Below the pieces are notes generated by a model. That model saw only the letters and a list, made by a program, of their open reading frames with translations, was not told where the DNA came from and did no database searches. A DNA stretch of 64,000 nt from Phycisphaeraceae bacterium (GTDB lineage Bacteria; Planctomycetota; Phycisphaerae; Phycisphaerales; UBA1924). This document shows positions 1 through 64,000 of this stretch, one piece after another. Made by a program: the position numbers and the translations under genes. The DNA is taken from assembly GCA_019636655.1 (NCBI GenBank), contig JAHBXB010000003.1, positions 62,001 to 126,000 of the forward strand, read 5' to 3'. Each line of letters opens with the position of its first letter. Position 1 is the first letter of the stretch.

Positions 1-2
1 CG

Positions 3-1103
3 ACACGCGACTGGACGCTTGCAGTCACCGATATCCTGCAGCGGACGGTCCGCCCCTCGAACGATATCGAAGCGCTGGCCGGTGCTGTCGAACTCGCGCG
101 GCTCAATCTCGCCGCGAGGCTGCTCTGGCAGGGAGATCCCGCCGGCGCCGCGGACCAGTTCAGCCGTGTCGGTCAGTACCTGGACCTGGCGCCGGATCCG
201 AGCCGCACGCCCGGCAAGATCGCGGTCGCGTCGTCTCGCGGTGGCACGGACGGGCAGTGGGCGGTGTCGTACCTCGCCGCCGGAATGAACATCCCCGTCC
301 GAATGGAGCGCCTGGAAGAACTCCAGCGTGGCAGCGGGGGGGCTCTTGGGGTTGTGGACGCCGAAGTCCTGGCCGAGGCGGCCTGCTTCGCGCCCGGGGG
401 CGAAGGAAAAGTGCGGCACGCCGCCCAGGGCGCCGCGGCCAAGTTCGCAAGCCTGCCGACCATGACCGCCGCCATGCTGGAGGTCCTCCCAAGGGCGCCG
501 CGGATCGAGTCGGTCTCCGAACTGATTTCCAAGGTCTCCGGCCGGTCCCTGCCGCCCACTTCCGATCCGGCGTGGAGCCTTGCTGCACGTCGAGCCCTGG
601 TCGAGCGGCTGATCGAACAACTCGCCTCAGGAGGCGCCGGGATCTCAGTCAATGTCGACCGGCTCGCCAACGCGCTTGCCCGCACCTATGAGCCCGGAGA
701 GTTCGGGCCGTCGGACGAGGACGAGACGCATCCGATCACCACCTCCGGGCCCGAGGCGCTCTGGCGATCATTGCATGCCGAGGCCGAACGCCTCGTCCCG
801 AACCTCCAGTTCCCGATGTCGCTCGAACAGATCGACAACCGACGCGCGGGTCGGCGGGCCCTCGCATCGGGCCCCGTACAGGCTTGGGCCGCCGAGCAGG
901 TGAGCGTTGCGGAGGTCTTTGCTTACGTCACGGTCGGCGAGCGATCAAGCCGCGCGCCCACGGTCGCCCTGATCTTGGAGGACATGACCACCAGGCGTCG
1001 AGAGGCACGGCACATCTTCGAGCAGATCCACGCCTCCGAGCGGGCGATGCTCCGGCTCTGGCTCCTTCGCTTGGGACAGGAGAGCGCATGGACGGGATCC
1101 TGA
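3..1103 (+). CDS. Hypothetical protein, 5' end outside window
   Basis: The frame is open from the left edge of the window to the TGA at 1101-1103, so the true start lies upstream; a GTG at 264 is only the first in-frame start codon seen. At least 366 residues are visible. They are rich in Ala, Arg and Glu and look mostly helical, with no membrane segment and no motif I recognise. The stop overlaps the start of the next gene (1088) by 16 bases, so the two are probably translated from one transcript. Function unknown; this could be a cytoplasmic or peripheral partner of the exported protein that follows. Confidence 0.7.
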   Translation, partial: TRDWTLAVTDILQRTVRPSNDIEALAGAVELARLNLAARLLWQGDPAGAADQFSRVGQYLDLAPDPSRTPGKIAVASSRGGTDGQWAVSYLAAGMNIPVRMERLEELQRGSGGALGVVDAEVLAEAACFAPGGEGKVRHAAQGAAAKFASLPTMTAAMLEVLPRAPRIESVSELISKVSGRSLPPTSDPAWSLAARRALVERLIEQLASGGAGISVNVDRLANALARTYEPGEFGPSDEDETHPITTSGPEALWRSLHAEAERLVPNLQFPMSLEQIDNRRAGRRALASGPVQAWAAEQVSVAEVFAYVTVGERSSRAPTVALILEDMTTRRREARHIFEQIHASERAMLRLWLLRLGQESAWTGS

Positions 1104-2155
1104 GACCGCCCCTACTCCAGCTCGTGCTCATTGCGGCCGCATGCGGTCTGCCCGCGACGATCGCGCCCGCCGCGCCTCCGGCCACGCCGCCCTCTTCCGA
1201 GCACAAGCTCCCGTCCGTTCCTGTCACCGATCTCGCCGGCCGACTGGCCGCTCTGAGCCCCGATGATCCGATGCCGTACTTCCTGCTCGGTGAGGAGGTG
1301 CTGTCCGAGTCGCTGGGCCGCAGATCCGAGCCGAACCAGGCGGGACTGTCGCTGGCCCGTCGGCTCTTCATCCTGTCCTACTCGCTCGACCAGCGACTCC
1401 CCAAGCCCCGGCAGGCCCGGCTTGGCCCGAGCGCCTGCTTGGCCCTTGCCGCGAGCGTGACCGACGACGCCCAACGCCGCTGGCTCTGGGCCCTCGCACG
1501 CTCGATGGACCCGGCCATCGCCAAGGCGGACCGCAGCCAGGGCGACCCGGCGGTCGATGCGGTGCGTGAAGACGTGGCCCTCGACCTGTGCACCGCCTTG
1601 GGTTTCATGCGAGCCGGCGAAGGCCGCCGTGCCGAGGCCGTCCTCCGACGGCCGGGCGTCTCGGAACTCCTGGACCGCTACGACGCCATGATCAGCCCGA
1701 TGGAGATCCGCGGCGGGGCCGACCTCGTCCGGCGCCTTATCGCCCAGTGGCCAAGTTGCCCCGAGTGCAAGAACCGACGCGTTGTCAACCGCCCGGGCGA
1801 CCCCAACGGCCGGCCGGTCCTCTGCCTGAACTGCGGCGGCAACCCCGGTCCTCGGTTCTCCGATGACGAACTGCTCGCACAACTCCGGCTAGAGTCCGCC
1901 CTGCTGAGCGGCATCCAGCGCTCGTGGGCCGCCCAGGTTGTCGTCGACCGCGGCGCCCCCCTTCGCGACCTGGGCCCGGCGGAGTTGGCCCCGGCCTTCG
2001 GCGTCGATCCGGCGCTCTGCATCTTCCGCGACGGCCAGTGGACCGCCCCCGCAGCCCCGGCCGCGGACGCACCCGAGGCGAATCCGGCCGCTGCCCCGCC
2101 ACCAACTCCCCCCGCCGCAGCGCCCGCCAGCACCCCAGTTCAGTCCAGTGACTAA
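1088..2155 (+). CDS. Exported protein with a four-cysteine zinc-ribbon-like motif
   Basis: The start is ATG 1088, preceded by GGGACAGGAGAG, rather than upstream in-frame starts inside the previous gene. The 355-residue product begins with a hydrophobic segment (about residues 7-25) that looks like a signal peptide. A helical middle part follows, then a CPEC...CLNC pair of CxxC motifs about 22 residues apart (around residues 220-245), and a Pro/Ala-rich tail ending near residue 355. The cysteine spacing suggests a zinc ribbon, although such a motif would be unusual in an exported protein. It overlaps the upstream gene by 16 bases. No specific function can be assigned. Confidence 0.75.
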   Translation: MDGILRPPLLQLVLIAAACGLPATIAPAAPPATPPSSEHKLPSVPVTDLAGRLAALSPDDPMPYFLLGEEVLSESLGRRSEPNQAGLSLARRLFILSYSLDQRLPKPRQARLGPSACLALAASVTDDAQRRWLWALARSMDPAIAKADRSQGDPAVDAVREDVALDLCTALGFMRAGEGRRAEAVLRRPGVSELLDRYDAMISPMEIRGGADLVRRLIAQWPSCPECKNRRVVNRPGDPNGRPVLCLNCGGNPGPRFSDDELLAQLRLESALLSGIQRSWAAQVVVDRGAPLRDLGPAELAPAFGVDPALCIFRDGQWTAPAAPAADAPEANPAAAPPPTPPAAAPASTPVQSSD

Positions 2156-2205
2156 ACTGGTCGCAGGGGCAAGGGACACTTCAAGAGCACCAGGGACACC
2201 CTCGC

Positions 2206-2622
2206 ATGGCCGACGCCGCCCCCGCACAGCCCGCCGCCCCCGCCTCCGCCAGCCCCGCGGCCGGAAAGCCGAACGTTGCCTTCGACGAGTTCGCCAAACT
2301 CGATCTCCGCGTCGCCAAGGTGCTGACAGCCGTCGACCACCCGAAGGCCGATCGGCTCTTCAAACTCACCGTCGACGACGGTTCGGGCACGCCCCGCCAG
2401 ATCTGCGCCGGGATCAAGGGCCATTACCGCGCCGAGGATCTCCCCGGTCGATCAATCATCATCGTCGCCAATCTCGAGCCGCGGGTGATCCGCGGCGAGG
2501 AGTCCCGCGGCATGCTGCTCGCGGCCAGCAACGTTGCCAAGGACGCGGCAACCGCCGAGGAACGCAAGGTCATCCTCCTCCGGCCCGACGCCGAGATCGC
2601 CCCCGGCGCGATCGTCTCCTGA
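2206..2622 (+). CDS. Stand-alone tRNA-binding (EMAP-II/MetG C-terminal type) protein
   Basis: A 138-residue protein with a low-complexity Ala/Pro N-terminus (residues 1-20) and then a single OB-fold tRNA-binding domain. Seen directly: FAKLDLRVAKVLTAVDHPKA near the start of the domain, GTPRQICAGIKGHY in the middle and MLLAAS towards the end. These follow the pattern of the tRNA_bind domain found at the C-terminus of methionyl-tRNA synthetase and in Arc1p/EMAP-II proteins. By family it should bind the tRNA elbow non-specifically, either helping a synthetase or acting as a chaperone. There is no synthetase catalytic domain next to it, so it is a free-standing version. Function inferred from the family. 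Confidence 0.85.
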   Translation: MADAAPAQPAAPASASPAAGKPNVAFDEFAKLDLRVAKVLTAVDHPKADRLFKLTVDDGSGTPRQICAGIKGHYRAEDLPGRSIIIVANLEPRVIRGEESRGMLLAASNVAKDAATAEERKVILLRPDAEIAPGAIVS

Positions 2623-2668
2623 GCCGGGCTTACTCGCCGGGTTGGTTCGGGCGGGGAGGCGACTTCTG

Positions 2669-3661
2669 CTAAGGCGTTTCGCCCTGGCTCGGCGGCGATG
2701 CACCGTCGTGGGCCTTCGATCCCTTTTCCTTCCGCGACACGCCCCAGTCCGATTCCCGGGCCCTGCTCAGCATGCTGTCGACTTCCTCGTTGAGGATCCG
2801 CTCGTGATTCTCCGCGTGGTCCTTGATGCTCTCCCGGATCTTCGCCACCCGGTCTTCAATCCGCGCCAGCTCCAGCGTCTGCAGCGCCAGGCGGGCGCTC
2901 TGCCGGACGGCCACGATCGATCGCAGTTCGGCCATCAACGACGCCGTGGAGGCCCGGCTCGACTCGCCCGAGCGCTCCGCGGCAACAATCGCCCTCAGCA
3001 CCGACCTCGCCTTGAAGTCGGCCTCGAGTTCCTTGACGCGGTACTCGAACATCTCCTTGTCGGTCCGCCTCAGTTCGAAGAGCCACGCCAGTCGTCCCTT
3101 TGATTCCGAGAGCGAGCGGACCGCCTCCGTCGGATCCTTCTGCTCGAGTTCGAGCAGCCGATCTCTCGCACCGGGATCGCGCGCCGCCAGCAGCAGCAGG
3201 ATGACCGCGCGTTCTTCCGGAGTCGCTACCTCGGGCGCCCCGCCCCGGCGCCCCGGGCCACGCGGCTCCTCCGCGCCGGCGCCGTCATCGCCCCCCCGAT
3301 TCAGGCCCGCAACGAGTGTCCACGGCAGCGGGGGGGACGCCTCGCGGACAAACACGCGGACCTCATCGAGCGATTCGCCCGAGTCGAGCCGCTTCACAGC
3401 CTCCTCGAACACCGACCGCCGCTTCTCCATGTCCGAGATCCACCGCTCCAGCATCGCTTTCGCAGACGCCGGATCGTCCGGAAACCGGTTCGACAGCCTC
3501 CGCCGCGGCCCCGGCTCACGGGGCCCATCGGGGCCGCCCCGCGGAGGCTCCGCGCCCCCGCCGTGGGGCGGCGGCTGATCGCCGGCCGCGCCGAGCGACG
3601 CGACGGCGCCAGCGGTCAGGGCCCCGCCCGCCACGAGCACGCTCATCCATCGAGAGGGCAT
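2669..3661 (-). CDS. Exported helical protein, third gene of a sigma/anti-sigma operon
   Basis: The start is taken at ATG 3661, because this makes a TGATG stop-start overlap with the gene upstream and puts a signal-peptide-like segment (residues 5-24) at the N-terminus. A Pro/Gly/Arg-rich stretch (about 27-55) follows, then a long charged, probably coiled-coil region with many Glu/Arg/Lys to about residue 300. The 330-residue product would be periplasmic. It is the last gene of a three-gene operon (sigma factor, membrane anti-sigma-like protein, this protein), so an extracytoplasmic sensor or modulator role is possible. That is inference from position; no known domain is recognised. Confidence 0.75.
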   Translation of the reverse strand: MPSRWMSVLVAGGALTAGAVASLGAAGDQPPPHGGGAEPPRGGPDGPREPGPRRRLSNRFPDDPASAKAMLERWISDMEKRRSVFEEAVKRLDSGESLDEVRVFVREASPPLPWTLVAGLNRGGDDGAGAEEPRGPGRRGGAPEVATPEERAVILLLLAARDPGARDRLLELEQKDPTEAVRSLSESKGRLAWLFELRRTDKEMFEYRVKELEADFKARSVLRAIVAAERSGESSRASTASLMAELRSIVAVRQSARLALQTLELARIEDRVAKIRESIKDHAENHERILNEEVDSMLSRARESDWGVSRKEKGSKAHDGASPPSQGETP

Positions 3662-4245
3662 CACAGCGCCTCCTCGTCGATCCCCTGCTCCACCGTAATC
3701 CACTCGCCGTGGACACTTCGGTCGAGCCGATCGACCTGACTCCGGAGATCATCAAACAGCACCAGGCTCGTCGCCGCCTTGGGGAAGTCCATGATCGCAA
3801 GATCGATGGAGTCCGGCTCCATGGTGCCTGCCGGCTCCGAGCGGCCGGTGTACAGGGAGAAGCCTGCGACAACTGCCAGCACCGCCGCGGCGGCCATCGC
3901 CACGCGAGCCAGCCGGCGACGCAGGACGATTACCCGCCCGCCGCGATCGCGCCGAGCCCCATGCAGCGAGCCGCGAGTCGCTTCGAACACGCGGCGCTCG
4001 AGATCGAGTGGCGCCCCCTCCCGCACGCGGCGCGCGAGCGCATCAACGTTCCCGCGGACACCCGCCACGCCCGCCGCTTCCACCACAAGGTCCCGGGTCC
4101 CCGCGAACAGGCGGGACTCAAGCGAATCATCCGCCGACGCCCGGTCCACTTCACCCATCCGCGAGAGCGCCGCATCGATGGCCCGGAGATCGTCCGGCAC
4201 CCACGCGTCACGATCCTCGCCGAATCCGATCGGGTGGTTGTTCAT
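3661..4245 (-). CDS. Single-pass membrane protein, probable anti-sigma factor
   Basis: This 194-residue protein has a hydrophilic N-terminal part (1-105), one membrane segment (about 111-132) preceded by an Arg-rich stretch, and a short outer domain. This is the layout of anti-ECF-sigma factors: cytoplasmic sigma-binding domain, one helix, exported sensor. The classic HxxxCxxC zinc anti-sigma motif is absent, so the assignment rests on topology and on position. Its ATG overlaps the sigma-factor stop in an ATGA arrangement (4242-4245) and its stop overlaps the next start. Translation is therefore likely coupled in a 1:1 ratio. It could be a different membrane partner. Confidence 0.65.
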   Translation of the reverse strand: MNNHPIGFGEDRDAWVPDDLRAIDAALSRMGEVDRASADDSLESRLFAGTRDLVVEAAGVAGVRGNVDALARRVREGAPLDLERRVFEATRGSLHGARRDRGGRVIVLRRRLARVAMAAAAVLAVVAGFSLYTGRSEPAGTMEPDSIDLAIMDFPKAATSLVLFDDLRSQVDRLDRSVHGEWITVEQGIDEEAL

Positions 4246-4934
4246 GGTGTCCGCTCCTTCCCGACCCGCGTGTCCCGCGAGTCCCCTTCCATCAGGTCCT
4301 TGATCTTGCGAAGCGCCCGGTGGTGACGGGCAAGCAGCGTGCCCAGCGGCTCCTCCAGCATGTCGGCCATCTGCTTGAACGACATGCCCGCGTGGTGCCG
4401 CAACTCCACGATCTCCCGGTCCGAGTCCGAGAGCTGCAACAGGGCCGCTCTCAGCCGGGTCAGCATCTCCTCGCCCTCGCCCGCCGCCGCGTCCCTCGTT
4501 CCGCCCAGTTGCATCTGGGCGGGATCGGTCGGCTCGGCCTGCCGCTTCTGTCGCCGCATCTCGTCCCGGATGCGGTTCATCGTGATCCGGAACAGCCAGG
4601 ACTCAAACCTCCCCATCTCGCTGTAGGCGCCGCTCGACGCGGGCCCGCCGGCAATCTTGGTCGCGATCGTCGCGAACACGCTCTGAGTGATCTCCTCCGC
4701 CGTGTCGTGCCGTCCGCACCTGGACTTCGCCAGCGCATACACCCGCCGGCTGTACAGGCCGATCAACTCCCGCCACGCCCCCTCGTCCCCGGCGCCCGCC
4801 AGAACCACCAGGGCCGAGACCTCATCCCCGGCGGACTCCTCGCCATCGCGGGCCGCAGCGCCGCGACCCGGCCCTTGCACAGAGCGGCGCCGACTCGAAT
4901 GAGAGGGTCCCTGTGGTTCCAATACGAGCCTCAT
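4242..4934 (-). CDS. ECF-type RNA polymerase sigma factor
   Basis: A 230-residue product when started at ATG 4934, which has a G-rich ribosome site just upstream; an in-frame extension to 5027 would run into the promoter of the divergent gene at 5026 and is less likely. Region 2 is visible around the stretch with ITQSVFATIATK and FESWLFRITMNRIRDEMRR, and region 4 as LSDSDREIVELRHHAGMSFK followed by the helix-turn-helix. The short acidic linker between them and the lack of regions 1 and 3 fit the ECF class. By family it directs RNA polymerase to a small regulon and is held by the anti-sigma factor encoded next. Confidence 0.92.
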   Translation of the reverse strand: MRLVLEPQGPSHSSRRRSVQGPGRGAAARDGEESAGDEVSALVVLAGAGDEGAWRELIGLYSRRVYALAKSRCGRHDTAEEITQSVFATIATKIAGGPASSGAYSEMGRFESWLFRITMNRIRDEMRRQKRQAEPTDPAQMQLGGTRDAAAGEGEEMLTRLRAALLQLSDSDREIVELRHHAGMSFKQMADMLEEPLGTLLARHHRALRKIKDLMEGDSRDTRVGKERTP

Positions 4935-5025
4935 CACCCCCAGCCGAACGCCCTTTGCACAACAGTATTGCCTCCCGCGACACCCCGTCCCGGCTCCTAA
5001 CGACGGGACGGCCCTATATTCGACC

Positions 5026-5364
5026 ATGACCCCCGTTGCCTACACGGTCCTCGCCACGCTCCCCGATCCCGCCACGGCGGAGGAGTTCATCGCCTGGCTC
5101 CGAGACGGCCACGTCGATGCGGTCATCGCAGGCGGCGCCCATTCTGCCATGATCGTCAGGCTTGATGACGTCGATCCGCCCGATGCCGCCGCGGCACCCG
5201 GGAAGTCGGCGGTTCAGGTGGAGATCAGGTACATCTTCACAACCCGGCAAGCCCTTGACCGCTACCTCGTGCACACGGCCCCGGGCCTGCGGGCCGATGG
5301 GCTGGCGAGGTTCGGCCCCGAACGCGGGGTGAGGTTCGAGCGACGTACCGGAACCATCGCCTAA
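5026..5364 (+). CDS. DUF4286-like small protein
   Basis: A 112-residue protein with the pattern of the DUF4286 family: a VLATLPDPATAEEFIAWL N-terminal beta-alpha unit, an E-I-R-Y-I-F strand near residue 68, and a final LVHTAPGLRADGL stretch. The family has a ferredoxin-like dimeric fold related to antibiotic monooxygenases; no reaction is established that I can state. It is transcribed away from the sigma-factor operon. A TATATT hexamer lies at 5015-5020, only five bases before the ATG, and there is no clear ribosome-binding site, so the mRNA may be leaderless. Confidence 0.75.
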   Translation: MTPVAYTVLATLPDPATAEEFIAWLRDGHVDAVIAGGAHSAMIVRLDDVDPPDAAAAPGKSAVQVEIRYIFTTRQALDRYLVHTAPGLRADGLARFGPERGVRFERRTGTIA

Positions 5365-5387
5365 GCACTTGCAACCTCGGTATTGCC

Positions 5388-5417
5388 AAAAGCCGCCACG
5401 GCTTATGCGGTGGCGGC
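5388..5417 (-). terminator. Rho-independent terminator of the dockerin gene
   Basis: Two 11-base arms (5392-5402 and 5407-5417) pair with a single mismatch around a TTAT loop. On the minus strand the hairpin is followed by TTTT (5391-5388). It lies about 80 bases beyond the stop of the minus-strand gene 5496-6170 and also just after the end of the plus-strand gene 5026-5364. Confidence 0.7.
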
Positions 5418-5495
5418 GTCGGCGGAGACCCGGCCGTACACCCTCGGCGCCTTGGCCGACAGTCAGCCGCAATCCACTTACAGGCTGAAGGTGCT

Positions 5496-6170
5496 CTAGC
5501 CGCCGCACCCCTGCGAAACCGCCGCCAGCCAGCGCTGGATGAACACCGCGATGTCCACGACGTCCACGGTTCCGGAGTAGTTGATGTCTGTAGACAGCCC
5601 CGCGCCCTCGCTCACCTCGAACAGCCAGTCCTGAATGAACGCGGCAATGTCCGCCGGCTCGGCGCTCAGGTTGCCGTCCCAGTCCGCGGCGCACACATCC
5701 GGCTCGATGTCGAGTTCGAACCGGGTATCCGCCGAGAACTGTCCCGAATACGACGGCGGATCGCCGGCCCCGAGCAGGTCGAAGCCCCAGAGCCCTGGGG
5801 TCAACGCTCCGTCGATGTCATGCGTGGTAAAGGTCGTCGAGAAGGTGCCTTGACCACTCCATCCCAGGTCATCCCCCGTCACCGTCAGGAACCCGCCCAG
5901 CGGGGAGTCGGGCGTCCTGGCAAACAGGTTGATCACCAAATCCTGGGCCTGAAACTCCCCGAGTGTTGTGTACGTGATGATCAGACGGGTCGCGACCACG
6001 GTTCCCCGGGCCGGGCCGATGAACCGCAGCTGCACCCCGCCGTCGTTCTGCGGCAGTTCGGGGAAAAAGTCGACCGTGTATGTGTCGGGAGCCGCCCCAG
6101 CGATGGACGCGGAAGCGGACACCACCAGCGATGTGAGCAGTGAGAGTCTTCGCAAGTCGGTAACCTCCAT
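5496..6170 (-). CDS. Secreted protein with C-terminal GC-type dockerin
   Basis: A 224-residue product with an N-terminal signal peptide (about residues 8-27, ending in an A-x-A-like site). A beta-rich middle domain of unknown function follows (about 28-150). The C-terminus has two EF-hand-like segments, the first around CAADWDGNLSAEPADIAAF and the second around TDINYSGTVDVVDIAVF, and the protein ends in QGCGG. The double calcium-loop plus final GC is the GC-type dockerin seen in Phycisphaerae exported proteins, where it is thought to act as a sorting or anchoring tail rather than in a cellulosome. Monocistronic, with a terminator at 5388-5417. Confidence 0.8.
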   Translation of the reverse strand: MEVTDLRRLSLLTSLVVSASASIAGAAPDTYTVDFFPELPQNDGGVQLRFIGPARGTVVATRLIITYTTLGEFQAQDLVINLFARTPDSPLGGFLTVTGDDLGWSGQGTFSTTFTTHDIDGALTPGLWGFDLLGAGDPPSYSGQFSADTRFELDIEPDVCAADWDGNLSAEPADIAAFIQDWLFEVSEGAGLSTDINYSGTVDVVDIAVFIQRWLAAVSQGCGG

Positions 6171-6379
6171 GTGGTCCTCACGTCATTGTGAGGAGATTTG
6201 TGGGCATCGTTTTTGATGCCGCCGATGGTATTCGGTAGCCACAGCCCGGGCCTTTCATTGCATGTGGCTGACACGCTTGGTAGAAGTGTGCCCAAACGGA
6301 TTCCGCCAAGTGCCCCGCTTCTGTGTGCAGACCTATGCGACTGATTCCTCCGGGGTGCAAGAGCCGGCACCAGCCTCCC

Positions 6380-7102
6380 ATGCCCGACCCCAAACCCATC
6401 CCGCCGCAGAGCACCTGCCCCGATTGTGACTATGACCTCAGCGGGCTCGCCCCCGATCACTGCCCCGAGTGCGGCGCGGCGGTCAACGACGAGTCTCGCG
6501 CCGTCACGGCGTACCGATTGGAGACCGTCGGTCAGGCCCGCTCATGCATCGTCATGTTCATCAGCGTCCTGCTCGTCGTGCCGTTCTGCTACGCGCTCGG
6601 TGCGACCCTCTCGGTGCGGGAAAGTGGAGTTGCACCGGTGGTCATTGTGATTCTTTCCACGATCCTGGTCGGCTCCCTTATCCCGATCGCCATTGCGGCA
6701 AGTTTCGTTCGTCCGTCGTTGCGGGCCTTCCTATGGGCCTTCTGGTTGCAGCACATCTGGAAGTTGCACGCCCCATGGCTCGTTGCCCCCATGATCATGG
6801 CGATCCTCCTCGTTGTTGTCGCAGTTCTTCATTGGCTGGGTGAGCCGCGTGGTACCGCAGAGCTGCTGCTCCCCTTTGGAGCGATACCCTGGGTCGTTGG
6901 CGCGGTCGCCATGGCTGCTCGGTGGCGATCGGCTTGGGCACAGGCACGATGCAGTGGCCGCTTCAATCAGCCGACGGCTGCCGCTGTCGTTTCCATCGGC
7001 GGCTATCTGACTTACGTGGCGGCTCTGCTCCTTGGCATGCCCGCGGCTCTCATGGCGGCCTACGGCGCCATGAGACTCGTGTACCCGCGATTCCCATACT
7101 GA
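6380..7102 (+). CDS. Multi-pass membrane protein with N-terminal zinc ribbon
   Basis: The start is placed at ATG 6380, right before the zinc ribbon; longer in-frame starts from 6323 lack conserved sequence. The 240-residue protein begins with CPDCDYDLSGL...CPECG (about residues 12-35), a rubredoxin-like knuckle very common at the N-terminus of planctomycete membrane proteins. About five hydrophobic segments follow, at roughly 58-82, 88-112, 132-152, 160-180 and 205-230. It has no enzyme motif. Similar architecture appears again in the gene at 23069. Role unknown; a protein-protein or metal-sensing module on a small integral membrane domain is a guess. Confidence 0.8.
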   Translation: MPDPKPIPPQSTCPDCDYDLSGLAPDHCPECGAAVNDESRAVTAYRLETVGQARSCIVMFISVLLVVPFCYALGATLSVRESGVAPVVIVILSTILVGSLIPIAIAASFVRPSLRAFLWAFWLQHIWKLHAPWLVAPMIMAILLVVVAVLHWLGEPRGTAELLLPFGAIPWVVGAVAMAARWRSAWAQARCSGRFNQPTAAAVVSIGGYLTYVAALLLGMPAALMAAYGAMRLVYPRFPY

Positions 7103-7138
7103 GACTGCAGAACGCCGCCCGCGGCAGCCCGAGCGCGC

Positions 7139-7174
7139 GGCGACCCCCGGGGGTTGGCTGGCCCGGGGGTCGCC
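7139..7174. terminator. Strong GC hairpin between convergent genes
   Basis: Perfect 13-base inverted repeat (7139-7151 and 7162-7174) with a 10-base loop, lying 37 bases after the stop at 7102 and 96 bases beyond the end of the convergent gene at 7270. No T-run follows on either strand, so it is either a U-less terminator or a transcript-stabilising hairpin serving both genes. Confidence 0.55.
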
Positions 7175-7269
7175 TCAATGAGGAGGATGGTTCGCTCGAA
7201 ACTAAACCCACACTGACCGGACTCACAACACGAGCCCGAACATGAAAGTGGGGGAGTGACGGTGAGGCG

Positions 7270-8502
7270 CTACCGGCACCCGCCCGCCGAGAACGCCGAG
7301 AACCATTCATTGATGAACCCGGCGATGTCCGACGGCAGCACGGATCCGTCCTTGTCAAAGTCCGCGCGACACACCTCGCCGGCCGGCGCTGATGCATTGA
7401 TCAGCACGGTGACGCCGCCACTGCTGGCAAATGCCATGTCGTTCACGCCGTCGCCGTTGAGGTCGGCCACGGCGGGCGTGCTCGGGCTGCTCCCGAACAT
7501 CGCGTTCGCCGCGAACGTCGCCTGGCCCATCCCGAGCAGCACGCTCACCGCCGACGAGGTCGCCGTATCGGCCAGCACGTCGACCATGCCGTCGCTGTTG
7601 ATATCCGCGAGCACCACCGACCGCGGCTGCACGCCGGTCGCGTGCGACACGGGCGCTGCGAACGCATTCGCGCCCAGCCCCACGAGCACCTCGGCCCGGT
7701 TCTGCGCCCCCTTGATCGTCACCAGGTCCGGCTTCGCGTCCCCGTTGATATCCGCCGCGCCAAGGTCGCTGATGAACTCTTGGCTCGGGATGAACGCCGC
7801 TTCGGTAAACGACACCGTCGTTCCGGGATTCCGGTGCAGGATCCGGATGCCGAACGGGGCCTCGCCCTTGGTGACGGCCAGGTCGGTCAAGCCATCGCCG
7901 TCAAAGTCGCCGACAGCCATCGCCGAGTTCTGGTTGACCCCGTTGAGGAACACGAACTGGCTCGCAAACCCGCTCGCCGAACTGATCATCAGCGTCCCGG
8001 GGCTGTTCAGCAGGATGTCCTGCCGGCCATCCTTGTTCACGTCCCGCAGCATCACCTTGGGCGGGAATGAACCGATGAAGCACGTGTTGATCGCCTGCCC
8101 GAACACCCCGTTCCCCTGGTTCAGGATCAGGTGGATCGGCACCGAGAAGCCCGCCACCGCCAGGTCAACCCGCCCATCCCCGTTCACATCGCCGGCCAGC
8201 AGCACGCTCGGCGTCTCCCGCGTCGGATCCCAGAGGGGAACGGCGCCCAGCGCCGTCGCCGCCGCGAACGAGCCGCCGCCGAGCCCGCGATGCATCTTCA
8301 CGGTTCCATCCGAGTTCAGGCTGGCGATGTCAACCTTGCCGTCCCCGTCGAAGTCCGCCGTGGCGACCGCCACCGCGGTACCACCCGTCGTCAGCGTCAC
8401 CGGCTGCGAGAACCCGACGCTCTGTGCCATCGCGCCCGCCGCAAACGACGCCGCCACGCACGAGCCCGCCACAACCTGCATCCATCGCGTGCAAGAAACC
8501 AT
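7270..8502 (-). CDS. Secreted VCBS/FG-GAP-repeat protein with GC-type dockerin
   Basis: A 410-residue protein with a signal peptide (about 8-26, cut near AMAQS). It carries about seven calcium-binding VCBS/FG-GAP repeats, each with a D-x-[DN]-x-D-G-like loop, for example ADFDGDGKVDIA, GDVNGDGRVDLA, GDFDGDGLTDLA and ADLNGDGVNDMA. Together they would form a beta-propeller. The last 34 residues, starting with VCRADFDKDGSVLPSDI and ending in GGCR, are a GC-type dockerin like that of 5496-6170. It is likely displayed at or outside the outer membrane. Ligand unknown. Confidence 0.88.
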   Translation of the reverse strand: MVSCTRWMQVVAGSCVAASFAAGAMAQSVGFSQPVTLTTGGTAVAVATADFDGDGKVDIASLNSDGTVKMHRGLGGGSFAAATALGAVPLWDPTRETPSVLLAGDVNGDGRVDLAVAGFSVPIHLILNQGNGVFGQAINTCFIGSFPPKVMLRDVNKDGRQDILLNSPGTLMISSASGFASQFVFLNGVNQNSAMAVGDFDGDGLTDLAVTKGEAPFGIRILHRNPGTTVSFTEAAFIPSQEFISDLGAADINGDAKPDLVTIKGAQNRAEVLVGLGANAFAAPVSHATGVQPRSVVLADINSDGMVDVLADTATSSAVSVLLGMGQATFAANAMFGSSPSTPAVADLNGDGVNDMAFASSGGVTVLINASAPAGEVCRADFDKDGSVLPSDIAGFINEWFSAFSAGGCR

Positions 8503-8733
8503 GGGATACCTCCGTCCGCACCGCGATCGGTGCGTCCTCGGTGAAGGGTGCTTCAGTGATCCGCCGGCGGCCGTCCGGCATCGGGGCGCCCCAACGGACG
8601 CCTCTCCTCAAATGTCGCCCGTACTCGCCCCCATTGCAGCCTCCATGCCGCAGTTCACTGCACCCCCGCCTATGCTTCCGCCCACCGCCCGGAACACACC
8701 ACCGCGGGCGGCTGCCTCAGGAGTTCAGCACCG

Positions 8734-9204
8734 ATGGAAACCACCCTCATCATCTTCAAGCCTGACGCCGTCCAGCGGGGCCTCACCGGCCGCATCCTCT
8801 CCCGCTTCGAGGACAAGGGCCTCCAGATCGTCGGCTGCAAGCTGATGAAGATCTCCCCCGACCTCGCCGCCCGCCACTACGAGGCCCACAAGGAGCGTCC
8901 CTTCTACCCCGGCCTCGTCCGCTTCATGACCTCCTCCCCCGTCCTCGTCCTCGCCGTCCGCGGCGTCGGCGCTATCACGATCGCCCGAAACCTCATGGGC
9001 GCGACCTTCGGCTCCAAGGCCGCCCCCGGCACGATCCGCGGCGACTTCGGCGTCTCCAACTCGTTCAACCTCATCCACGGCTCGGATTCCCCCGAAGCCG
9101 CCGCGCGCGAACTCTCCCTCTTCTTCGCCCCCGGCGAGGTCATCGAGTTCACCCGCGCCGCCGATGCCTGGGTCTACGACGCCACCAGCGGTAAGCCCGA
9201 GTAA
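8734..9204 (+). CDS. ndk: Nucleoside diphosphate kinase
   Basis: A 156-residue cytoplasmic enzyme that moves the gamma-phosphate from ATP to NDPs through a phospho-histidine. The N-terminus has the IIFKPDAVQRGLTGRIL pattern and residues 112-119 read NLIHGSDS, which places the catalytic His at 115. Arg/Lys residues that contact nucleotide are present around KERPFYPGLVRFM (53-65). Length matches the bacterial family with a slightly longer C-terminus. The start at 8734 is preceded by an AGGAG site. It stands alone, with a divergent dockerin gene upstream and csrA on the other strand downstream. Confidence 0.97.
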   Translation: METTLIIFKPDAVQRGLTGRILSRFEDKGLQIVGCKLMKISPDLAARHYEAHKERPFYPGLVRFMTSSPVLVLAVRGVGAITIARNLMGATFGSKAAPGTIRGDFGVSNSFNLIHGSDSPEAAARELSLFFAPGEVIEFTRAADAWVYDATSGKPE

Positions 9205-9283
9205 CCTGCCAGTTCAGTTGAGATGCAAATCCCGGCCCCCTTGGTGCACGCGCCGTCTGCCCCGCAACCTCACCAGTTCGCTC

Positions 9284-9508
9284 TTACCGCGGCGCCGCGG
9301 CCGCGGGCTTGATTGCGCCGATCACCTGCGGCGGTTCTTCCGCGATCTGGTCCGCGATCTCGCGCCGATTGACCCCGATCGTCCGAGGGAAATCAAACGC
9401 GATTCGCACGCGGTCCCCCTTGATCGACGCGATTCGCACCACGCCGATCGGGTTCCGCGGATCCCCGATCACCACTTCTTCGCCTTCCCTGCGTGTCACG
9501 ACGAGCAT
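9284..9508 (-). CDS. csrA: CsrA-family translational regulator
   Basis: A 74-residue protein when started at ATG 9508 (MLVVTRREGEEVVIGD), eight bases after a GGAG site. A GTG three codons upstream overlaps that ribosome site and is rejected. The N-terminal strand MLVVTRR and the central RIASIKGDRVRIAFDFP stretch follow the CsrA/RsmA fold, a swapped dimer that binds GGA motifs in mRNA leaders. The C-terminal AEEPPQVIGAIKPAAAAPR tail is longer than in E. coli CsrA. The middle region PRNPIGVVRI is close to the family pattern. Monocistronic; its targets are not evident here. Confidence 0.93.
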   Translation of the reverse strand: MLVVTRREGEEVVIGDPRNPIGVVRIASIKGDRVRIAFDFPRTIGVNRREIADQIAEEPPQVIGAIKPAAAAPR

Positions 9509-9683
9509 TGGAAACACTCCTGAATCAGCCCGGCTGATCCGACAAGTTCCTCTTCCGTGGAACCCGAATATACCGCACCCTGGCCCCGCCTAGAAGCCTC
9601 AACGCTGCAAAAGGTTGCGCATCGATAGCGCAGAATTTGCAGGTTTCGCAAAGGCTTTTCAATCAGGCATACCTATCGTATGC

Positions 9684-9941
9684 CTAATCAATGGCCACAA
9701 CAGCCCTGATTCCGGGGATGTGTTCCTTCAAGTTCCGCTCGATCCCCATCTGCAACGTAATCGTGCTCGAAGGGCACCCCACGCACGCCCCGTGCAGCCG
9801 GATCTTGACCACCCCGTCCCCCGTCACCTCCACCAACTCCAGATCCCCACCGTCCGACTGCACCGCCGGACGGATCAGATCAAGCACCTCGGAGACCCGC
9901 TGCCTCAGCGGATGGTCGGAAGCATGTTGGGCGGCAGTCAC
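9684..9941 (-). CDS. NifU C-terminal-domain (Nfu-type) Fe-S scaffold protein
   Basis: An 85-residue protein made of little more than the NifU_C domain. Signature seen: LIRPAVQSDGGDLELVEV, then HGACVGCPSSTITLQMGIE, where CxxC (around residues 53-56) would bind a 4Fe-4S cluster in a dimer. By family it assembles and passes Fe-S clusters to target proteins. No other isc or suf gene lies nearby. The single-domain form is common in bacteria that separate the Nfu domain from its usual partners. Confidence 0.92.
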   Translation of the reverse strand: MTAAQHASDHPLRQRVSEVLDLIRPAVQSDGGDLELVEVTGDGVVKIRLHGACVGCPSSTITLQMGIERNLKEHIPGIRAVVAID

Positions 9942-10048
9942 CGGCGGAAACTCCTCGGTACCAGCATACGCCCGCCGCGATTCTGTTTCCCATCCGCTGC
10001 CCGCGTGCTAGCGCTCATAGCGGCCCTCACGCCCGATAGACTCACCCA

Positions 10049-11605
10049 ATGACCAGCCGATCCCGAGCCCTGCTCCTCCCAGTCATCCTCGCTCTTGCTA
10101 TTGCTCCAGGCGCCTGCTCCAGCGGCAGCGGCGGCTACAGCTCCGCTTCGATTGCGGACAAGGATCCGATCACCATCATCAAGGACCCGAAGGCCCGGGT
10201 CGACGACCGCGTCATCGCCGTGGACGAGGCCTGGACCCGCGCCGCCGCGGGCACGGCCGACCGCACCGCCACCCGAGAGGTCCTCAAGTCCGTTGTCTGG
10301 GCCGCGGGCACCCCGTCCGATGTCCGCCTCCGCGCCGTCGAACGCCTTCTCGACGACCAGACTCCCGAAGGCGCCGCCGACACCCGCCGCCTCCTCCGCC
10401 TCCGCCTCCCCACCGAGACGGACTGGAAGGTCATCACCCTCATCTGCGAAACCGCCTCGAAGAACGGCTGGACGGAGTACGCACCGACCCTCGCCCGCTC
10501 CTGGTCGCGCACCGTCCCCCAACCCGCCGACGACCAGCGCCCCGAGCGTGCCGCCCTCCTCGCCCTTTTCCCCGGCAAGACCGACACCGAGATCGTCTAC
10601 GACATCTTCGTTGGCCGCATCACCTCCGGCCCCGAAGCCGACACCTCCACGGTCGGAAAGGAATGGGCCGAGCGAGCCCGCCGCGACGCCTGGGAGGTCC
10701 TCGGTCGTATCGACAAGGACGGCTCCAGCCGCACCCGTCTCATCGCCTCTGACACTGAAGGCCCCGCCAACGACCCAGCCCTCGCCGCGCTCCGCGCCAG
10801 CGCCAAGGACCTGCGCTGCGTCCCCGTCACCGGCCCCGAACTCGACTGGCTGCTCGCCCTCCGCGCCGACAACCCCACGGCCCGCGCCTGGTGGACCGCC
10901 GCGACCGCCGCCGTCGCCGGCCTCACCGCCGAACAGGCCCAGGGCCTTCGGCTCCGCCACATCGAGCCGATCCGCTGGACCGCCGCCAACCACCCGGAGC
11001 GGCTCACCCAGGATCGCTCCGCCCTCGTCCAGGAAGCCTCCTCCCGGCTCGCGGACCGCCGCTACTACGCCCGCACCGCCGACCGCTCCCCCTCGTCCGG
11101 CTGGCCCAGCGGCCGCTTTGTCGAGGCCGAGCCCAAACTGGCCTGGGCCGACCTCGTCACCCTCCTCACCATCGACGACTGTCTCAAGGACGCCGCCGTC
11201 CGCGTCGCCCTCTTCGAGCAGGTCGCCATCGACCAGCGCGACACCAGCACCGAGTACGGCGGCGTGCTGCAGGATGCCTCTGTCTCCGGCGCCCCGAAGG
11301 CCCCGCTCTCCGGCTGGCTCGCAATCTCGTTCCCGCCCCGCGCCGTCCAGCGCATCGCCGACAACCGCTTCGTCGCTTCCGAAGAAATGGTCGACTCAAG
11401 CCCACGCTGCCTCGCTCACTACCACTTCCACGTCCAACGTCCGCAGAATGCCGAGTACGCCGGGCCCGGCCCCGGCGACTTTGAATACTCGACGAAGTTC
11501 GCCCGCAATACCATCGTCTTCACCTCCATCGATTCCGACACGCTCGATCTCGATTACTACCAGGAAAACGGCGCGGTGGTCGATCTGGGAACAGTCACCC
11601 GATAG
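10049..11605 (+). CDS. Hypothetical lipoprotein
   Basis: A 518-residue protein with a lipoprotein signal peptide: Arg-containing n-region, hydrophobic stretch (8-20), then APGACSS with the lipid-accepting Cys at about 24. The mature part is helical in its first half (HEAT-like spacing of Arg/Leu in about 60-200 is possible but not clear) and more beta-like after about residue 400. No catalytic motif is recognised. It is likely an outer- or inner-membrane-anchored periplasmic protein. It is followed after 36 bases by the M48 protease, so the two may be co-transcribed. Confidence 0.75.
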   Translation: MTSRSRALLLPVILALAIAPGACSSGSGGYSSASIADKDPITIIKDPKARVDDRVIAVDEAWTRAAAGTADRTATREVLKSVVWAAGTPSDVRLRAVERLLDDQTPEGAADTRRLLRLRLPTETDWKVITLICETASKNGWTEYAPTLARSWSRTVPQPADDQRPERAALLALFPGKTDTEIVYDIFVGRITSGPEADTSTVGKEWAERARRDAWEVLGRIDKDGSSRTRLIASDTEGPANDPALAALRASAKDLRCVPVTGPELDWLLALRADNPTARAWWTAATAAVAGLTAEQAQGLRLRHIEPIRWTAANHPERLTQDRSALVQEASSRLADRRYYARTADRSPSSGWPSGRFVEAEPKLAWADLVTLLTIDDCLKDAAVRVALFEQVAIDQRDTSTEYGGVLQDASVSGAPKAPLSGWLAISFPPRAVQRIADNRFVASEEMVDSSPRCLAHYHFHVQRPQNAEYAGPGPGDFEYSTKFARNTIVFTSIDSDTLDLDYYQENGAVVDLGTVTR

Positions 11606-11641
11606 CGTCTGACCGGAGCACACCGGGGAGGCGCCTGGGGC

Positions 11642-13192
11642 GTGGGGGCGGAGGCCGCCGTGCTGCAAGTCTGGGTCATCGTCATCTTCGCCGCGGTCTA
11701 CCTGCGCGACTCGATGCCCGGCCCACCCATCGCCTTGAACCTCGGCTCGTTCGATTCCTTCCTCTCCTGGCGCCTCTCAACCGCGGCCGCCACTCTTGGT
11801 GGCATGCTCGGCATCGCCCTCTCCACCCACATCCTCGTCCGATGGTCCGCCTGGCGCCTCATGCACAGGCGATCCGAATCCGCCATCATCACTGCCGACC
11901 GTGTCCTCTGGTCCGGCCAGGCCGCGGCGGTCCTGCTCCACCTCTTCGCCACCCTCTTCCTCGGCTGGACCGACGTCGTCCGCCTTGCCGTCGGCGACCT
12001 CATCGCGGTTGATGAACTCCTCGCCGTCACGCCCGTGCTCCTCACGATCACCGCCGGCTGGTGGTCCTTCTACCCGATCGACCGGTTTCTCCGCGAAGCG
12101 GCTTCCATGCGAACGCTCGATTCCGGCGCCGTCCTCTACTCGCCGCCCACCGCCCGGCAGTATGTGTGGTCCAACGTCCGCCACGGCCTGCTGCTCACCG
12201 CCGCCCCCCTCACCCTCATCCTGATCTGGGTCGATTCCCTGGACCGGCTCGGGGCCTGGGCCCTCGCGGGCTCGTTCGGAGCCCCGATCCGGCGTCTCGC
12301 CGCCACCGTCGATGCCCACCACCTCGGCGGCACGGCCCACCTCGCCGCCCAGCTCCTCGGCGTCGCCGTCGTTTTCATGTTCACCCCGGCCATCATGAGC
12401 CGACTCTGGGACACCATCCCGCTCCCGCCCGGCGAACTCCGCGACCGCCTGATGACCCTCTGCAACCGCTACGGCGTGCGGGTCCGAAACCTGCTCGTCT
12501 GGCGCACCCACGGCGCCCTGGTCAACGGCGCCGTCATGGGTTTCGTCGGCCGCTTCCGCTACATCCTCCTCACCGATGCCCTCCTCGATTCCCTCACCAC
12601 GCGCGAGGTCGAGGCCGTGATGGCCCACGAGGTCGCCCACGTCCGCCGCCGCCACATCCCCTGGATGATCGTCTCGATGATCGCGATCCTCGGCGCCGTC
12701 TCGATCATCGTGGAACTCACCCTCTCCCTCGCCGGCGTCACCATCGGAAACAGCGACTCCGGCCCTCTCCACCAGGCCCTCGAACTCGTTGGGGGCATCC
12801 TCCTCTGGATCGCGGCGATGCTCGCCTTCGGCCTCGTCAGCCGCCGATTCGAATGGCAGGCCGACGCCTTCGCCGCGGCACACCTCTCGGAGTCCACGGC
12901 CCCGCCCCACGAGCCCTCATCGGTCCAGCCTTCCATTGACCTCGTCACCCCCGCCGGCTCCGCCGCCATGATCGACGCGCTGGAGGCCGTCGCACGCCTC
13001 AACCATGTCCCCCGCCATGAGTTCTCCTGGCGCCACGGTTCCATTGCCGTCCGCCAGCACCGCCTCGCCGCCCTGGTCGGGCTCCCCATCCGCTCGCTCC
13101 CTATCGACCGTACCGTCAAGGGTCTCAAAGTCGCCGCGGGCCTCACCGCCCTCGCCGTTGTCGCACTCCTGCTGATCTCATCGCTCCTCTGA
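11642..13192 (+). CDS. M48-family membrane zinc metalloprotease
   Basis: Starts at GTG 11642, behind a GGGGAGG site. The 516-residue product has about four N-terminal membrane helices within residues 8-200, then the soluble protease part. The zinc site HEVAH is at residues 329-333 in the context VMAHEVAHVRRRHIP. The likely third ligand is the Glu of RRFEWQADAFA (around residue 403), as in HtpX/Ste24 proteases. Two more hydrophobic segments flank this region. By family it cuts misfolded or specific membrane proteins on the cytoplasmic side. The substrate is unknown. Confidence 0.88.
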   Translation: MGAEAAVLQVWVIVIFAAVYLRDSMPGPPIALNLGSFDSFLSWRLSTAAATLGGMLGIALSTHILVRWSAWRLMHRRSESAIITADRVLWSGQAAAVLLHLFATLFLGWTDVVRLAVGDLIAVDELLAVTPVLLTITAGWWSFYPIDRFLREAASMRTLDSGAVLYSPPTARQYVWSNVRHGLLLTAAPLTLILIWVDSLDRLGAWALAGSFGAPIRRLAATVDAHHLGGTAHLAAQLLGVAVVFMFTPAIMSRLWDTIPLPPGELRDRLMTLCNRYGVRVRNLLVWRTHGALVNGAVMGFVGRFRYILLTDALLDSLTTREVEAVMAHEVAHVRRRHIPWMIVSMIAILGAVSIIVELTLSLAGVTIGNSDSGPLHQALELVGGILLWIAAMLAFGLVSRRFEWQADAFAAAHLSESTAPPHEPSSVQPSIDLVTPAGSAAMIDALEAVARLNHVPRHEFSWRHGSIAVRQHRLAALVGLPIRSLPIDRTVKGLKVAAGLTALAVVALLLISSLL

Positions 13193-13217
13193 TCGCACCC
13201 CGGTTCACCTCTTCGCC

Positions 13218-14219
13218 ATGCCCCACCAATCCCTTGCCTTCGTCAAGATGCACGGCATCGCGAACGACTACGTCTACCTCGACGCCGTCACCGATCCCTC
13301 CATCGAGTCCGAGTTCGCCGGCCCCGCCGGCGCCGCCCTCGTCCGCGCGATGAGCGACCGCCACACCGGCGTCGGCTCCGACGGCGTCATCCTCCTCTGT
13401 CGTCCCACGCCCTCTGAGTCTGCGGACGTGCGCATGCGCATGTTCAACTCCGACGGCTCCGAATCCCAAATGTGCGGCAACGGAGTCCGCTGCGTCGCCA
13501 AGTTCGCCCACGACCGCCTCGGCGTCCGCGCCAGCCCCATGCGTGTCCAGACCGGCCGCGGCGTCCTTTTGATCGACTACCGCTGCGAGAACGACCGCCT
13601 GGTCGAGGCCACCGTCGATATGGGCGAGCCCATCCTCGACCCCGCGCTCGTCCCCGTCGTCTTCCCCCGCCCCGAGCCCATCCAGCACATCGTCGGCTTC
13701 CCCATCGCCCGCTACATCCCATGGCCCACCGCCCCCTGGATGGAAGCCGCCGGCCTCTCCCCCGCGATGACCTGCGTCTCCATGGGCAACCCCCACGTCG
13801 TCATCTTCTGCGAGAACCCCGACGCCGTCCCCCTCGAGACCGTCGGCCCCTACCTCGAGACCCAGCCCATCTTCCCCGAGCGCATCAACGTCCACTTCGC
13901 ACGCGTGATATCTCCTCGCGAAGCCGCCATGCGAACCTGGGAGCGGGGCGCCGGCATCACCCTGGCCTGCGGCACCGGCGCGTGCGCCGTCGCCGTCGCG
14001 GGCGTCCTCTCGCTCCGCCTCCACACCGAGTCCCTCATTCACCTCCCCGGCGGCGACCTGCGCATCCGCTGGGACACGGTGTCTCGCCACGTCTTCAAGT
14101 CCGGCCCTGCCGCGGATGTCTTTGAGGGCGTTTGGCCCCTCCAACCACCACACGCCGAACCGCCCGGAGCGCAGCCCGCGCCGCCGCACCGCGTTGGCAA
14201 CCCGGCTCCCCTCCGGTAG
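13218..14219 (+). CDS. dapF: Diaminopimelate epimerase
   Basis: A 333-residue enzyme that converts LL- to meso-diaminopimelate for lysine and peptidoglycan synthesis using two cysteines. Both are present: Cys86 in SQMCGNGVRC and Cys251 in LACGTGACA. The start motif VKMHGIANDYVY is typical (usually HGxxNDF). The C-terminal part after about 300 is a Pro/Ala-rich tail beyond the normal end of the family (about 275 residues). It is 25 bases after the protease gene and is followed 54 bases later by the CoA-ligase gene, so it may be part of a loose transcription unit. Confidence 0.96.
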   Translation: MPHQSLAFVKMHGIANDYVYLDAVTDPSIESEFAGPAGAALVRAMSDRHTGVGSDGVILLCRPTPSESADVRMRMFNSDGSESQMCGNGVRCVAKFAHDRLGVRASPMRVQTGRGVLLIDYRCENDRLVEATVDMGEPILDPALVPVVFPRPEPIQHIVGFPIARYIPWPTAPWMEAAGLSPAMTCVSMGNPHVVIFCENPDAVPLETVGPYLETQPIFPERINVHFARVISPREAAMRTWERGAGITLACGTGACAVAVAGVLSLRLHTESLIHLPGGDLRIRWDTVSRHVFKSGPAADVFEGVWPLQPPHAEPPGAQPAPPHRVGNPAPLR

Positions 14220-14273
14220 GATGCCCGGCCCGATCTCGGCCCGCCCGAGTTCAGGAGGAGGAATCCGCCCCGC

Positions 14274-15827
14274 ATGGCCAGGCTCCACGAGTACCAGGGC
14301 AAGTCACTCCTCGCCCGGGAAGGCATCGCCGTTCCCCGCGGCGGGCCGGCCCGCTCCCCCGAAGACGCCGCGAAACTCGCCCGCGAACTCGGCGGCCGCG
14401 TCGTCATCAAGATCCAGGCCTGGACCACCAACCGCAAGGCCCTCAGCGGCGTCGCCTTTGCCCAGACCCCCGAGGAGGCCTCCGACCACGCCCGGCGCAT
14501 GCTCGCCATGACCCTGGGCAACTTCCCCGTCCGCGAGGTCCTCGTCGAAGAGGCCCTCGCCATCAAGGACGAACTCTTCGTTTCTCTCTTCATCGACGAT
14601 CGCAAGCGAGCCCCCGGAATGCTCGTCTCCCTCTCCGGCGGCTCCGGCATCGAAGAGCGCGCCCACTCCGGCGGCGACTCCGCTGTCCTCCGCCTCGATT
14701 GCGACGTCAACCGCGGCCTCGACACCACGCCCCTCCGCCGCCTCCTCGCCTCATCCGCCATCGCCAAGGATCTGCACGAACAGGTCGTCGACGCCGTCAG
14801 CAAGGTCTTCCTCGTCGCGAAGAAGAACGAGGCCCGCTCCGTCGAGATCAACCCGCTGGTCACCGTCGCCGATGCGCGCGGCGCCCGCGTCGTCGCGGCC
14901 GACTGCCGCATGACCATCGATGACTACGCCGTCTACCGCCACCCCGATCTCGGCATCGAGATCGCCCGCGAACTCGACCACCCGCCCACCCCCCTGGAGA
15001 AGGCCGCCTACGCCATCGAACAGGCCGATCACCGCGGCACCTTCTTCTTCGCCCAAATGAACACCGCCGCGCCCGCCTCGTCGAAGGGCCTGATCGGCTT
15101 CCACGGCGCCGGCGGCGGCGGCTCCATGATGTCCATGGACGCGATCGCCAACGAGGGCTTCACCGTCGCCAACTTCTGCGACACCTCCGGCAACCCCTCC
15201 CCGGCCAAGGTCTACCGCGCCGCACGGATCATCCTGTCGCAACCGGGGCTTGTGGGCTACTTCGGCTCCGGCTCCGGCGTCGCGAACCAGGAGCAATACT
15301 GGTCCGCCTACGGGCTGGCCAAGGCCTTCTGGGAACTCTCCATCGACATCCCCGTCGTGATCCGCCTCGGCGGCAATGCCGAGGACCGTGCGGTCGACAT
15401 TCTTCACGCCGCCTGCAAGGGCCTCCCCGCCCGCGTCGAAGGCTACCGCAAGACCGACCCGCCAGCCCAGATCGCCGCGAGCTTCGCCACCCTCGTGCGC
15501 GAAGCCGCGGGCACCGCCTGGAAACCCCGCGCCCCGCGACGGCCCGCCTTCGTCGGCTCCCCCTCATCGCCGAACTTCGTTCTCCGCGCCGGCCGGGTCT
15601 GGATCGACCCCGCCGCCTGGAAGCAGCACGCGCCGAAGATTGTGGCCCGCGCAAGCGGCCTGCTCAAGGACACCGGCGGAACGCCCGCCCTCGCCGTCAC
15701 CGCCGAAGAACTGCTCACCAAGGACAGCGAACTCATCGCCTGCGAGGTCGAGTGCCGCCGCGACGGCATCGACGCGGTCTTCGTCGACCTCGACCTGCCG
15801 GGCCTCGAACAGCCCATGCAGTCCTGA
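14274..15827 (+). CDS. ATP-grasp CoA-ligase beta subunit (SucC/AclB-like) with a C-terminal extension
   Basis: A 517-residue protein. Residues 1-235 form an ATP-grasp nucleotide domain that begins with the SucC-type ARLHEYQGKSLLAREGI. Residues about 255-400 form the CoA-ligase flavodoxin-like domain, with GFHGAGGGGSMMSMDAIA, SGNPSPAKVYRAARIIL and PVVIRLGGNAEDRAVDIL. It is therefore a succinyl-CoA synthetase beta or ATP-citrate lyase small-subunit homologue. The last 110 or so residues (after about 405) are extra relative to SucC and not recognised. The only alpha-type partner in the window, at 24525, is fused to a citrate-synthase-like domain, which favours ATP-citrate lyase. RBS AGGAGGAGG upstream of ATG 14274. 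Substrate not proven. Confidence 0.85.
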   Translation: MARLHEYQGKSLLAREGIAVPRGGPARSPEDAAKLARELGGRVVIKIQAWTTNRKALSGVAFAQTPEEASDHARRMLAMTLGNFPVREVLVEEALAIKDELFVSLFIDDRKRAPGMLVSLSGGSGIEERAHSGGDSAVLRLDCDVNRGLDTTPLRRLLASSAIAKDLHEQVVDAVSKVFLVAKKNEARSVEINPLVTVADARGARVVAADCRMTIDDYAVYRHPDLGIEIARELDHPPTPLEKAAYAIEQADHRGTFFFAQMNTAAPASSKGLIGFHGAGGGGSMMSMDAIANEGFTVANFCDTSGNPSPAKVYRAARIILSQPGLVGYFGSGSGVANQEQYWSAYGLAKAFWELSIDIPVVIRLGGNAEDRAVDILHAACKGLPARVEGYRKTDPPAQIAASFATLVREAAGTAWKPRAPRRPAFVGSPSSPNFVLRAGRVWIDPAAWKQHAPKIVARASGLLKDTGGTPALAVTAEELLTKDSELIACEVECRRDGIDAVFVDLDLPGLEQPMQS

Positions 15828-16020
15828 GACTCGACGACAGGTGTTCGGTATCCGAACCCGGGTCACGCACCCAGCCCGGCGAACACCGCATCTCGCCAAT
15901 TCTGCGGTCATTCCCGCGACGTGGAACAAGGACCGCTTGTCGCTGCTTCAGAATGTGGTACCGTCACCTTCAGACGGCCCGCCGGGGTATTCTCCCCGGT
16001 GCGAACAAGGAGAGGTCCGC

Positions 16021-17550
16021 ATGTCCACGAGAACGTGCCCCGACCGATTGGACCAGTTGTTCGAAGCCCTCGAGCCCCGCCAGCTCCTCGCCGGCGACGC
16101 GATGCCCTTTACCCTCTACTACCCAGAGGGCTATGCGCACGACCAGATCTCAGAGTTCGTCCCCATCACCAACCCAAACAATCACGCCGTCTCGTTCCAG
16201 CTCATCGCCCGATACGAGACCGGCGACCGCGACCAGGTCCTCGCCGAGGGCCTCATTCCTCCGAACACCCGCAGCGGAGTGACCATCAACACCGCGGACC
16301 GGCCACAGGATCGGCTTGTCCGGAAAGACGAGGCGTATGCCCTCATCCTCAAGTCCTCCGATCAGGTCGACGCCACCATCTCGCATTACGACTTCGGCGC
16401 CACCATCGGCCAGTCCTTCGCCGATGAGCCCTCCACATACTGGACCTTCACCGACGTCCAGAAAGACCACGACACCGTCCGCGACTTCCTCGTCTACTAC
16501 AACACCTCCGATGAGCGAGCCCACATCACCCTGACCTTCATCCCGGAATCCGGCGAGAACATCGTCCTCCACGATGTCCTCGGTGCGCTCCGCCGCGGCG
16601 GCCTCAACATCGATGCCACCCGCTCGATCCCCGAAGGCATCTACGCCGTCACCATCACCAGCGACCAGCCGATCGTCGCTGCCCTGACCCACTACGACAT
16701 CTCCATGCGCCGAGGCTTCGGTGTCCTCGGCGCCGCCAATGGCGGCGGGCTCGCCGGCCTCATCCCCGCCGTCGACTTCCAGGACAACGACCGCGGCCAC
16801 GGGAACGATCCCGACGGCTTCGACGAGGACAACCCCGGCCGCGGTCACGGAAACGGCCACGCCCGCCGACCCTACGAGACGACCACCAGCTTCAACGTTC
16901 TCAACACCGGCACCGTTCCCGCCAACGTCACGTTCACGTTCCTCTCCCACGATGGCACCGGCGATATCGAGAACGCCACGCGCTCCGTCATCGTTCCGGC
17001 CGGCTCCCGTGTCTCCTACATCTTCGACAACCTCGATTTCACCCTCGATGCCGGCGTCGGCGTCGCGTACGAGTCCGACCACCTCGTGACGGTCGCGGCG
17101 ATGATCTCCGGCCCCCGCCGCGCCGCGGCCATCCCGGCCATCGTCGTCGCCGCCACCCAGTGGGGCTTCGGCGAGGGCTTCATGACCCGCGACCGCGCCG
17201 GCCGCACGATCAGCGAGAACCTGTACCTGTTCAATCCCGCCGCGGGCGAGACCGAGGTCAAGATCGAGTTCCTCTTCCGCGACGGCACAGCCTTCTCGAC
17301 CACCCGAACCGTCGGCCCCGCGTCGATCGTCGACGTCAACCTCGACGTGTTCGAGGGCTTCCTGCGGCACACCAACTCCCGGTACTTCTTCGGCATCCGC
17401 GTGACCGCCGACGACCCCATCATCGCCACGCTCGACCACATGGACCGCGTGCTCGCCGGCGGCTTCACCACGGCAGGCATTCCCCGCGGCACCGTGGTCC
17501 CGCTCTCCAGTGTCCTCCAGCTCCCGGAGCCCCCAGCACCGGTGTCCTGA
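16021..17550 (+). CDS. Surface/secreted protein with planctomycetal LEPR-x-LL motif
   Basis: Starts at ATG 16021 after AAGGAGAGG; the frame is open further upstream but overlaps the previous gene. Residues 14-25 read FEALEPRQLLAG, the LEPR-x-LL sorting or export motif found at the N-terminus of many large planctomycete extracellular proteins. The 509-residue product is then almost all beta: three or more similar segments that each contain an I-S-H-Y-D / L-T-H-Y-D / L-D-H-M-D type turn. This suggests a tandem-duplicated beta-sandwich. A His/Gly/Asp-rich linker (about 258-285) splits the protein into two halves. No enzyme motif. Probably displayed on the cell surface. Confidence 0.82.
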   Translation: MSTRTCPDRLDQLFEALEPRQLLAGDAMPFTLYYPEGYAHDQISEFVPITNPNNHAVSFQLIARYETGDRDQVLAEGLIPPNTRSGVTINTADRPQDRLVRKDEAYALILKSSDQVDATISHYDFGATIGQSFADEPSTYWTFTDVQKDHDTVRDFLVYYNTSDERAHITLTFIPESGENIVLHDVLGALRRGGLNIDATRSIPEGIYAVTITSDQPIVAALTHYDISMRRGFGVLGAANGGGLAGLIPAVDFQDNDRGHGNDPDGFDEDNPGRGHGNGHARRPYETTTSFNVLNTGTVPANVTFTFLSHDGTGDIENATRSVIVPAGSRVSYIFDNLDFTLDAGVGVAYESDHLVTVAAMISGPRRAAAIPAIVVAATQWGFGEGFMTRDRAGRTISENLYLFNPAAGETEVKIEFLFRDGTAFSTTRTVGPASIVDVNLDVFEGFLRHTNSRYFFGIRVTADDPIIATLDHMDRVLAGGFTTAGIPRGTVVPLSSVLQLPEPPAPVS

Positions 17551-17618
17551 GACGGCCGAACACAGGAGTCGTAGGTCAACGAACGGGGAGCGGCGTTTGT
17601 GGAGTCGCAGCGCGGTCT

Positions 17619-19778
17619 TCACCGCTCCCCGCGGGGGAGCGTCTGATGATCGCTTGGAGCAGCTCGTGGTGGAGGGATTGCGTCGGTGGGGGTGCCCGAT
17701 GGCGCCCCCGCCGTCAATCTCGCTTCCAGTCGATCGAACACCGCGGCCAGTTCGGCGATCGCCCGGTCCAGCGCCGACCGGTCGCGGTGCTCGACGGCGT
17801 ATCGCAGCGATGGGAGCATCCACGATGCGTACCCCGAATCCTCGTCCGTTCCTGCCAGCAGGCTCCTGAACCAGGGCCGGCCGGGCAGGCCCGCTTCCGT
17901 GAGCCACTCCCTCTCGGCGCCGATCAACTCGGCGTTGGCCAGCGCCGGATCGGTGCCGAGTGCCTGGGGATCGAGGCGACGGCTCGACGCGCGGTATCGC
18001 TCCGCCGCGGCCTCGAGCGGCGCGAGTTCGGCGGCGATTCCGCGCGGGCTTGGGGGATCTTGCGGCGAGAGGAAGCCGGAGGCGATGCCGATTCTGGAGA
18101 TCTCGCCGAGGTACCGGATGGTGTCTGTGCCGGCGCGCTCGCGGTCGTAGGGGATCACGGGCGAGTAGGCGAGGAGCGCCAAGGTGGCGTTGGTCATCCG
18201 GGTGACGAGCGTCGCCGAGGCGTAGTCGTCGCCGACGACTTTCCAATACCAGATCAGGTTGTCGTAGTTGGAGTGGTACGAGTTCCCCTTGGAGCCCGAG
18301 GCGCTCATGCCGGCGACAGGGACGCCGAGGTGGCAGTTGAAGCCGACGTGGTCCGAGCCGCCGCCGATGTCGCCCGTCCTTGGCAGGGCCGGGTCGGCCT
18401 CGTCGCGGGCGCGGGCGATCCAGGCGTCGTACACCGTCTGCCCGGCGCTCCCGCCGGGCTGCGGCACGGACTTCGCCGCCTCGGCGATGACGCGCCGCAG
18501 CGGCGGGGAGGCTGCCGCGTCGAACTCCAGGCCTGTCGACGCCATGTCGAGGTTGAGGTAGGCGACGGCGTTCGCGGCGAGCGACTCGCGGTGGGCCTCG
18601 ACCCACTCGACCGATCCGATCAAGCCGAACTCCTCGGCGCCCCAGCAGCAGAAGACGATCGAGCGGAGCGGTCGCGGCTGGCCGCCGGCGATCGCCTGCG
18701 TAAAGCAGCGCGCGGATTCGAGGACGGTGATGGTTCCGCAGCTCGGGTCGGTAGCGCCGTACCCCCACGCATCGTGGTGTGCGCCGGCGAGCACGAGTTG
18801 GTCGGGGAAGTCGCTGCCGCGGAGCATGGCGGTGATGTTGTAGGTCTTAGCGAGGAAGCGCTCCTGCTGGATCTTGAGGTGAACGGTGAGCGAGTCACCG
18901 CCGGTGAGGCGGTAGGCAAGCGGCAGGCCGCCCTGCCAGCCGGCGGGCACCGCGGGGCCGGTCATCCGGGAGAGGATCTCCTTGGCCGCGCCGAAGCCGA
19001 TCGGCTGGACGGGGATCGTGGGAAGGTCGAGGGAGTCCTCGCTCAGGCGCGGGGCGTCCTTTGTGGCGGGGATGAACGGTGTGAGCGGGTCGCCCTCGTA
19101 GGGGAGCGTGTTGAGCGAGCCGCGCTGGATGCAGGTGTCGTTCGCGTAGCCGCCCTCCGGGTACATGATGCCCTTGCAGTAGCCCGCATCGGCGGGGTCG
19201 GTGAAGATGACCAGCCCTGCTGCGCCGGCGTCCTGGGCGAACCGTGCCTTGTAGCCGCGGTAGTTGCCGCCGTAGCGAGCGAGCACGATCTTGCCGGCGC
19301 AGTCGACGCCGAGGGACTTGAGTTTTTCGAAGTCGGCCTTGGTGCCGTAGTTGGCGTACACAACGCCGGCGGTCACCTCGCCGCTGCCGGAATAGGCGTT
19401 CCAGCCCGGGAGGAGTTCCGGGTTCTGGGAGAACTTGTCCTCGGTGAGCGAGTCCTCCTTGAGACCGAGGGAGACGGCCTGCGGCGAGACGATATCGAGG
19501 GACGCGGCGAGGGGCCGGCAGAGGTAGACCCAGATTTCCTGCTTCTCGACCTCGAGGCCCATGGCGCGGAACGCCTCGGCGATGCGGTCGGCGTTGCGAT
19601 GGTCGCCGTCGGTGCCGGCGATGTGCGGCTCGGAGCAGAGCATCTCGTGGAACGAGAGGAGTGAGTCGCGGGTTGGGATGGCGTTGAGGGCCTCGATCCG
19701 GGCGCGGATGGCGTCCGTCGGCGAGCCGTCGCCGGCCGGGAGGGCGAGGAGCAGGGGGATGGCGAGGAGGAGGTGCAT
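17619..19778 (-). CDS. M28-family metallopeptidase (glutamate carboxypeptidase II-like)
   Basis: A 719-residue exported peptidase with an N-terminal signal peptide (1-16). It has a PA domain (about 125-285, with GKIVLARYGGNYRG and a GLVIFTDPAD turn) inserted into the catalytic M28 domain. Metal and catalytic residues are visible: AHHDAWGYGATDPS with His335, WGAEEFGLIGS with the Glu pair at 382-383, GGGSDHVGF, and YHSNYDN for the last His ligand. A C-terminal helical dimerisation domain follows (about 570-690). By family it removes C-terminal acidic or other residues from peptides. Twelve bases after an MFS transporter gene, so peptide breakdown and uptake of a product may be linked. Confidence 0.92.
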   Translation of the reverse strand: MHLLLAIPLLLALPAGDGSPTDAIRARIEALNAIPTRDSLLSFHEMLCSEPHIAGTDGDHRNADRIAEAFRAMGLEVEKQEIWVYLCRPLAASLDIVSPQAVSLGLKEDSLTEDKFSQNPELLPGWNAYSGSGEVTAGVVYANYGTKADFEKLKSLGVDCAGKIVLARYGGNYRGYKARFAQDAGAAGLVIFTDPADAGYCKGIMYPEGGYANDTCIQRGSLNTLPYEGDPLTPFIPATKDAPRLSEDSLDLPTIPVQPIGFGAAKEILSRMTGPAVPAGWQGGLPLAYRLTGGDSLTVHLKIQQERFLAKTYNITAMLRGSDFPDQLVLAGAHHDAWGYGATDPSCGTITVLESARCFTQAIAGGQPRPLRSIVFCCWGAEEFGLIGSVEWVEAHRESLAANAVAYLNLDMASTGLEFDAAASPPLRRVIAEAAKSVPQPGGSAGQTVYDAWIARARDEADPALPRTGDIGGGSDHVGFNCHLGVPVAGMSASGSKGNSYHSNYDNLIWYWKVVGDDYASATLVTRMTNATLALLAYSPVIPYDRERAGTDTIRYLGEISRIGIASGFLSPQDPPSPRGIAAELAPLEAAAERYRASSRRLDPQALGTDPALANAELIGAEREWLTEAGLPGRPWFRSLLAGTDEDSGYASWMLPSLRYAVEHRDRSALDRAIAELAAVFDRLEARLTAGAPSGTPTDAIPPPRAAPSDHQTLPRGER

Positions 19779-19790
19779 CGGCGGCGGTTC

Positions 19791-21050
19791 CTAGACAGTG
19801 ACGACGGGGTCCTTGGCGTTGCGCGAGTGCGGGCCCTCGCTGATCAGGAGGGCAACGAGGATGCCCGGGATGAACAGCATGCCGGTCCACCAGATCGCGG
19901 CAGATGGGCCGTATTCGGCGGCGATGGCGCCGCCGAACATGGTGCCGACGGCGGAGACGAGCCGGCCGGTGTTGTAGCAGACCCCGGCCCCCATGGTGCG
20001 GAGCATCGTCGGGAACAACGGCGGGATGTAGAGCGGGAAGAGGCCGAAAAGCCCCAGCGCGAAGAACGCGGTGAGGCTGAAGATGAGGTTGACGTTGTCG
20101 AGCGTTGGAGGGTTCCAATAGCCCCAGGTAAAGACCGCGAGGCCGCCGGTGAGCATGAAGGCGAACGCGAAGCGGTAGCCGGCGAACCTCGCGAGGTAGG
20201 TGGCGAAGTAGTTGGCGGCGATGTTGACCAGGAGGTAGGTGATCGTGACGCGGAAAACCAGTGATTTGACCTGCGGGTCCGTCCAGGTGCTCACCTCGGG
20301 CATGGAACGGAGGATCTGGCTAGAGAAGAACAGAAAAGCCCAGACGGTGGTCAGCGAGATCGAAGTGAGGAGAAGGGTGAGGATGGTGGTGCGGCGCCAC
20401 TGCCGGGAGAAGATCGCGGAGACAGGTGGCGGGGGCGCGGCGCGAGACTGGCGGCGCCACTCTTCGGGCTCGGGAACGGCCCAGCGGATCCAGATCGTGA
20501 GGATCGCGGGCAGTACCCCGACGAGAAACACGTAACGCTCCGGAAAGCCGGAGAGGGCTCTGATGGTGACGGCCGCGGCGATGCAGCCGACCATGTAGCC
20601 GGATTGGAGCGTGGCGCTGGCCCAGGCGCGGTGGCGGGGGTGGAGCGTTTCGGCGACGAGGGCGGAGCCGGCGGCCCACTCGCCGCCGATGCCCAACGCG
20701 GCGATGAAGCGGAAGATCAGGAGGTGCCACCACTCGGTGGCGAAGAAGGCGAGGCCGGTGAAGATGGCGTAGGTCAGGACGGTCAGGGTGAGGGTGCGGG
20801 CCCGGCCGAGGCGGTCGCCGATTCGGCCGAAGACGGCGCCGCCGACGGCCCAGCCGACGAGGAAGAAGGCCTGGATGATCGCGGCCTTCCGCTGGACGTC
20901 GCTGTCGACAGCAGTCTTGTGGAGGAGCTCGGTGACGAAGGGGAGGGCGACAAGGACGTAGAGAAAACCGTCGAGGCCGTCGAAGCACCAGCCGAGCCAG
21001 GCGGCGGTGAGGGCTTTCCATTGTGTTCCGGAGATCTTGCCGTCGCTCAC
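19791..21050 (-). CDS. MFS transporter
   Basis: Starts at GTG 21050 after an AGGAG site and gives 419 residues with about 12 hydrophobic segments. The loop after helix 2 reads GRIGDRLGRARTLTL, a good match to the MFS GxxxDRxGR motif, and a conserved Arg/Gly helix 4-5 region (FIAALGIGGEWAAGSALVAE) resembles the metabolite:H+ symporter (sugar/carboxylate) branch. It likely moves a small organic solute into the cell. It sits directly upstream of the M28 peptidase with a 12-base gap, and 58 bases after the PAC2 gene. Substrate unknown. Confidence 0.9.
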   Translation of the reverse strand: MSDGKISGTQWKALTAAWLGWCFDGLDGFLYVLVALPFVTELLHKTAVDSDVQRKAAIIQAFFLVGWAVGGAVFGRIGDRLGRARTLTLTVLTYAIFTGLAFFATEWWHLLIFRFIAALGIGGEWAAGSALVAETLHPRHRAWASATLQSGYMVGCIAAAVTIRALSGFPERYVFLVGVLPAILTIWIRWAVPEPEEWRRQSRAAPPPPVSAIFSRQWRRTTILTLLLTSISLTTVWAFLFFSSQILRSMPEVSTWTDPQVKSLVFRVTITYLLVNIAANYFATYLARFAGYRFAFAFMLTGGLAVFTWGYWNPPTLDNVNLIFSLTAFFALGLFGLFPLYIPPLFPTMLRTMGAGVCYNTGRLVSAVGTMFGGAIAAEYGPSAAIWWTGMLFIPGILVALLISEGPHSRNAKDPVVTV

Positions 21051-21108
21051 GGGGTGCCGCTCCTGCCGGGATTGGGGCGGAGTCTACCGGAAGGGCGGTA
21101 CGCGGGGG

Positions 21109-22119
21109 CTATTCGGCGCGGCGGAAGAGATCGAGGAAGCGGTTCTCGAACCGCTTGAAGAGGTTGTGCTTGTCGAGTTCCTTCTTGAGTTGGACGGCCT
21201 TGGCGCGGTCCTTGGCGGCCTGCTTGAAGAGTCGCTCGATCTTGGCGGTGACGGCGGGGTCGATCGGTTCCTCGGCGGGTTTGGCCGGTTCGCCAGCGGG
21301 GGCTGTGGTGGGCTCGATGAGGCCCGGGTCGGGGGCGCCGTTGAAGTCTTCCTCTTCCTCGTCGCCGCGTTCCTGGGCGGCGCGCTCCATGCGTTCGAGC
21401 ATGTCGATGAGGGCGGCGTCGACCTTTTCGGCGTGGGATTCGAGTTCGGCGAGTTCGACCTCGACCCCGGAGAGGAGGCCGAAGGCTGCGAGCACGGCGT
21501 GGGCGGCACGGGGGTTGGCGACACCGGCGGCGAAGTAGGGGATCTCGCCGAGGAGGCAGAGGCCGGGGATCGTGCGTTCGGAGGCGGCGCCGAGGAGGAC
21601 GCCGTTCATGCCGCCGATCTGGCCCTCGGCCATGGGGTCGACCTCGATGCGGCGGAGTTCGTCGAGCATCTGGGCGTCGGTGGCGGCGCCGATGACGCGG
21701 GGCCTCTGGGAGGGGTGCATCTGGGAGGCCATGGAGGCGAAGGTGACGATGCGCGTGGGTTTCCAGCGGGCGGCGCGTTCGAGGAGGGCGTGGGCGAAGG
21801 CGAAGGAGCCGGTCGCGGGCTGGGCCTCGCCGATGAAGACGGTGAGATCGACGCCGGACTCGAGGGGCTCGGTGGGGCGGAAGAAGTAGGAGCGGGGGAG
21901 GCGGGGGGTGGCGATGTTGCCCTCGGTGACCTCGACGGCCTGGACATCGAAGTAGGAGGGGACGGTGAGTTCATCGACGGGCTTGAGGCTGAGTTTCTGC
22001 ATGAGGTAGCCCGCCGCGAGGATCGCGACGTTGCCCATTCCGGGCCATGCGGCGACGAGCCAGGCGGGCTTGCCGTCGGGGTCGGAGGAGCGCTTGGAGG
22101 TGGATTGGGGCTCGGCCAT
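21109..22119 (-). CDS. PAC2-family protein
   Basis: A 336-residue cytoplasmic protein with the PAC2 fold pattern: LVAAWPGMGNVAILAAGYLM at the N-terminus, YFFRP and VFIGEAQP in the middle, GMNGVLLGAASERTIPGLCLLGE around residues 160-190 and an NPRAAHAVLAAFGLL helix. PAC2 proteins are best known as proteasome-assembly chaperones in archaea and eukaryotes; bacterial copies are common without clear function. The last 100 residues are highly charged and probably coiled-coil, and are not part of the core domain. No proteasome gene is in the window. The start ATG 22119 has an AGGGAG site upstream. Confidence 0.85.
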   Translation of the reverse strand: MAEPQSTSKRSSDPDGKPAWLVAAWPGMGNVAILAAGYLMQKLSLKPVDELTVPSYFDVQAVEVTEGNIATPRLPRSYFFRPTEPLESGVDLTVFIGEAQPATGSFAFAHALLERAARWKPTRIVTFASMASQMHPSQRPRVIGAATDAQMLDELRRIEVDPMAEGQIGGMNGVLLGAASERTIPGLCLLGEIPYFAAGVANPRAAHAVLAAFGLLSGVEVELAELESHAEKVDAALIDMLERMERAAQERGDEEEEDFNGAPDPGLIEPTTAPAGEPAKPAEEPIDPAVTAKIERLFKQAAKDRAKAVQLKKELDKHNLFKRFENRFLDLFRRAE

Positions 22120-22197
22120 GGCGTCGGAACTCCCTTGCGTTGGCGGGCCTTTGCAGTGGGAGTCTACGCGCCGGGGCCGGCGTGGGAGCGCACGCGG

Positions 22198-22866
22198 CTA
22201 GCCGGAGTTGCGATGCGAGGATTGGGGATGATGATGGCCGTTGTTGTGCAGCGGCGAATCGAAAGCGGCGTGGAGGGGGATCGGGAGTTGGGGGAGACGG
22301 ATATCGGGAGAGGGGCCGTGGGCTTGCGCCGGCTCGGCGCCGCTGGAGTGTGCGGACGAGTCGGCGCTGTGTTGTGCGGGGAGAGCGCGTGGCGTTGCGG
22401 CGCCGTCGACCGCGGCGCGAGGATCGGTGTGGAGAGAGGCGGAGGGGTCGCCGGCGTGGGTGCGTGGGCGCGGGCCGGGGGTGAAGTTGGCGAGGCGGAC
22501 GAGGAGGCCCGCCGCGCGGCGGGCGGTTTCTCGCGATCGGCGGCGGAGTTCCATGCCGCGCTGGTCGGTGGGACGGACGGGGAAATGGGCCTCATCGGAG
22601 TTGTGCTCGTCTATGGAGCGGCCGAGGGTGGTAGTGACAGAGGGGAGGAAGTTGGAGGCGACGATGCGGGTGCGGCGGGCGATGGCGGACTCGATCTGGT
22701 CGAGGCGTTCGGCGATCTCCGGGCGGGCAAACCAGACGACGAGGGCCTCGACGGTGGTGTCGTGGAGTTCGGCGACATCGCGGAGGGTGATGGTGGGATC
22801 GGTGACCGAATCGAGGATTCGGGAGGCGAGTTCGGGGGGTGGGTTGAAGTCGGGGAGTGGGAGCAT
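22198..22866 (-). CDS. Hypothetical protein with a helix-turn-helix-like N-terminus
   Basis: Started at ATG 22866; a longer open frame exists upstream but would cover the promoter described at 22874-22901. The 222-residue protein begins with a Pro/Leu-rich stretch and then ITLRDVAELHDTTVEALVVW (about residues 26-45), which looks like a small DNA-binding helix-turn-helix. A charged helical segment with many Arg follows (60-125), then a low-complexity His/Pro/Ser tail. No family name can be given. A regulator that controls itself through the palindrome in its own promoter is a reasonable guess. Confidence 0.65.
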   Translation of the reverse strand: MLPLPDFNPPPELASRILDSVTDPTITLRDVAELHDTTVEALVVWFARPEIAERLDQIESAIARRTRIVASNFLPSVTTTLGRSIDEHNSDEAHFPVRPTDQRGMELRRRSRETARRAAGLLVRLANFTPGPRPRTHAGDPSASLHTDPRAAVDGAATPRALPAQHSADSSAHSSGAEPAQAHGPSPDIRLPQLPIPLHAAFDSPLHNNGHHHPQSSHRNSG

Positions 22867-22873
22867 GGGGGAG

Positions 22874-22901
22874 AGAATACGGGATTTTGACGGTATGTCA
22901 A
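22874..22901 (-). promoter_or_regulatory. Sigma-70-type promoter with palindromic operator, probably leaderless
   Basis: On the minus strand a consensus -35 TTGACA (22901-22896) and a -10 TATTCT (22879-22874) are 16 bases apart. The expected start point falls about one base before ATG 22866, so the transcript would be leaderless. The -35 lies inside a perfect inverted repeat, TTGAC-5-GTCAA (22887-22901), which suits an operator. Confidence 0.6.
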
Positions 22902-23068
22902 TAGGGATTTGATAGGATTTCGAGATTCTCTGTAAGTAGCCTGAATTGAGGAGGTTACAGCAAGGAATCGCGGTTGGGGCGGACGCTCGGGCCGAACACG
23001 TGCGGAGGACGAGCGGCGGTATATTGCGGGGCACGCCGGGAGACTCCGAGTTGCAAGCGGCTTTTGAC

Positions 23069-24250
23069 ATGCTCGGGACTCTTGTGGCGCTGTCGGCATT
23101 GGGGTTGATCGCCTGGGCGCTGTTCTGGGATCGGGCATGGGGCAGGAAGCGTTGTCGAAGGTGCTGGTACGAGTTGAGCGGCGCGGGTCCCGTGGTGTGC
23201 CCAGAGTGCGGTACGCCCGCGGCCAATGACAGAGCGATGCTGCGAACGCGGCGAAAGTGGAGGAGCGCCGGGGCAGCCGTGGTGCTGCTTGCGACGGCCT
23301 ATCCGATCAGTACTGTGCCGCGAGTCAGGCAGTCCGGATGGCGAGGCGCGATTCCGACAACGGCGTTGATCGTCTGGGTCGGACGGAACGAGCCGCCGGA
23401 GGTCTTCGGTAGCGGCGCCGTTTCAAGACCGACCGCAGAGGCCGCAGAGCTCGCTCGCCGCGCGGCGAGGTCCGAGTTGTGGGGCTGGCAATGGAAGCTG
23501 CTGATTCGGGAGCTCGGACTCATCCGGTCGAGAGAGCGGTGGCCGCGTGGGGTTCCCTGGGAAGTCTCCGTGTACGTGCCCAACTGGCTCCTTGCTGCCC
23601 CGTGTGTCATGCAGGTAGGGCTGCCGGCGGAGTTGTGCCGGGGCGAGGTGGGTTGTGATGTAGGGGTGAACTCTGCGCTGCCGGTGGAGACTCGCCGGTT
23701 GCCGCCGGATGCCAGGTCTGTGCGGCTCGCTGTGTCGGCTCCCGGGTGGAAGGGGCATGTCGAACAGCCGGTGCAGCAGGTTGACACGCTTGATGAGGCC
23801 ATGGCTGGGGTAGCGAATCTGGTGATTGATGCTTCTGTGCGGCGTGCGCTCCGGTGCGGCTTCGTGCACTATGAGGATCATCGCGGAGACAAGGTCTGGA
23901 TGCTCACCGGCTGTGTCTGTCGCCATCGGGGCCCACTGGCCGACGACATCGCGATTGGGTTGAGAGTTGAGCTCATGCGTGATGACACTCCTGTCGCGGC
24001 ATGGGCGCTGAGGCCGCAGGATGTCGGCAAGCAGACAGATTGGTGCGTGATACCGCCATCGGTAGCAACGTGGCGAGCAGGAGACTCGTCGGACATGAGT
24101 CGATGGACCGTGCGAGTACGTGGTGACCAGAGTGTTGCTCTCGGGGACTGGCGTCGCGAACGGTGCTGGGTTGGCGAGTTCACGGTGCCGCTGTCGGAGC
24201 TTCTCTTGGACCAGGCGGCGCTGTCGCGGTGGGTGGGGGCGTGCTGGTAG
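23069..24250 (+). CDS. Membrane protein with zinc ribbon
   Basis: The start is chosen at ATG 23069, which puts a hydrophobic segment (about residues 2-20) first; the upstream in-frame extension has no conserved sequence. The 393-residue protein then has the ribbon CRRCWYELSG...CPECG (about residues 28-52), a second membrane segment (about 70-90), and a large soluble part of about 290 residues with no recognised motif. It follows the same plan as the gene at 6380: a helix or short tail, a zinc knuckle and a membrane anchor. There is no clear ribosome-binding site. Function unknown. Confidence 0.7.
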   Translation: MLGTLVALSALGLIAWALFWDRAWGRKRCRRCWYELSGAGPVVCPECGTPAANDRAMLRTRRKWRSAGAAVVLLATAYPISTVPRVRQSGWRGAIPTTALIVWVGRNEPPEVFGSGAVSRPTAEAAELARRAARSELWGWQWKLLIRELGLIRSRERWPRGVPWEVSVYVPNWLLAAPCVMQVGLPAELCRGEVGCDVGVNSALPVETRRLPPDARSVRLAVSAPGWKGHVEQPVQQVDTLDEAMAGVANLVIDASVRRALRCGFVHYEDHRGDKVWMLTGCVCRHRGPLADDIAIGLRVELMRDDTPVAAWALRPQDVGKQTDWCVIPPSVATWRAGDSSDMSRWTVRVRGDQSVALGDWRRERCWVGEFTVPLSELLLDQAALSRWVGACW

Positions 24251-24431
24251 AGTCGTATTGATGGACTCGAGTGTGTTCTGATCAGAGGAGCTTCATGAGA
24301 GTGGCCGTGGACATCGCTGACGATTTGGGCGCCGTGTGGCGGGCGATGAGCGGTTGGGATGCGGTGCTGGGTGACCGTCCGCAACGGCATCGAGCCGCTG
24401 CGGACGGAAGGTCTTCTCTTGTGTGCGACGA

Positions 24432-24465
24432 CCAGAGGCTGCTCGCTTCGCTCGCGAGCCTCTGG
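24432..24465. other. Hairpin in the 274-base gap before the CoA-ligase gene
   Basis: A perfect nine-base inverted repeat (24432-24440 and 24457-24465) encloses a 16-base loop. It could end transcription from 23069-24250 or act in the leader of the gene at 24525. No T-run follows. The rest of the 24251-24524 gap shows nothing convincing. Confidence 0.3.
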
Positions 24466-24524
24466 CAACGTCCGTGCGCCCTTCGGGCGACGAGAAGGCA
24501 GACTGGGAAGGCTAATGTTGGGGC

Positions 24525-26246
24525 ATGGCGATCCTGATTGACAAGACGAAGCGGGTGATCGTGCAGGGGATCACGGGGCGCGAGGGGCAGGCGCGGACGC
24601 GGTTGATGCTGGACTACGGGACGGCGGTGGTGGGGGGGGTGACGCCGGGGAAGGGGGGAACGGAGGTGCTGGGGGTGCCGGTGTTCGATTCGTGCGCGGA
24701 GGCGGTGAAGGCGCTGGGGCGGGTGGATGTGTCGGTGCTGTTCGTGCCCGCCGCGGGGATCAAGGCGGCGGCGCTGGATGCGATCCACGCGGGGGTGGGG
24801 ATGGTGGTGCTGGTGGCGGATCGGGTGCCGGTGTGGGACGCGATGGAGATCGCGGCGGCGGCGGAGGAGAAGGGGTCGTCGTTCGTGGGGCCGAACACGC
24901 TTGGGGTGGCCAGCCCGGGGCAGGCGGTGGTGGGGATGATCGGCGGGCGGGCGGAATCGGCGCGGGAGTGGTTCAAGCCGCCGCTGGCGGGCGGGACGGG
25001 TGTGGGGATCGTGTCGAGGTCGGGGGGGATGTCGTCGAGCACGGCGTATTACCTGGGGCAGGCGGGGGTGAGGATCTCGTCGATCGTGCACATCGGGGGC
25101 GATGCGGTGCTGGGGCTGCGGATTCCGGATGTGGCGCTGATGTTCGAGGAGGATCCGGCGACGGACGCGATCGTGGTGTTCGGCGAGATCGGCGGGGGGC
25201 AGGAGGAGGAGTTGGCGGGGCTGATCAAGGAGGGGCGGGTGACGAAGCCGGTCGCCGCGTACATCGGCGGGAAGGCGGCGACGAGCGGGACACGGTTCAG
25301 CCACGCGGGGGCGATCATCGAGGGGGGCCGGGGCGGGCACGCGGGGAAGGTGGAGGCGTTGCGCGCGGCTGGGGCGACGGTGGTGGATGCGTTCGGCGAG
25401 CTGCCGGCGGCGGTGGCGGAGATGCTGCGGGCGCGGGGGAGCCGGAGCCTGATGAGCGATGCGGAGCGGAAGGCGGTGTGGACGACGGCGATCACGAAGA
25501 TCGAGCCGAACACGGTGGCGGTGCGGGGGCACGACATCGCGGGGCTGATGGGGAAGGTGTCGTTCGGGGCGGCGGTGTACCTGATCCTGACGGGGCGGCT
25601 GCCGGATGAGCGGGTGGGGCGGCTGATGGATGCGATCCTGGTGTCGAGCATCGATCACGGGGCGACGCCGCCGTCGTGCCTGGCGGCGCGGACGGTGGCG
25701 AGCACGGGGGCGAGCCTGAGCCAGGCGGTGGCCGCGGGCGTGAGTTCGATCAACCGGCACCACGGCGGGGCGATCGAGGACGGGGCGAGGTTTTTGACGC
25801 GGGTGATCGAGGAGGCGGGGGCGAGCGGGCGGACGCTGGACGAGGTGGCGGCGGGGGAGGTGGCGAGGATCAAGGCGAGCGGGGAGCGGATCTCGGGGTT
25901 CGGGCACCGGGTGCACACGAAGGACCCGCGGACGGCGCGGCTGTTCGAGTTGGCGGCGGAGGCGGGGCTTGGGGAGACGGGGACGAGCCACATCGGGGCG
26001 GCGCGGGCCGTGGAGCGGGCATTCGCGGCGATCGGGCGGCCGCTGCCGATCAACGTGGATGGGGCGATCGGGGCGATCCTGGCGGACCTTGGGCTGGACC
26101 CCAGGGTGTACAACGGGATCTTCATCATCGCGCGGGCGCCGGGGCTGGTGGCGCACGTGGCGGAGGAGCAGTCGCGGGAGCGGCCGATGAGGCGGATCGA
26201 CCCGGTGAACCATGCGTACGACGGGCCGGTGGCGGGGGCGCGGTGA
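24525..26246 (+). CDS. SucD-like CoA ligase fused to citryl-CoA-lyase domain (ATP-citrate lyase large subunit)
   Basis: A 573-residue two-domain enzyme. Residues 1-300 are a succinyl-CoA-synthetase-alpha-like part with a CoA-binding N-terminus (VIVQGITGREGQARTRLML) and the phospho-histidine His260 in RFSHAGAIIEGG. Residues about 320-573 are a citrate-synthase-like domain with SSIDHGATPPS (His378), GFGHRVHTKDPR (His461) and LPINVDGAIGAILADLG. This is the layout of the ATP-citrate lyase large subunit, which makes acetyl-CoA and oxaloacetate from citrate. The ATP-grasp partner is most likely the protein at 14274. Codons are strongly G-ending. Use in an acetyl-CoA supply route or a reductive TCA cycle cannot be decided here. 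Confidence 0.85.
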   Translation: MAILIDKTKRVIVQGITGREGQARTRLMLDYGTAVVGGVTPGKGGTEVLGVPVFDSCAEAVKALGRVDVSVLFVPAAGIKAAALDAIHAGVGMVVLVADRVPVWDAMEIAAAAEEKGSSFVGPNTLGVASPGQAVVGMIGGRAESAREWFKPPLAGGTGVGIVSRSGGMSSSTAYYLGQAGVRISSIVHIGGDAVLGLRIPDVALMFEEDPATDAIVVFGEIGGGQEEELAGLIKEGRVTKPVAAYIGGKAATSGTRFSHAGAIIEGGRGGHAGKVEALRAAGATVVDAFGELPAAVAEMLRARGSRSLMSDAERKAVWTTAITKIEPNTVAVRGHDIAGLMGKVSFGAAVYLILTGRLPDERVGRLMDAILVSSIDHGATPPSCLAARTVASTGASLSQAVAAGVSSINRHHGGAIEDGARFLTRVIEEAGASGRTLDEVAAGEVARIKASGERISGFGHRVHTKDPRTARLFELAAEAGLGETGTSHIGAARAVERAFAAIGRPLPINVDGAIGAILADLGLDPRVYNGIFIIARAPGLVAHVAEEQSRERPMRRIDPVNHAYDGPVAGAR

Positions 26247-26265
26247 TGGAACGGGGTGTGGTGCG

Positions 26266-26853
26266 ATGACGACGGCGATCCCGAGTCCGGCGGAGGTGCC
26301 GACGATTGAAACGGCGCGGCTGGTGCTGCGCCGGTGGTCGATGGACGATGTGGATGAGGTGGCGCGGATCTGCGCGATGAAGGTGATCGCGGAGACGACG
26401 TCGACAATTCCGCATCCGTACACGCGGGAGCATGCGGAGACGTTCCTGCGGGCGAGGACGGCGGGGGGGAACGAGGGGACGGCGGACCGGACGTACGCGT
26501 TCGCGGCGGAGTGGCGTGGGGAGAAGGGGCTGGCGGGGACGGTGGGGCTGCGGGTGGAGGATGCGCACGGGATGGCGGAGCTGGGGTATTGGGTGGCGCC
26601 GGAGCGGTGGAACCGTGGCGTGGCGACGGAGATGTCGGGGGCGGCCGTGCGGTTCGGGTTTGAGGTGCTGGGGTTGAGGCGGATCCACGCGGGGTATTAC
26701 AAGAGGAACGCGGCGTCGGGGCGGGTGCTGGCGAAACTGGGGTTTGTGGAGGAGGGGTGCCGGCGGGGGCATGTGGTTCGCTTCGGGCGGGTGGAGGATC
26801 TGGTGGTGACGGGGCTGATGCGGGAGGAGTGGGACGCCGGGCGGGTGTGCTGA
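26266..26853 (+). CDS. GNAT acetyltransferase, RimJ/RimL-like
   Basis: A 195-residue protein started at ATG 26266. It opens with the ETARLVLRRWSMDDVDEVAR pattern of the Acetyltransf_3 (RimJ/RimL) group, has ELGYWVAPERWNRGVATEMS around residues 105-125 where the acetyl-CoA loop lies, and ends with LRRIHAGYYKRNAASGRVLA and a KLGFVEEG strand. By family it would acetylate the N-terminus of a ribosomal protein or a small amine. Twenty bases after the ATP-citrate-lyase-like gene, so probably co-transcribed with it. Substrate unknown. Confidence 0.9.
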   Translation: MTTAIPSPAEVPTIETARLVLRRWSMDDVDEVARICAMKVIAETTSTIPHPYTREHAETFLRARTAGGNEGTADRTYAFAAEWRGEKGLAGTVGLRVEDAHGMAELGYWVAPERWNRGVATEMSGAAVRFGFEVLGLRRIHAGYYKRNAASGRVLAKLGFVEEGCRRGHVVRFGRVEDLVVTGLMREEWDAGRVC

Positions 26854-26896
26854 GTGCGCGGGTGGTGCGGGGGTTACCTCGCAGGAACAAGGTGAT

Positions 26897-26940
26897 ACCG
26901 ACCGGCCGGACGGTCTGTAGCCGACCGACCGGTTGGTCGG
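26897..26940. promoter_or_regulatory. Tandem palindromes upstream of tetR-type gene
   Basis: Two inverted repeats lie just before the TetR start: 26897-26914, symmetric about GGCC with one mismatched pair, and 26921-26940, symmetric about ACCGGT with one mismatched pair. Both share the half-site ACCGACC/GGTCGG. This is what an autoregulatory TetR operator pair looks like. Confidence 0.6.
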
Positions 26941-26951
26941 TACGATCGGGT

Positions 26952-27659
26952 ATGAAGCAGCGTCGGAAGAAGGCGACCGAGACGGCGGGCGCGAATCGCG
27001 ATGCGATGCTGGACGCGGCCGAGGTGGTGGTGATCCGGGAAGGGATCGGCCGGCTGACGCTGGACGCGGTGGCGAAGCAGGCGAGGCTGAGCAAGGGCGG
27101 GTTGCTGCACCACTTCCCGACGAAGGATGCGCTGATCGACGGGCTCGTGCAGCGGCTGGTGGGTGCGTGGCGCGGGGAGTGCGAGGCGGCGATCGATCGT
27201 CAGCCGGCGGGGCCGGGGCGCGTGCCGCGGGCGTTCCTGGAGAACTGCCTGTCGTGCGCGGAGCGGTGGACGGAGACGATGCGTCGGCGGAGCTTCGTGC
27301 TGGTGGCGGCGCTGGCGCACGATCCGCGACGGGTGGAACCGCTGCGGCGGCTTCACCGGGAGTTGTCGGTGCGGATCGAGGCGGATGGGCTGCTGCCCGG
27401 GGTTGGGGAGGCGGTGCAGCTGGCCGTGGACGGGCTGTGGTACGACTGGCTCTTCGGGTTGACGGAACTGACGCCGCAGAAGTTGGCGGGGGTGCGGGCG
27501 GCGCTGGGGCGGCTGGTGGAACAATCGAGGCTGCCGGCGCGATCGAAGAGCGGACGGCGGCTGAGGGCGGCGGCGCGGAAGCGCGGGGCACGGGCACCGG
27601 GCGAGCGGGGCGGCGGGAAGCGTGACAGAGGCGTTGCGGGTCGGCGTGGGGTGAGGTAA
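26952..27659 (+). CDS. TetR-family regulator
   Basis: Started at ATG 26952, directly after the operator-like repeats; an in-frame extension to 26757 would cover them. The N-terminal helix-turn-helix reads RDAMLDAAEVVVIREGIGRL, then VAKQARLSKGGLLHHFPTKD with the usual G-x-L-x-H/Y-x-F-x-x-K-x-x-L ending. The ligand domain (65-190) has LWYDWLFG near its end. A basic Arg/Gly/Lys tail (about 198-235) is unusual. It is 61 bases upstream of an RND adaptor and pump, so it most likely represses them. The inducer is unknown. Confidence 0.92.
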   Translation: MKQRRKKATETAGANRDAMLDAAEVVVIREGIGRLTLDAVAKQARLSKGGLLHHFPTKDALIDGLVQRLVGAWRGECEAAIDRQPAGPGRVPRAFLENCLSCAERWTETMRRRSFVLVAALAHDPRRVEPLRRLHRELSVRIEADGLLPGVGEAVQLAVDGLWYDWLFGLTELTPQKLAGVRAALGRLVEQSRLPARSKSGRRLRAAARKRGARAPGERGGGKRDRGVAGRRGVR

Positions 27660-27720
27660 CGGGAGTCGAGCGTCTTGGGGTTGAGGCTGTGCACGGGCGA
27701 TCCAGGGAAGCGGTCAGAAC

Positions 27721-28977
27721 ATGAAGCGATCATCACTGTTGGCGGGCGTGGCCGTGTTTGCGGGAATCGGGCTGGTGGGCGGCGGGCTGGCGCTGGTCAA
27801 GTACCGGGAGTTCAAGAAGGCGGCCGCGGAGTCGCACGCGTTCGAGCCTGCGCAGGCGGTGCAGGTGGTGGAGGCGAAAGAGGTGCAGTGGCGGCCGACG
27901 GCGGAGTTGATCGGGACGGTGATCTCGCTGCGGTCGGTGCGGGTGAGCAACGAACTGGCCGGGAGCATCAAGGAAGTGCGGTTTGAGTCGGGGTCGGTGG
28001 TGGAGGCGGGGCAGGTGCTGCTGGTGCTTGATGATTCGGCGGACCAGGCGGACCTTGCCGCGGCGAAGGCGAACGTGAGGGTGGCGGAGGCGAGCGTGTC
28101 GGTGGCGGATGCGAGGTTGAGCCTGGCCAAGTCGGAACTGGAGAGGATGGAGGGGGCGGTGAAGGCGCGGGCAGCGTCGGAGATGGACTACGACCGGTCG
28201 AAGTCGGAGCTGCAGCGGGCGGAGGCGGACCGAGACCGGCTGGTGGCGGAGATCGACCAGGCCAAGGCACGGGTGGCGCAGGTGCAGACGCGGCTGGACA
28301 AGATGGTGATCAAGGCGCCGTTCAAGGGGCGAGCCGGGCTGCGGCTGGTGCACGAGGGGCAGTATTTGGCGGAGGGGTCGAGCATCGTGCTGCTGGAGTC
28401 GATGTCCGACACGATCTACCTGGATTTCGCGGTCCCGCAGGAGTACCTGGCGCGGGTGCACCCGGGGCTGGCGGTGATGGCGACCAGCGATGTGCTGGGG
28501 CCGGAGCCGGTGCGGATCGAGGTGGTCGCGGTGGACGCGACGGTGAACAACGACACGCGGAACGTGCGGGTCCGAGCGGTGGTGCACAACGAGGATGAGC
28601 GTCTGCGGCCGGGGATGTTCATCAAGATCCGCGTGCCGGTGGAGGAGACCCGGGCGTACGTGGCGGTGCCGACGACGGCGGTGCGGAGGACGTCGTACGG
28701 CGACCAGGTGTTCGTGGTCAAAGCGGTTCCGGCGCCGGAGGGGGCTGCGCCGGGCGGGGGGCCCGGGGAGCAGCTCAGGGCGTCGCAGCGGTTTGTCAGG
28801 CTGGGGCCGATGGTGGGCGATGACGTGATCGTGCTGGAGGGGCTGTCGGTGGGGGACCCGGTGGCGGCGACGGGGTCGTTCAAGCTGCACGAAGGGGCAT
28901 TGGTGAGCAGGGTCGAGCCGGGGACAGCGGCGGCGGGCGGGGCGCCGGTGGCGTCGAAGGAATCCGCGCAGCCGTGA
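27721..28977 (+). CDS. RND efflux periplasmic adaptor (HlyD/MFP family)
   Basis: A 418-residue adaptor protein with an N-terminal anchor or signal segment (about 6-25). A lipoyl half-motif follows (SNELAGSIKEVRFESGSVVE, about 78-100), then an alpha-helical hairpin rich in Ala/Glu/Arg (about 108-190), the second lipoyl half (VIKAPFKGRAGLRLVHEGQ) and a beta-barrel domain. It connects an inner-membrane RND pump to an outer-membrane channel. It precedes the pump gene by 13 bases, with the regulator upstream. No outer-membrane TolC gene is near, so the channel must come from elsewhere. Confidence 0.93.
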   Translation: MKRSSLLAGVAVFAGIGLVGGGLALVKYREFKKAAAESHAFEPAQAVQVVEAKEVQWRPTAELIGTVISLRSVRVSNELAGSIKEVRFESGSVVEAGQVLLVLDDSADQADLAAAKANVRVAEASVSVADARLSLAKSELERMEGAVKARAASEMDYDRSKSELQRAEADRDRLVAEIDQAKARVAQVQTRLDKMVIKAPFKGRAGLRLVHEGQYLAEGSSIVLLESMSDTIYLDFAVPQEYLARVHPGLAVMATSDVLGPEPVRIEVVAVDATVNNDTRNVRVRAVVHNEDERLRPGMFIKIRVPVEETRAYVAVPTTAVRRTSYGDQVFVVKAVPAPEGAAPGGGPGEQLRASQRFVRLGPMVGDDVIVLEGLSVGDPVAATGSFKLHEGALVSRVEPGTAAAGGAPVASKESAQP

Positions 28978-28990
28978 GAGGACGCCAGCG

Positions 28991-31900
28991 ATGAAATCGA
29001 TAACGGACCTGTTCATCAAGCGGCCGGTGCTCGCCGTGGTGGTCAACCTGATCATCGTGGCGGTGGGGCTGCGGTGCATCACGGCGTTGCCGATCCGGCA
29101 GTATCCGCGGATCGAGTCGACGTCGATCGTGATCAACACGGTGTACATCGGGGCGAGCGCGGACACGGTGCGCGGGTTCATCACGACGCCGATCGAGCGG
29201 GCGGTGTCGGCGATCGACGGGGTGGACTACATCGAGAGTTCGAGCACGGCGGGGGTGAGCAGCATCACGGTCCGGCTGAAGCTGAACCACGACAGCAACG
29301 ATGCGCTCGCGGAGATCGGCGCGAGGCTGAACCAGGTGAGGAGCGAGTTGCCGGCGGAGGCGGAATCGCCGGTCATCGAGATCCAGCGGGCGGACCGGCC
29401 GTTCGCGACGTTCTACATCAGTTTCACGAGCACGACGCTCGACCTGACGAGGCTGACGGAGTACCTCTCGCGCGAGGTGCAGCCGGAACTGGGGACGATC
29501 GAGGGGGTGCAGCGGTGCGGGGTCGAGGGTCCGCGGAACATCGCGATGCGGATCTGGCTCGACGAAGGTCTGATGACGGGCCTGGACGTGACGCCGACGG
29601 AGGTGTTCGAGGCGCTGAGGAAGAACAACTACCTCGCCGCGGTGGGTCACACCAAGAGCAAGGACGTGCAGATCGACCTGCTGACGAACACGGACCTGCG
29701 GACGCCGGCGGAGTTCGAGCGGCTGGTCATCCGGCAGCGGGAGGGGTCGATCGTCCGGCTGCGTGACGTGGCGAGGGTGGAACTGGGGAGCGAGGAGCCG
29801 ACGGCGGAGGCGGGGTTCAACGACAGCCCGGCGATCTACCTGTCGATCTGGCCGCTGCCGCGGGCGAACGAGATCGAGGTGGCGACGCGGCTGAGGGCGG
29901 AGATGGAGCGGCTGCGGCCGTCGCTGCCGGCGGGCGTCGACATGAAGCTGGCGTACGACGGCACGTACTACATGCGCAACGCGCTGAAGGAGATCGGGAA
30001 GACGCTGGCGGAGACGATCGGGATCGTGGCGCTGGTGGTGTTCCTGTTCATGGGGTCGATCCGGACGGTGCTGGTGCCGCTGGTGGCGATCCCGATCTCG
30101 ATCTGCGGGGCGTGCATCTTCATGGTCGTGTTCGGGTTCTCGCTGAACCTGCTGACGATCCTGGCTGTGGTGCTGTGCGTGGGGCTGGTGGTGGACGACG
30201 CGATCGTGATGGTGGAGAACGTGGAGCGGCACGTGCGGGAGGGGGACACGCGGGTCAACGCGGCGCTCAAGGGGGCGCGGGAGCTGTTTGCGCCGGTGGT
30301 CGCGATGACGATCACGCTGGCGGCGGTGTACGCGCCGATCGGGTTCCAGGGGGGGCTGACCGGGGTGCTGTTCAAGGAGTTCGCGTTCACGCTGGCGGCG
30401 GCGGTGGTGGTGTCGGGGATCGTCGCGATCACGCTGTCGCCGGTGATGAGCTCGGCGCTGGTGCCGGCGCACGGTCGGGAGACGCGGTTCACGCGGGTGG
30501 TGAACCGGCTGTTCGACCGCGTGCGGGGCGCGTACGCGCGGGCGCTCAATGTCACGCTGACGCTCCGGTGGACGATGGCGGTGGGGGCGGTACTGATCGC
30601 GCTTGGGGCGGCGCCGCTGTACATGTTCTCGGGGAAGGAACTGGCGCCGACGGAGGACGAGGGGGGGCTGTTCTTTGTGCTTCAGGCGTCGCCGGACTCG
30701 ACGCTGGACGCCTCGCGCAAGGCGGTGTCGCAGGTGGCCAACTCGCTGGCGAGCCTGCCGGAAGCGAACTTCGTGTGGCGGGTGCTGATGTCGCCGTCGT
30801 CGGGGTTCGGCGGGATGCAGGCCAAGCCGTGGGACGAGCGGGACCGGACCACGGCGGAGATCCTGCCGGAGGCGTACGGGCGGGTATCGACGATCGCTGG
30901 GGTGCGGGCGATCCCCGTGCTGCCGCCGCCGCTGCCGGGGGCGGGGCAGTTCGACGTCGAGATGATCCTGACGAGCAGCGAGCCGCCGGAGCAGATGGCG
31001 GGGATCGCCGGTCAACTGGTCGGGGCGGCCTTCGGGACGAAGAAGTTCCTGTACGCGGACACGGACCTGAAGATTGACCTCCCGCAGACGCGGATCATCA
31101 TCGATCGCGACAAGGTCGCGGACATGGGGCTGGACCTGTCGACGGTTGGCCGGGACCTGGCGGTGATGCTGTCGGGCGGGTATGTCAACCGCTTCAACTA
31201 CGACGGGCGGAGTTACAAGGTGATCCCGCAGGTGGTTGATGCGAGCCGGGGGGCGCCGGAGGATGTGCTGCAGATGAAGATCCGAACGGGCGTCGGTGGC
31301 GGGCTGGTGAGCCTGTCCTCGTTCGTGCGGCTCGAGACGACGGCGGCGCCGCGCACGCTGAACCGGTTCCAGCAGCGCAACAGCGTGAAGATCTACGGGG
31401 TCGTGGGCCCGGGGGTTACCAAGGGGGAGGCGCTGTCGGCGCTGGAGGATGAGGCGAGGAAGATTCTGCCGCCGGGGTACGCGATCGACTACGCCGGCGA
31501 ATCGAGGCAGCTCAGGACCGAGGGGTCGTCGCTGGCGGTGACGCTCGGGTTTGCGCTGGGGCTGATCTACCTCGTGCTGGCGGCGCAGTTCGGCAGTTTC
31601 CGGGATCCGCTGATCGTGCTGCTGGGGTCGGTGCCGCTGGCGATCACGGGGGCGCTGATCTTCACCTTCCTGGGGTGGACGACGATCAACATCTACTCGC
31701 AGGTGGGGCTGATCACGCTGGTCGGGCTGGTGGCGAAGAACGGGATTCTGATTGTCGAGTTCGCCAACCAGTTGCAGGAGCAGGGGCACGACAAGGCCGC
31801 GGCGGCGCGGGAGGCGGCGGTGACGCGCCTGAGGCCGATCCTGATGACGAGCGTGGCGACGGTGGTCGGGCACTTCCCGCTGGTGCTGGTGACCGGGGCG

Positions 31901-32128
31901 GGCGCTCTGTCGCGCAACAGCATCGGCATCATGCTGGTGACGGGGATGATCATCTCGACGGTGTTCACGCTGCTGTTTGTGCCGTCGATCTATGTCCTGA
32001 TCGCCGGGAAACGGACGCCGCATCCGCATGCGGAGTCGGCGGAGGCGGGGGGCGTCTCGCACCACCCGGCGCGGGAGCACGTGCACGGGCCCTCGGCGCG
32101 GGGAATGCCGGCGGGGGTGGGGATCTAG
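28991..32128 (+). CDS. RND-family efflux permease
   Basis: A 1045-residue pump with 12 membrane helices, two large periplasmic loops and the N-terminal SITDLFIKRPVLAVVVNLII. The proton-relay motif GLVVDDAIVMVEN has the Asp pair at 402-403 in helix 4. A GLVAKNGILIVEFAN motif in helix 10 and the IGIMLVTGM region fit the drug or solute (HAE1, MexF/AcrB-like) branch. The proton-motive force drives export of hydrophobic compounds. Its stop overlaps by three bases the stop of the convergent antiporter gene. Substrates cannot be told from sequence. Confidence 0.95.
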   Translation: MKSITDLFIKRPVLAVVVNLIIVAVGLRCITALPIRQYPRIESTSIVINTVYIGASADTVRGFITTPIERAVSAIDGVDYIESSSTAGVSSITVRLKLNHDSNDALAEIGARLNQVRSELPAEAESPVIEIQRADRPFATFYISFTSTTLDLTRLTEYLSREVQPELGTIEGVQRCGVEGPRNIAMRIWLDEGLMTGLDVTPTEVFEALRKNNYLAAVGHTKSKDVQIDLLTNTDLRTPAEFERLVIRQREGSIVRLRDVARVELGSEEPTAEAGFNDSPAIYLSIWPLPRANEIEVATRLRAEMERLRPSLPAGVDMKLAYDGTYYMRNALKEIGKTLAETIGIVALVVFLFMGSIRTVLVPLVAIPISICGACIFMVVFGFSLNLLTILAVVLCVGLVVDDAIVMVENVERHVREGDTRVNAALKGARELFAPVVAMTITLAAVYAPIGFQGGLTGVLFKEFAFTLAAAVVVSGIVAITLSPVMSSALVPAHGRETRFTRVVNRLFDRVRGAYARALNVTLTLRWTMAVGAVLIALGAAPLYMFSGKELAPTEDEGGLFFVLQASPDSTLDASRKAVSQVANSLASLPEANFVWRVLMSPSSGFGGMQAKPWDERDRTTAEILPEAYGRVSTIAGVRAIPVLPPPLPGAGQFDVEMILTSSEPPEQMAGIAGQLVGAAFGTKKFLYADTDLKIDLPQTRIIIDRDKVADMGLDLSTVGRDLAVMLSGGYVNRFNYDGRSYKVIPQVVDASRGAPEDVLQMKIRTGVGGGLVSLSSFVRLETTAAPRTLNRFQQRNSVKIYGVVGPGVTKGEALSALEDEARKILPPGYAIDYAGESRQLRTEGSSLAVTLGFALGLIYLVLAAQFGSFRDPLIVLLGSVPLAITGALIFTFLGWTTINIYSQVGLITLVGLVAKNGILIVEFANQLQEQGHDKAAAAREAAVTRLRPILMTSVATVVGHFPLVLVTGAGALSRNSIGIMLVTGMIISTVFTLLFVPSIYVLIAGKRTPHPHAESAEAGGVSHHPAREHVHGPSARGMPAGVGI

Positions 32129-33903
32129 GACGCGCGATCGTCCTGTCCGGGGACCCTGGAAAGGACCAGCCACGATTCATCGGGCTTGGCCTTGGCGCGG
32201 TCGGTGGAGCGGGGGGCGCCGTCATCGACCGAGAGCAGGGGGACCACACCCGCGGCTGGTTCCGCGATGGAGACGTGCACAATGCCATCGTGGAGCATGC
32301 GCTCGAAGTGACGGACTCCCTGCTGGGCACCGCCGTTGCCGTTCTCGCCCTTGGCGCGGGGGGCCTCGGGGAGGCCGACGAGGACGCGGTCCTTGCCGAG
32401 GGTCTTGGCGGCCCAGCGGCCGACGACCCGGTCGACGTCGTCGTTGCCGGTCCAGGCGAAGACCCAGCCGATCTCGTGCATCCGGACCATGTCGCCGAGT
32501 TGTTCGCCGTCGGTGGCGTCCGCGATGGCAACGGTGAGGCCGTCGCGCTTGGCGACCTCGCACCGGCGGGCGTTGGCGTCGATCAGGAGCACGGGGACCT
32601 TGGCGGCGACGAGGGCCCGGGCGGCTTCCCGGCCCAGGCCGTGGGCGCCGACGATCATGACGCCGCGAGGCGGGCCGGCGAGGACGCCGAGCGCCTTGCC
32701 GAGGGGCCAGGCGGCGACGGTGGCCCAGACCACGCTGACGATGATGATCGCGAAGACGACGATGTCGAGGCTCTGGGCCTGTGCGAGCCAGACGGCGCTT
32801 TCCTTGGTTCCGATGGACTCAAGACCGGCGCTGAGCCGCACGACGGCGAGGGCTGCGACGGAGGCGGCGACGATGCCGCGCGGGGCGAAGAGGCCGGCGA
32901 AGGCACGCTCACGCAGTTCGAGCTGCGTGCCGAGGGAGGCGACGGCGACTCCGACCGGGCGTACGAGCAGGAGGATGCCGCCGATGAACAGGACGTGCTT
33001 GTAGTTGAGTTGCGGGAGGCGGGTGATGTCCATCTGGGCGGCCAGGAGGACAAAGAGCATGCCGACGAGCAGGGTGGCGACCTGCTCCTTGAACTGGCGC
33101 ACATCGGAGGTGGCGACGACGTGGGTGTTGGCGAGGATGACGGCCGCGATGGTGGCGGCTACCAGGCCGCCCTCGGCGGCGACCATCTCGCCGGCGCCGA
33201 TGGCGAGCATGCACAGGCCGGTGGCGGCGACGTTGAGCGACGGGCCGTGGCGGCCGATGATCCTGAGCAGGCCGGCGCCGAGGATTCCGACCACGGCGCC
33301 GACGAGGAACCCGCCGCCGACGGGCATGGCCAGGCCGCGGACGACGTTGGGCCAGGCGCCCTCGAACGCGCCCTCGTAGTAGGCCAGGACCAGTTCAAGG
33401 GTGGAGACTGAGACGATGACGCCGATCGGATCGATGAGGATCGCCTCGGCGCTGAGGGCGGCGTGGAGATTGGGGCTGAGGCGTACCTGGCGGAGGATGG
33501 GCTGGATAACGGTGGGGCCGGTGACGATGACGATCGAGCCGAGGACCAGGCCGATCGGCCAGTCCATGCCGAGGATGTAGACGGCCAGCGCGGCGACGCC
33601 GAGCCAGGTGATCAGGGCGCCGATCGTGAGCAGGCCGAGGACGGCGCGGGGGGCGCGGCCGAGTTCGCGGCGATCGAGGTGGAGGCCTCCTTCGAAGACG
33701 AGCAGGCCGATTGAAAGGGCGACAAGGGCCCGGAACGTGTCGCCGATGCTGGCGGTGTCGACGAGCCCGAGGCCGGAGCGGCCGACGGCGACACCGGCGA
33801 TGAGGAGCGGGAGGACGGAGGGGATGCGCAGGCGCGAGGAGACCGTGGAGATCAGGGCCCCGATCCCGAATGCCATCGCCAGAGATTGTGTCGCGGTCGA
33901 CAT
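32125..33903 (-). CDS. CPA-type Na+(K+)/H+ antiporter with C-terminal NAD-binding domain
   Basis: A 592-residue protein. Residues 1-390 form an antiporter core of about 12 helices with IVTGPTVIQPILRQ and ALSAEAILIDPIGVIVS, which hold the ion-site residues of CPA1 exchangers. Residues 410-540 form a TrkA-N/RCK-like Rossmann domain (GVMIVGAHGLGREAARALV, then VLLIDANARRCEVAKRDG). The RCK part normally gates transport by nucleotide or ion binding. A C-terminal tail of about 60 residues is not recognised. By family it trades cytoplasmic Na+ or K+ for H+ in pH and salt balance. Confidence 0.92.
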   Translation of the reverse strand: MSTATQSLAMAFGIGALISTVSSRLRIPSVLPLLIAGVAVGRSGLGLVDTASIGDTFRALVALSIGLLVFEGGLHLDRRELGRAPRAVLGLLTIGALITWLGVAALAVYILGMDWPIGLVLGSIVIVTGPTVIQPILRQVRLSPNLHAALSAEAILIDPIGVIVSVSTLELVLAYYEGAFEGAWPNVVRGLAMPVGGGFLVGAVVGILGAGLLRIIGRHGPSLNVAATGLCMLAIGAGEMVAAEGGLVAATIAAVILANTHVVATSDVRQFKEQVATLLVGMLFVLLAAQMDITRLPQLNYKHVLFIGGILLLVRPVGVAVASLGTQLELRERAFAGLFAPRGIVAASVAALAVVRLSAGLESIGTKESAVWLAQAQSLDIVVFAIIIVSVVWATVAAWPLGKALGVLAGPPRGVMIVGAHGLGREAARALVAAKVPVLLIDANARRCEVAKRDGLTVAIADATDGEQLGDMVRMHEIGWVFAWTGNDDVDRVVGRWAAKTLGKDRVLVGLPEAPRAKGENGNGGAQQGVRHFERMLHDGIVHVSIAEPAAGVVPLLSVDDGAPRSTDRAKAKPDESWLVLSRVPGQDDRAS

Positions 33904-33991
33904 GGCGGGCCAGTGTATCCGGCCGGTGGCTTGGGCTGATGACGGGGAGGGCCGTCCTGACGCAGCTGCGGAGCGCCGGTATGCTCAGGGC

Positions 33992-34570
33992 ATGGCGCAC
34001 ACCACATCGGACATCGCGACACTGTTCCCGAATCTTGCGGACATCAAGGACGCCCGGCTGCGCGACGGGGTGGCGGCGGTCTGGAATGAGGCGCTGACCT
34101 CGGGGTGCGGCGGGAAGGGGTGGACGTTCGAGGAGATCCGGGCGATCCCGTTCACGCTGCTGGCGGGGAAGATCGACCTGAGGTTCGTGGAGCACCTGAA
34201 CTCGTGCTGCAAGCAGTGCATCGCGATCGCGGGGGTGCTGAAGGAGGTGTTCGGCAGCCGCGTGCCGGTGAACCTGGATGTGCTGATCGCGGGGAGCCTG
34301 CTGGCGGACGTGGGGAAGATGCTGGAGTTCGACAAGGACGGATCGGGGCTGGTGGTCAAGGGGCACTACGGCGAGATGCTGCGGCACCCGTTCAGCGGGG
34401 TGGCGCTGTGCTACAAGCACGGGATCCCGGCGGAGGTGATGCACATCGTGGCGACGCACAGCCACGAAGGGGACAAGGTGGAGCGGACGATCGAGAGCTG
34501 GATCTTCCACCACGCGGATTTCGTGGACTTTGATATCGCGAAGGTGCTGGGGAAGCAGGCGGGGAAGTAG
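33992..34570 (+). CDS. HD-domain-like protein with a degenerate HD motif
   Basis: A 192-residue cytoplasmic protein started at ATG 33992. The alpha-helical domain has the family layout, with HLNSCCKQCIAIAGVLKEVF, then GSLLADVGKMLEFD at the place of the HD pair, and HYGEMLRHPFSGVALCYKHG and HIVATHSHEGD for the later metal ligands. In most relatives the third element reads LLHDxGK; here the His is Ala (LLADVGK). The metal site is therefore incomplete, and it may bind rather than cut a nucleotide. Monocistronic between the antiporter and a VOC gene. Confidence 0.75.
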   Translation: MAHTTSDIATLFPNLADIKDARLRDGVAAVWNEALTSGCGGKGWTFEEIRAIPFTLLAGKIDLRFVEHLNSCCKQCIAIAGVLKEVFGSRVPVNLDVLIAGSLLADVGKMLEFDKDGSGLVVKGHYGEMLRHPFSGVALCYKHGIPAEVMHIVATHSHEGDKVERTIESWIFHHADFVDFDIAKVLGKQAGK

Positions 34571-34677
34571 TGCGGGTGGGGCCGGCGGCCGGTCGCGTAC
34601 TATCGGGTGTGTCTGTGCCGCTCCCGAGATTTCAGCAGTTGCTGGAGACGCCAGACGGCTGAGAACAGGAGGTCCGC

Positions 34678-35034
34678 ATGGTCACCGGTGTGCACTCGAT
34701 CATCTATGCGGCGGATGCGGAGAAGGCTCGCGCGTTTTTTCGAGACACCCTGGGCCTGTCGTGTATCGATGCAGGCGGGGGGTGGCTGATCTTCTCGCTG
34801 CCGCCGGCGGAACTGGGTGTGCACCCCGACGAGGATGGGTCGTCGCGGGGGCGGCACGAACTGTACCTGATGTGCGACGACGTCCACGCGACGGTGGCGG
34901 CGCTCAAGGACAAGGGCGTCGAGTTCACACGGCCGGTTTCCGACCAGGGGTGGGGGCTTCTAACGACGCTCCGCATCCCGGGCGGCGGTGAGATGGGGCT
35001 GTACCAGCCGAGGCATCCGCAGCCGCGGTCGTAG
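34678..35034 (+). CDS. VOC-superfamily (glyoxalase/dioxygenase-fold) protein
   Basis: A 118-residue protein behind an AGGAGG site. It has the two beta-alpha-beta-beta-beta modules of the VOC fold: HSIIYAADAEKARAFFRDTL and GLSCIDAGGGWLIFSL in the first, and HELYLMCDDVHATVAALKDK and VEFTRPVSDQGWG with GEMGLYQP in the second. Possible metal ligands are His6, His61 and the Glu of GGEMGLYQ. These are small enzymes or binding proteins for glyoxal-type, antibiotic or aromatic substrates. Nothing in the neighbourhood points to one. Confidence 0.85.
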   Translation: MVTGVHSIIYAADAEKARAFFRDTLGLSCIDAGGGWLIFSLPPAELGVHPDEDGSSRGRHELYLMCDDVHATVAALKDKGVEFTRPVSDQGWGLLTTLRIPGGGEMGLYQPRHPQPRS

Positions 35035-35049
35035 ACGAAGGCGGCGGGC

Positions 35050-36741
35050 CTACCAGTTCTTCATAGGGATCGAGACGGCTCGCTCGTCGGCGCACTGTTG
35101 GGCGAGTTCGTAGCCGGCGTCGGCGTGGCGGAGGACGCCCATCGCGGGGTCGTTGGTGAGGACGCGCTCGAGTCGGCGGGCGGCCTCGGGGGTGCCGTCG
35201 GCGACGATGACCTGTCCGGCGTGCTGGCTGAAGCCGATGCCGACGCCTCCGCCGTGGTGGAACGAGACCCAGGAAGCGCCGCTCGCGACATTGACGAGGG
35301 CGTTGAGGATGGCCCAGTCGCTGATGGCGTCGGTGCCGTCGCGCATGGCCTCGGTCTCGCGGTTGGGAGAGGCGACCGAGCCGCAGTCGAGGTGGTCGCG
35401 TCCGATGACGATCGGGGCGGAGACGCGGCCGTCGGCGACGAGTTGATTGAAGAGCAGGCCGGCGAGGTGGCGTTCGCCGTAGCCGAGCCAGCAGATGCGG
35501 GCTGGGAGGCCCTGGAAGGCGACGCGGTCCTGGGCCATGGTGAGCCAGCGGTGGAGGTTGGCGTCGTTGGGGAAGAGTTTCCTGAGTTCGTCGTCGGTGG
35601 TGCGGATGTCCTTGGGATCGCCCGAGAGGGCGACCCAGCGGAAGGGGCCGCGGCCGACGCAGAACTGGGGGCGGATGTAGGCGGGAACGAAGCCGGGGAA
35701 CTCGAAGGCGTCCTTGAAGCCGTGGTCGAAGGCCTGCTGACGGATGTTGTTGCCGTAGTCGAACGTGTGGGCGCCCCGGCGCTTGAGTTCGACCATGGCG
35801 CGGACGTGGCGGGCCATCGAGTCGAGGGAGAAGCGCTGGTAGTCCTCCGGCGAGACCATGCGGAGGACGTCGGCCTCGTCGATGGTCATCTGCATCGGGA
35901 CGTAGGACATGGCGTCGTGGGCGCTGGTCTGGTCGGTGAGGGCGTCGGGGGTGATGTTCCGCTCGATGAGGCGTTCGAGGAGTTCCACGGCGTTGCAGTC
36001 GACGCCGACGCTGCGGGCGACGCCGCGGCGGGCGTAGTCGACGGCGGCATCGATGGCGGAGTCGACGCCCGGGACGATCTCGTCGAGGTAGCGGTCGTTC
36101 TGACGGCGGTAGAGGCTCTTGGGGTTCACATCGGCGATGAGGCAGACGCCGTCGTTCATCGTGACCGAGAGGGGCTGGGCCCCGCCCATGCCGCCGCAGC
36201 CGGCGGTGACGCACAGCCGGTTCTTGAGGGAGCCGCCGAAGTGCTGGCGGGCGCACTCGGCGAACGTCTCGAAGGTGCCTTGCAGGATTCCCTGGGTGCC
36301 GATGTAGATCCATGATCCGGCCGTCATCTGGCCGTACATGATCAGGCCCTTGGCGGCGAGTTCGTCGAACTTGGCCTGCGTCGCCCAGTGGGGGACGAGG
36401 TTGGAGTTGGCGATGAGGACGCGGGGGGCGTCGGTGTGGGTCTTGAGGATGCCGACGGGCTTGCCGGACTGCACCAGCAGCGTCTCGTCGGGCTCGAGGT
36501 TCTTGAGCGACTCGACGATCGCATCGAAGGCGGGCCAGGAGCGGGCAGCCTGGCCGCGGCCGCCGTAGACGACGAGCGCCTCGGGGTTTTCCGCGACAGC
36601 GGGGTCGAGGTTGTTCATGAGCATGCGCATGGCGGCCTCGGCCTGCCAGGTCTTGCATGTGCGCGTGCCGCCGCGGGGCGCGGTGATGGTGCGGCCGGAG
36701 CCTGGGGACTTCGGGGTGGATGAGCGGGCGATCGTGGTCAT
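35050..36741 (-). CDS. hutU: Urocanate hydratase
   Basis: A 563-residue NAD-dependent enzyme of histidine breakdown, turning urocanate into 4-imidazolone-5-propanoate. The pattern [18 protein letters not shown] is at residues 59-76 and the family block with [13 protein letters not shown] and [17 protein letters not shown] near 115-150. [16 protein letters not shown] is at about 185-200. [21 protein letters not shown] stretch lies near the end. The first 20 residues are poorly conserved. It lies 125 bases downstream of hutH, so the two form a short hut unit. hutI and hutG are not in the window. Confidence 0.97.
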
Positions 36742-36866
36742 GGGGTGGATCTCCGCGGGAATGTGTGCGGTCTGCCCCCCTCAACCGTACCCCTGATGCG
36801 GTGCTGACACAAGGGGGCCTCCGCAATGACGCAGTGGATGATGGCGATGTTGAGCAAACGGAACGA

Positions 36867-38456
36867 TTAGTCCGCGAAGTCGCCGCGCTCGATCATGGCC
36901 GCGATCTCGGCGATGTCGGGAGCGGGGGGGCGGTCGCGCTTCAGCGGCGGGACACGGGTGCGGATCATCGCATGGGCGCGTTCGACGGCGGCGCCGGAGC
37001 GGAGGGGGCGGTGGTGCTCGATGGCCTCGGCGGCGCAGAGCAGTTCGATGGCGACGACGTGGCGGGCGAGTTCGAGGGAGCGCTCGGCCTTGGCCGCGGC
37101 GCGGGGGCCGAAGGAGTTGTAGTCTTCCATGCCGGCGCTGGTGGAGATGTTGGCGACGCTCGCGGGGTTGGCGAGGCCGACCATCTCGTTGCAGCAGGCA
37201 GCGGCGGTGTACTGGGCGATCATCAGGCCCGAGTGCAGGCCTGGCTTCGGGCTGAGGTAGGCGGGGAGGCCGGCGTCGGGGTCGAAGGCGCCGAGCATGT
37301 GGTAGATGCGGCGCTCGGCGATGCCCGCAACGTGGCCGAGCGCGATCGAGAGGACGTCGAGCGGCAGGGCGATGGGCATGCCGTGGAAGTTGCCGGCGGA
37401 GACGATGTCGGCCTCGCGGCGCGGGGGGCGGCGGAAGACGAGCGGGTTGTCGGTGACGGCGCCGAGTTCCGCATCGATGTGGAAGCGGACGTACTGCGCC
37501 GCGTCCCACGCCGCGCCGAGGACCTGGGGGATGCAGCGGAGGGAGTAGGGATCCTGGACGCGCGGGTCGTTGACGCGGTGGGAGGGGATGATCTGGCTGG
37601 CGCGGAGGCGATCGCGCAGGCGGGCGGCGACGGCGGCCTGGCCGGGCTGGCAGCGGGCGTCGTGGACGCGTTCATCGAGGAAGGCATCGGTGGCGCGGCA
37701 GGCGTCGATGGACATCGCCGCGGCGGTGAGGGCGGCGGAGAAAAGGCGGTCGACGCCGATCATCAGCAGGGCGCCGCGGGCGGCCATGAGGTGCGTGCCG
37801 TTGATGAGGGCGAGGCCCTCCTTGGCCTGGAGCGAGAGCGGGGGGATGTGGGCGGCCTTGAGGGCCTTGGCGCCGGGCATGACCTTGCCGCGGAACTCGG
37901 CCTCGCCCTCGCCCAGGAGCACGAGCGCGATGTGGGCGAGTGGGGCGAGGTCGCCGGAGGCACCTACGGAGCCGATCTCGGGGACCACGGGCGTGACGCC
38001 GGTGGGGGGCGCATTGAGCATGGCGAGCAGCCGCTCGACCACGACCGGGCGGACGCCGGAGAGGCCGCGCGAGAGTGACGCGGCGAGGAGGAGCATCATG
38101 CCGCGGACGGTGGCTGTTGGCAGGGGGGTTCCGACGCCGGCGGCGTGGGAGCGGACGAGGTTGCGCTGGAGGTCGCTGAGATCCTTGTCGGGGATGCGCT
38201 GGCGAGAGAAGGAGCCGAAGCCGGTGTTGAGGCCGTAGTGCGGCTCGCCGTCGGAGATGCACGCTTCGAGGGCGGCTCGCGACTGGGCGAGGGCGGACCT
38301 AGCGGAGTCGCCGAGGCGCACGGGTGAGCCGGCGCGGGCGACCGAATCGACCAGGTCGGGGGTGAGCGGGGAGCCGTCGAGCGTGACCCCGCGGGCCCTT
38401 GAAGTGGGGCGGCGCGCGGGACGTGGGGATCTGGTTGTTCGGCGTTGGGGGGGCAT
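36867..38456 (-). CDS. hutH: Histidine ammonia-lyase
   Basis: A 529-residue enzyme that deaminates histidine to urocanate. The MIO cofactor tripeptide Ala-Ser-Gly (166-168) sits in IGSVGASGDLAPLAH. The active Tyr74 is in EPHYGLNTGFGSF. Substrate-contact stretches NGTHLMAARGALL (217-229) and the final NISTSAGMEDYNSFGPRAA block are typical. The first 20 residues before VTLDGSPL are Arg/Pro-rich and not conserved. No clear ribosome site precedes ATG 38456, so the true start could be slightly different. hutU follows on the same strand. Confidence 0.97.
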   Translation of the reverse strand: MPPQRRTTRSPRPARRPTSRARGVTLDGSPLTPDLVDSVARAGSPVRLGDSARSALAQSRAALEACISDGEPHYGLNTGFGSFSRQRIPDKDLSDLQRNLVRSHAAGVGTPLPTATVRGMMLLLAASLSRGLSGVRPVVVERLLAMLNAPPTGVTPVVPEIGSVGASGDLAPLAHIALVLLGEGEAEFRGKVMPGAKALKAAHIPPLSLQAKEGLALINGTHLMAARGALLMIGVDRLFSAALTAAAMSIDACRATDAFLDERVHDARCQPGQAAVAARLRDRLRASQIIPSHRVNDPRVQDPYSLRCIPQVLGAAWDAAQYVRFHIDAELGAVTDNPLVFRRPPRREADIVSAGNFHGMPIALPLDVLSIALGHVAGIAERRIYHMLGAFDPDAGLPAYLSPKPGLHSGLMIAQYTAAACCNEMVGLANPASVANISTSAGMEDYNSFGPRAAAKAERSLELARHVVAIELLCAAEAIEHHRPLRSGAAVERAHAMIRTRVPPLKRDRPPAPDIAEIAAMIERGDFAD

Positions 38457-38615
38457 TGGGTAGGGAGTGTCGCAGGGTTGCCCGGGCGAGGCAACTGTGT
38501 TCGCATCTCGGCTGGGGTGAATCCACTTCGGCGGCGGGCCGACTTAGAGTATGAGCATCCGCAGGCCGCCCGGCGGCGCATTGGAACACGGACACGCCCA
38601 GGCGCGGGAGGCCAC

Positions 38616-40037
38616 GTGGAACAAACGGATTGTCGGGAGTCGGCGCAAGGGTGGCGGGTGTTCCGGGGACTGCGTCGGCGGTGGTTGGGCCGGTCGGCCG
38701 CAATCGCGATTGGCGCCGTGGTAGCCGCAGCGGCGCTGCCGGGGTGCGTGGCGCATTCGAACGCGGACAAGGCGAGACTGGCAGGGGGGACGCCGACGGT
38801 AGAGCCGATGGCGCCGACCGATTGGCCCGCGCGATCGACCGACGTGCTGCCGGACCTTGTCGATTCCATTCCCTCCGTGTTCACGATCACGGTGCAGTGG
38901 CGGCCGGAATCGGAGGATGAGGGCGCGGCCGAGGCGCCCGCGAAGGTGGTCGCCGAAGAATCGGGATCGACCAGCGAGTTCAAGACCGAGCGGATCCCGC
39001 TGGTGCGAGTGCTGGATGCTGGGATCTACGGGCAGGGGGTGTTCCTGCACCTGAAGCGGATCCAGACGCCGCCGGATGAGAAGCCGTCGCTGGAAAACGT
39101 CGGCGAGCGGTTTCGATTCGTGAGTTACCCGCCGGGGGCGCCGCCGCTGGCGTACCGCCCGCCGCGGCGGACGCGGGGCGGGCGGGAGGGGGCGCACATG
39201 CTGCGTCCGGACCCGTGGTCGGTGCTGCGGACCGGGGTGTTGATGCGGCTGTATGAGCCGGAGGGGCAGGTCAGGCCGCGGGGGCTGGTGGTGCACATCT
39301 GCTCGTACGGGGGGTTCAAGTTCGAGGAACCGATCGTGGCGGGGCTGCTGGAACAGGGGTGGGCGGTGCTACGCGTGGCGTCGCCGAACCTGCAGCCGCG
39401 GCGGCTGACGCGGTTGACGATCAAGAGCGAGGACGACATTGCCCCGGCGGCGAGGCGGGCGGCGAAGGTGGTGGATGAGCGGCTGTCGGAGCACGCGTAC
39501 GCGGTGGAGTCGGCGCTCGACTACCTGAAGGAGCACCGGCCGGGTATCCCGCAGACGCCGCTGGTGCTGGCGGGGTACAGCGCGGGGTCGCTGGTAACGC
39601 CGGCGGTGGCCGCGCGGCTGGAGCGACCGATCGATGCCGCGGTGCTGGTGTGCGGCGGGGCGAACGTGCTGGACATCGCGCAGCGGAGCGAGCTGACCAA
39701 CGGCGGGCTGGAGGTGAACTGGGGCGAGGGCCGCGGCGGGCCGGCGGACATCAAGCGGCTGAACGAGGCGTACCTGGAGGCGTCGAAACTGGACCCGTAT
39801 TCGACGGCGCGGTTCCTGCGGTGGGTGCCGGTGCTGCAGGTGCACGCCGCGCAGGATGGGATCGTGCCGGCGTCGAGCGGCGACCTGCTGTACGAGCAAC
39901 TGGGGAAACCGGAGCGGCGGACGTTCTGGTTCCTGGGGCACAAGGGCGCGTTCTGGCTGCTGCCGACGCAGGCGGGGGCGATCACGGAATGGATCGATCA
40001 GACGGTGCCGGCGGGGGCGAAGACGCCGGACGCGTAG
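38616..40037 (+). CDS. Alpha/beta-hydrolase lipoprotein
   Basis: Starts at GTG 38616, six bases after GGGAGG, rather than at the upstream in-frame ATG 38445. The 473-residue product has a long Arg-rich n-region, a hydrophobic stretch and the lipobox LPGC (Cys at about residue 44). The hydrolase part (200-460) shows VLAGYSAGSL, with the nucleophile elbow G-Y-S-A-G, and VPVLQVHAAQDGIVPASS and FWFLGHKGAF for the acid and base. It is probably a membrane-anchored esterase or lipase of the periplasm. Neighbours say nothing about the substrate. Confidence 0.82.
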   Translation: MEQTDCRESAQGWRVFRGLRRRWLGRSAAIAIGAVVAAAALPGCVAHSNADKARLAGGTPTVEPMAPTDWPARSTDVLPDLVDSIPSVFTITVQWRPESEDEGAAEAPAKVVAEESGSTSEFKTERIPLVRVLDAGIYGQGVFLHLKRIQTPPDEKPSLENVGERFRFVSYPPGAPPLAYRPPRRTRGGREGAHMLRPDPWSVLRTGVLMRLYEPEGQVRPRGLVVHICSYGGFKFEEPIVAGLLEQGWAVLRVASPNLQPRRLTRLTIKSEDDIAPAARRAAKVVDERLSEHAYAVESALDYLKEHRPGIPQTPLVLAGYSAGSLVTPAVAARLERPIDAAVLVCGGANVLDIAQRSELTNGGLEVNWGEGRGGPADIKRLNEAYLEASKLDPYSTARFLRWVPVLQVHAAQDGIVPASSGDLLYEQLGKPERRTFWFLGHKGAFWLLPTQAGAITEWIDQTVPAGAKTPDA

Positions 40038-40268
40038 GGCGTGGCGATGGGCAAAACAACCGAAAAGCCCCCCGCTGGCTGGGTCCGATAATACATGTTA
40101 TGTAAAACTGACTGACGCGGTCTGAATCCTTGTCGTCACGGCCTTTGCGGCCACTCCATCGGATGCAGTTCCTAGCCCTTCCTTCCGCAAAAAAAACTGT
40201 CGCCAACCCTCCTGAACGTTGCGGCGGTACCCGACAGAGGACGTTTTAAGCGCCAACTCGAACCCGTC

Positions 40269-41261
40269 CTACCTGATCTTCGCCGGGCTGCGACGCTTCG
40301 GACGCGGAATCGGGTCTGGGAGGAAGACCACACGCACGCGGACCCTCGACACCGTCACATCAATGGTGTCGTTTAGAGCCCCATACACCCCGTACACACC
40401 TATTCCAATATCTTCCGACGCCTCTTCGGCAAACGCCTCCCACCGCAGCACACCCGAAAAATCAATTGGGTAGTCGTCCTTGGATGGCCCCCAAATGTTG
40501 CCCAGAATTACCATTCCCCTCTGCGCAGTAGTAATGCATACCTGAGCCTTCCCAATCGAGTTGTCGTCATTTGCCTTTATCAAGCCCGTCACGTGAAAAA
40601 ACATTGTCCCCGATCGCTTGCAACCAATTGACAGTTTAGGTGCTATCGGTATTTCGAAAGGGCGGCCATGGCCATACGCTCCGCGGACTGGTGTGTCCGG
40701 TGCTTCGGCATCAATTGTCAACGGTTCCACCTCCCAGGCGATCTGAAAAAACTGGTCGGGCATCGCTTCATTATTGAGAATCCGCAATCGTTTGCCAATT
40801 GCAGTAGTGTCGGCCTCCATCAACTCCGCCGCTACCCTGCCACGCTCGACATACTGTTCTAAGCGGCGAATCAACTCGCCGCCTGCCGACGCATTCAGGT
40901 ACTCGCCCATCCGCTCGTTCGCCATTGCAACGACGCGATCCTTCAATATTGCATTTCCGAACAAGAGCACCAACGCGGCCACCAGTACGCCAGCAACAGA
41001 AACGGCTATCAGGCTATTGCGAAAAATGCTCAACGCTTCATCCCGTTTGCCATCCGCTATAGCGATGGCGCGCAACTCCGCCCTTAACAGAGCATCTTCT
41101 ACGGCACGATCACTGGCCGCCTTCAGCTCCTCTTTCGAGACTACCGAGAGCGGGGCGCTATTAACGCTACTACTTGGGTCGCCAGAAATGCCTAGAGTGA
41201 GCGATATACATATGCCAATAAATACAACGGCTATAAGCCTACAACGACCCTGGTACACCAT
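40269..41261 (-). CDS. Exported/membrane protein of unknown function, low GC
   Basis: A 330-residue protein with a hydrophobic N-terminal segment (about 8-24) and a second membrane helix (about 83-105), a charged coiled-coil between them and an outer domain of about 200 residues. It is unlike the rest of the window in base use: the 60 bases 41161-41220 are about 43% G+C, against about 67% in a typical stretch such as 12001-12060. A TTAGGAG site lies 10 bases before ATG 41261. It follows the small DNA-binding gene by 38 bases on the same strand. Likely acquired from outside. Confidence 0.65.
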   Translation of the reverse strand: MVYQGRCRLIAVVFIGICISLTLGISGDPSSSVNSAPLSVVSKEELKAASDRAVEDALLRAELRAIAIADGKRDEALSIFRNSLIAVSVAGVLVAALVLLFGNAILKDRVVAMANERMGEYLNASAGGELIRRLEQYVERGRVAAELMEADTTAIGKRLRILNNEAMPDQFFQIAWEVEPLTIDAEAPDTPVRGAYGHGRPFEIPIAPKLSIGCKRSGTMFFHVTGLIKANDDNSIGKAQVCITTAQRGMVILGNIWGPSKDDYPIDFSGVLRWEAFAEEASEDIGIGVYGVYGALNDTIDVTVSRVRVRVVFLPDPIPRPKRRSPAKIR

Positions 41262-41299
41262 GTGGCCAACTCCTAAACTCTATTCCGCAGCCATAATTA

Positions 41300-41605
41300 T
41301 CACTTTCCTCGACGAGCACGCGGGCCCCACAAGCCTGGCCTGCCAGCATTGGCTCGAAATGGCGCGTCCATCAGCTCATCAATCGGCACAAAAACGTCGC
41401 TCTGCAAACCCCCTGGCATGCCAGTTATCGCTGTCAATCTACCATCTTCAAGCAGTGACTGCACACGCCGTCGTGTAACACCAAGGATGCGTGCGGCCAC
41501 AATAACAGGCACGACGCCTCCGGGGTGGCGGCACATGATCTGACGCCACCAGGCGAGGGCGGCGTGACGGTTGCGGAGTTGGTCAACGTCGCGTGAGTCG
41601 TACAT
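41300..41605 (-). CDS. Small excisionase/MerR-type helix-turn-helix protein
   Basis: A 101-residue protein started at ATG 41605, with AAAGGCGAG just upstream; an in-frame extension to 41695 has only low-complexity Gly/Arg. The centre reads VIVAARILGVTRRRVQSLLE, then GRLTAI and DVFVPIDELM. This is the helix-turn-helix plus wing layout of excisionase-like (HTH_17/MerR N-terminal) proteins. A 65-base piece of its 5' end is repeated at 42704-42768 in a decayed form. It may control the membrane-protein gene that follows. Confidence 0.6.
   Translation of the reverse strand: MYDSRDVDQLRNRHAALAWWRQIMCRHPGGVVPVIVAARILGVTRRRVQSLLEDGRLTAITGMPGGLQSDVFVPIDELMDAPFRANAGRPGLWGPRARRGK
41540..41604 (-). repeat. 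Duplicated 65-bp segment, copy 1
   Basis: This segment covers codons 1-22 (apart from the first base of the ATG) of the small HTH gene. It matches 42704-42768 at 63 of 65 positions by eye. Copy 1 is in frame with an ATG. Confidence 0.85.
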
Positions 41606-41714
41606 CTCGCCTTTCAGCAGGTTCGTCCCGTCCAGTGGGCCATCGAGGCCCACCAGGGACCGCCCCCCGGTCCCCCGGCCCCCCCGAGGGCCCACCGGTC
41701 ATTGAACCACTGCC

Positions 41715-41897
41715 CTACTGGGTTTCGCCGGGAAACCGGCGCCGACGGTCGGCCCGACCTCGCAGCCACCAGCCCACCGCCGCCGACACATAGAGCGCCA
41801 CGAACGCCACGATGCACGCGATGACCGTCGCGAGAACCGCTTGCACGGGTGCCGCCGTGAACTCGAACGATTGGTGTGTCGTCCACCAGTTGCGCAT
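41715..41897 (-). CDS. Possible small single-pass membrane protein
   Basis: A 60-residue reading frame from ATG 41897: a short polar start (MRNWWTTHQSFEF), one strong membrane helix (about residues 15-42, AVLATVIACIVAFVALYVSA) and a basic tail with RRRRF. The charge pattern would hold the C-terminus in the cytoplasm. The ribosome site is weak. It lies 109 bases upstream of the small HTH gene on the same strand, in the accessory pocket. It could be a real small membrane protein or toxin-like peptide, or chance coding. Confidence 0.4.
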   Translation of the reverse strand: MRNWWTTHQSFEFTAAPVQAVLATVIACIVAFVALYVSAAVGWWLRGRADRRRRFPGETQ

Positions 41898-42132
41898 CAG
41901 ATCCGATCTCGAAGGCAATCGGCGTTCCGGGACATCGGAACGCCGCGAACAACAAAGGCCCACCGATGGCTTTCGCCAAGGGCGGGCTTCCTACTCATCA
42001 CCACGACGCGGCCCAACATCAGGACCGTCCGCAACGACGCGGACGGCCTGGACCATCAGCATAATCGAATAGTGCTCGCTGGTCGAGGATTGCAAGTATG
42101 TTGGGGGTTGCGTCTTGCGCCACGCTTGAGGC

Positions 42133-42645
42133 TCAATCCCGCGGCGGGTTGTCGCCCATCCGTTTCAGCACCGCCTCGAAGTTCTGGTCAACCCCCGTCT
42201 TCTCGTCGCCGAGCTGGAACTCGAGGCGGTCGCCCTTGAGGCGGAGGCGGATGGGTTCGAGGCTCATGTCGCCGGGGTCGTGGATGTCCTCGTGCCAGAT
42301 GGCCTCGCCGCGGAGTTCGCCGTCTTCGATCGTGGCTGAGCGGAGCGCGAAGGACTGTGTGATCTCGCGGCCGAAGGTGATGACGCCGTGGGTGATGCGG
42401 AAGTCGGCGAAGGCGTCCTCGTTGCCCTCGAGGATCTGCCGCAGCAGCACCTGGCGGTCGGGGTCGGGCTCGGCGGCGAGGTCGGCCCGCAGGGCCTGGA
42501 AACTCTCCTCCGCGATGAGTTGGTAGCGGCCGTCGAAGGTGGGCGTGGCGATGGGCGATCGCGTCGGGTCGCCGTATCCGGGGTCGCAGCCGGCGAGAGC
42601 GGCGAGGCTGAGGAGGGCGCCGGCGATCGGGGCGCGGAGTTCCAT
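42133..42645 (-). CDS. Small hypothetical lipoprotein
   Basis: A 170-residue product from ATG 42645 with a clear lipoprotein signal: MELRAPIAGALLSLAALAGC, lipobox LAGC and Cys at 20. The mature part is charged, with a stretch of alternating hydrophobic residues (AIWHEDIHDPGDMSLEPIRL) that could be a small beta-barrel, as in many planctomycete lipoproteins that bind ligands. The upstream in-frame extension to 42903 overlaps the decayed repeat and is rejected. No family name. Confidence 0.7.
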   Translation of the reverse strand: MELRAPIAGALLSLAALAGCDPGYGDPTRSPIATPTFDGRYQLIAEESFQALRADLAAEPDPDRQVLLRQILEGNEDAFADFRITHGVITFGREITQSFALRSATIEDGELRGEAIWHEDIHDPGDMSLEPIRLRLKGDRLEFQLGDEKTGVDQNFEAVLKRMGDNPPRD

Positions 42646-42703
42646 GGCCCGGGTATACCCGGCGCGGCGGGGATGGTGCAAGGCTTGTGGGCGAGAACGC
42701 GGT

Positions 42704-42768
42704 CTGACGCCACCAGGCGAGGGCAGCGTGACGGTTGCGGAGTTGGTCAACGTCGCGCGAGTCGTACA
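42704..42768 (-). pseudogene. Decayed 5' fragment of the small HTH gene
   Basis: This copy repeats the first 22 codons of 41300-41605 at 63 of 65 positions. The start codon is now TTG, so the frame reads LYDSRDVDQLRNRHAALAWW. The helix-turn-helix half of the gene is missing after it. It is best read as a remnant of a partial duplication or recombination. The rest of the gap 42646-42933 shows nothing else. Confidence 0.6.
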
Positions 42769-42933
42769 ACACGCGCGTTTCCGCAAGTTCGCCCCGGCCG
42801 GTGGCCAGTTGGCGCCGATGATCGGCCCAACACTGAGAATGCACGTGTTCCAAATTACAAGCACGGTAATGCCCATTGTGGGCTGAAAACGTGGCCAGCG
42901 CATTCTCCCCAGAGGCTGGCATCAGGGCGCTGG

Positions 42934-43485
42934 TCAGGTCAGGCGGAGTTCCATCCACCGGGTGCCGGGGACGGGGTCGGCGTTGTAGGCGGGGATGTCG
43001 GTGAAGCCGAGTGATTGGTACAGGGCGGCCGCGGCGGTCATGGATTCGCCGGTGTCGAGGCGCATGGCGTGGTAACCGATGCGCCGGGCTGCGGCGAGGG
43101 AGGCTTGGGCGAGGAGGCGGCCGACGCCCCGGCCGCGGTGGGCGGGGTGGACGTACATGCGCTTCATCTCGCAACGGGCGGGGCCGGAGTCGCCAGTGTC
43201 CAGCGGACGGATGGCGACGCAGCCGATGGGCTTGGCGCCATCGAACGCGATGAGGATCTCGCCGCGGGGCGGGGCGTAGGCGCCGGGGAGCGAGGCGAGT
43301 TCGGCCGCGAACTGCTGGTGCTCAAGGCTCCGGCACTCGGCGGTGTGGGCGAGGGAATCGGCGTAGTCGCGGCAGAGGGCGGCGAAGGCGTCGATGTCGG
43401 CGCGGGTGGCGGCGGCGCGGACCACCGGGGGGCCCCCGCTCGCGTTCCCGCCTCGTGCCGCTACATCGCCAGGGCCTGTTTGCAT
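42934..43485 (-). CDS. GNAT acetyltransferase
   Basis: A 183-residue protein with the Acetyltransf_1 fold: IGCVAIRPLD, then CEMKRMYVHPAHRGRGVGRL with the R-x-x-G-x-G acetyl-CoA loop at about residues 117-123, GYHAMRLDTGESM, and LYQSLGFTDIPAY near the end. It probably acetylates a small amine or a protein N-terminus. Its start lies 25 bases inside the 3' end of proS on the same strand, so it is translated from the proS transcript. Substrate unknown. Confidence 0.9.
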   Translation of the reverse strand: MQTGPGDVAARGGNASGGPPVVRAAATRADIDAFAALCRDYADSLAHTAECRSLEHQQFAAELASLPGAYAPPRGEILIAFDGAKPIGCVAIRPLDTGDSGPARCEMKRMYVHPAHRGRGVGRLLAQASLAAARRIGYHAMRLDTGESMTAAAALYQSLGFTDIPAYNADPVPGTRWMELRLT

Positions 43486-45299
43486 GCGGCGAGCACCTCT
43501 TCACGCTTGACGAGCGAGCCCTTGCCCGGGTCGTTTCGGCGCTTGAACTCGATGGACCCCTCGGCCAGGGGCTTGTCGCCGACGGTGAGGCGGATCGGGA
43601 TGCCGACAAGGTCGGCGTCCTTGAACTTGACGCCGGGGCGTTCGTCGCGGTCGTCGATGAGGACGTCAAAGCCCGCGGCGGCGAGGTCGGCCGCGGCTTG
43701 GCGGGCGGCGTCCATCTGCTCCGGGGCGTCGGGCTTCATGACGGAGATGAGGACGTGGTAGGGCGCGATCGCCGCGGGCCAGATGATGCCGTTCTCATCG
43801 TGGCTCATCTCGACGCAGGCGGCCATGGTTCGGCTGACGCCGATGCCGTAGCAGCCCATGATGACGCTGCGCTTCTGCTGCTTGTCGTCGAGGATGGAGA
43901 AGCCCATGGCGTCGGAGTACTTGGTGCCGAGTTTGAAGATGTGGCCGACCTCGATGCCGCGGGCGGTTTCGAGTTTGGCGCCCGGGGCGCGCGGCGAGGG
44001 GTCGCCGGCGACGGCGTTGCGGACGTCGGCGACCTTTACATAACCCGGGTCGGCCAGTTTGGCGCCGACGTCGCGCTTCCAGTTGAAGTGCTTGACGTGG
44101 TAGTCGGGCTTGTCGCTGCCGGTGGCCCAGAAGCCGCCCTGGGCGGCGTCGGGGTCGATGAGCAGGAGCGTGCCGGGGATGGTGTTCACGACGCGGGGGC
44201 TGACGTAGCCGATGGCGAAGCCGGCGGCGCGGGCGGCCTTCTCGTCGGCGAGGGCGACGGCGCAGCCGCTGGCGATCTTGACCTTGCCCTCGTTGACATC
44301 CTGGTCGCCGCGGACGACGGCGAGGACCCACTGGACCCCCCCGCCTCCACCACTTGCTCCCGCCCCCCCACTGCCACCGCCCGCGGGCTGTGTGACCTGG
44401 AAGACGAGGGTCTTGAGCATCCGGTTGGGCTTGACGCCCATGGCCTTGCCGACTTCGTCGATGCCGGGGAGGTTGGGGGTGTGGACCTCGGTGAGTTCGC
44501 CGGTGGCGGGGGCGTCGAGGGTCGACTCCCGGGGCCCGATCTCGCACTTCTCGACGTTCGCCGCGTAGCCGGAGACGGGGCACTTGAGGATGGTGTCCTC
44601 ACCGCTGGCGCAGTTGACCATGAACTCGTGGGAAGCGGAGCCGCCGATGGGGCCGGACTCGGCCTCGACGACGGTGAAGTCCAGGCCGCAGCGGCGGAAG
44701 ATGTTGACGTACGCGGCGTACATGGCGTCGTACGCCTCGTTGAGGCCGCCGGGGCCCTCGATGGCGAGGTGGAAGGTGTACGCATCCTTCATGATGAACT
44801 CGCGGCAGCGGAGCAGGCCGGAGCGGGGGCGGGCCTCGTCGCGGTACTTGGTCTGGATCTGGAAGAGGCTGACGGGGAGGGACTTGTAGGAGGTGACCGC
44901 GGACTTCACGAGTTCCGTGATGGGCTCTTCGTGGGTGGGGCCAAGGGCGGCGACGGCGCCCTTGCGGTCGGTCACCTTGAAGAGGAGGTCGCCGTAGTCG
45001 ACGTCGCGCCGGGTGCCGGCGTACAGGTCGATCGGGAGGAGGGCGGGAAGGAGGAGTTCGCTGGAGCCGGCGGCTTCCATCTCCTCGCGGATGATCTGGG
45101 AGACCTTGCGGAGGGTGCGGCAGGCCAGCGGGAGGTAGTCATAGATGCCGGCGCCCAGCTTGCGGATGTAGCCAGCGCGGCTGAGGAGGATGTGGCTGGG
45201 GGATTCGGCGTCGGCGGGCGCTTCGCGGGTGGTCGGAATGAGCGTCTGGCGCCAGGAATGGATGCTGCCGCGGGCGGCGGCCTGGGTGGTCGTCGTCAT
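43461..45299 (-). CDS. proS: Prolyl-tRNA synthetase (bacterial type)
   Basis: A 612-residue class II synthetase started at ATG 45299 (MTTTTQAAARGSIHSW); an in-frame extension to 45398 is not conserved. Seen: SRAGYIRKLGAGIYDYLPLA (about 45-65), LGPTHEEPITELVKS for motif 2, and the SGLLRCREFIMKDAYTFH loop. A YbaK/INS-type editing insert lies at about 230-390, with a Gly/Ser-rich linker (about 312-325). The anticodon-binding domain is C-terminal. It charges tRNA-Pro and edits Ala-tRNA-Pro. The acetyltransferase gene overlaps its 3' end. Confidence 0.96.
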   Translation of the reverse strand: MTTTTQAAARGSIHSWRQTLIPTTREAPADAESPSHILLSRAGYIRKLGAGIYDYLPLACRTLRKVSQIIREEMEAAGSSELLLPALLPIDLYAGTRRDVDYGDLLFKVTDRKGAVAALGPTHEEPITELVKSAVTSYKSLPVSLFQIQTKYRDEARPRSGLLRCREFIMKDAYTFHLAIEGPGGLNEAYDAMYAAYVNIFRRCGLDFTVVEAESGPIGGSASHEFMVNCASGEDTILKCPVSGYAANVEKCEIGPRESTLDAPATGELTEVHTPNLPGIDEVGKAMGVKPNRMLKTLVFQVTQPAGGGSGGAGASGGGGGVQWVLAVVRGDQDVNEGKVKIASGCAVALADEKAARAAGFAIGYVSPRVVNTIPGTLLLIDPDAAQGGFWATGSDKPDYHVKHFNWKRDVGAKLADPGYVKVADVRNAVAGDPSPRAPGAKLETARGIEVGHIFKLGTKYSDAMGFSILDDKQQKRSVIMGCYGIGVSRTMAACVEMSHDENGIIWPAAIAPYHVLISVMKPDAPEQMDAARQAAADLAAAGFDVLIDDRDERPGVKFKDADLVGIPIRLTVGDKPLAEGSIEFKRRNDPGKGSLVKREEVLAACKQALAM

Positions 45300-45409
45300 A
45301 GGGCGGCATGGTAGCCGTGGGGATGTGGAAGGCTGCGTGAGGGAAGCCTGCGTGAGCGAGGGCGAGGCCCCCACTTCCCCCGCACGCTCTCCCGCCACTC
45401 CCGAGGCGA

Positions 45410-46698
<1,289 letters not shown>

Positions 46699-46702
<4 letters not shown>

Positions 46703-47730
46703 TGGCGCGCACTCCTTTGCGAGGCTCCAGGCGGGTGGGTCGTCGGGCCGCCGGAAGGCTGAGACGTTAGGCGGGCGGGGACGTGGATTGCAGGGTCGGC
46801 GCTGCGCGCCGCGGTGTTTTGCGGGTCGAACCGGGGAAGAGGGGCCGGGGCGAGGCGCTCCAGGGCGGCGAGGTGACGCCGGCACCGGGCGCAGGCACGG
46901 CACGGGGCCGGGCCGTCCTGCTCGCACCACCAGCAGGCCCACAGGGGGGCGTCCATGTCGATCGCGAGGTCGGTCAACTGGAGGTCGGTGAGGTCGACAT
47001 AGGGGACTTCGACGCGGATGGGGAGGCCGTCGACCGCGGCCAGGTGGCCGATGAGCAGGGCTCGATCGCAGGTCTCGGCGATCGCGGTGAGGTTCAGGGC
47101 CGAGGGATCCTGGGGATTCGGGGCGTTGGCGGAGGCGTCATCGCCGTCGGGCTCGGAGCCGGGGAGTTCGCCGGCGTGGATCGGCCAGATGATGCGGGTC
47201 AGGCGGTGCTCGTGGGCCGCGGCGAGGGCGGCGAGGAGCATGCGGGAGAGGGCCAGGCCGGGCGGGGCGGCCGCAGGGGCGGGAGGGGTGGGGTCGCCAC
47301 CGATGAAGGGGATCGCGGCGAGGGTGGCCTGGGTGCGGGCGCTGCGCTCCGCCGCGGCGGTGGAGAGCCAGGGGGTGTAGGGGCTCGGGGGTGGCCTCCA
47401 GGCGACCGAGGTGGAGCCCGGGGCCTCTCTCTCGGGGTTGGATCGGCGGAGGGAATCACCCCATGTCGCCACGAGGCCGCCGAGGCTGCCGTCGGTGATG
47501 ATGAGGGCGGGCGTGGAGGGGGGCACTCGGTTGGATGATCGGCCGGTTGGCGGGGCGGGCTGCAAGAGTGGGCGGAGGGCATCAAACAGGCCGGCAAGTG
47601 CGTCGTTGATATAGCTGTGATGGAGGTGCGCACGGAGCGAAAACGGGCCAAGTGCTTCCTTGCCGCCATCAGCGTCGAGTTCCACGGGCATTAGTAGACG
47701 CGCGCGTCCGTGAATGGAACAATGAACCAT
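46699..47730 (-). CDS. QueC-like protein without a PP-loop
   Basis: A 343-residue protein when started at ATG 47730 behind GGGGGAGGGG; ATG 47691 is an alternative. The C-terminal 120 residues look like 7-cyano-7-deazaguanine synthase (QueC): IRVEVPYVDLTDLQLTDLAI, then WACWWCEQDGPAPCRACARC with the four zinc Cys and an R-R-x-x-A-x-x-x-L helix. The ATP-binding S-G-G-x-D-S loop expected near the start is missing; the corresponding stretch reads ALIITDGSLGGLVATWGDSL. Catalysis of the QueC reaction is therefore doubtful. It is upstream of and coupled to lysC. Confidence 0.65.
47697..47708. promoter_or_regulatory. 12-bp palindrome in front of the second tetR-type gene
   Basis: GACGCGCGCGTC is a perfect palindrome 20 bases before the ATG at 47729 and inside or just upstream of the divergent gene. 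It may be an operator for the TetR protein. Confidence 0.35.
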
Positions 47731-48394
47731 GCCAGCCCCTCCCCCGCCGCGGCGTCCCGGGCGCCCTCGTGACCCGTCCCTGGCCGATCGACGCCGCGAG
47801 CAGATCTTGTGCCGAGCGACCGAGGTGTTCGCCCGCCAAGGCGTTGCTGGCACCGATCTCCAGGATGTAGCCGATGCGATTGGGGTCGGGAAAGGGACGC
47901 TCTACAGGTACTTTCCGAACAAACGTGCGTTGTTCGAGGCCGCCGTGGCCCGGGTGATGTCGCGTATGCAGGCGGCCATCGACGACGGCATGGCCGGAAT
48001 CGACGATCCGCTCGAGAAGCTGGACTCGGTTGTCCGCAACTACCTGACGTTCTTCGACGAGCACCGCGAGTACGTCGAGGTGCTCATCCAGGAGCGGGCG
48101 GCGCTTGGGGGCCGCACCAAGCCGGCGTACTTCCGCCACAGGCTGTCGCAGGTCGGTCGCTGGCACGACATGTACCTGGAGATGATGGCCGAAGGACGGA
48201 TGCAGCGTCGACCGCCGGGGCAAGTCTCGGATTTCATCGGGAATGTGCTCTACGGACGGATGTTTACCAACTACATGGCGGGGCGCACCGAGAGCATCGA
48301 TGAGCAAGCCGACTCGCTCCTGGACATCCTGTTCGATGGCCTCCTGACCGACGCAGAGCGATCGCGCCGGGCCGCTGTGCCCAGAAAGAGGTAG
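47729..48394 (+). CDS. TetR-family regulator
   Basis: A 221-residue regulator. The helix-turn-helix domain reads RREQILCRATEVFARQGVAG, then DLQDVADAIGVGKGTLYRYF and PNKRALFEAAV. The ligand domain (75-190) is helical, with a TetR_C-type pattern LEKLDSVVRNYLTFF. The start ATG shares the bases CATG (47728-47731) with the start of the divergent QueC-like gene and has no clear ribosome site. One base separates its stop from the adaptor gene, so it is in one transcript with the pump it most likely represses. Confidence 0.92.
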   Translation: MPAPPPPRRPGRPRDPSLADRRREQILCRATEVFARQGVAGTDLQDVADAIGVGKGTLYRYFPNKRALFEAAVARVMSRMQAAIDDGMAGIDDPLEKLDSVVRNYLTFFDEHREYVEVLIQERAALGGRTKPAYFRHRLSQVGRWHDMYLEMMAEGRMQRRPPGQVSDFIGNVLYGRMFTNYMAGRTESIDEQADSLLDILFDGLLTDAERSRRAAVPRKR

Positions 48395-48395
48395 C

Positions 48396-49535
48396 ATGAC
48401 CAAGCGAGCCGCGATGCTCGGCGCCGTGGGGGTGTTTTTCGCGACTGCTGTTGGATGTGACCGCGCCTCGCCTCCCCCGGAGGGCGCAGCGATATCGCAG
48501 CCGGTCGCGCCGGTGGTCACGGCGGTGGCGACCATCGGCGACGCCGCGGTCGTGATCCGGGCCGTGGGGACCGTCGAATCTCGCTCACGGGTGATGCTCA
48601 AGCCGCAGATCGCCGGACGGATCGGCCGGCTCCTCTCCGCGGAGGGGACGAGTGTCGAAGCGGGCCAGCCGCTCCTCTCGCTGGACGCCCGCCCCTTCGA
48701 GTCCGCCCTCCGCGAGGCCGAGGCGAACCTGCGGAGGACTCGCGCGATGCTGGTCGACGCCCGGGACCAGGTGACCCGCCAGGCCGAGGCCCTGAAGTCG
48801 ATGGCCACAAGCGAGCGTGCCCTTGAGGAGGCAAACGCGCTCGCGGCCGCGGCGGAGGCGACGGTGCTCGGTTCGGAAGCGGCCGTGGAGGTGGCGAAGC
48901 TCAACCTGGAGTACTGCACGATTGTCGCGCCGTTCGCCGGAAGGCTTGGACAGTTCCTCGCGAAGCCCGGCGCGGTGGTCAAGGAGAACGAGACCGACCT
49001 GGTCGAGCTGGCGCAGATGGCGCCGATAGACGTGGCCTTCTCGGTCCCGGAGCAGCACCTGGCCCAGATCCGAAGGGCCGCCGCGGCCGGAGAGGTGGAC
49101 GTGGTGGCGACTCCGACCGGGACCCATGACACCGCCGAGTCTGGGCGCCTGACATTCATCGACAGCACCGTGGACTCGACGACGGGGACCATCCGACTCA
49201 AGGCGACCTTCGCCAACGACGATGGCGAGCTCTGGCCCGGCCAGTTCTGCGATGTCGAAATCACTGTCCGGCGCGAGGCCGACAGCGTGCAGGTCCCCGA
49301 TAGCGCCGTGCTCCCCTCGCAGGCGGGGGACTCGGTGTGGATTGTCACACCCGAGCAGACCGCGGAACTCCGGGTCGTTCGGGTCCGGCGGTCCTATGGC
49401 GGCCTGAGCGTGCTGGATTCGGGCGTCAAGAGCGGCGAGATCGTGGTTACAGAGGGGCAGTTGCGACTGGCGCCGGGAATCAAGGTCGAGGTCAAGGCTG
49501 CGGCGCCGGCCGGCGCGGCGGGAGAGGCGCGGTGA
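48396..49535 (+). CDS. RND efflux adaptor lipoprotein (HlyD/MFP family)
   Basis: A 379-residue adaptor with a lipoprotein signal peptide (lipobox AVGC, Cys at about 21). The usual MFP order follows: a first lipoyl half (VMLKPQIAGRIGRLLSAEGT), a long Ala/Glu helical hairpin (about 95-170), a second lipoyl half (CTIVAPFAGRLGQFLAKPG), then beta-barrel and membrane-proximal domains. It joins an RND pump to an outer-membrane channel. It begins one base after the TetR stop and its own stop overlaps the pump start (GTGA). Confidence 0.93.
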   Translation: MTKRAAMLGAVGVFFATAVGCDRASPPPEGAAISQPVAPVVTAVATIGDAAVVIRAVGTVESRSRVMLKPQIAGRIGRLLSAEGTSVEAGQPLLSLDARPFESALREAEANLRRTRAMLVDARDQVTRQAEALKSMATSERALEEANALAAAAEATVLGSEAAVEVAKLNLEYCTIVAPFAGRLGQFLAKPGAVVKENETDLVELAQMAPIDVAFSVPEQHLAQIRRAAAAGEVDVVATPTGTHDTAESGRLTFIDSTVDSTTGTIRLKATFANDDGELWPGQFCDVEITVRREADSVQVPDSAVLPSQAGDSVWIVTPEQTAELRVVRVRRSYGGLSVLDSGVKSGEIVVTEGQLRLAPGIKVEVKAAAPAGAAGEAR

Positions 49536-52500
49536 AGATCTCCGAGCCGTTCATCCGTCGTCCGGTGATGACCATCCTTCTGATGGCGGCGCTCACGCTC
49601 TTTGGCTGGCTGGCATACCGCAGGCTCCCGGTCAGCGATTTGCCGAATGTGGACTTCCCAACGATCCAGGTGTCCGCGGCGCTCCCCGGGGCGAGCCCCG
49701 AGACGATGGCGTCGAGCGTCGCCACGCCGCTGGAGCGCGAGTTCTCGACGATCGCCGGCATTGACTCGATGACCTCGACCAGCCTGCAGGGGAGTACCCA
49801 GATCACCCTGCAGTTCGCGCTGGATCGGAACATCGATGCCGCGGCGCAGGACGTCCAGGCCGCGATCTCAAGGTCAAGCCGGTCCCTTCCGTCGGAGATG
49901 CCCAGCCCCCCAAGCTACAAGAAGGTTAATCCGGCGGATCAGCCCGTGTTGTACCTCGTGGTCAAGAGCGACACGCTTCCGCTCTACCAGCTGAACGAGT
50001 ACGGCGAGACACTGCTCAGCCAGCGCATCAGCCAGCTCCCCGGAGTGGCCCAGGTCGTGGTCTACGGATCCCAGAAGTACGCCGTCAGGATCCAGGTGGA
50101 CCCCCGCAGGCTGGCGTCGATGGGACTGGGAATCGACGAGCTCGCGAGCGCCATCCAGGAGCGGAACGTCAACCTGCCGGTCGGGGCAATCGAGGGGGCG
50201 CAGCAGACTCTGACGATTCAGGCAACCGGGCAGTTGATGGACGCGCAGGCGTACCGGCACGCGATCGTCGCGTACCGACGGGGCAACGCCGTCCGCCTGG
50301 ATCAGCTGGGCGACGCGGTCGACAGCGTCGAGAACAACAAGACAGCCGCGTGGTTCCGCGCCTCGGGCGAGGACGGGGTGCGGGCGATCATTCTCGCCGT
50401 GCAGCGGCAGCCCGGCGCGAACACAGTCGAGGTCGTGGACTCGATCAAACGGATGCTGCCGTCGTTCAGGGCCCAGCTGCCGCCCTCGGTGAGCATCGGC
50501 ACCCTGTACGACCGGTCGGCAACCATCCGCGAATCGGTGCACGATGTCAAGTTCACCCTGGTGCTGACCCTGGGGCTGGTGGTGCTGGTGATCTTCGTGT
50601 TCCTCCGGAACGTCCGGGCCACCCTGATCCCGAGCGTGGCGATGCCGATCTCGATCGTGGCGACGTTCGCGGCCATGCACCTGCTGGGGTTCAGCCTCGA
50701 CAACCTCTCGCTGATGGCCCTGACACTGAGCGTGGGCTTTGTGGTCGACGATGCCATCGTGGTCCTCGAGAACATCGTGCGGCACATCGAGATGGGCAAG
50801 ACACCGATGCGGGCCGCGCTCGACGGCTCCGCGGAGATCGGCTTCACGATCCTCTCGATGACGCTGTCGCTGGTCGCCGTGTTTATCCCCGTGCTCTTCA
50901 TGGGTGGACTGGTCGGCCGGCTGCTCAACGAGTTCGCGGTAACGATTGCGGTTGCCATCCTGGCGTCGGGTGTGGTGTCCCTCACGCTCACGCCGATGAT
51001 GTCGGCCCGGCTCCTCAAGGCGTCGGCGCACGCGCCCCACGGGCACAACGCACGGCACGGCGTGATGTACCGCGCGATCGAGTGGGTCTTCGATTCGACG
51101 CTCGCGGGCTACGCGGCGACCCTTCGATGGGTGCTGCGCTGGAAGCTCGCGACGGTGGTCGCGTCGGCGGCGGTGCTCTGGGCAACGGTGTACATGTTCT
51201 CGGTCATCCCCAAGGGGTTCCTTCCGTCTGAGGACCAGGGCCGCATCCTGGCGCAGACCGAGGCCGCGGAGGGCACGAGCTTCCAGCGGATGGTCGGCTA
51301 CCAGCAGGCGCTCTCGGACATTGTCGCGAGCCACCCCGACGTGGAGAGCTTCATGTCGAGCATCGGCGCCCGCGGCGGGCAGTCGACCGGCTCGAACGTT
51401 GGCACGATCTTCATGCGGCTCAAGGACCGCGGCGCACGGTCGCGCTCGCTGGACGAGGTGATGGAGGACCTCCGGCCCAAGCTCGCGCAGGTCCCGGGAG
51501 TGCGGGCGTTCCTCCAGAACCCGCCCACGATCCGTATCGGCGGGCAGCTGACCAAGAGCCTGTACCAGGTCACGCTTCAGGGCCCGGACACGGCCGAGAT
51601 GTACCGGTACGCGCCGCTTCTCGCAGAAAAGATGCGGGCCTTGCCGGGGCTGCTCGATGTCACCACAGACCTGCAACTCAAGAACCCCCAGCTGCGGGTG
51701 GAGATCGACCGCAACAAGGCCGCGGCGGTCGGCGTGTCGCCGGAGCAGATCGAACTCGCGCTGTCGAGTGCCTTCGGCTCCCGGGAGATCTCCACGATCT
51801 ACGCCTCGAACAACGACTACAAGGTCATCATGGAGCTGGAGTCTCGCTTCCAGGCCGATCCATCCTGGCTGGACACGCTCTTTGTTCGCTCCGCAAGCGG
51901 TCAGCTCGTGCACCTCACCGCGGTGGCAACCCTGACGCGCGACGTGGGTCCAATGTCGGTCAACCACTCGGGGCAGCTGCCGAGCGTCACGGTGTCGTTC
52001 AACCTGGCGCCCGGCACGTCGATTGGTACCGCGGTCGACGCCGTCACCGACCTGGCCCGTCGGACGATCCCGGCGACCATCTCGACCACGTTTCAAGGCA
52101 CGGCGCAGGCGTTCCAGTCATCCCTCGCCGGCTTGGGACTGCTGCTGGCGATGGCCATCCTAGTGACCTACATCATCCTGGGTATCCTCTACGAGTCCTT
52201 CGTGCACCCGCTGACAATCCTGTCTGCCCTGCCCTTTGCCGGGTTCGGGGCGCTCGCGACGTTGCTGCTGTTCAGGGTCGAGCTCTCGCTGTACGCCTTC
52301 GTCGGTGTCATCCTGCTCGTAGGGCTGGTGAAGAAAAACGGCATCATGATGGTGGACTTCGCCATCGAGCAGCGGCGAGAACGGGGCCTGTCTGCTCAAG
52401 AAGCGATCTTTAGCGCGTGCCTTGTGCGGTTCAGGCCGATCATGATGACTACCGCGGCGGCCCTGATGGGCACCCTGCCCATCGCATTGGGGGTTGGCGC

Positions 52501-52741
52501 GGGAGCCGAGAGCCGGCGGCCGTTGGGCCTAGCCGTGGTCGGCGGCCTGCTCTTCTCGCAGTTGGTCACGCTGTACGCGACGCCCGTGTTCTACATCTAT
52601 CTCGATAGGCTCCAGCGGCACCGTGCGGCGGAGGACCATGACCTGGAGCGGGCGTCGGCTCGAACGCCGCCAGCAACCTTCAGTTCAAATGGCACGAAAG
52701 AGGGTCAGGGGGATATGCCCGGAGCGTTCGTCCATGACTGA
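49532..52741 (+). CDS. RND-family efflux permease
   Basis: A 1069-residue pump started at GTG 49532. It opens with KISEPFIRRPVMTILLMAAL and shows the HAE1 layout of 12 helices and two large periplasmic domains. The relay Asp pair at 406-407 is in GFVVDDAIVVLENI. PVLFMGGLVGRLLNEFAVT and GLVKKNGIMMVDFAIEQR (second half) fit the MdtB/MdtC subgroup. It exports lipophilic compounds with proton drive. The operon is TetR, adaptor, pump, all within one or a few bases of each other. No channel gene is beside it. Confidence 0.95.
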   Translation: MKISEPFIRRPVMTILLMAALTLFGWLAYRRLPVSDLPNVDFPTIQVSAALPGASPETMASSVATPLEREFSTIAGIDSMTSTSLQGSTQITLQFALDRNIDAAAQDVQAAISRSSRSLPSEMPSPPSYKKVNPADQPVLYLVVKSDTLPLYQLNEYGETLLSQRISQLPGVAQVVVYGSQKYAVRIQVDPRRLASMGLGIDELASAIQERNVNLPVGAIEGAQQTLTIQATGQLMDAQAYRHAIVAYRRGNAVRLDQLGDAVDSVENNKTAAWFRASGEDGVRAIILAVQRQPGANTVEVVDSIKRMLPSFRAQLPPSVSIGTLYDRSATIRESVHDVKFTLVLTLGLVVLVIFVFLRNVRATLIPSVAMPISIVATFAAMHLLGFSLDNLSLMALTLSVGFVVDDAIVVLENIVRHIEMGKTPMRAALDGSAEIGFTILSMTLSLVAVFIPVLFMGGLVGRLLNEFAVTIAVAILASGVVSLTLTPMMSARLLKASAHAPHGHNARHGVMYRAIEWVFDSTLAGYAATLRWVLRWKLATVVASAAVLWATVYMFSVIPKGFLPSEDQGRILAQTEAAEGTSFQRMVGYQQALSDIVASHPDVESFMSSIGARGGQSTGSNVGTIFMRLKDRGARSRSLDEVMEDLRPKLAQVPGVRAFLQNPPTIRIGGQLTKSLYQVTLQGPDTAEMYRYAPLLAEKMRALPGLLDVTTDLQLKNPQLRVEIDRNKAAAVGVSPEQIELALSSAFGSREISTIYASNNDYKVIMELESRFQADPSWLDTLFVRSASGQLVHLTAVATLTRDVGPMSVNHSGQLPSVTVSFNLAPGTSIGTAVDAVTDLARRTIPATISTTFQGTAQAFQSSLAGLGLLLAMAILVTYIILGILYESFVHPLTILSALPFAGFGALATLLLFRVELSLYAFVGVILLVGLVKKNGIMMVDFAIEQRRERGLSAQEAIFSACLVRFRPIMMTTAAALMGTLPIALGVGAGAESRRPLGLAVVGGLLFSQLVTLYATPVFYIYLDRLQRHRAAEDHDLERASARTPPATFSSNGTKEGQGDMPGAFVHD

Positions 52742-53052
52742 CGCCTCAGCGCCCTCGACGCGGCGGCAGGAATCCTCGCCGCACGCAGTCAGCAAGCCCT
52801 TGCTAGGAGAGGTTGGTGCCGACTGATTGAATTTTTTGCGGCGCCGGAAGCAGTCCACTATTTGCGGACTGCCCGTACTGGGCGAGAGCAACCGTAAGGG
52901 TTGCCGTCGGACCCGAGGTTCGAATTGAAGACAGAACAGAGAACGCGGCGGGTGGGCCGGTGGTCGGCCCCGGCGTCAGTAACCCCAGTTCTGACGGGGC
53001 TTCCTCGCATCTTCTCAACTACGGCCCGAGGCGCCCGAATGGCCCGACCCGT

Positions 53053-53085
53053 AAACCAAAACGCCCCCGCGTTTCCGCGAGGGCG
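53053..53085 (-). terminator. Terminator-like hairpin facing left
   Basis: Arms 53062-53071 and 53076-53085 pair over ten bases (one G-T) around a TTTC loop. The plus strand has a run AAACCAAAA (53053-53061), so on the minus strand the hairpin is followed by a U-rich tract. No minus-strand gene ends here. Confidence 0.6.
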
Positions 53086-53226
53086 TCGGCAACTCCCCGA
53101 TCGGAACGAGTTCAAACCGTCGAATCCGGGCCGCCAGAGGGGTTTCTGACAGGCGCTCTCTGGTTAACAGGCCGTGGTCGCGCCCTGCGGTAGTTGCGGT
53201 ACGAGGTTTGGTCGGGTGTTGATGCG

Positions 53227-53257
53227 TTGAGCATCGGCCGCGACGGGGTGGTATACT
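53227..53257 (+). promoter_or_regulatory. Possible promoter of the defence cluster
   Basis: TTGAGC (53227-53232) and TATACT (53252-53257) are 19 bases apart, about 91 bases before the first cluster gene. The -10 is good and the spacing is longer than ideal. Confidence 0.35.
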
Positions 53258-53310
53258 GCAGCGGTCGCCTTTCGCTCGCGAGAGCGGGGCCGCCGAAGCA
53301 AAGTCGGGTC

Positions 53311-53322
53311 GCGGCATGCCGC
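53311..53322. promoter_or_regulatory. 12-bp palindrome before the first cluster gene
   Basis: GCGGCATGCCGC is a perfect palindrome 26 bases upstream of ATG 53349 and within the expected mRNA leader. It could be an operator for a regulator of the cluster. Confidence 0.35.
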
Positions 53323-53348
53323 CGCCCGCGAACATTCAGGAGGTTCAC

Positions 53349-54602
53349 ATGGCCAGCGCCACAGCGCTTCGCCCAGTGCCCGTCGAGTTCTTGGTTCACG
53401 TTGACGACTTTCGGTCGCACAGAATTCCGGGCCTCCCAAATTCAAAGGTCGGTTCCTGCTTCATCCGCGCGGATGAGCTAGTCAAGCACTTGGACCTTGA
53501 CGCGTGGCTCGCCGTCAATCCTCGAGTGCCGACGCGCAGCGCGAAGGACGTCCTCACGGGGCACGTTGTGCGCGGTATTCAGGACACCCTGCGAGAAGCG
53601 CCTGCGGACTTCGCGCTGAAGAACCAGGGCCTGTATCTGCTCGTCCAATCTGTCGGAGAGTATGAGCGGCAACGAGATGGTGGTCGCCTGCGCTTCACGA
53701 TGGCGGACCCACTTGCTCACGGGCTATGCAACGGCGGGCACACCTACGCCGCTGTTCGCGAGTATTCGGAACGTGCAGAGAACCCACAAACGCTTGAAGA
53801 GGTCTGGGTTCGCCTCCATCTCTTCGAGGGGATCGATCCCGACAAGGTGCCGGCGATGGCGGAAGGGCTCAACCGCAGTCGCCAGGTAGATGATCCGAGT
53901 CTGATGAATCTCGAGGGTCAGTTCGAGGCGATACGGAAGGTGCTCCACGGGAAGCCGGGCCACAAGGAGATCGCCTACAGGCAGGGCGACCCGGGCAACT
54001 ACTACATCACCGAGATCATCCGGGCGATCATGTTCTTCAACTGCCAGCGGTTCGACAGCCGCAAGCATCCGAGCACACTGTATCGCCAGCAGAAGCAGAT
54101 GCTGGACGCCTTCCGCGATGATGCGGGCCAGCGCCCGTCTCCCATCGCGCTCGTTGTGCCGCATGTTCACGAGATTCTCGTGCTCATGGACATGATCGCG
54201 CAGGCGACGCCGGCCGCGTGCAAGCGACTCAAGCCCGCGTTCGAGCTCGGTCGCATGAAGGGCGAGCGGGCGGGCGTCCGGGCAGGATCTGCCGCGCATA
54301 AGGACACGCCGCTGTTCTTCCTCGGCACGAAGATGGATCACAAGATCCACACTGGCTGGTTGCTCGTCATGCTTGCTGCGTTCAGAGCCAACGTGCGATG
54401 GGACCTGGCGTCTGGCGTATTCGAATGGAAAACCACGTTGGCAGAGTTGCTCCCGAAAGTCATCGACGGCCTGGTCGCCATCTGCGTCCAGGAGTATCGG
54501 GACAACAAGTCCAAGCCCGACGAGATGGCGCGCAACCCAGCTGTGTACGACCGCTGCTACAAGGAAATCGAGCTGGAACTCTTGCGTTCCGGCATCCGCT
54601 GA
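53349..54602 (+). CDS. AIPR-type (abortive infection phage resistance) protein
   Basis: A 417-residue protein behind AGGAGG at five bases before ATG 53349. Residues 88-140 carry the AIPR core: FALKNQGLYLLVQSVGEY, then LAHGLCNGGHTYAAV with the N-G-x-x-T motif at 128-132. The family gives resistance to phages, often in island contexts; its biochemical action is not settled. The rest is helical with no other motif. It is first in a co-directional cluster with helicase, sigma-like and methyltransferase genes, 110 bases before the helicase. Role in sensing or cell shutdown is inference. Confidence 0.8.
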   Translation: MASATALRPVPVEFLVHVDDFRSHRIPGLPNSKVGSCFIRADELVKHLDLDAWLAVNPRVPTRSAKDVLTGHVVRGIQDTLREAPADFALKNQGLYLLVQSVGEYERQRDGGRLRFTMADPLAHGLCNGGHTYAAVREYSERAENPQTLEEVWVRLHLFEGIDPDKVPAMAEGLNRSRQVDDPSLMNLEGQFEAIRKVLHGKPGHKEIAYRQGDPGNYYITEIIRAIMFFNCQRFDSRKHPSTLYRQQKQMLDAFRDDAGQRPSPIALVVPHVHEILVLMDMIAQATPAACKRLKPAFELGRMKGERAGVRAGSAAHKDTPLFFLGTKMDHKIHTGWLLVMLAAFRANVRWDLASGVFEWKTTLAELLPKVIDGLVAICVQEYRDNKSKPDEMARNPAVYDRCYKEIELELLRSGIR

Positions 54603-54712
54603 TCACTCCCCCGACGTCGCTGCCGCTCTCGGCGAACGGTTGCGACGGATTCGGTCGGAGTCTACCCGTTGGCCGCTCACGCCGATACGCGACCAAGCAT
54701 TGAGGAACGACG

Positions 54713-57700
54713 ATGCCACGGATCTTCGACAACATTGAATCCCGCCTCGGAGACGGCCTGCGCGATGCCCTCGCGAGCGCCGCCAGGGGCGATTTCTGCG
54801 TCGGGTATTTCAATCTGCGGGGCTGGCGGCTGCTGGACTCCCCCGTCGACCACTGGTCCGGATCGGACGACAACTGCTGTCGGCTCCTTGTCGGCATGCA
54901 TCGAACGCCGGAGGAGTCGGTTCGGCTCCTTCATTCCGCCACCCCGACTGACGAGTTGGTCGATCAGGCGACGGCGCGCACCCTGCACAAGCAGATTGCG
55001 GAGGACTTTCGTCGGCAGCTCGCCAGTGGCGTCCCGTCCAACGAGGATGAACTCGGGCTTCGACGGCTGGCCGGCCAGCTTCGTTCCCGTCGAGTTCGCA
55101 CCAAGCTGTTTCTTCGCCATCCCCTGCACGCGAAGCTTTACCTCTGCTTCCGGTCTGACCCGACTAGCCCTTCGATCGGATTCCTCGGATCGAGCAACCT
55201 GACGATGCCGGGACTTCTACGGCAGGGAGAGCTCAATGTTGACGTCTTGGATCACGACGCCTGCGTCAAGCTCGCAAAGTGGTTTGATGACCGCTGGAAC
55301 GATCGGTTCTGCATTGACATCAGCAACGAGCTCGCCGACATCATCGACCAGAGTTGGGCGACGGAACAACAGCTCTCGCCGTATCTGCTCTACCTCAAGA
55401 TCGCATACCACCTGTGCCGCGAGGCTCGCGAGGGGGTGGCTCTCTTTGACCTGCCCACGGCCTTCCGAGGACTCCTGTTCGAGTATCAGGCGAAAGCCGT
55501 GCAGTTGGCGGCGCAGCATCTGAACAGACGCGGGGGCGTAATCCTCGGGGACGTGGTCGGACTCGGCAAGACCATGATGGCATCAGCGCTAGCACGGATG
55601 CTCGAAGACGACCTGGGCATCGAGACGCTGATTCTGTGCCCTCCGAAGCTGCAGCGCATGTGGAACGATTACCGCCAGCGGTTTGGCTTGCGCGCCACCA
55701 TTGTTCCGATCAGCCAGGTGCAACAGCAGCTCCCTGAGTTGCGCCGCCACCGGCTGGTCATCATCGACGAGAGCCACAACCTGCGGAATCGGCAGGGCAA
55801 CAGGTACCTCGCTATCCGAGAGTACCTCGCGCAGAACGAGTCCAAGGTGATCATGCTGTCCGCGACTCCGTACAACAAGTCGTACGGCGACCTCGCGAGT
55901 CAACTGCGCTTGTTCGTGGACTCTGACCAGCCACTGCCGTGTCAGCCTGAAAAGTACGTCGAGGAGATCGGGGAGACCGAGTTCATCCGCAGACACCAGT
56001 GCCGTCCAAACACCATCGATGGCTTTGAGAAGAGCATCCACGCGGATGACTGGCGGCAGTTGATGCAGCTGTATCTTGTGCGCCGCACTCGGGGGTTCAT
56101 CCGTCAGCACTACGCTCAGCGCGACGGCACGAACGGTCGGGAGTACCTGACGCTCGCTGACGGCACTCGCAACTACTTCCCCGACCGTGTCCCCAAGGTC
56201 GTGAAGTTCGAGTGCCGCGAGAATGACCCCACGGACCAGTACGCCACGCTCTATTCGCCAGCAGTAGTTCAAGCGTTGAGCACCCTTCACCTGCCGCGAT
56301 ACGGGCTCAAAAACTACCTGGTTGACCCGATTCCACAGGGCATCACGGCCGACGAGCAGCGGGCAATCGACGGCCTGTCGAGAGCCGGACAACGCATGAT
56401 GGGGTTCTGCCGAGTGGGTTTGTTCAAGCGACTGGAGAGCAGCGGCGGCTCCTTCATCCTGTCGCTGGAACGCCACATCCTCCGGAATGCCCTTGCCCAG
56501 CACGCGCTCGATAACGGGTTGCCGCTGCCAATTGGCAAGTCCGACTTTGGGGAGTTTGATCCCTCGCAAACAGATGGTGACGCAGAGCCCTCGCTCTTCG
56601 AGAGCGAGAACGGTGAAGCCGACGATCCCGTCGCCGCCGTGGCCGAGCCCCGCCATCCGACCCGCGACTTCATCCGTTCCAAGGCCGCGGAGCTGTATGC
56701 CCTCTACCGAGATCGCTACGCGAGCCGGTTCCGCTGGCTCCCCTCGGGATTGTTCACCCACGATCTGTCTGAACATCTTCGCCAAGACAGTGATCGCCTC
56801 CTCGCGATCTGTGACGAAGTTGGGCCGTGGCGGCACGCCGAGGACGCGAAGCTCAACGCACTCACAGTCTTATTGCAGTCAACGCATTCGAGCGAGAAGG
56901 TGCTCGTGTTCACCCAATATGCTGACACCGCGGACTTCCTCGTGCGCGAGCTTCAGCGCCGTGGTGTGAGCAGCGTGGCCGCGGCGACGGGCAACAGTTC
57001 CGAAGACCCCACGACGCTGGCGTACCGATTTAGCCCCAGGAGCAATCTTCGCCGGCCTGGACAGGACGGTGACGAGCTTCGTGTCCTCGTTGCGACGGAT
57101 GTGCTGAGCGAGGGGCAGAACCTCCAAGATGCCCATGTGGTTGTGAACTACGACCTTCCGTGGGCCATCATCCGGCTCATTCAGAGGGCGGGCCGCGTGG
57201 ATCGCATTGGCCAACAGTCACCGACAATCCTCTGTTACAGCTTCATGCCCGCGGAGGGTGTGGACACGATCATCCGTCTCCGGACTCGCATTCGCGCCCG
57301 TCTGCGCCAAAACGCGGAGGTCGTGGGGACGGACGAGGCCTTCTTCGAGGACGAGGCCCCGGAGACCGTGATTCGTGACCTCTACAACGAACGGTCGGGC
57401 GTCCTGAACGATGCAGACGGGGGCGAGACGGACCTCGCGTCGTATGCCTACGGCATCTGGAAGGACGCCAAGGAGCGCGACCCGTCGCTGGAGAAGATCG
57501 TGCCGGCGCTGCCGGACGTGGTCTACACCGCCAAGGCAGCCCCACCGGATGCACTCGGGCCGGGCGCAATCGTCTATGTTCGGACCGGTGACGACGTTGA
57601 CGCCCTCGCTCGCGTCAACCCCGAAGGAAAGGTCATCAGCATGTCCCAGCGGGCGATTCTCGACACCGCTGCCTGTTCGCCGGATGCACCGGCGGCTCCG

Positions 57701-58084
57701 CGAGGGGCTTGGCACCACGCAGCGGTGGCGGCGGGTACGTCGCACCTGCTGACAGAGCAGAAGCGCATCGGCGGCCAACTGGGTGGACGCTCGGGTGCTC
57801 GGTTCAGGGTCTACGACCGGCTTAACCGCTTTGTACAGGAACGCGCCGGCACGCTGTTCGTCACGGATGAACTGAAGCGGGCGATCGAAGATGTCTACCG
57901 CACGCCCCTTCGTCCGGTAGCGACCGAAACCCTCAACCGCCAGCTCAAGAGCGGCATCGCCGATGAAGACCTCGCCTCTCTCGTCGTAGCCATGCGTGCC
58001 GAAGGACGGCTCACGGTGCCGGACGACCAGAGGCGAGACCTCCAGCCTCGCCTCATCTGTTCCCTCGGCCTCGTTCAGGGGTAA
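54713..58084 (+). CDS. PLD-nuclease-like and SNF2-type helicase fusion
   Basis: A 1123-residue protein. Residues 1-200 look like a phospholipase-D-type nuclease with one H-x-K element at 139-141 (HPLHAKLYLCF) and GFLGSSNLTMPGL at 156-168. A superfamily 2 helicase follows: Walker A GDVVGLGKT (279-287), DESH box (352-355), MLSATPYN in motif III, and a helicase C-terminal half with RAGRVDRIGQ at about 825. An acidic linker lies at about 615-650. The C-terminal 130 residues are unrecognised. Such enzymes track along DNA in restriction and anti-phage systems. It starts 110 bases after the AIPR gene and ends two bases before the sigma-like gene. Confidence 0.88.
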   Translation: MPRIFDNIESRLGDGLRDALASAARGDFCVGYFNLRGWRLLDSPVDHWSGSDDNCCRLLVGMHRTPEESVRLLHSATPTDELVDQATARTLHKQIAEDFRRQLASGVPSNEDELGLRRLAGQLRSRRVRTKLFLRHPLHAKLYLCFRSDPTSPSIGFLGSSNLTMPGLLRQGELNVDVLDHDACVKLAKWFDDRWNDRFCIDISNELADIIDQSWATEQQLSPYLLYLKIAYHLCREAREGVALFDLPTAFRGLLFEYQAKAVQLAAQHLNRRGGVILGDVVGLGKTMMASALARMLEDDLGIETLILCPPKLQRMWNDYRQRFGLRATIVPISQVQQQLPELRRHRLVIIDESHNLRNRQGNRYLAIREYLAQNESKVIMLSATPYNKSYGDLASQLRLFVDSDQPLPCQPEKYVEEIGETEFIRRHQCRPNTIDGFEKSIHADDWRQLMQLYLVRRTRGFIRQHYAQRDGTNGREYLTLADGTRNYFPDRVPKVVKFECRENDPTDQYATLYSPAVVQALSTLHLPRYGLKNYLVDPIPQGITADEQRAIDGLSRAGQRMMGFCRVGLFKRLESSGGSFILSLERHILRNALAQHALDNGLPLPIGKSDFGEFDPSQTDGDAEPSLFESENGEADDPVAAVAEPRHPTRDFIRSKAAELYALYRDRYASRFRWLPSGLFTHDLSEHLRQDSDRLLAICDEVGPWRHAEDAKLNALTVLLQSTHSSEKVLVFTQYADTADFLVRELQRRGVSSVAAATGNSSEDPTTLAYRFSPRSNLRRPGQDGDELRVLVATDVLSEGQNLQDAHVVVNYDLPWAIIRLIQRAGRVDRIGQQSPTILCYSFMPAEGVDTIIRLRTRIRARLRQNAEVVGTDEAFFEDEAPETVIRDLYNERSGVLNDADGGETDLASYAYGIWKDAKERDPSLEKIVPALPDVVYTAKAAPPDALGPGAIVYVRTGDDVDALARVNPEGKVISMSQRAILDTAACSPDAPAAPRGAWHHAAVAAGTSHLLTEQKRIGGQLGGRSGARFRVYDRLNRFVQERAGTLFVTDELKRAIEDVYRTPLRPVATETLNRQLKSGIADEDLASLVVAMRAEGRLTVPDDQRRDLQPRLICSLGLVQG

Positions 58085-58086
58085 GC

Positions 58087-59919
58087 GTGCAAAGCGTCCG
58101 GGACCATCTCGCTCGCCACTCGTTCCGCAACCTCTTCATTGAGGAGTTGGGATGGGATATCGCATCCGGCGACGCCACGGCAATCGCAGGTCCCACCTCG
58201 TTTACGCTGCGGCGCATCGCACACAAGCGAGGGGTTCAGGCGTTCACCTGCGAACTGACGCCCGAACAGTTGACCGATCGGAAGCTCCTCCGCACGATCG
58301 AGGCGCAGCTGTCTCAGCAGGCGGTGGAGCATGTCGCCATTTACTTCTGTGAACACCTTCGGCAACAGTGCTGGCAATGGGCCGCCGTCGGCCCCTCGGG
58401 CAAGCGACTGCGACATCGCGAGCACCCGTTCACCAGTCGCGTTCCGTCAGACAAGGTCGTCGCGAGGATTCAGGCACTCGCCATTGCATTTGAGGCGGAG
58501 GACGCCACGACACTGTCCGACGTGTCCGCCCGGCTCAGAACCTCTTTCGATAATGATCCGGAGTTCTCCAGCTTCTTTCGAGGTGCCCGCTGGCGTGTGC
58601 TCAGCGACGCGCTCCACCGGCGCTGGCTGCAGACCCAGACGGATGCGGACCTGAACGCCTTTCTCTCGATCCACCTACCCTTGCTCCCCTGGGCGGCAAA
58701 GAAGTTCGCTCCGCGACGGATGGAACAGGAGGATGCCGCAGCAGTCGCGTTCTTCGCCCTGCGCAGGGCTGCCCAGCAGTTCGACCCCGATCACGGTGCG
58801 CAGTTTTCAACTTACGCCACGAAGGCGATGATGCAGTGGATCGGACGACTGGCACCGGTCTACACCGACATGATCAAATGTCGGAGTCACCGGTGCCGTG
58901 TATTCCGCCAATGCGAGCGCCAGGCCGAGCGGCTTGCCGTGACCTCGGGAGAGTGGCGTGGACGCCGCCTGCTCGAGGTGCTGACACTGCGCAGAACAAC
59001 GCAGCCCGCCAGCGTGTTCCGCGCTGTACGGCACATCGACACACTGGATGATCGGTCTGCGCCGTTTCGACGCATGCTGAATGAGCGGCCAGACGACGTG
59101 CCCACCCCTCTTGAACGGATGCTGCACGAAGAGCGAGTTGTTCGAATCCCCGACGTCCTGGCACGCCTGCCGGCCCGCGATGCCGCCATCGTGCAACAGC
59201 GGTTCGGACTCGATGGCAGCGGCGTGGAGGCAACCCTCGAGCAGATAGGAGCCGTACATCGCCTGACCAAGGAGCGGGTGCGACAGATACTTCTTCGGGT
59301 TATCGACGACTTGCGCGACCTGTTCGACGAGCCGACAGAGAGCGAAATCACGAATCGTGCCGCGTGGATGCGAAGGTCTCTGGCGGAAAGCGAGGTTCTC
59401 GCCCCCATGCTTGCTGTTCCTGGCACGGATGTCACCCCGATCCAGAGAGAGCGGGCGATGCCCCTCGCCGCTCGTTCCGCCACATACACGCTCACCCTTC
59501 AAGCCGCTCCTGCACCCAAGCTCTTTGACGGCATTCTGGCGCCGCTACCGGCCAACGGTACTGAGCATCCGGCGGTCCCGGTCGCCGCGGACAATGGTCA
59601 CTCAAGTGAGCTGGCCGACATTCCGGCGATTCCCCAGAACAGCGACATCGACCGAGTTCAGACCGCGCTTCAAGCCGCTGCTGCGGCTGGCGGGATGCTG
59701 GTCACAGAACTCATCACGACGCTGGGAATCAACGGTGGGCGCGTCCGTGCGGCCGTACATGGCCTCGCCAAGTCCGGCGAGGCAGAGCGAGGCCATGACC
59801 TGCGTTGGCGGCTGGTCACACCCAAAGTCGCTCCGACGGCTCCCCAGCCCGCACCGCCATCAATTCGATCCAACCATTCGCTCACGCCTCTGCCATCGCT
59901 ATTCGACGCGCACTCCTGA
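58087..59919 (+). CDS. Sigma-70-like protein with defence-type N-terminal domain and C-terminal winged helix
   Basis: A 610-residue protein from GTG 58087, with AGGGG upstream and two bases after the helicase stop. Residues 8-156 match the N-terminus of the methyltransferase next door. Residues 193-260 are like sigma region 2, with QQFDPDHGAQFSTYATKAMM. Residues 318-348 resemble the region 3 linker (DDRSAPFRRMLNERPDD). Residues 350-412 are like region 4, with LPARDAAIVQQRFGLDG and LEQIGAVHRLTKERVRQIL. Residues 520-576 look like a winged helix. The sigma domain may recruit RNA polymerase to the cluster or be used as a DNA binder. Not a housekeeping sigma. No closely matching architecture is known to me. 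Confidence 0.8.
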   Translation: MQSVRDHLARHSFRNLFIEELGWDIASGDATAIAGPTSFTLRRIAHKRGVQAFTCELTPEQLTDRKLLRTIEAQLSQQAVEHVAIYFCEHLRQQCWQWAAVGPSGKRLRHREHPFTSRVPSDKVVARIQALAIAFEAEDATTLSDVSARLRTSFDNDPEFSSFFRGARWRVLSDALHRRWLQTQTDADLNAFLSIHLPLLPWAAKKFAPRRMEQEDAAAVAFFALRRAAQQFDPDHGAQFSTYATKAMMQWIGRLAPVYTDMIKCRSHRCRVFRQCERQAERLAVTSGEWRGRRLLEVLTLRRTTQPASVFRAVRHIDTLDDRSAPFRRMLNERPDDVPTPLERMLHEERVVRIPDVLARLPARDAAIVQQRFGLDGSGVEATLEQIGAVHRLTKERVRQILLRVIDDLRDLFDEPTESEITNRAAWMRRSLAESEVLAPMLAVPGTDVTPIQRERAMPLAARSATYTLTLQAAPAPKLFDGILAPLPANGTEHPAVPVAADNGHSSELADIPAIPQNSDIDRVQTALQAAAAAGGMLVTELITTLGINGGRVRAAVHGLAKSGEAERGHDLRWRLVTPKVAPTAPQPAPPSIRSNHSLTPLPSLFDAHS

Positions 59920-59939
59920 ATGCCCGGGGCACATCCGCC

Positions 59940-62900
59940 ATGAGTCATGCCGCCATCGATCCTGAACCCGTTCGTCGCCTACTCGATGGGCATGACTTTG
60001 TAGCGCTGTTCCGCGAGCATCTGGGCTGGGATCGGCACGACCACACGATGGACGTTCCGGTCGGCTCGCACACCTTCCGGCTCGGAGCCGTCGCGGAGAA
60101 GCGGAACTTCGCCGTCTACCTGTGTTCGCCCGATCCCCGGGGTCGCGTGCCCGATCGAACCACTCGCGACGCCATCGAGCGTGTGCTCGCGAAGACCGCC
60201 CACGAGCACCTCGTCATCTTCGCCGACAAGGATCGCCGCCACCAGGTATGGATGTGGGTCCGCCGCGTCCCGGGCAAGCCCGCCAGTCAGCAGTCTTACG
60301 AGTGGTTCAAGGGCCAGCCCACCGGCCAAATCCTCCAACGCGTCTTGCCCACGCTCGCCATCGCCTTCGAGGATGACGACACGACCACCCTTCCGGACGT
60401 GCGCGCCAGGGTCGCCGCGGCGTTCGATGTCGAGAAGGTCACCAAGAAGTTCTTCGAGCGCTTCCAGAAGGAACACGCAGCGTTCCACAAGTTCATCGAC
60501 GGCATCAAGGTCGCCGCCGACCGTGACTGGTACGCCTCAGTGATGCTGAACCGGCTGATGTTCTGCTACTTCATCCAGAAGAAGGGGCTGCTCGACGGTG
60601 ATCGTGACTACTTGCGCAACCGGCTCTCCCGCCTTCAGACCACCAAGGGGAAGGACAAGTTCTGGACCTTCTACCAGCACTTTCTGCTGCGGCTGTTCCA
60701 CGAGGGGCTTAGCACCAAGCCCGCCCAACGTTCGAAGGACCTGGATGCGCTCATCGGCCGCATCCCTTACCTGAACGGCGGCCTGTTCGATATCCACGAG
60801 ATCGAGGAGCGGTACGACGACATCCAGATCCCGGACGCCGCGTTCGAGAAGCTCTTCAAGTTCTTCGACGAGTACCGCTGGCACCTGGACGAGCGCCCGC
60901 TGCGCGAGAACAACGAGATCAACCCCGACGTCCTCGGCTACATCTTCGAGAAGTACATCAACCAGAAGCAGATGGGGGCCTACTACACGAAGGAAGACAT
61001 CACCGGGTACATCTCGCAGAACACGATCATCCCCTACATCCTCGATCAGGCCGCAGCGGCCTGTACCATCGCGTTCGTGCCGCCTGCCGCCCCGAACGCG
61101 GGTGGCTCCGTCTGGCGGCTCCTCCAGGACGATCCCGACCGCTATCTCTACGAACCCGTCCGGCGCGGCGTCATTGACGACACTGGCGACGTGGTGCCGC
61201 TGCCGGAAGAGATCGCGGCGGGTGTGGACAATGTCTCCAAGCGGGGCGGGTGGAACAAACCGGCCACCGACCCCTTCGGGCTGCCGACCGAGACGTGGCG
61301 CGAGCATGTCGCCAGGCGAGAGCGGTGCCTGGACCTCCGGCGCAAGCTTGCCGCCGGGGAGGTGTCCGCGGTCAATGACCTGGTGACCCTCAACCTCGAC
61401 ATCCGACAGTTTGCGGCGGACGTCATCGAGCGCTGCGAAGGGCCGGATCTTCTGAGGGCCATGTGGAAGGCCGTCGAGTCCGTCACCGTGCTCGACCCGA
61501 CGTGCGGCTCCGGCGCGTTCCTGTTCGCGGCCCTGAATGTTCTGGAACCCCTCTACGAGGCGTGCCTTGACCGCATGGGCGCGTTCCTCGACACGCTGGC
61601 CCGCGATGCGGCCGCCGCCGCTGAGGGAAAGGGGCGCGCCCCAGCCCCGGACACGTTCGCCGACTTCTGCCGCATCCTGGACCGCGTCGGGGACCATCCA
61701 AACCGCCGTTACTTCATCCTCAAATCCATCATCGTCAACAACCTCTACGGCGTGGACCTCATGGAGGAGGCGTGCGAGATCTGCAAGCTGCGACTCTTCC
61801 TCAAGCTCGTCGCGCAGGTCGAGGAAGGTCTCATTGAAAAGATCGAACCTCTTCCGGACATCGACTTCAACATCCGATCCGGCAACACCCTGGTCGGCTT
61901 TGCAAACCTGCAATCGGTCCGTGCCGCACTCGCAGGCAGGCTTGATTTCGGCGGCGAGTTCGACCGCATATCGCAACAAGCCACTGCGGCCGCAGCGGAG
62001 TTTGAGCGGTTTCGCAACGCTCAGACGGCATACAACGCCGACGTCGCGGCACTCGTCGCTACGAAGCAAGCGCTACGCCAACAGCTACGAACGCTGGAGG
62101 GGTCCCTGAACGTGCTGCTGGCTGGCGAATACGGAGTGCCCGTCGATCGAGCGGGCGCGCTCGACAAATGGCGATCCCGCTATCAGCCGTTTCACTGGAG
62201 CGTTGACTTTCACGCGATCATGGTTACCGGCGGGTTGTCTATTATCATTGGCAACCCCCCGTACATCGAACTCAAGGAGCTGAAGGGCTACACGGTGCGT
62301 GGGTATGCGACCGAGCCCGCTGGGAATCTCTACGCGCTGGTCATCGAGCAATGCCTGAGTCTACTTAGTCCGCAGGGCCGACTCGGGATGATCGTTCCAG
62401 TGTCGTCGATCTCGACTGAGCGCTACGAGTCACTCCAACGACTGCTCACCGCGCGTGCGCTGTGGTATAGCGCGTACGACGACAGGCCGTCACGACTGTT
62501 CGATGGGTTAGAGCACATCCGTCTCACAATCCACCTCGTCGCCCCGCCCGATGCGGCCCCCTCCATGATGGCCACGCGATACCACAAGTGGTCGGCTACG
62601 GAGCGCCCCACTCTGTTTGAGCGACTGGCGTATGTGCCGGCAACGCCGTGCCTCGTGCCGGGCACTCTTCCCAAGTTGAACTTTCACACTGAACGCTCGA
62701 TTATCGCACGACTACAGACCTGTCGGCATCGTTTGTCGGAGTTCATCAGCCGGAATGGACGCCACAGCATCTACTACTCGCGCAAGGTGGGCTACTTTCT
62801 CCAAGTATTGAACTTCGAACCCGAAGTGCTGGACGGTCAAGGGGAACGGCGTCCTCCTTCGGAATTCAAAGAGCTGTCGTTTCGTACTCGCGCTGAAGCG

Positions 62901-63296
62901 GACGCCGCATTGTGCTGCCTGAACTCAAACCTCTTCTACTGGTTCGTCACGGTCTTCTCTGACTGTCGCCACCTCAACCGAAGGGAGGTCGAGGCATTCC
63001 CATTCGACCTCGGTGTGTTGTCTGCAGCTCAAAGCGAACGATCGAGTGCTCTGGCCAGAACGCTCATGAACGACCTACGGGCACATTCAGAGCAGCGGCG
63101 CATGAAGTTCAAGCACGACCACCTGACGGTGCAGTGCATCATCCCGAAGCGAAGCAAGGCGGTGATTGACACGATCGACCTGTGGCTGGCAGAAGTTCTT
63201 GGACTCTCTGCAGTAGAGGCCGACTTCGTCATGAACTACGACTTCAAGTACCGTATGGGGGACTCGGCCGCGGACGAGGAGGAGGATGAGGAATGA
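59940..63296 (+). CDS. Eco57I-class DNA methyltransferase/restriction enzyme
   Basis: A 1118-residue protein started at ATG 59940, 20 bases after the sigma-like stop. The N-terminal domain (14-165) is shared with the sigma-like protein. Residues 360-400 contain NPDVLGYIFEKYINQKQMGA and the Y-Y-T-K-E element typical of this class. Motif I VLDPTCGSGAFLF is at 517-529 and the catalytic NPPY at 772-775, with a 240-residue helical insert between them. The last 300 residues are a likely target-recognition domain. It would methylate adenine and may also cut through its N-terminal part. An acidic tail (EEEDEE) ends it. Confidence 0.9.
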   Translation: MSHAAIDPEPVRRLLDGHDFVALFREHLGWDRHDHTMDVPVGSHTFRLGAVAEKRNFAVYLCSPDPRGRVPDRTTRDAIERVLAKTAHEHLVIFADKDRRHQVWMWVRRVPGKPASQQSYEWFKGQPTGQILQRVLPTLAIAFEDDDTTTLPDVRARVAAAFDVEKVTKKFFERFQKEHAAFHKFIDGIKVAADRDWYASVMLNRLMFCYFIQKKGLLDGDRDYLRNRLSRLQTTKGKDKFWTFYQHFLLRLFHEGLSTKPAQRSKDLDALIGRIPYLNGGLFDIHEIEERYDDIQIPDAAFEKLFKFFDEYRWHLDERPLRENNEINPDVLGYIFEKYINQKQMGAYYTKEDITGYISQNTIIPYILDQAAAACTIAFVPPAAPNAGGSVWRLLQDDPDRYLYEPVRRGVIDDTGDVVPLPEEIAAGVDNVSKRGGWNKPATDPFGLPTETWREHVARRERCLDLRRKLAAGEVSAVNDLVTLNLDIRQFAADVIERCEGPDLLRAMWKAVESVTVLDPTCGSGAFLFAALNVLEPLYEACLDRMGAFLDTLARDAAAAAEGKGRAPAPDTFADFCRILDRVGDHPNRRYFILKSIIVNNLYGVDLMEEACEICKLRLFLKLVAQVEEGLIEKIEPLPDIDFNIRSGNTLVGFANLQSVRAALAGRLDFGGEFDRISQQATAAAAEFERFRNAQTAYNADVAALVATKQALRQQLRTLEGSLNVLLAGEYGVPVDRAGALDKWRSRYQPFHWSVDFHAIMVTGGLSIIIGNPPYIELKELKGYTVRGYATEPAGNLYALVIEQCLSLLSPQGRLGMIVPVSSISTERYESLQRLLTARALWYSAYDDRPSRLFDGLEHIRLTIHLVAPPDAAPSMMATRYHKWSATERPTLFERLAYVPATPCLVPGTLPKLNFHTERSIIARLQTCRHRLSEFISRNGRHSIYYSRKVGYFLQVLNFEPEVLDGQGERRPPSEFKELSFRTRAEADAALCCLNSNLFYWFVTVFSDCRHLNRREVEAFPFDLGVLSAAQSERSSALARTLMNDLRAHSEQRRMKFKHDHLTVQCIIPKRSKAVIDTIDLWLAEVLGLSAVEADFVMNYDFKYRMGDSAADEEEDEE

Positions 63297-63871
63297 TCCA
63301 GAACAACCCACAAGATGTGTCCTCCGCCTTCGAGTCACTGCTGGAGGAGGTCGAGGCCGAAGTTGACTTCGTGAACACGGTCGGAGCTCGCTCCTTCGAG
63401 GGGCGTGACTACGACCGAGCCAAGGAAGCCCTCGCACGCGCCGGCGTGCTGATCGCGTTCCGCGACAAAGTAGCCGCCCTGCGGACGGAGTGGCAGACCA
63501 TCGCCGCCGTTGCCGAGCAGGAGGAAGACGAGGAGACGAAGGCCGCGCGCCGGAACCTGGGCCGGCTTCGCAACGGCCTGAGGACCCCGGAAGCCGCGTA
63601 CCGCGAGCCCATCCTCCGGGTGCTTCAGAGCATGGGGGGGTCAGGCAAGGCCGCGGAGGTGCTGGAGAAGGTCGGCCAAATGATGAAGCCCAAGCTCCAG
63701 TCGGTTGACTTCGAGCCACTGGCGTCGGGACCGGACAACCCACGCTGGCGCAATGCTGCCCAGTGGGCCAGGAACACGATGGTGAAGGAGGGATTGCTGA
63801 AGTCCGACTCGCCGCGGGGCGTGTGGGAGGTGACGGACCTGGGACGACAGGCGGTGACCAAGCAGCCGTAG
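63293..63871 (+). CDS. Mrr-N-like winged-helix protein
   Basis: A 192-residue protein that overlaps the methyltransferase stop by four bases (ATGA). Residues 1-90 are an acidic coiled coil. Residues 100-192 resemble the Mrr_N winged helix: PILRVLQSMGGSGKAAEVLE, then WRNAAQWARNTMVKEGLL and SPRGVWEVTDLGRQ. In Mrr this module binds DNA in front of a nuclease domain, but here no nuclease domain follows. It may be the DNA-reading or control part of the cluster, or an adaptor of the methyltransferase. Confidence 0.75.
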   Translation: MIQNNPQDVSSAFESLLEEVEAEVDFVNTVGARSFEGRDYDRAKEALARAGVLIAFRDKVAALRTEWQTIAAVAEQEEDEETKAARRNLGRLRNGLRTPEAAYREPILRVLQSMGGSGKAAEVLEKVGQMMKPKLQSVDFEPLASGPDNPRWRNAAQWARNTMVKEGLLKSDSPRGVWEVTDLGRQAVTKQP

Positions 63872-63894
63872 GTGCAGGACGGAGAGCATCCTCG

Positions 63895-64000
63895 ATGGTT
63901 CATCTTTCCGCGAGATTGGTGTGGCACGATCGGGCATGGGACGGCCATGTTTGCGATCAGCCCGGCAAGAACGTCTACTGCGTGGCGCACAAGCACGTGC
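63895..64000 (+). CDS. Unknown gene cut by the window edge
   Basis: An ATG at 63895 follows GGAGAG by 11 bases and 23 bases after the previous stop. The visible start is MVHLSARLVWHDRAWDGHVC, followed by a second Cys 11 residues later. The pattern W-H-D-x-x-W-D-G-x-x-C with a later Y-C looks like a small zinc- or metal-binding motif. No name can be given from 35 residues. It reads in line with the cluster and is probably part of it. Confidence 0.6.
   Translation, partial: MVHLSARLVWHDRAWDGHVCDQPGKNVYCVAHKHV

Follow-up and report, generated by a model that had tools for sequence, protein, structure and literature searches.

The window, the whole stretch of 64,000 nucleotides analyzed here, encodes a sigma-70-like protein in which a paralogue of the N-terminal domain of the adjoining methyltransferase is fused to sigma regions 1.2/2 and 4, and this fusion is a genuine accessory subunit of a restriction-like operon whose core consists of a PLD-SNF2 helicase and a Type IIG-like adenine methyltransferase. 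Sequence comparisons indicate that the fusion is real, conserved, and functionally constrained. For the lineage of the window, we favor, with a probability of roughly 40%, the reading that it serves the restriction complex as a DNA-targeting adaptor and is not a free factor that programs RNA polymerase. Judging from the protein families involved, the operon probably serves in phage defense.

The fusion protein and its operon

The operon encodes, in order, an AIPR-family protein, the PLD-SNF2 helicase, the sigma fusion, the Type IIG-like adenine methyltransferase, an Mrr_N protein, and a RecD2-like helicase. Its features are listed in window coordinates.

53248..53348, + strand: conserved promoter and leader, identical or nearly so in four genomes, ending at the likely start codon (53349)
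53349..54602, + strand: AIPR-family protein (PF10592, 52.3 bits, cut-off 25; weak MzaE match; dN/dS 0.03-0.05)
54713..58084, + strand: PLD(HKD)-SNF2 helicase (SNF2, Helicase_C, and sub-threshold PLD in Pfam; PADLOC C3a139 'HKD+Snf2')
58087..59919, + strand: sigma fusion protein, whole (ORF, Pfam, PADLOC, NCBIfam, homologue alignment, AlphaFold model)
58087..58581, + strand: N-domain of the fusion (aa 1-165), paralogue of the methyltransferase N-domain (alignment; PDLC03628 7-163; model)
58573..58872, + strand: sigma region 1.2/2 (aa 163-262; PF04542; match to sigma70; low dN/dS)
59143..59322, + strand: sigma region 4 (aa 353-412; PF04545; -35 helix residues kept)
59632..59817, + strand: C-terminal winged helix (aa 516-577; model pLDDT about 88-96; present in 4/7 homologues)
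59940..63296, + strand: Type IIG-like N6-adenine methyltransferase (Eco57I class) with the same N-domain as the fusion (PF07669, 80 bits; PDLC03628 full length, 1143 bits)
63293..63871, + strand: Mrr_N winged-helix protein (PF14338, 54.9 bits; recurs beside the helicase/methyltransferase core in other genomes)
63895..64000, + strand: start of the RecD2-like helicase gene, which continues beyond the window (L068:13896-17456; TIGR01448, 230 bits)

The AIPR reading frame was listed from 53316, and its likely start at 53349 follows an AGGAGG. The PLD-SNF2 helicase carries the motifs HAK...GSSNLT, GLGKT, and DESH, and the methyltransferase has the gamma-type adenine methyltransferase motifs DPTCGSGAFL (DPxCGSG) and NPPY. 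The RecD2-like helicase is 96% identical to that of L009 versus 83% for the sigma gene, possibly reflecting a different transfer history.

The fusion gene starts with GTG and encodes 610 aa. A preliminary description of this DNA had recognized sigma regions 2 and 4, a large N-terminal domain, and a C-terminal winged helix in the predicted protein, and these assignments held up. Both sigma regions exceeded the Pfam gathering thresholds, Sigma70_r2 at aa 196-247 with 29.3 bits (cut-off 24) and Sigma70_r4 at aa 357-410 with 39.1 bits (cut-off 24.1). In an AlphaFold model built from 22 aligned sequences, aa 163-260 adopted a sigma fold that superposed on region 1.2/2 of sigma70 (7n4e_F) with an rmsd of 1.6 A over 92 residues (Z 13.3). 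Sigma factors made up all of the top 50 PDB matches, and the model resembled RpoD/RpoS. The winged helix was modeled with high confidence (pLDDT about 90 or more) and is found only in the closest orthologues of the window protein. The N-terminal domain is present as described and is, in addition, paralogous to the N-terminal domain of the methyltransferase itself: residues 2-197 of the fusion align with the N terminus of the neighboring enzyme at 32% identity (E 1e-20), and both N-domains match positions 7-163 or more of the PADLOC Type IIG model PDLC03628.

The modeled topology of the N-domain is alpha-alpha-beta3-alpha-beta3. A search of the PDB with this fold gave no clear match, the top hits (Z 7.2) being epimerase-type folds; PD-(D/E)XK nucleases appeared lower, at about Z 5-6, among them the Type IIG enzyme BpuSI with a weak Z of 5.5 that was tied with unrelated folds. 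No D...ExK nuclease motif was recognized in the N-domain, which has a conserved A-x-K where the ExK would be expected, and any nuclease activity of this domain is no more than putative. The seven known sigma fusions formed one clade in a tree of 33 N-domains (support 89/86), and their sigma domains formed one group on long branches in the sigma tree (support 83). The fusion is the product of a copy of the methyltransferase N-domain being attached to a complete sigma-70 region 1.2-to-4 module. Because the fusions cluster in both trees, this duplication and fusion probably happened only once, although the support is moderate.

Linkage, distribution, and selection

Six further fusions, 31-89% identical to that of the window, were found in planctomycete genomes and in one IMG/VR contig, giving seven in total. 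The fusion is present in 4 of 397 genomes of the class (G000, G582, G672, and G604), and the other carriers are G055, L009, and the IMG/VR contig L099. It adjoins the helicase gene in G000, G055, L009, G582, and G672 and the Mrr_N gene in G604 and L099. All seven thus have components of the PLD-SNF2 helicase/IIG-like methyltransferase/Mrr_N system as neighbors, and two gene orders occur. The preliminary description had regarded the gene as part of the system, placing it 2 bases behind the helicase gene and 20 bases before the methyltransferase gene. Both spacings are correct (58084 to 58087, and 59919 to the methyltransferase ATG at 59940), and its view of the gene is borne out by the seven neighborhoods. 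A bystander housekeeping sigma gene was rejected on the basis of the fusion, the linkage, and the two gene orders.

The first five genes of the operon form one conserved unit in L009 and in G582/L090, and the same block occurs in G055/L066, with different flanking genes. The core of just two genes, helicase and methyltransferase, has a much broader distribution: besides planctomycetes, it was found on plasmids of Synechocystis, Picosynechococcus, Anabaena, Rhodococcus, and Pelobacter. Most of these operons have no sigma gene, and the Synechocystis one has a PIN-toxin pair in the place between the helicase and methyltransferase genes. The Synechocystis genes slr6095-97, initially taken for the same locus, were rejected as belonging to a different Type I system. 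Accessory genes beside the core vary among five loci (L062, L065, L078, L094, and L095) and include PIN (VapC), AAA_21 with DUF4276, GmrSD-HNH, and SIR2. This variation suggests that the accessory genes of related operons are swap-in effector modules. A scan of the planctomycete phylum with the N-domain profile gave no further sigma fusion and none outside a single class, a scan of genome contigs, which picks up close relatives only, gave L009, and no match was found among phage records or, with a single sequence as the query, in viral contigs. A second sigma and helicase pair, unrelated to that of the window, lies in a Type I restriction cluster on the Enterococcus faecium plasmid pW142 (L195, 9641-14084), where the gene of a canonical sigma-70 factor overlaps that of a DpdF-like/C3a193 helicase.

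Selection on the fusion was estimated by comparing four orthologues. The dN/dS values of the window gene versus its orthologues were 0.06-0.08 for the N-domain, 0.01-0.09 for sigma region 2, 0.11-0.20 for sigma region 4, 0.13-0.17 for the winged helix, and about 0.4 for the disordered linker, indicating that the N-domain and sigma domains are under strong purifying selection. In the comparison with L066, dS was 0.35 for the sigma gene and 0.87 for the helicase gene, a difference which hints that the sigma gene recombined separately. The L066 copy (12066-13898) has LTKEGVRLI in place of LTKERVRQI in the region 4 recognition helix, which should damage -35 binding and is either a real change or an assembly error.

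The methyltransferase showed another pattern. Over its first 600 residues it shares about 93% identity with that of L009, versus 29-47% over residues 700-1118 (about 62040-63296), and this latter part differs sharply from both L009 and L090 and not from L066. The alignments thus indicate that the target-recognition half of the enzyme has been exchanged between orthologous systems while the fusion stayed constant. This speaks against any recognition of the methylation site by the fusion, and a role as a specificity subunit for that site is disfavored for the same reason.

Candidate roles of the sigma half

The sigma contact residues of the fusions were compared in the numbering of E. coli sigma70, with roles that we take from general knowledge of that protein. 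The promoter-DNA residues F427, T429, Y430, R441, E585, and R588 are kept in all seven fusions, as is D403. E407 is kept in none, the residues at this position being V, V, V, I, D, I, and V, with the single acidic one in L092. For comparison, a glutamate occupies position 407 in 95% of 23 sigma proteins from planctomycetes and in 90% of 73 from viral contigs, and of eight sigma proteins inspected in the genome that carries the window, seven, ECF types among them, are acidic there. At position 406, the window protein and its two nearest relatives have A, and the other fusions have Q. The window protein, with A406 and V407, therefore lacks the region 2.2 core-polymerase contacts (Q/E406 and E/D407), which are both kept only in L092. 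W433 and W434 are both lost in five of the seven fusions and half-lost in the other two. The substituted region 2.2 surface, EDAAxxxFFAxR, is conserved as far as the 58%-identical orthologue. This pattern suggests that docking to the beta-prime clamp is weakened in most fusions with the promoter-DNA contacts kept, and for the lineage of the window the sequence evidence leans against a normal polymerase-bound sigma factor. It is a sequence proxy only, since core-binding sigma factors of the ECF type also have N409F and since L092 looks competent.

The three functions floated in the preliminary description, namely activation of the cluster upon infection, redirection of RNA polymerase, and DNA opening by the sigma fold, are still candidates. 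If the fusion is an adaptor, its N-domain would dock where the methyltransferase docks, on the helicase or the complex, and its sigma half would bring promoter-type DNA recognition through the -10 non-template strand and the -35 helix. Several observations argue for this reading: the N-domains of the two neighboring genes are paralogous; the neighbors of the fusion are always system genes, in either gene order; it is encoded within the operon itself, as gene three after a gap of 2 bp, rather than as a separate regulator; the N-domain and sigma region 2 have a low dN/dS compared to the linker; the promoter-DNA residues persist in 7/7 fusions, E407 is gone from all of them, and Q406 is lost in the window and the two closest orthologues; and the replaced region 2.2 surface is itself conserved. 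Other observations argue against it. L092, which has D403, Q406, and an acidic residue at 407, could engage core polymerase in the normal way. Sigma region 2 normally reads -10 DNA only when it is held by polymerase, and the W433/W434 pair, which starts melting, is lost in 5/7 fusions. The exchange of methyltransferase specificity with a constant fusion means, in addition, that the methylation site is not what would be read. More specifically, the subunit may dock via the borrowed methyltransferase domain and recognize promoter DNA or the transcription machinery, thereby aiming restriction at DNA that is transcribed or bears promoters, a proposal that we regard as tentative and rather doubtful. 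If true, it would amount to transcription-coupled restriction without CRISPR.

It is possible, although somewhat unlikely, that the fusion is instead a genuine alternative sigma factor in control of the operon or of a few host genes, with the N-domain holding it on the helicase or sensing the status of the complex and releasing it on infection. Regions 1.2, 2, and 4 are all present, with a sigma fold and under purifying selection, as such a factor would have them; L092 retains D403, Q406, and D407; and MzaA of the MZA system is a canonical sigma factor. The operon also has a conserved promoter and leader that occur as a single copy in the genome. The sequences upstream of the four orthologous operons are unalignable as far as GTGGTATACT; from there to the likely AIPR start, 100 bp of leader are almost unchanged. 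This region carries the extended -10 element TGG-TATACT (53249-53257) and a GC-rich leader with the perfect palindrome GCGGCATGCCGC. Its conservation suggests that the operon is expressed and controlled as a unit. No strong match to it was found elsewhere in a class sample and no family match in Rfam, and its folding stability was nothing unusual (z -0.34). However, TGG-TATACT resembles an ordinary extended -10 element as used by the housekeeping sigma factor, the leader is absent upstream of the sigma-bearing loci L092 and L099, and the core-contact residues 406/407 are lost in the lineage of the window.

We consider it improbable that the sigma half is a decoy or guard that mimics the host sigma factor, senses phage anti-sigma or polymerase-takeover proteins, and triggers the complex or the AIPR protein. 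Weakened polymerase docking with a retained sigma fold and region 4 would suit such a role, as would the occupation of the system's accessory slots by other second-line modules (AAA_21-DUF4276, SIR2, PIN, and GmrSD), but there is no known phage partner, and no fast-evolving contact surface was seen in the fusion, sigma region 2 being its most conserved part. Less probable still is an accessory that binds or opens DNA independently of transcription and uses its fold only to load the helicase; the winged helix added in the lineage of the window and the retained aromatic pocket for single-strand DNA are consistent with it, whereas the -35 recognition helix, unneeded for plain loading, has been kept too. 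A decaying passenger without function, which the many related operons lacking the fusion and the recognition-helix changes in L066 might suggest, is very improbable given a dN/dS far below 1 among the four orthologues compared and an intact reading frame in 7/7 inspected copies.

Comparison with known systems

Annotation libraries now split the fusion family into 'IIG enzyme' and 'MzaA' fragments: the methyltransferase matches the PADLOC REase_MTase_IIG model PDLC03628 over its full length, whereas the fusion matches it only in the N-domain, without the methyltransferase. By its defining genes, the operon of the window is not MZA, DISARM, or BREX. It shares with class 1 DISARM (DrmD SNF2, DrmMI methyltransferase, and DrmC PLD) an SNF2 helicase, a PLD domain, and an adenine methyltransferase, but PLD and SNF2 are combined in one protein, the DrmD score is 138.7 versus a cut-off of 610, and DrmA and DrmB are absent among the operon genes. 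The nearest solved relatives of the methyltransferase are PglX/BrxX of BREX (64.5 bits versus a cut-off of 500), and PglZ and BrxC are absent among the operon genes. AIPR and HKD-helicase themes are common to the window operon and the MORC/Z1/AIPR restriction-type operons of Iyer 2008 (PMC2292703); no MORC/MutL ATPase is present among the operon genes, and that study makes no mention of a sigma factor. In the literature searched, outside which most subscription papers fell, no description of an N-domain/sigma fusion was found.

The closest parallel is MZA. The preliminary description had taken sigma factors to be foreign to defense systems, a premise contradicted by the validated mzaABCDE system, whose MzaA is a named sigma-70 factor (NCBIfam NF041931; PMC9523054). 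Both operons encode a sigma-70 family protein together with an AIPR protein and a helicase, and MzaA is the best NCBIfam match of the fusion, at 65.8 bits and thus under the curated cut-off of 800. The mzaABCDE operon, seen in Thalassospira, has genes for an ATP-binding protein, Z1, and PD-(D/E)XK in place of PLD-SNF2 plus IIG, and neither a MutL-type ATPase nor a Z1 helicase was found in Pfam scans of the window operon genes. The window's AIPR protein scored 52.3 bits with PF10592 versus only 16.5 bits for MzaE. Unlike the fusion, the Thalassospira MzaA that was inspected has ankyrin repeats and is canonical at the polymerase-contact sites, and it groups with RpoD in the tree, apart from the fusions. 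An MzaA orthologue was therefore rejected by score, operon content, and tree. No established job for the sigma-type protein was found for either MZA or the window operon. Sigma-type proteins occur in two unrelated defense-type operons, MZA and that of the window, and in the latter a sigma half fused to a copy of an operon partner's domain, with a changed polymerase-contact surface, offers a testable handle on whether immune systems exploit promoter recognition to locate or detect foreign DNA.
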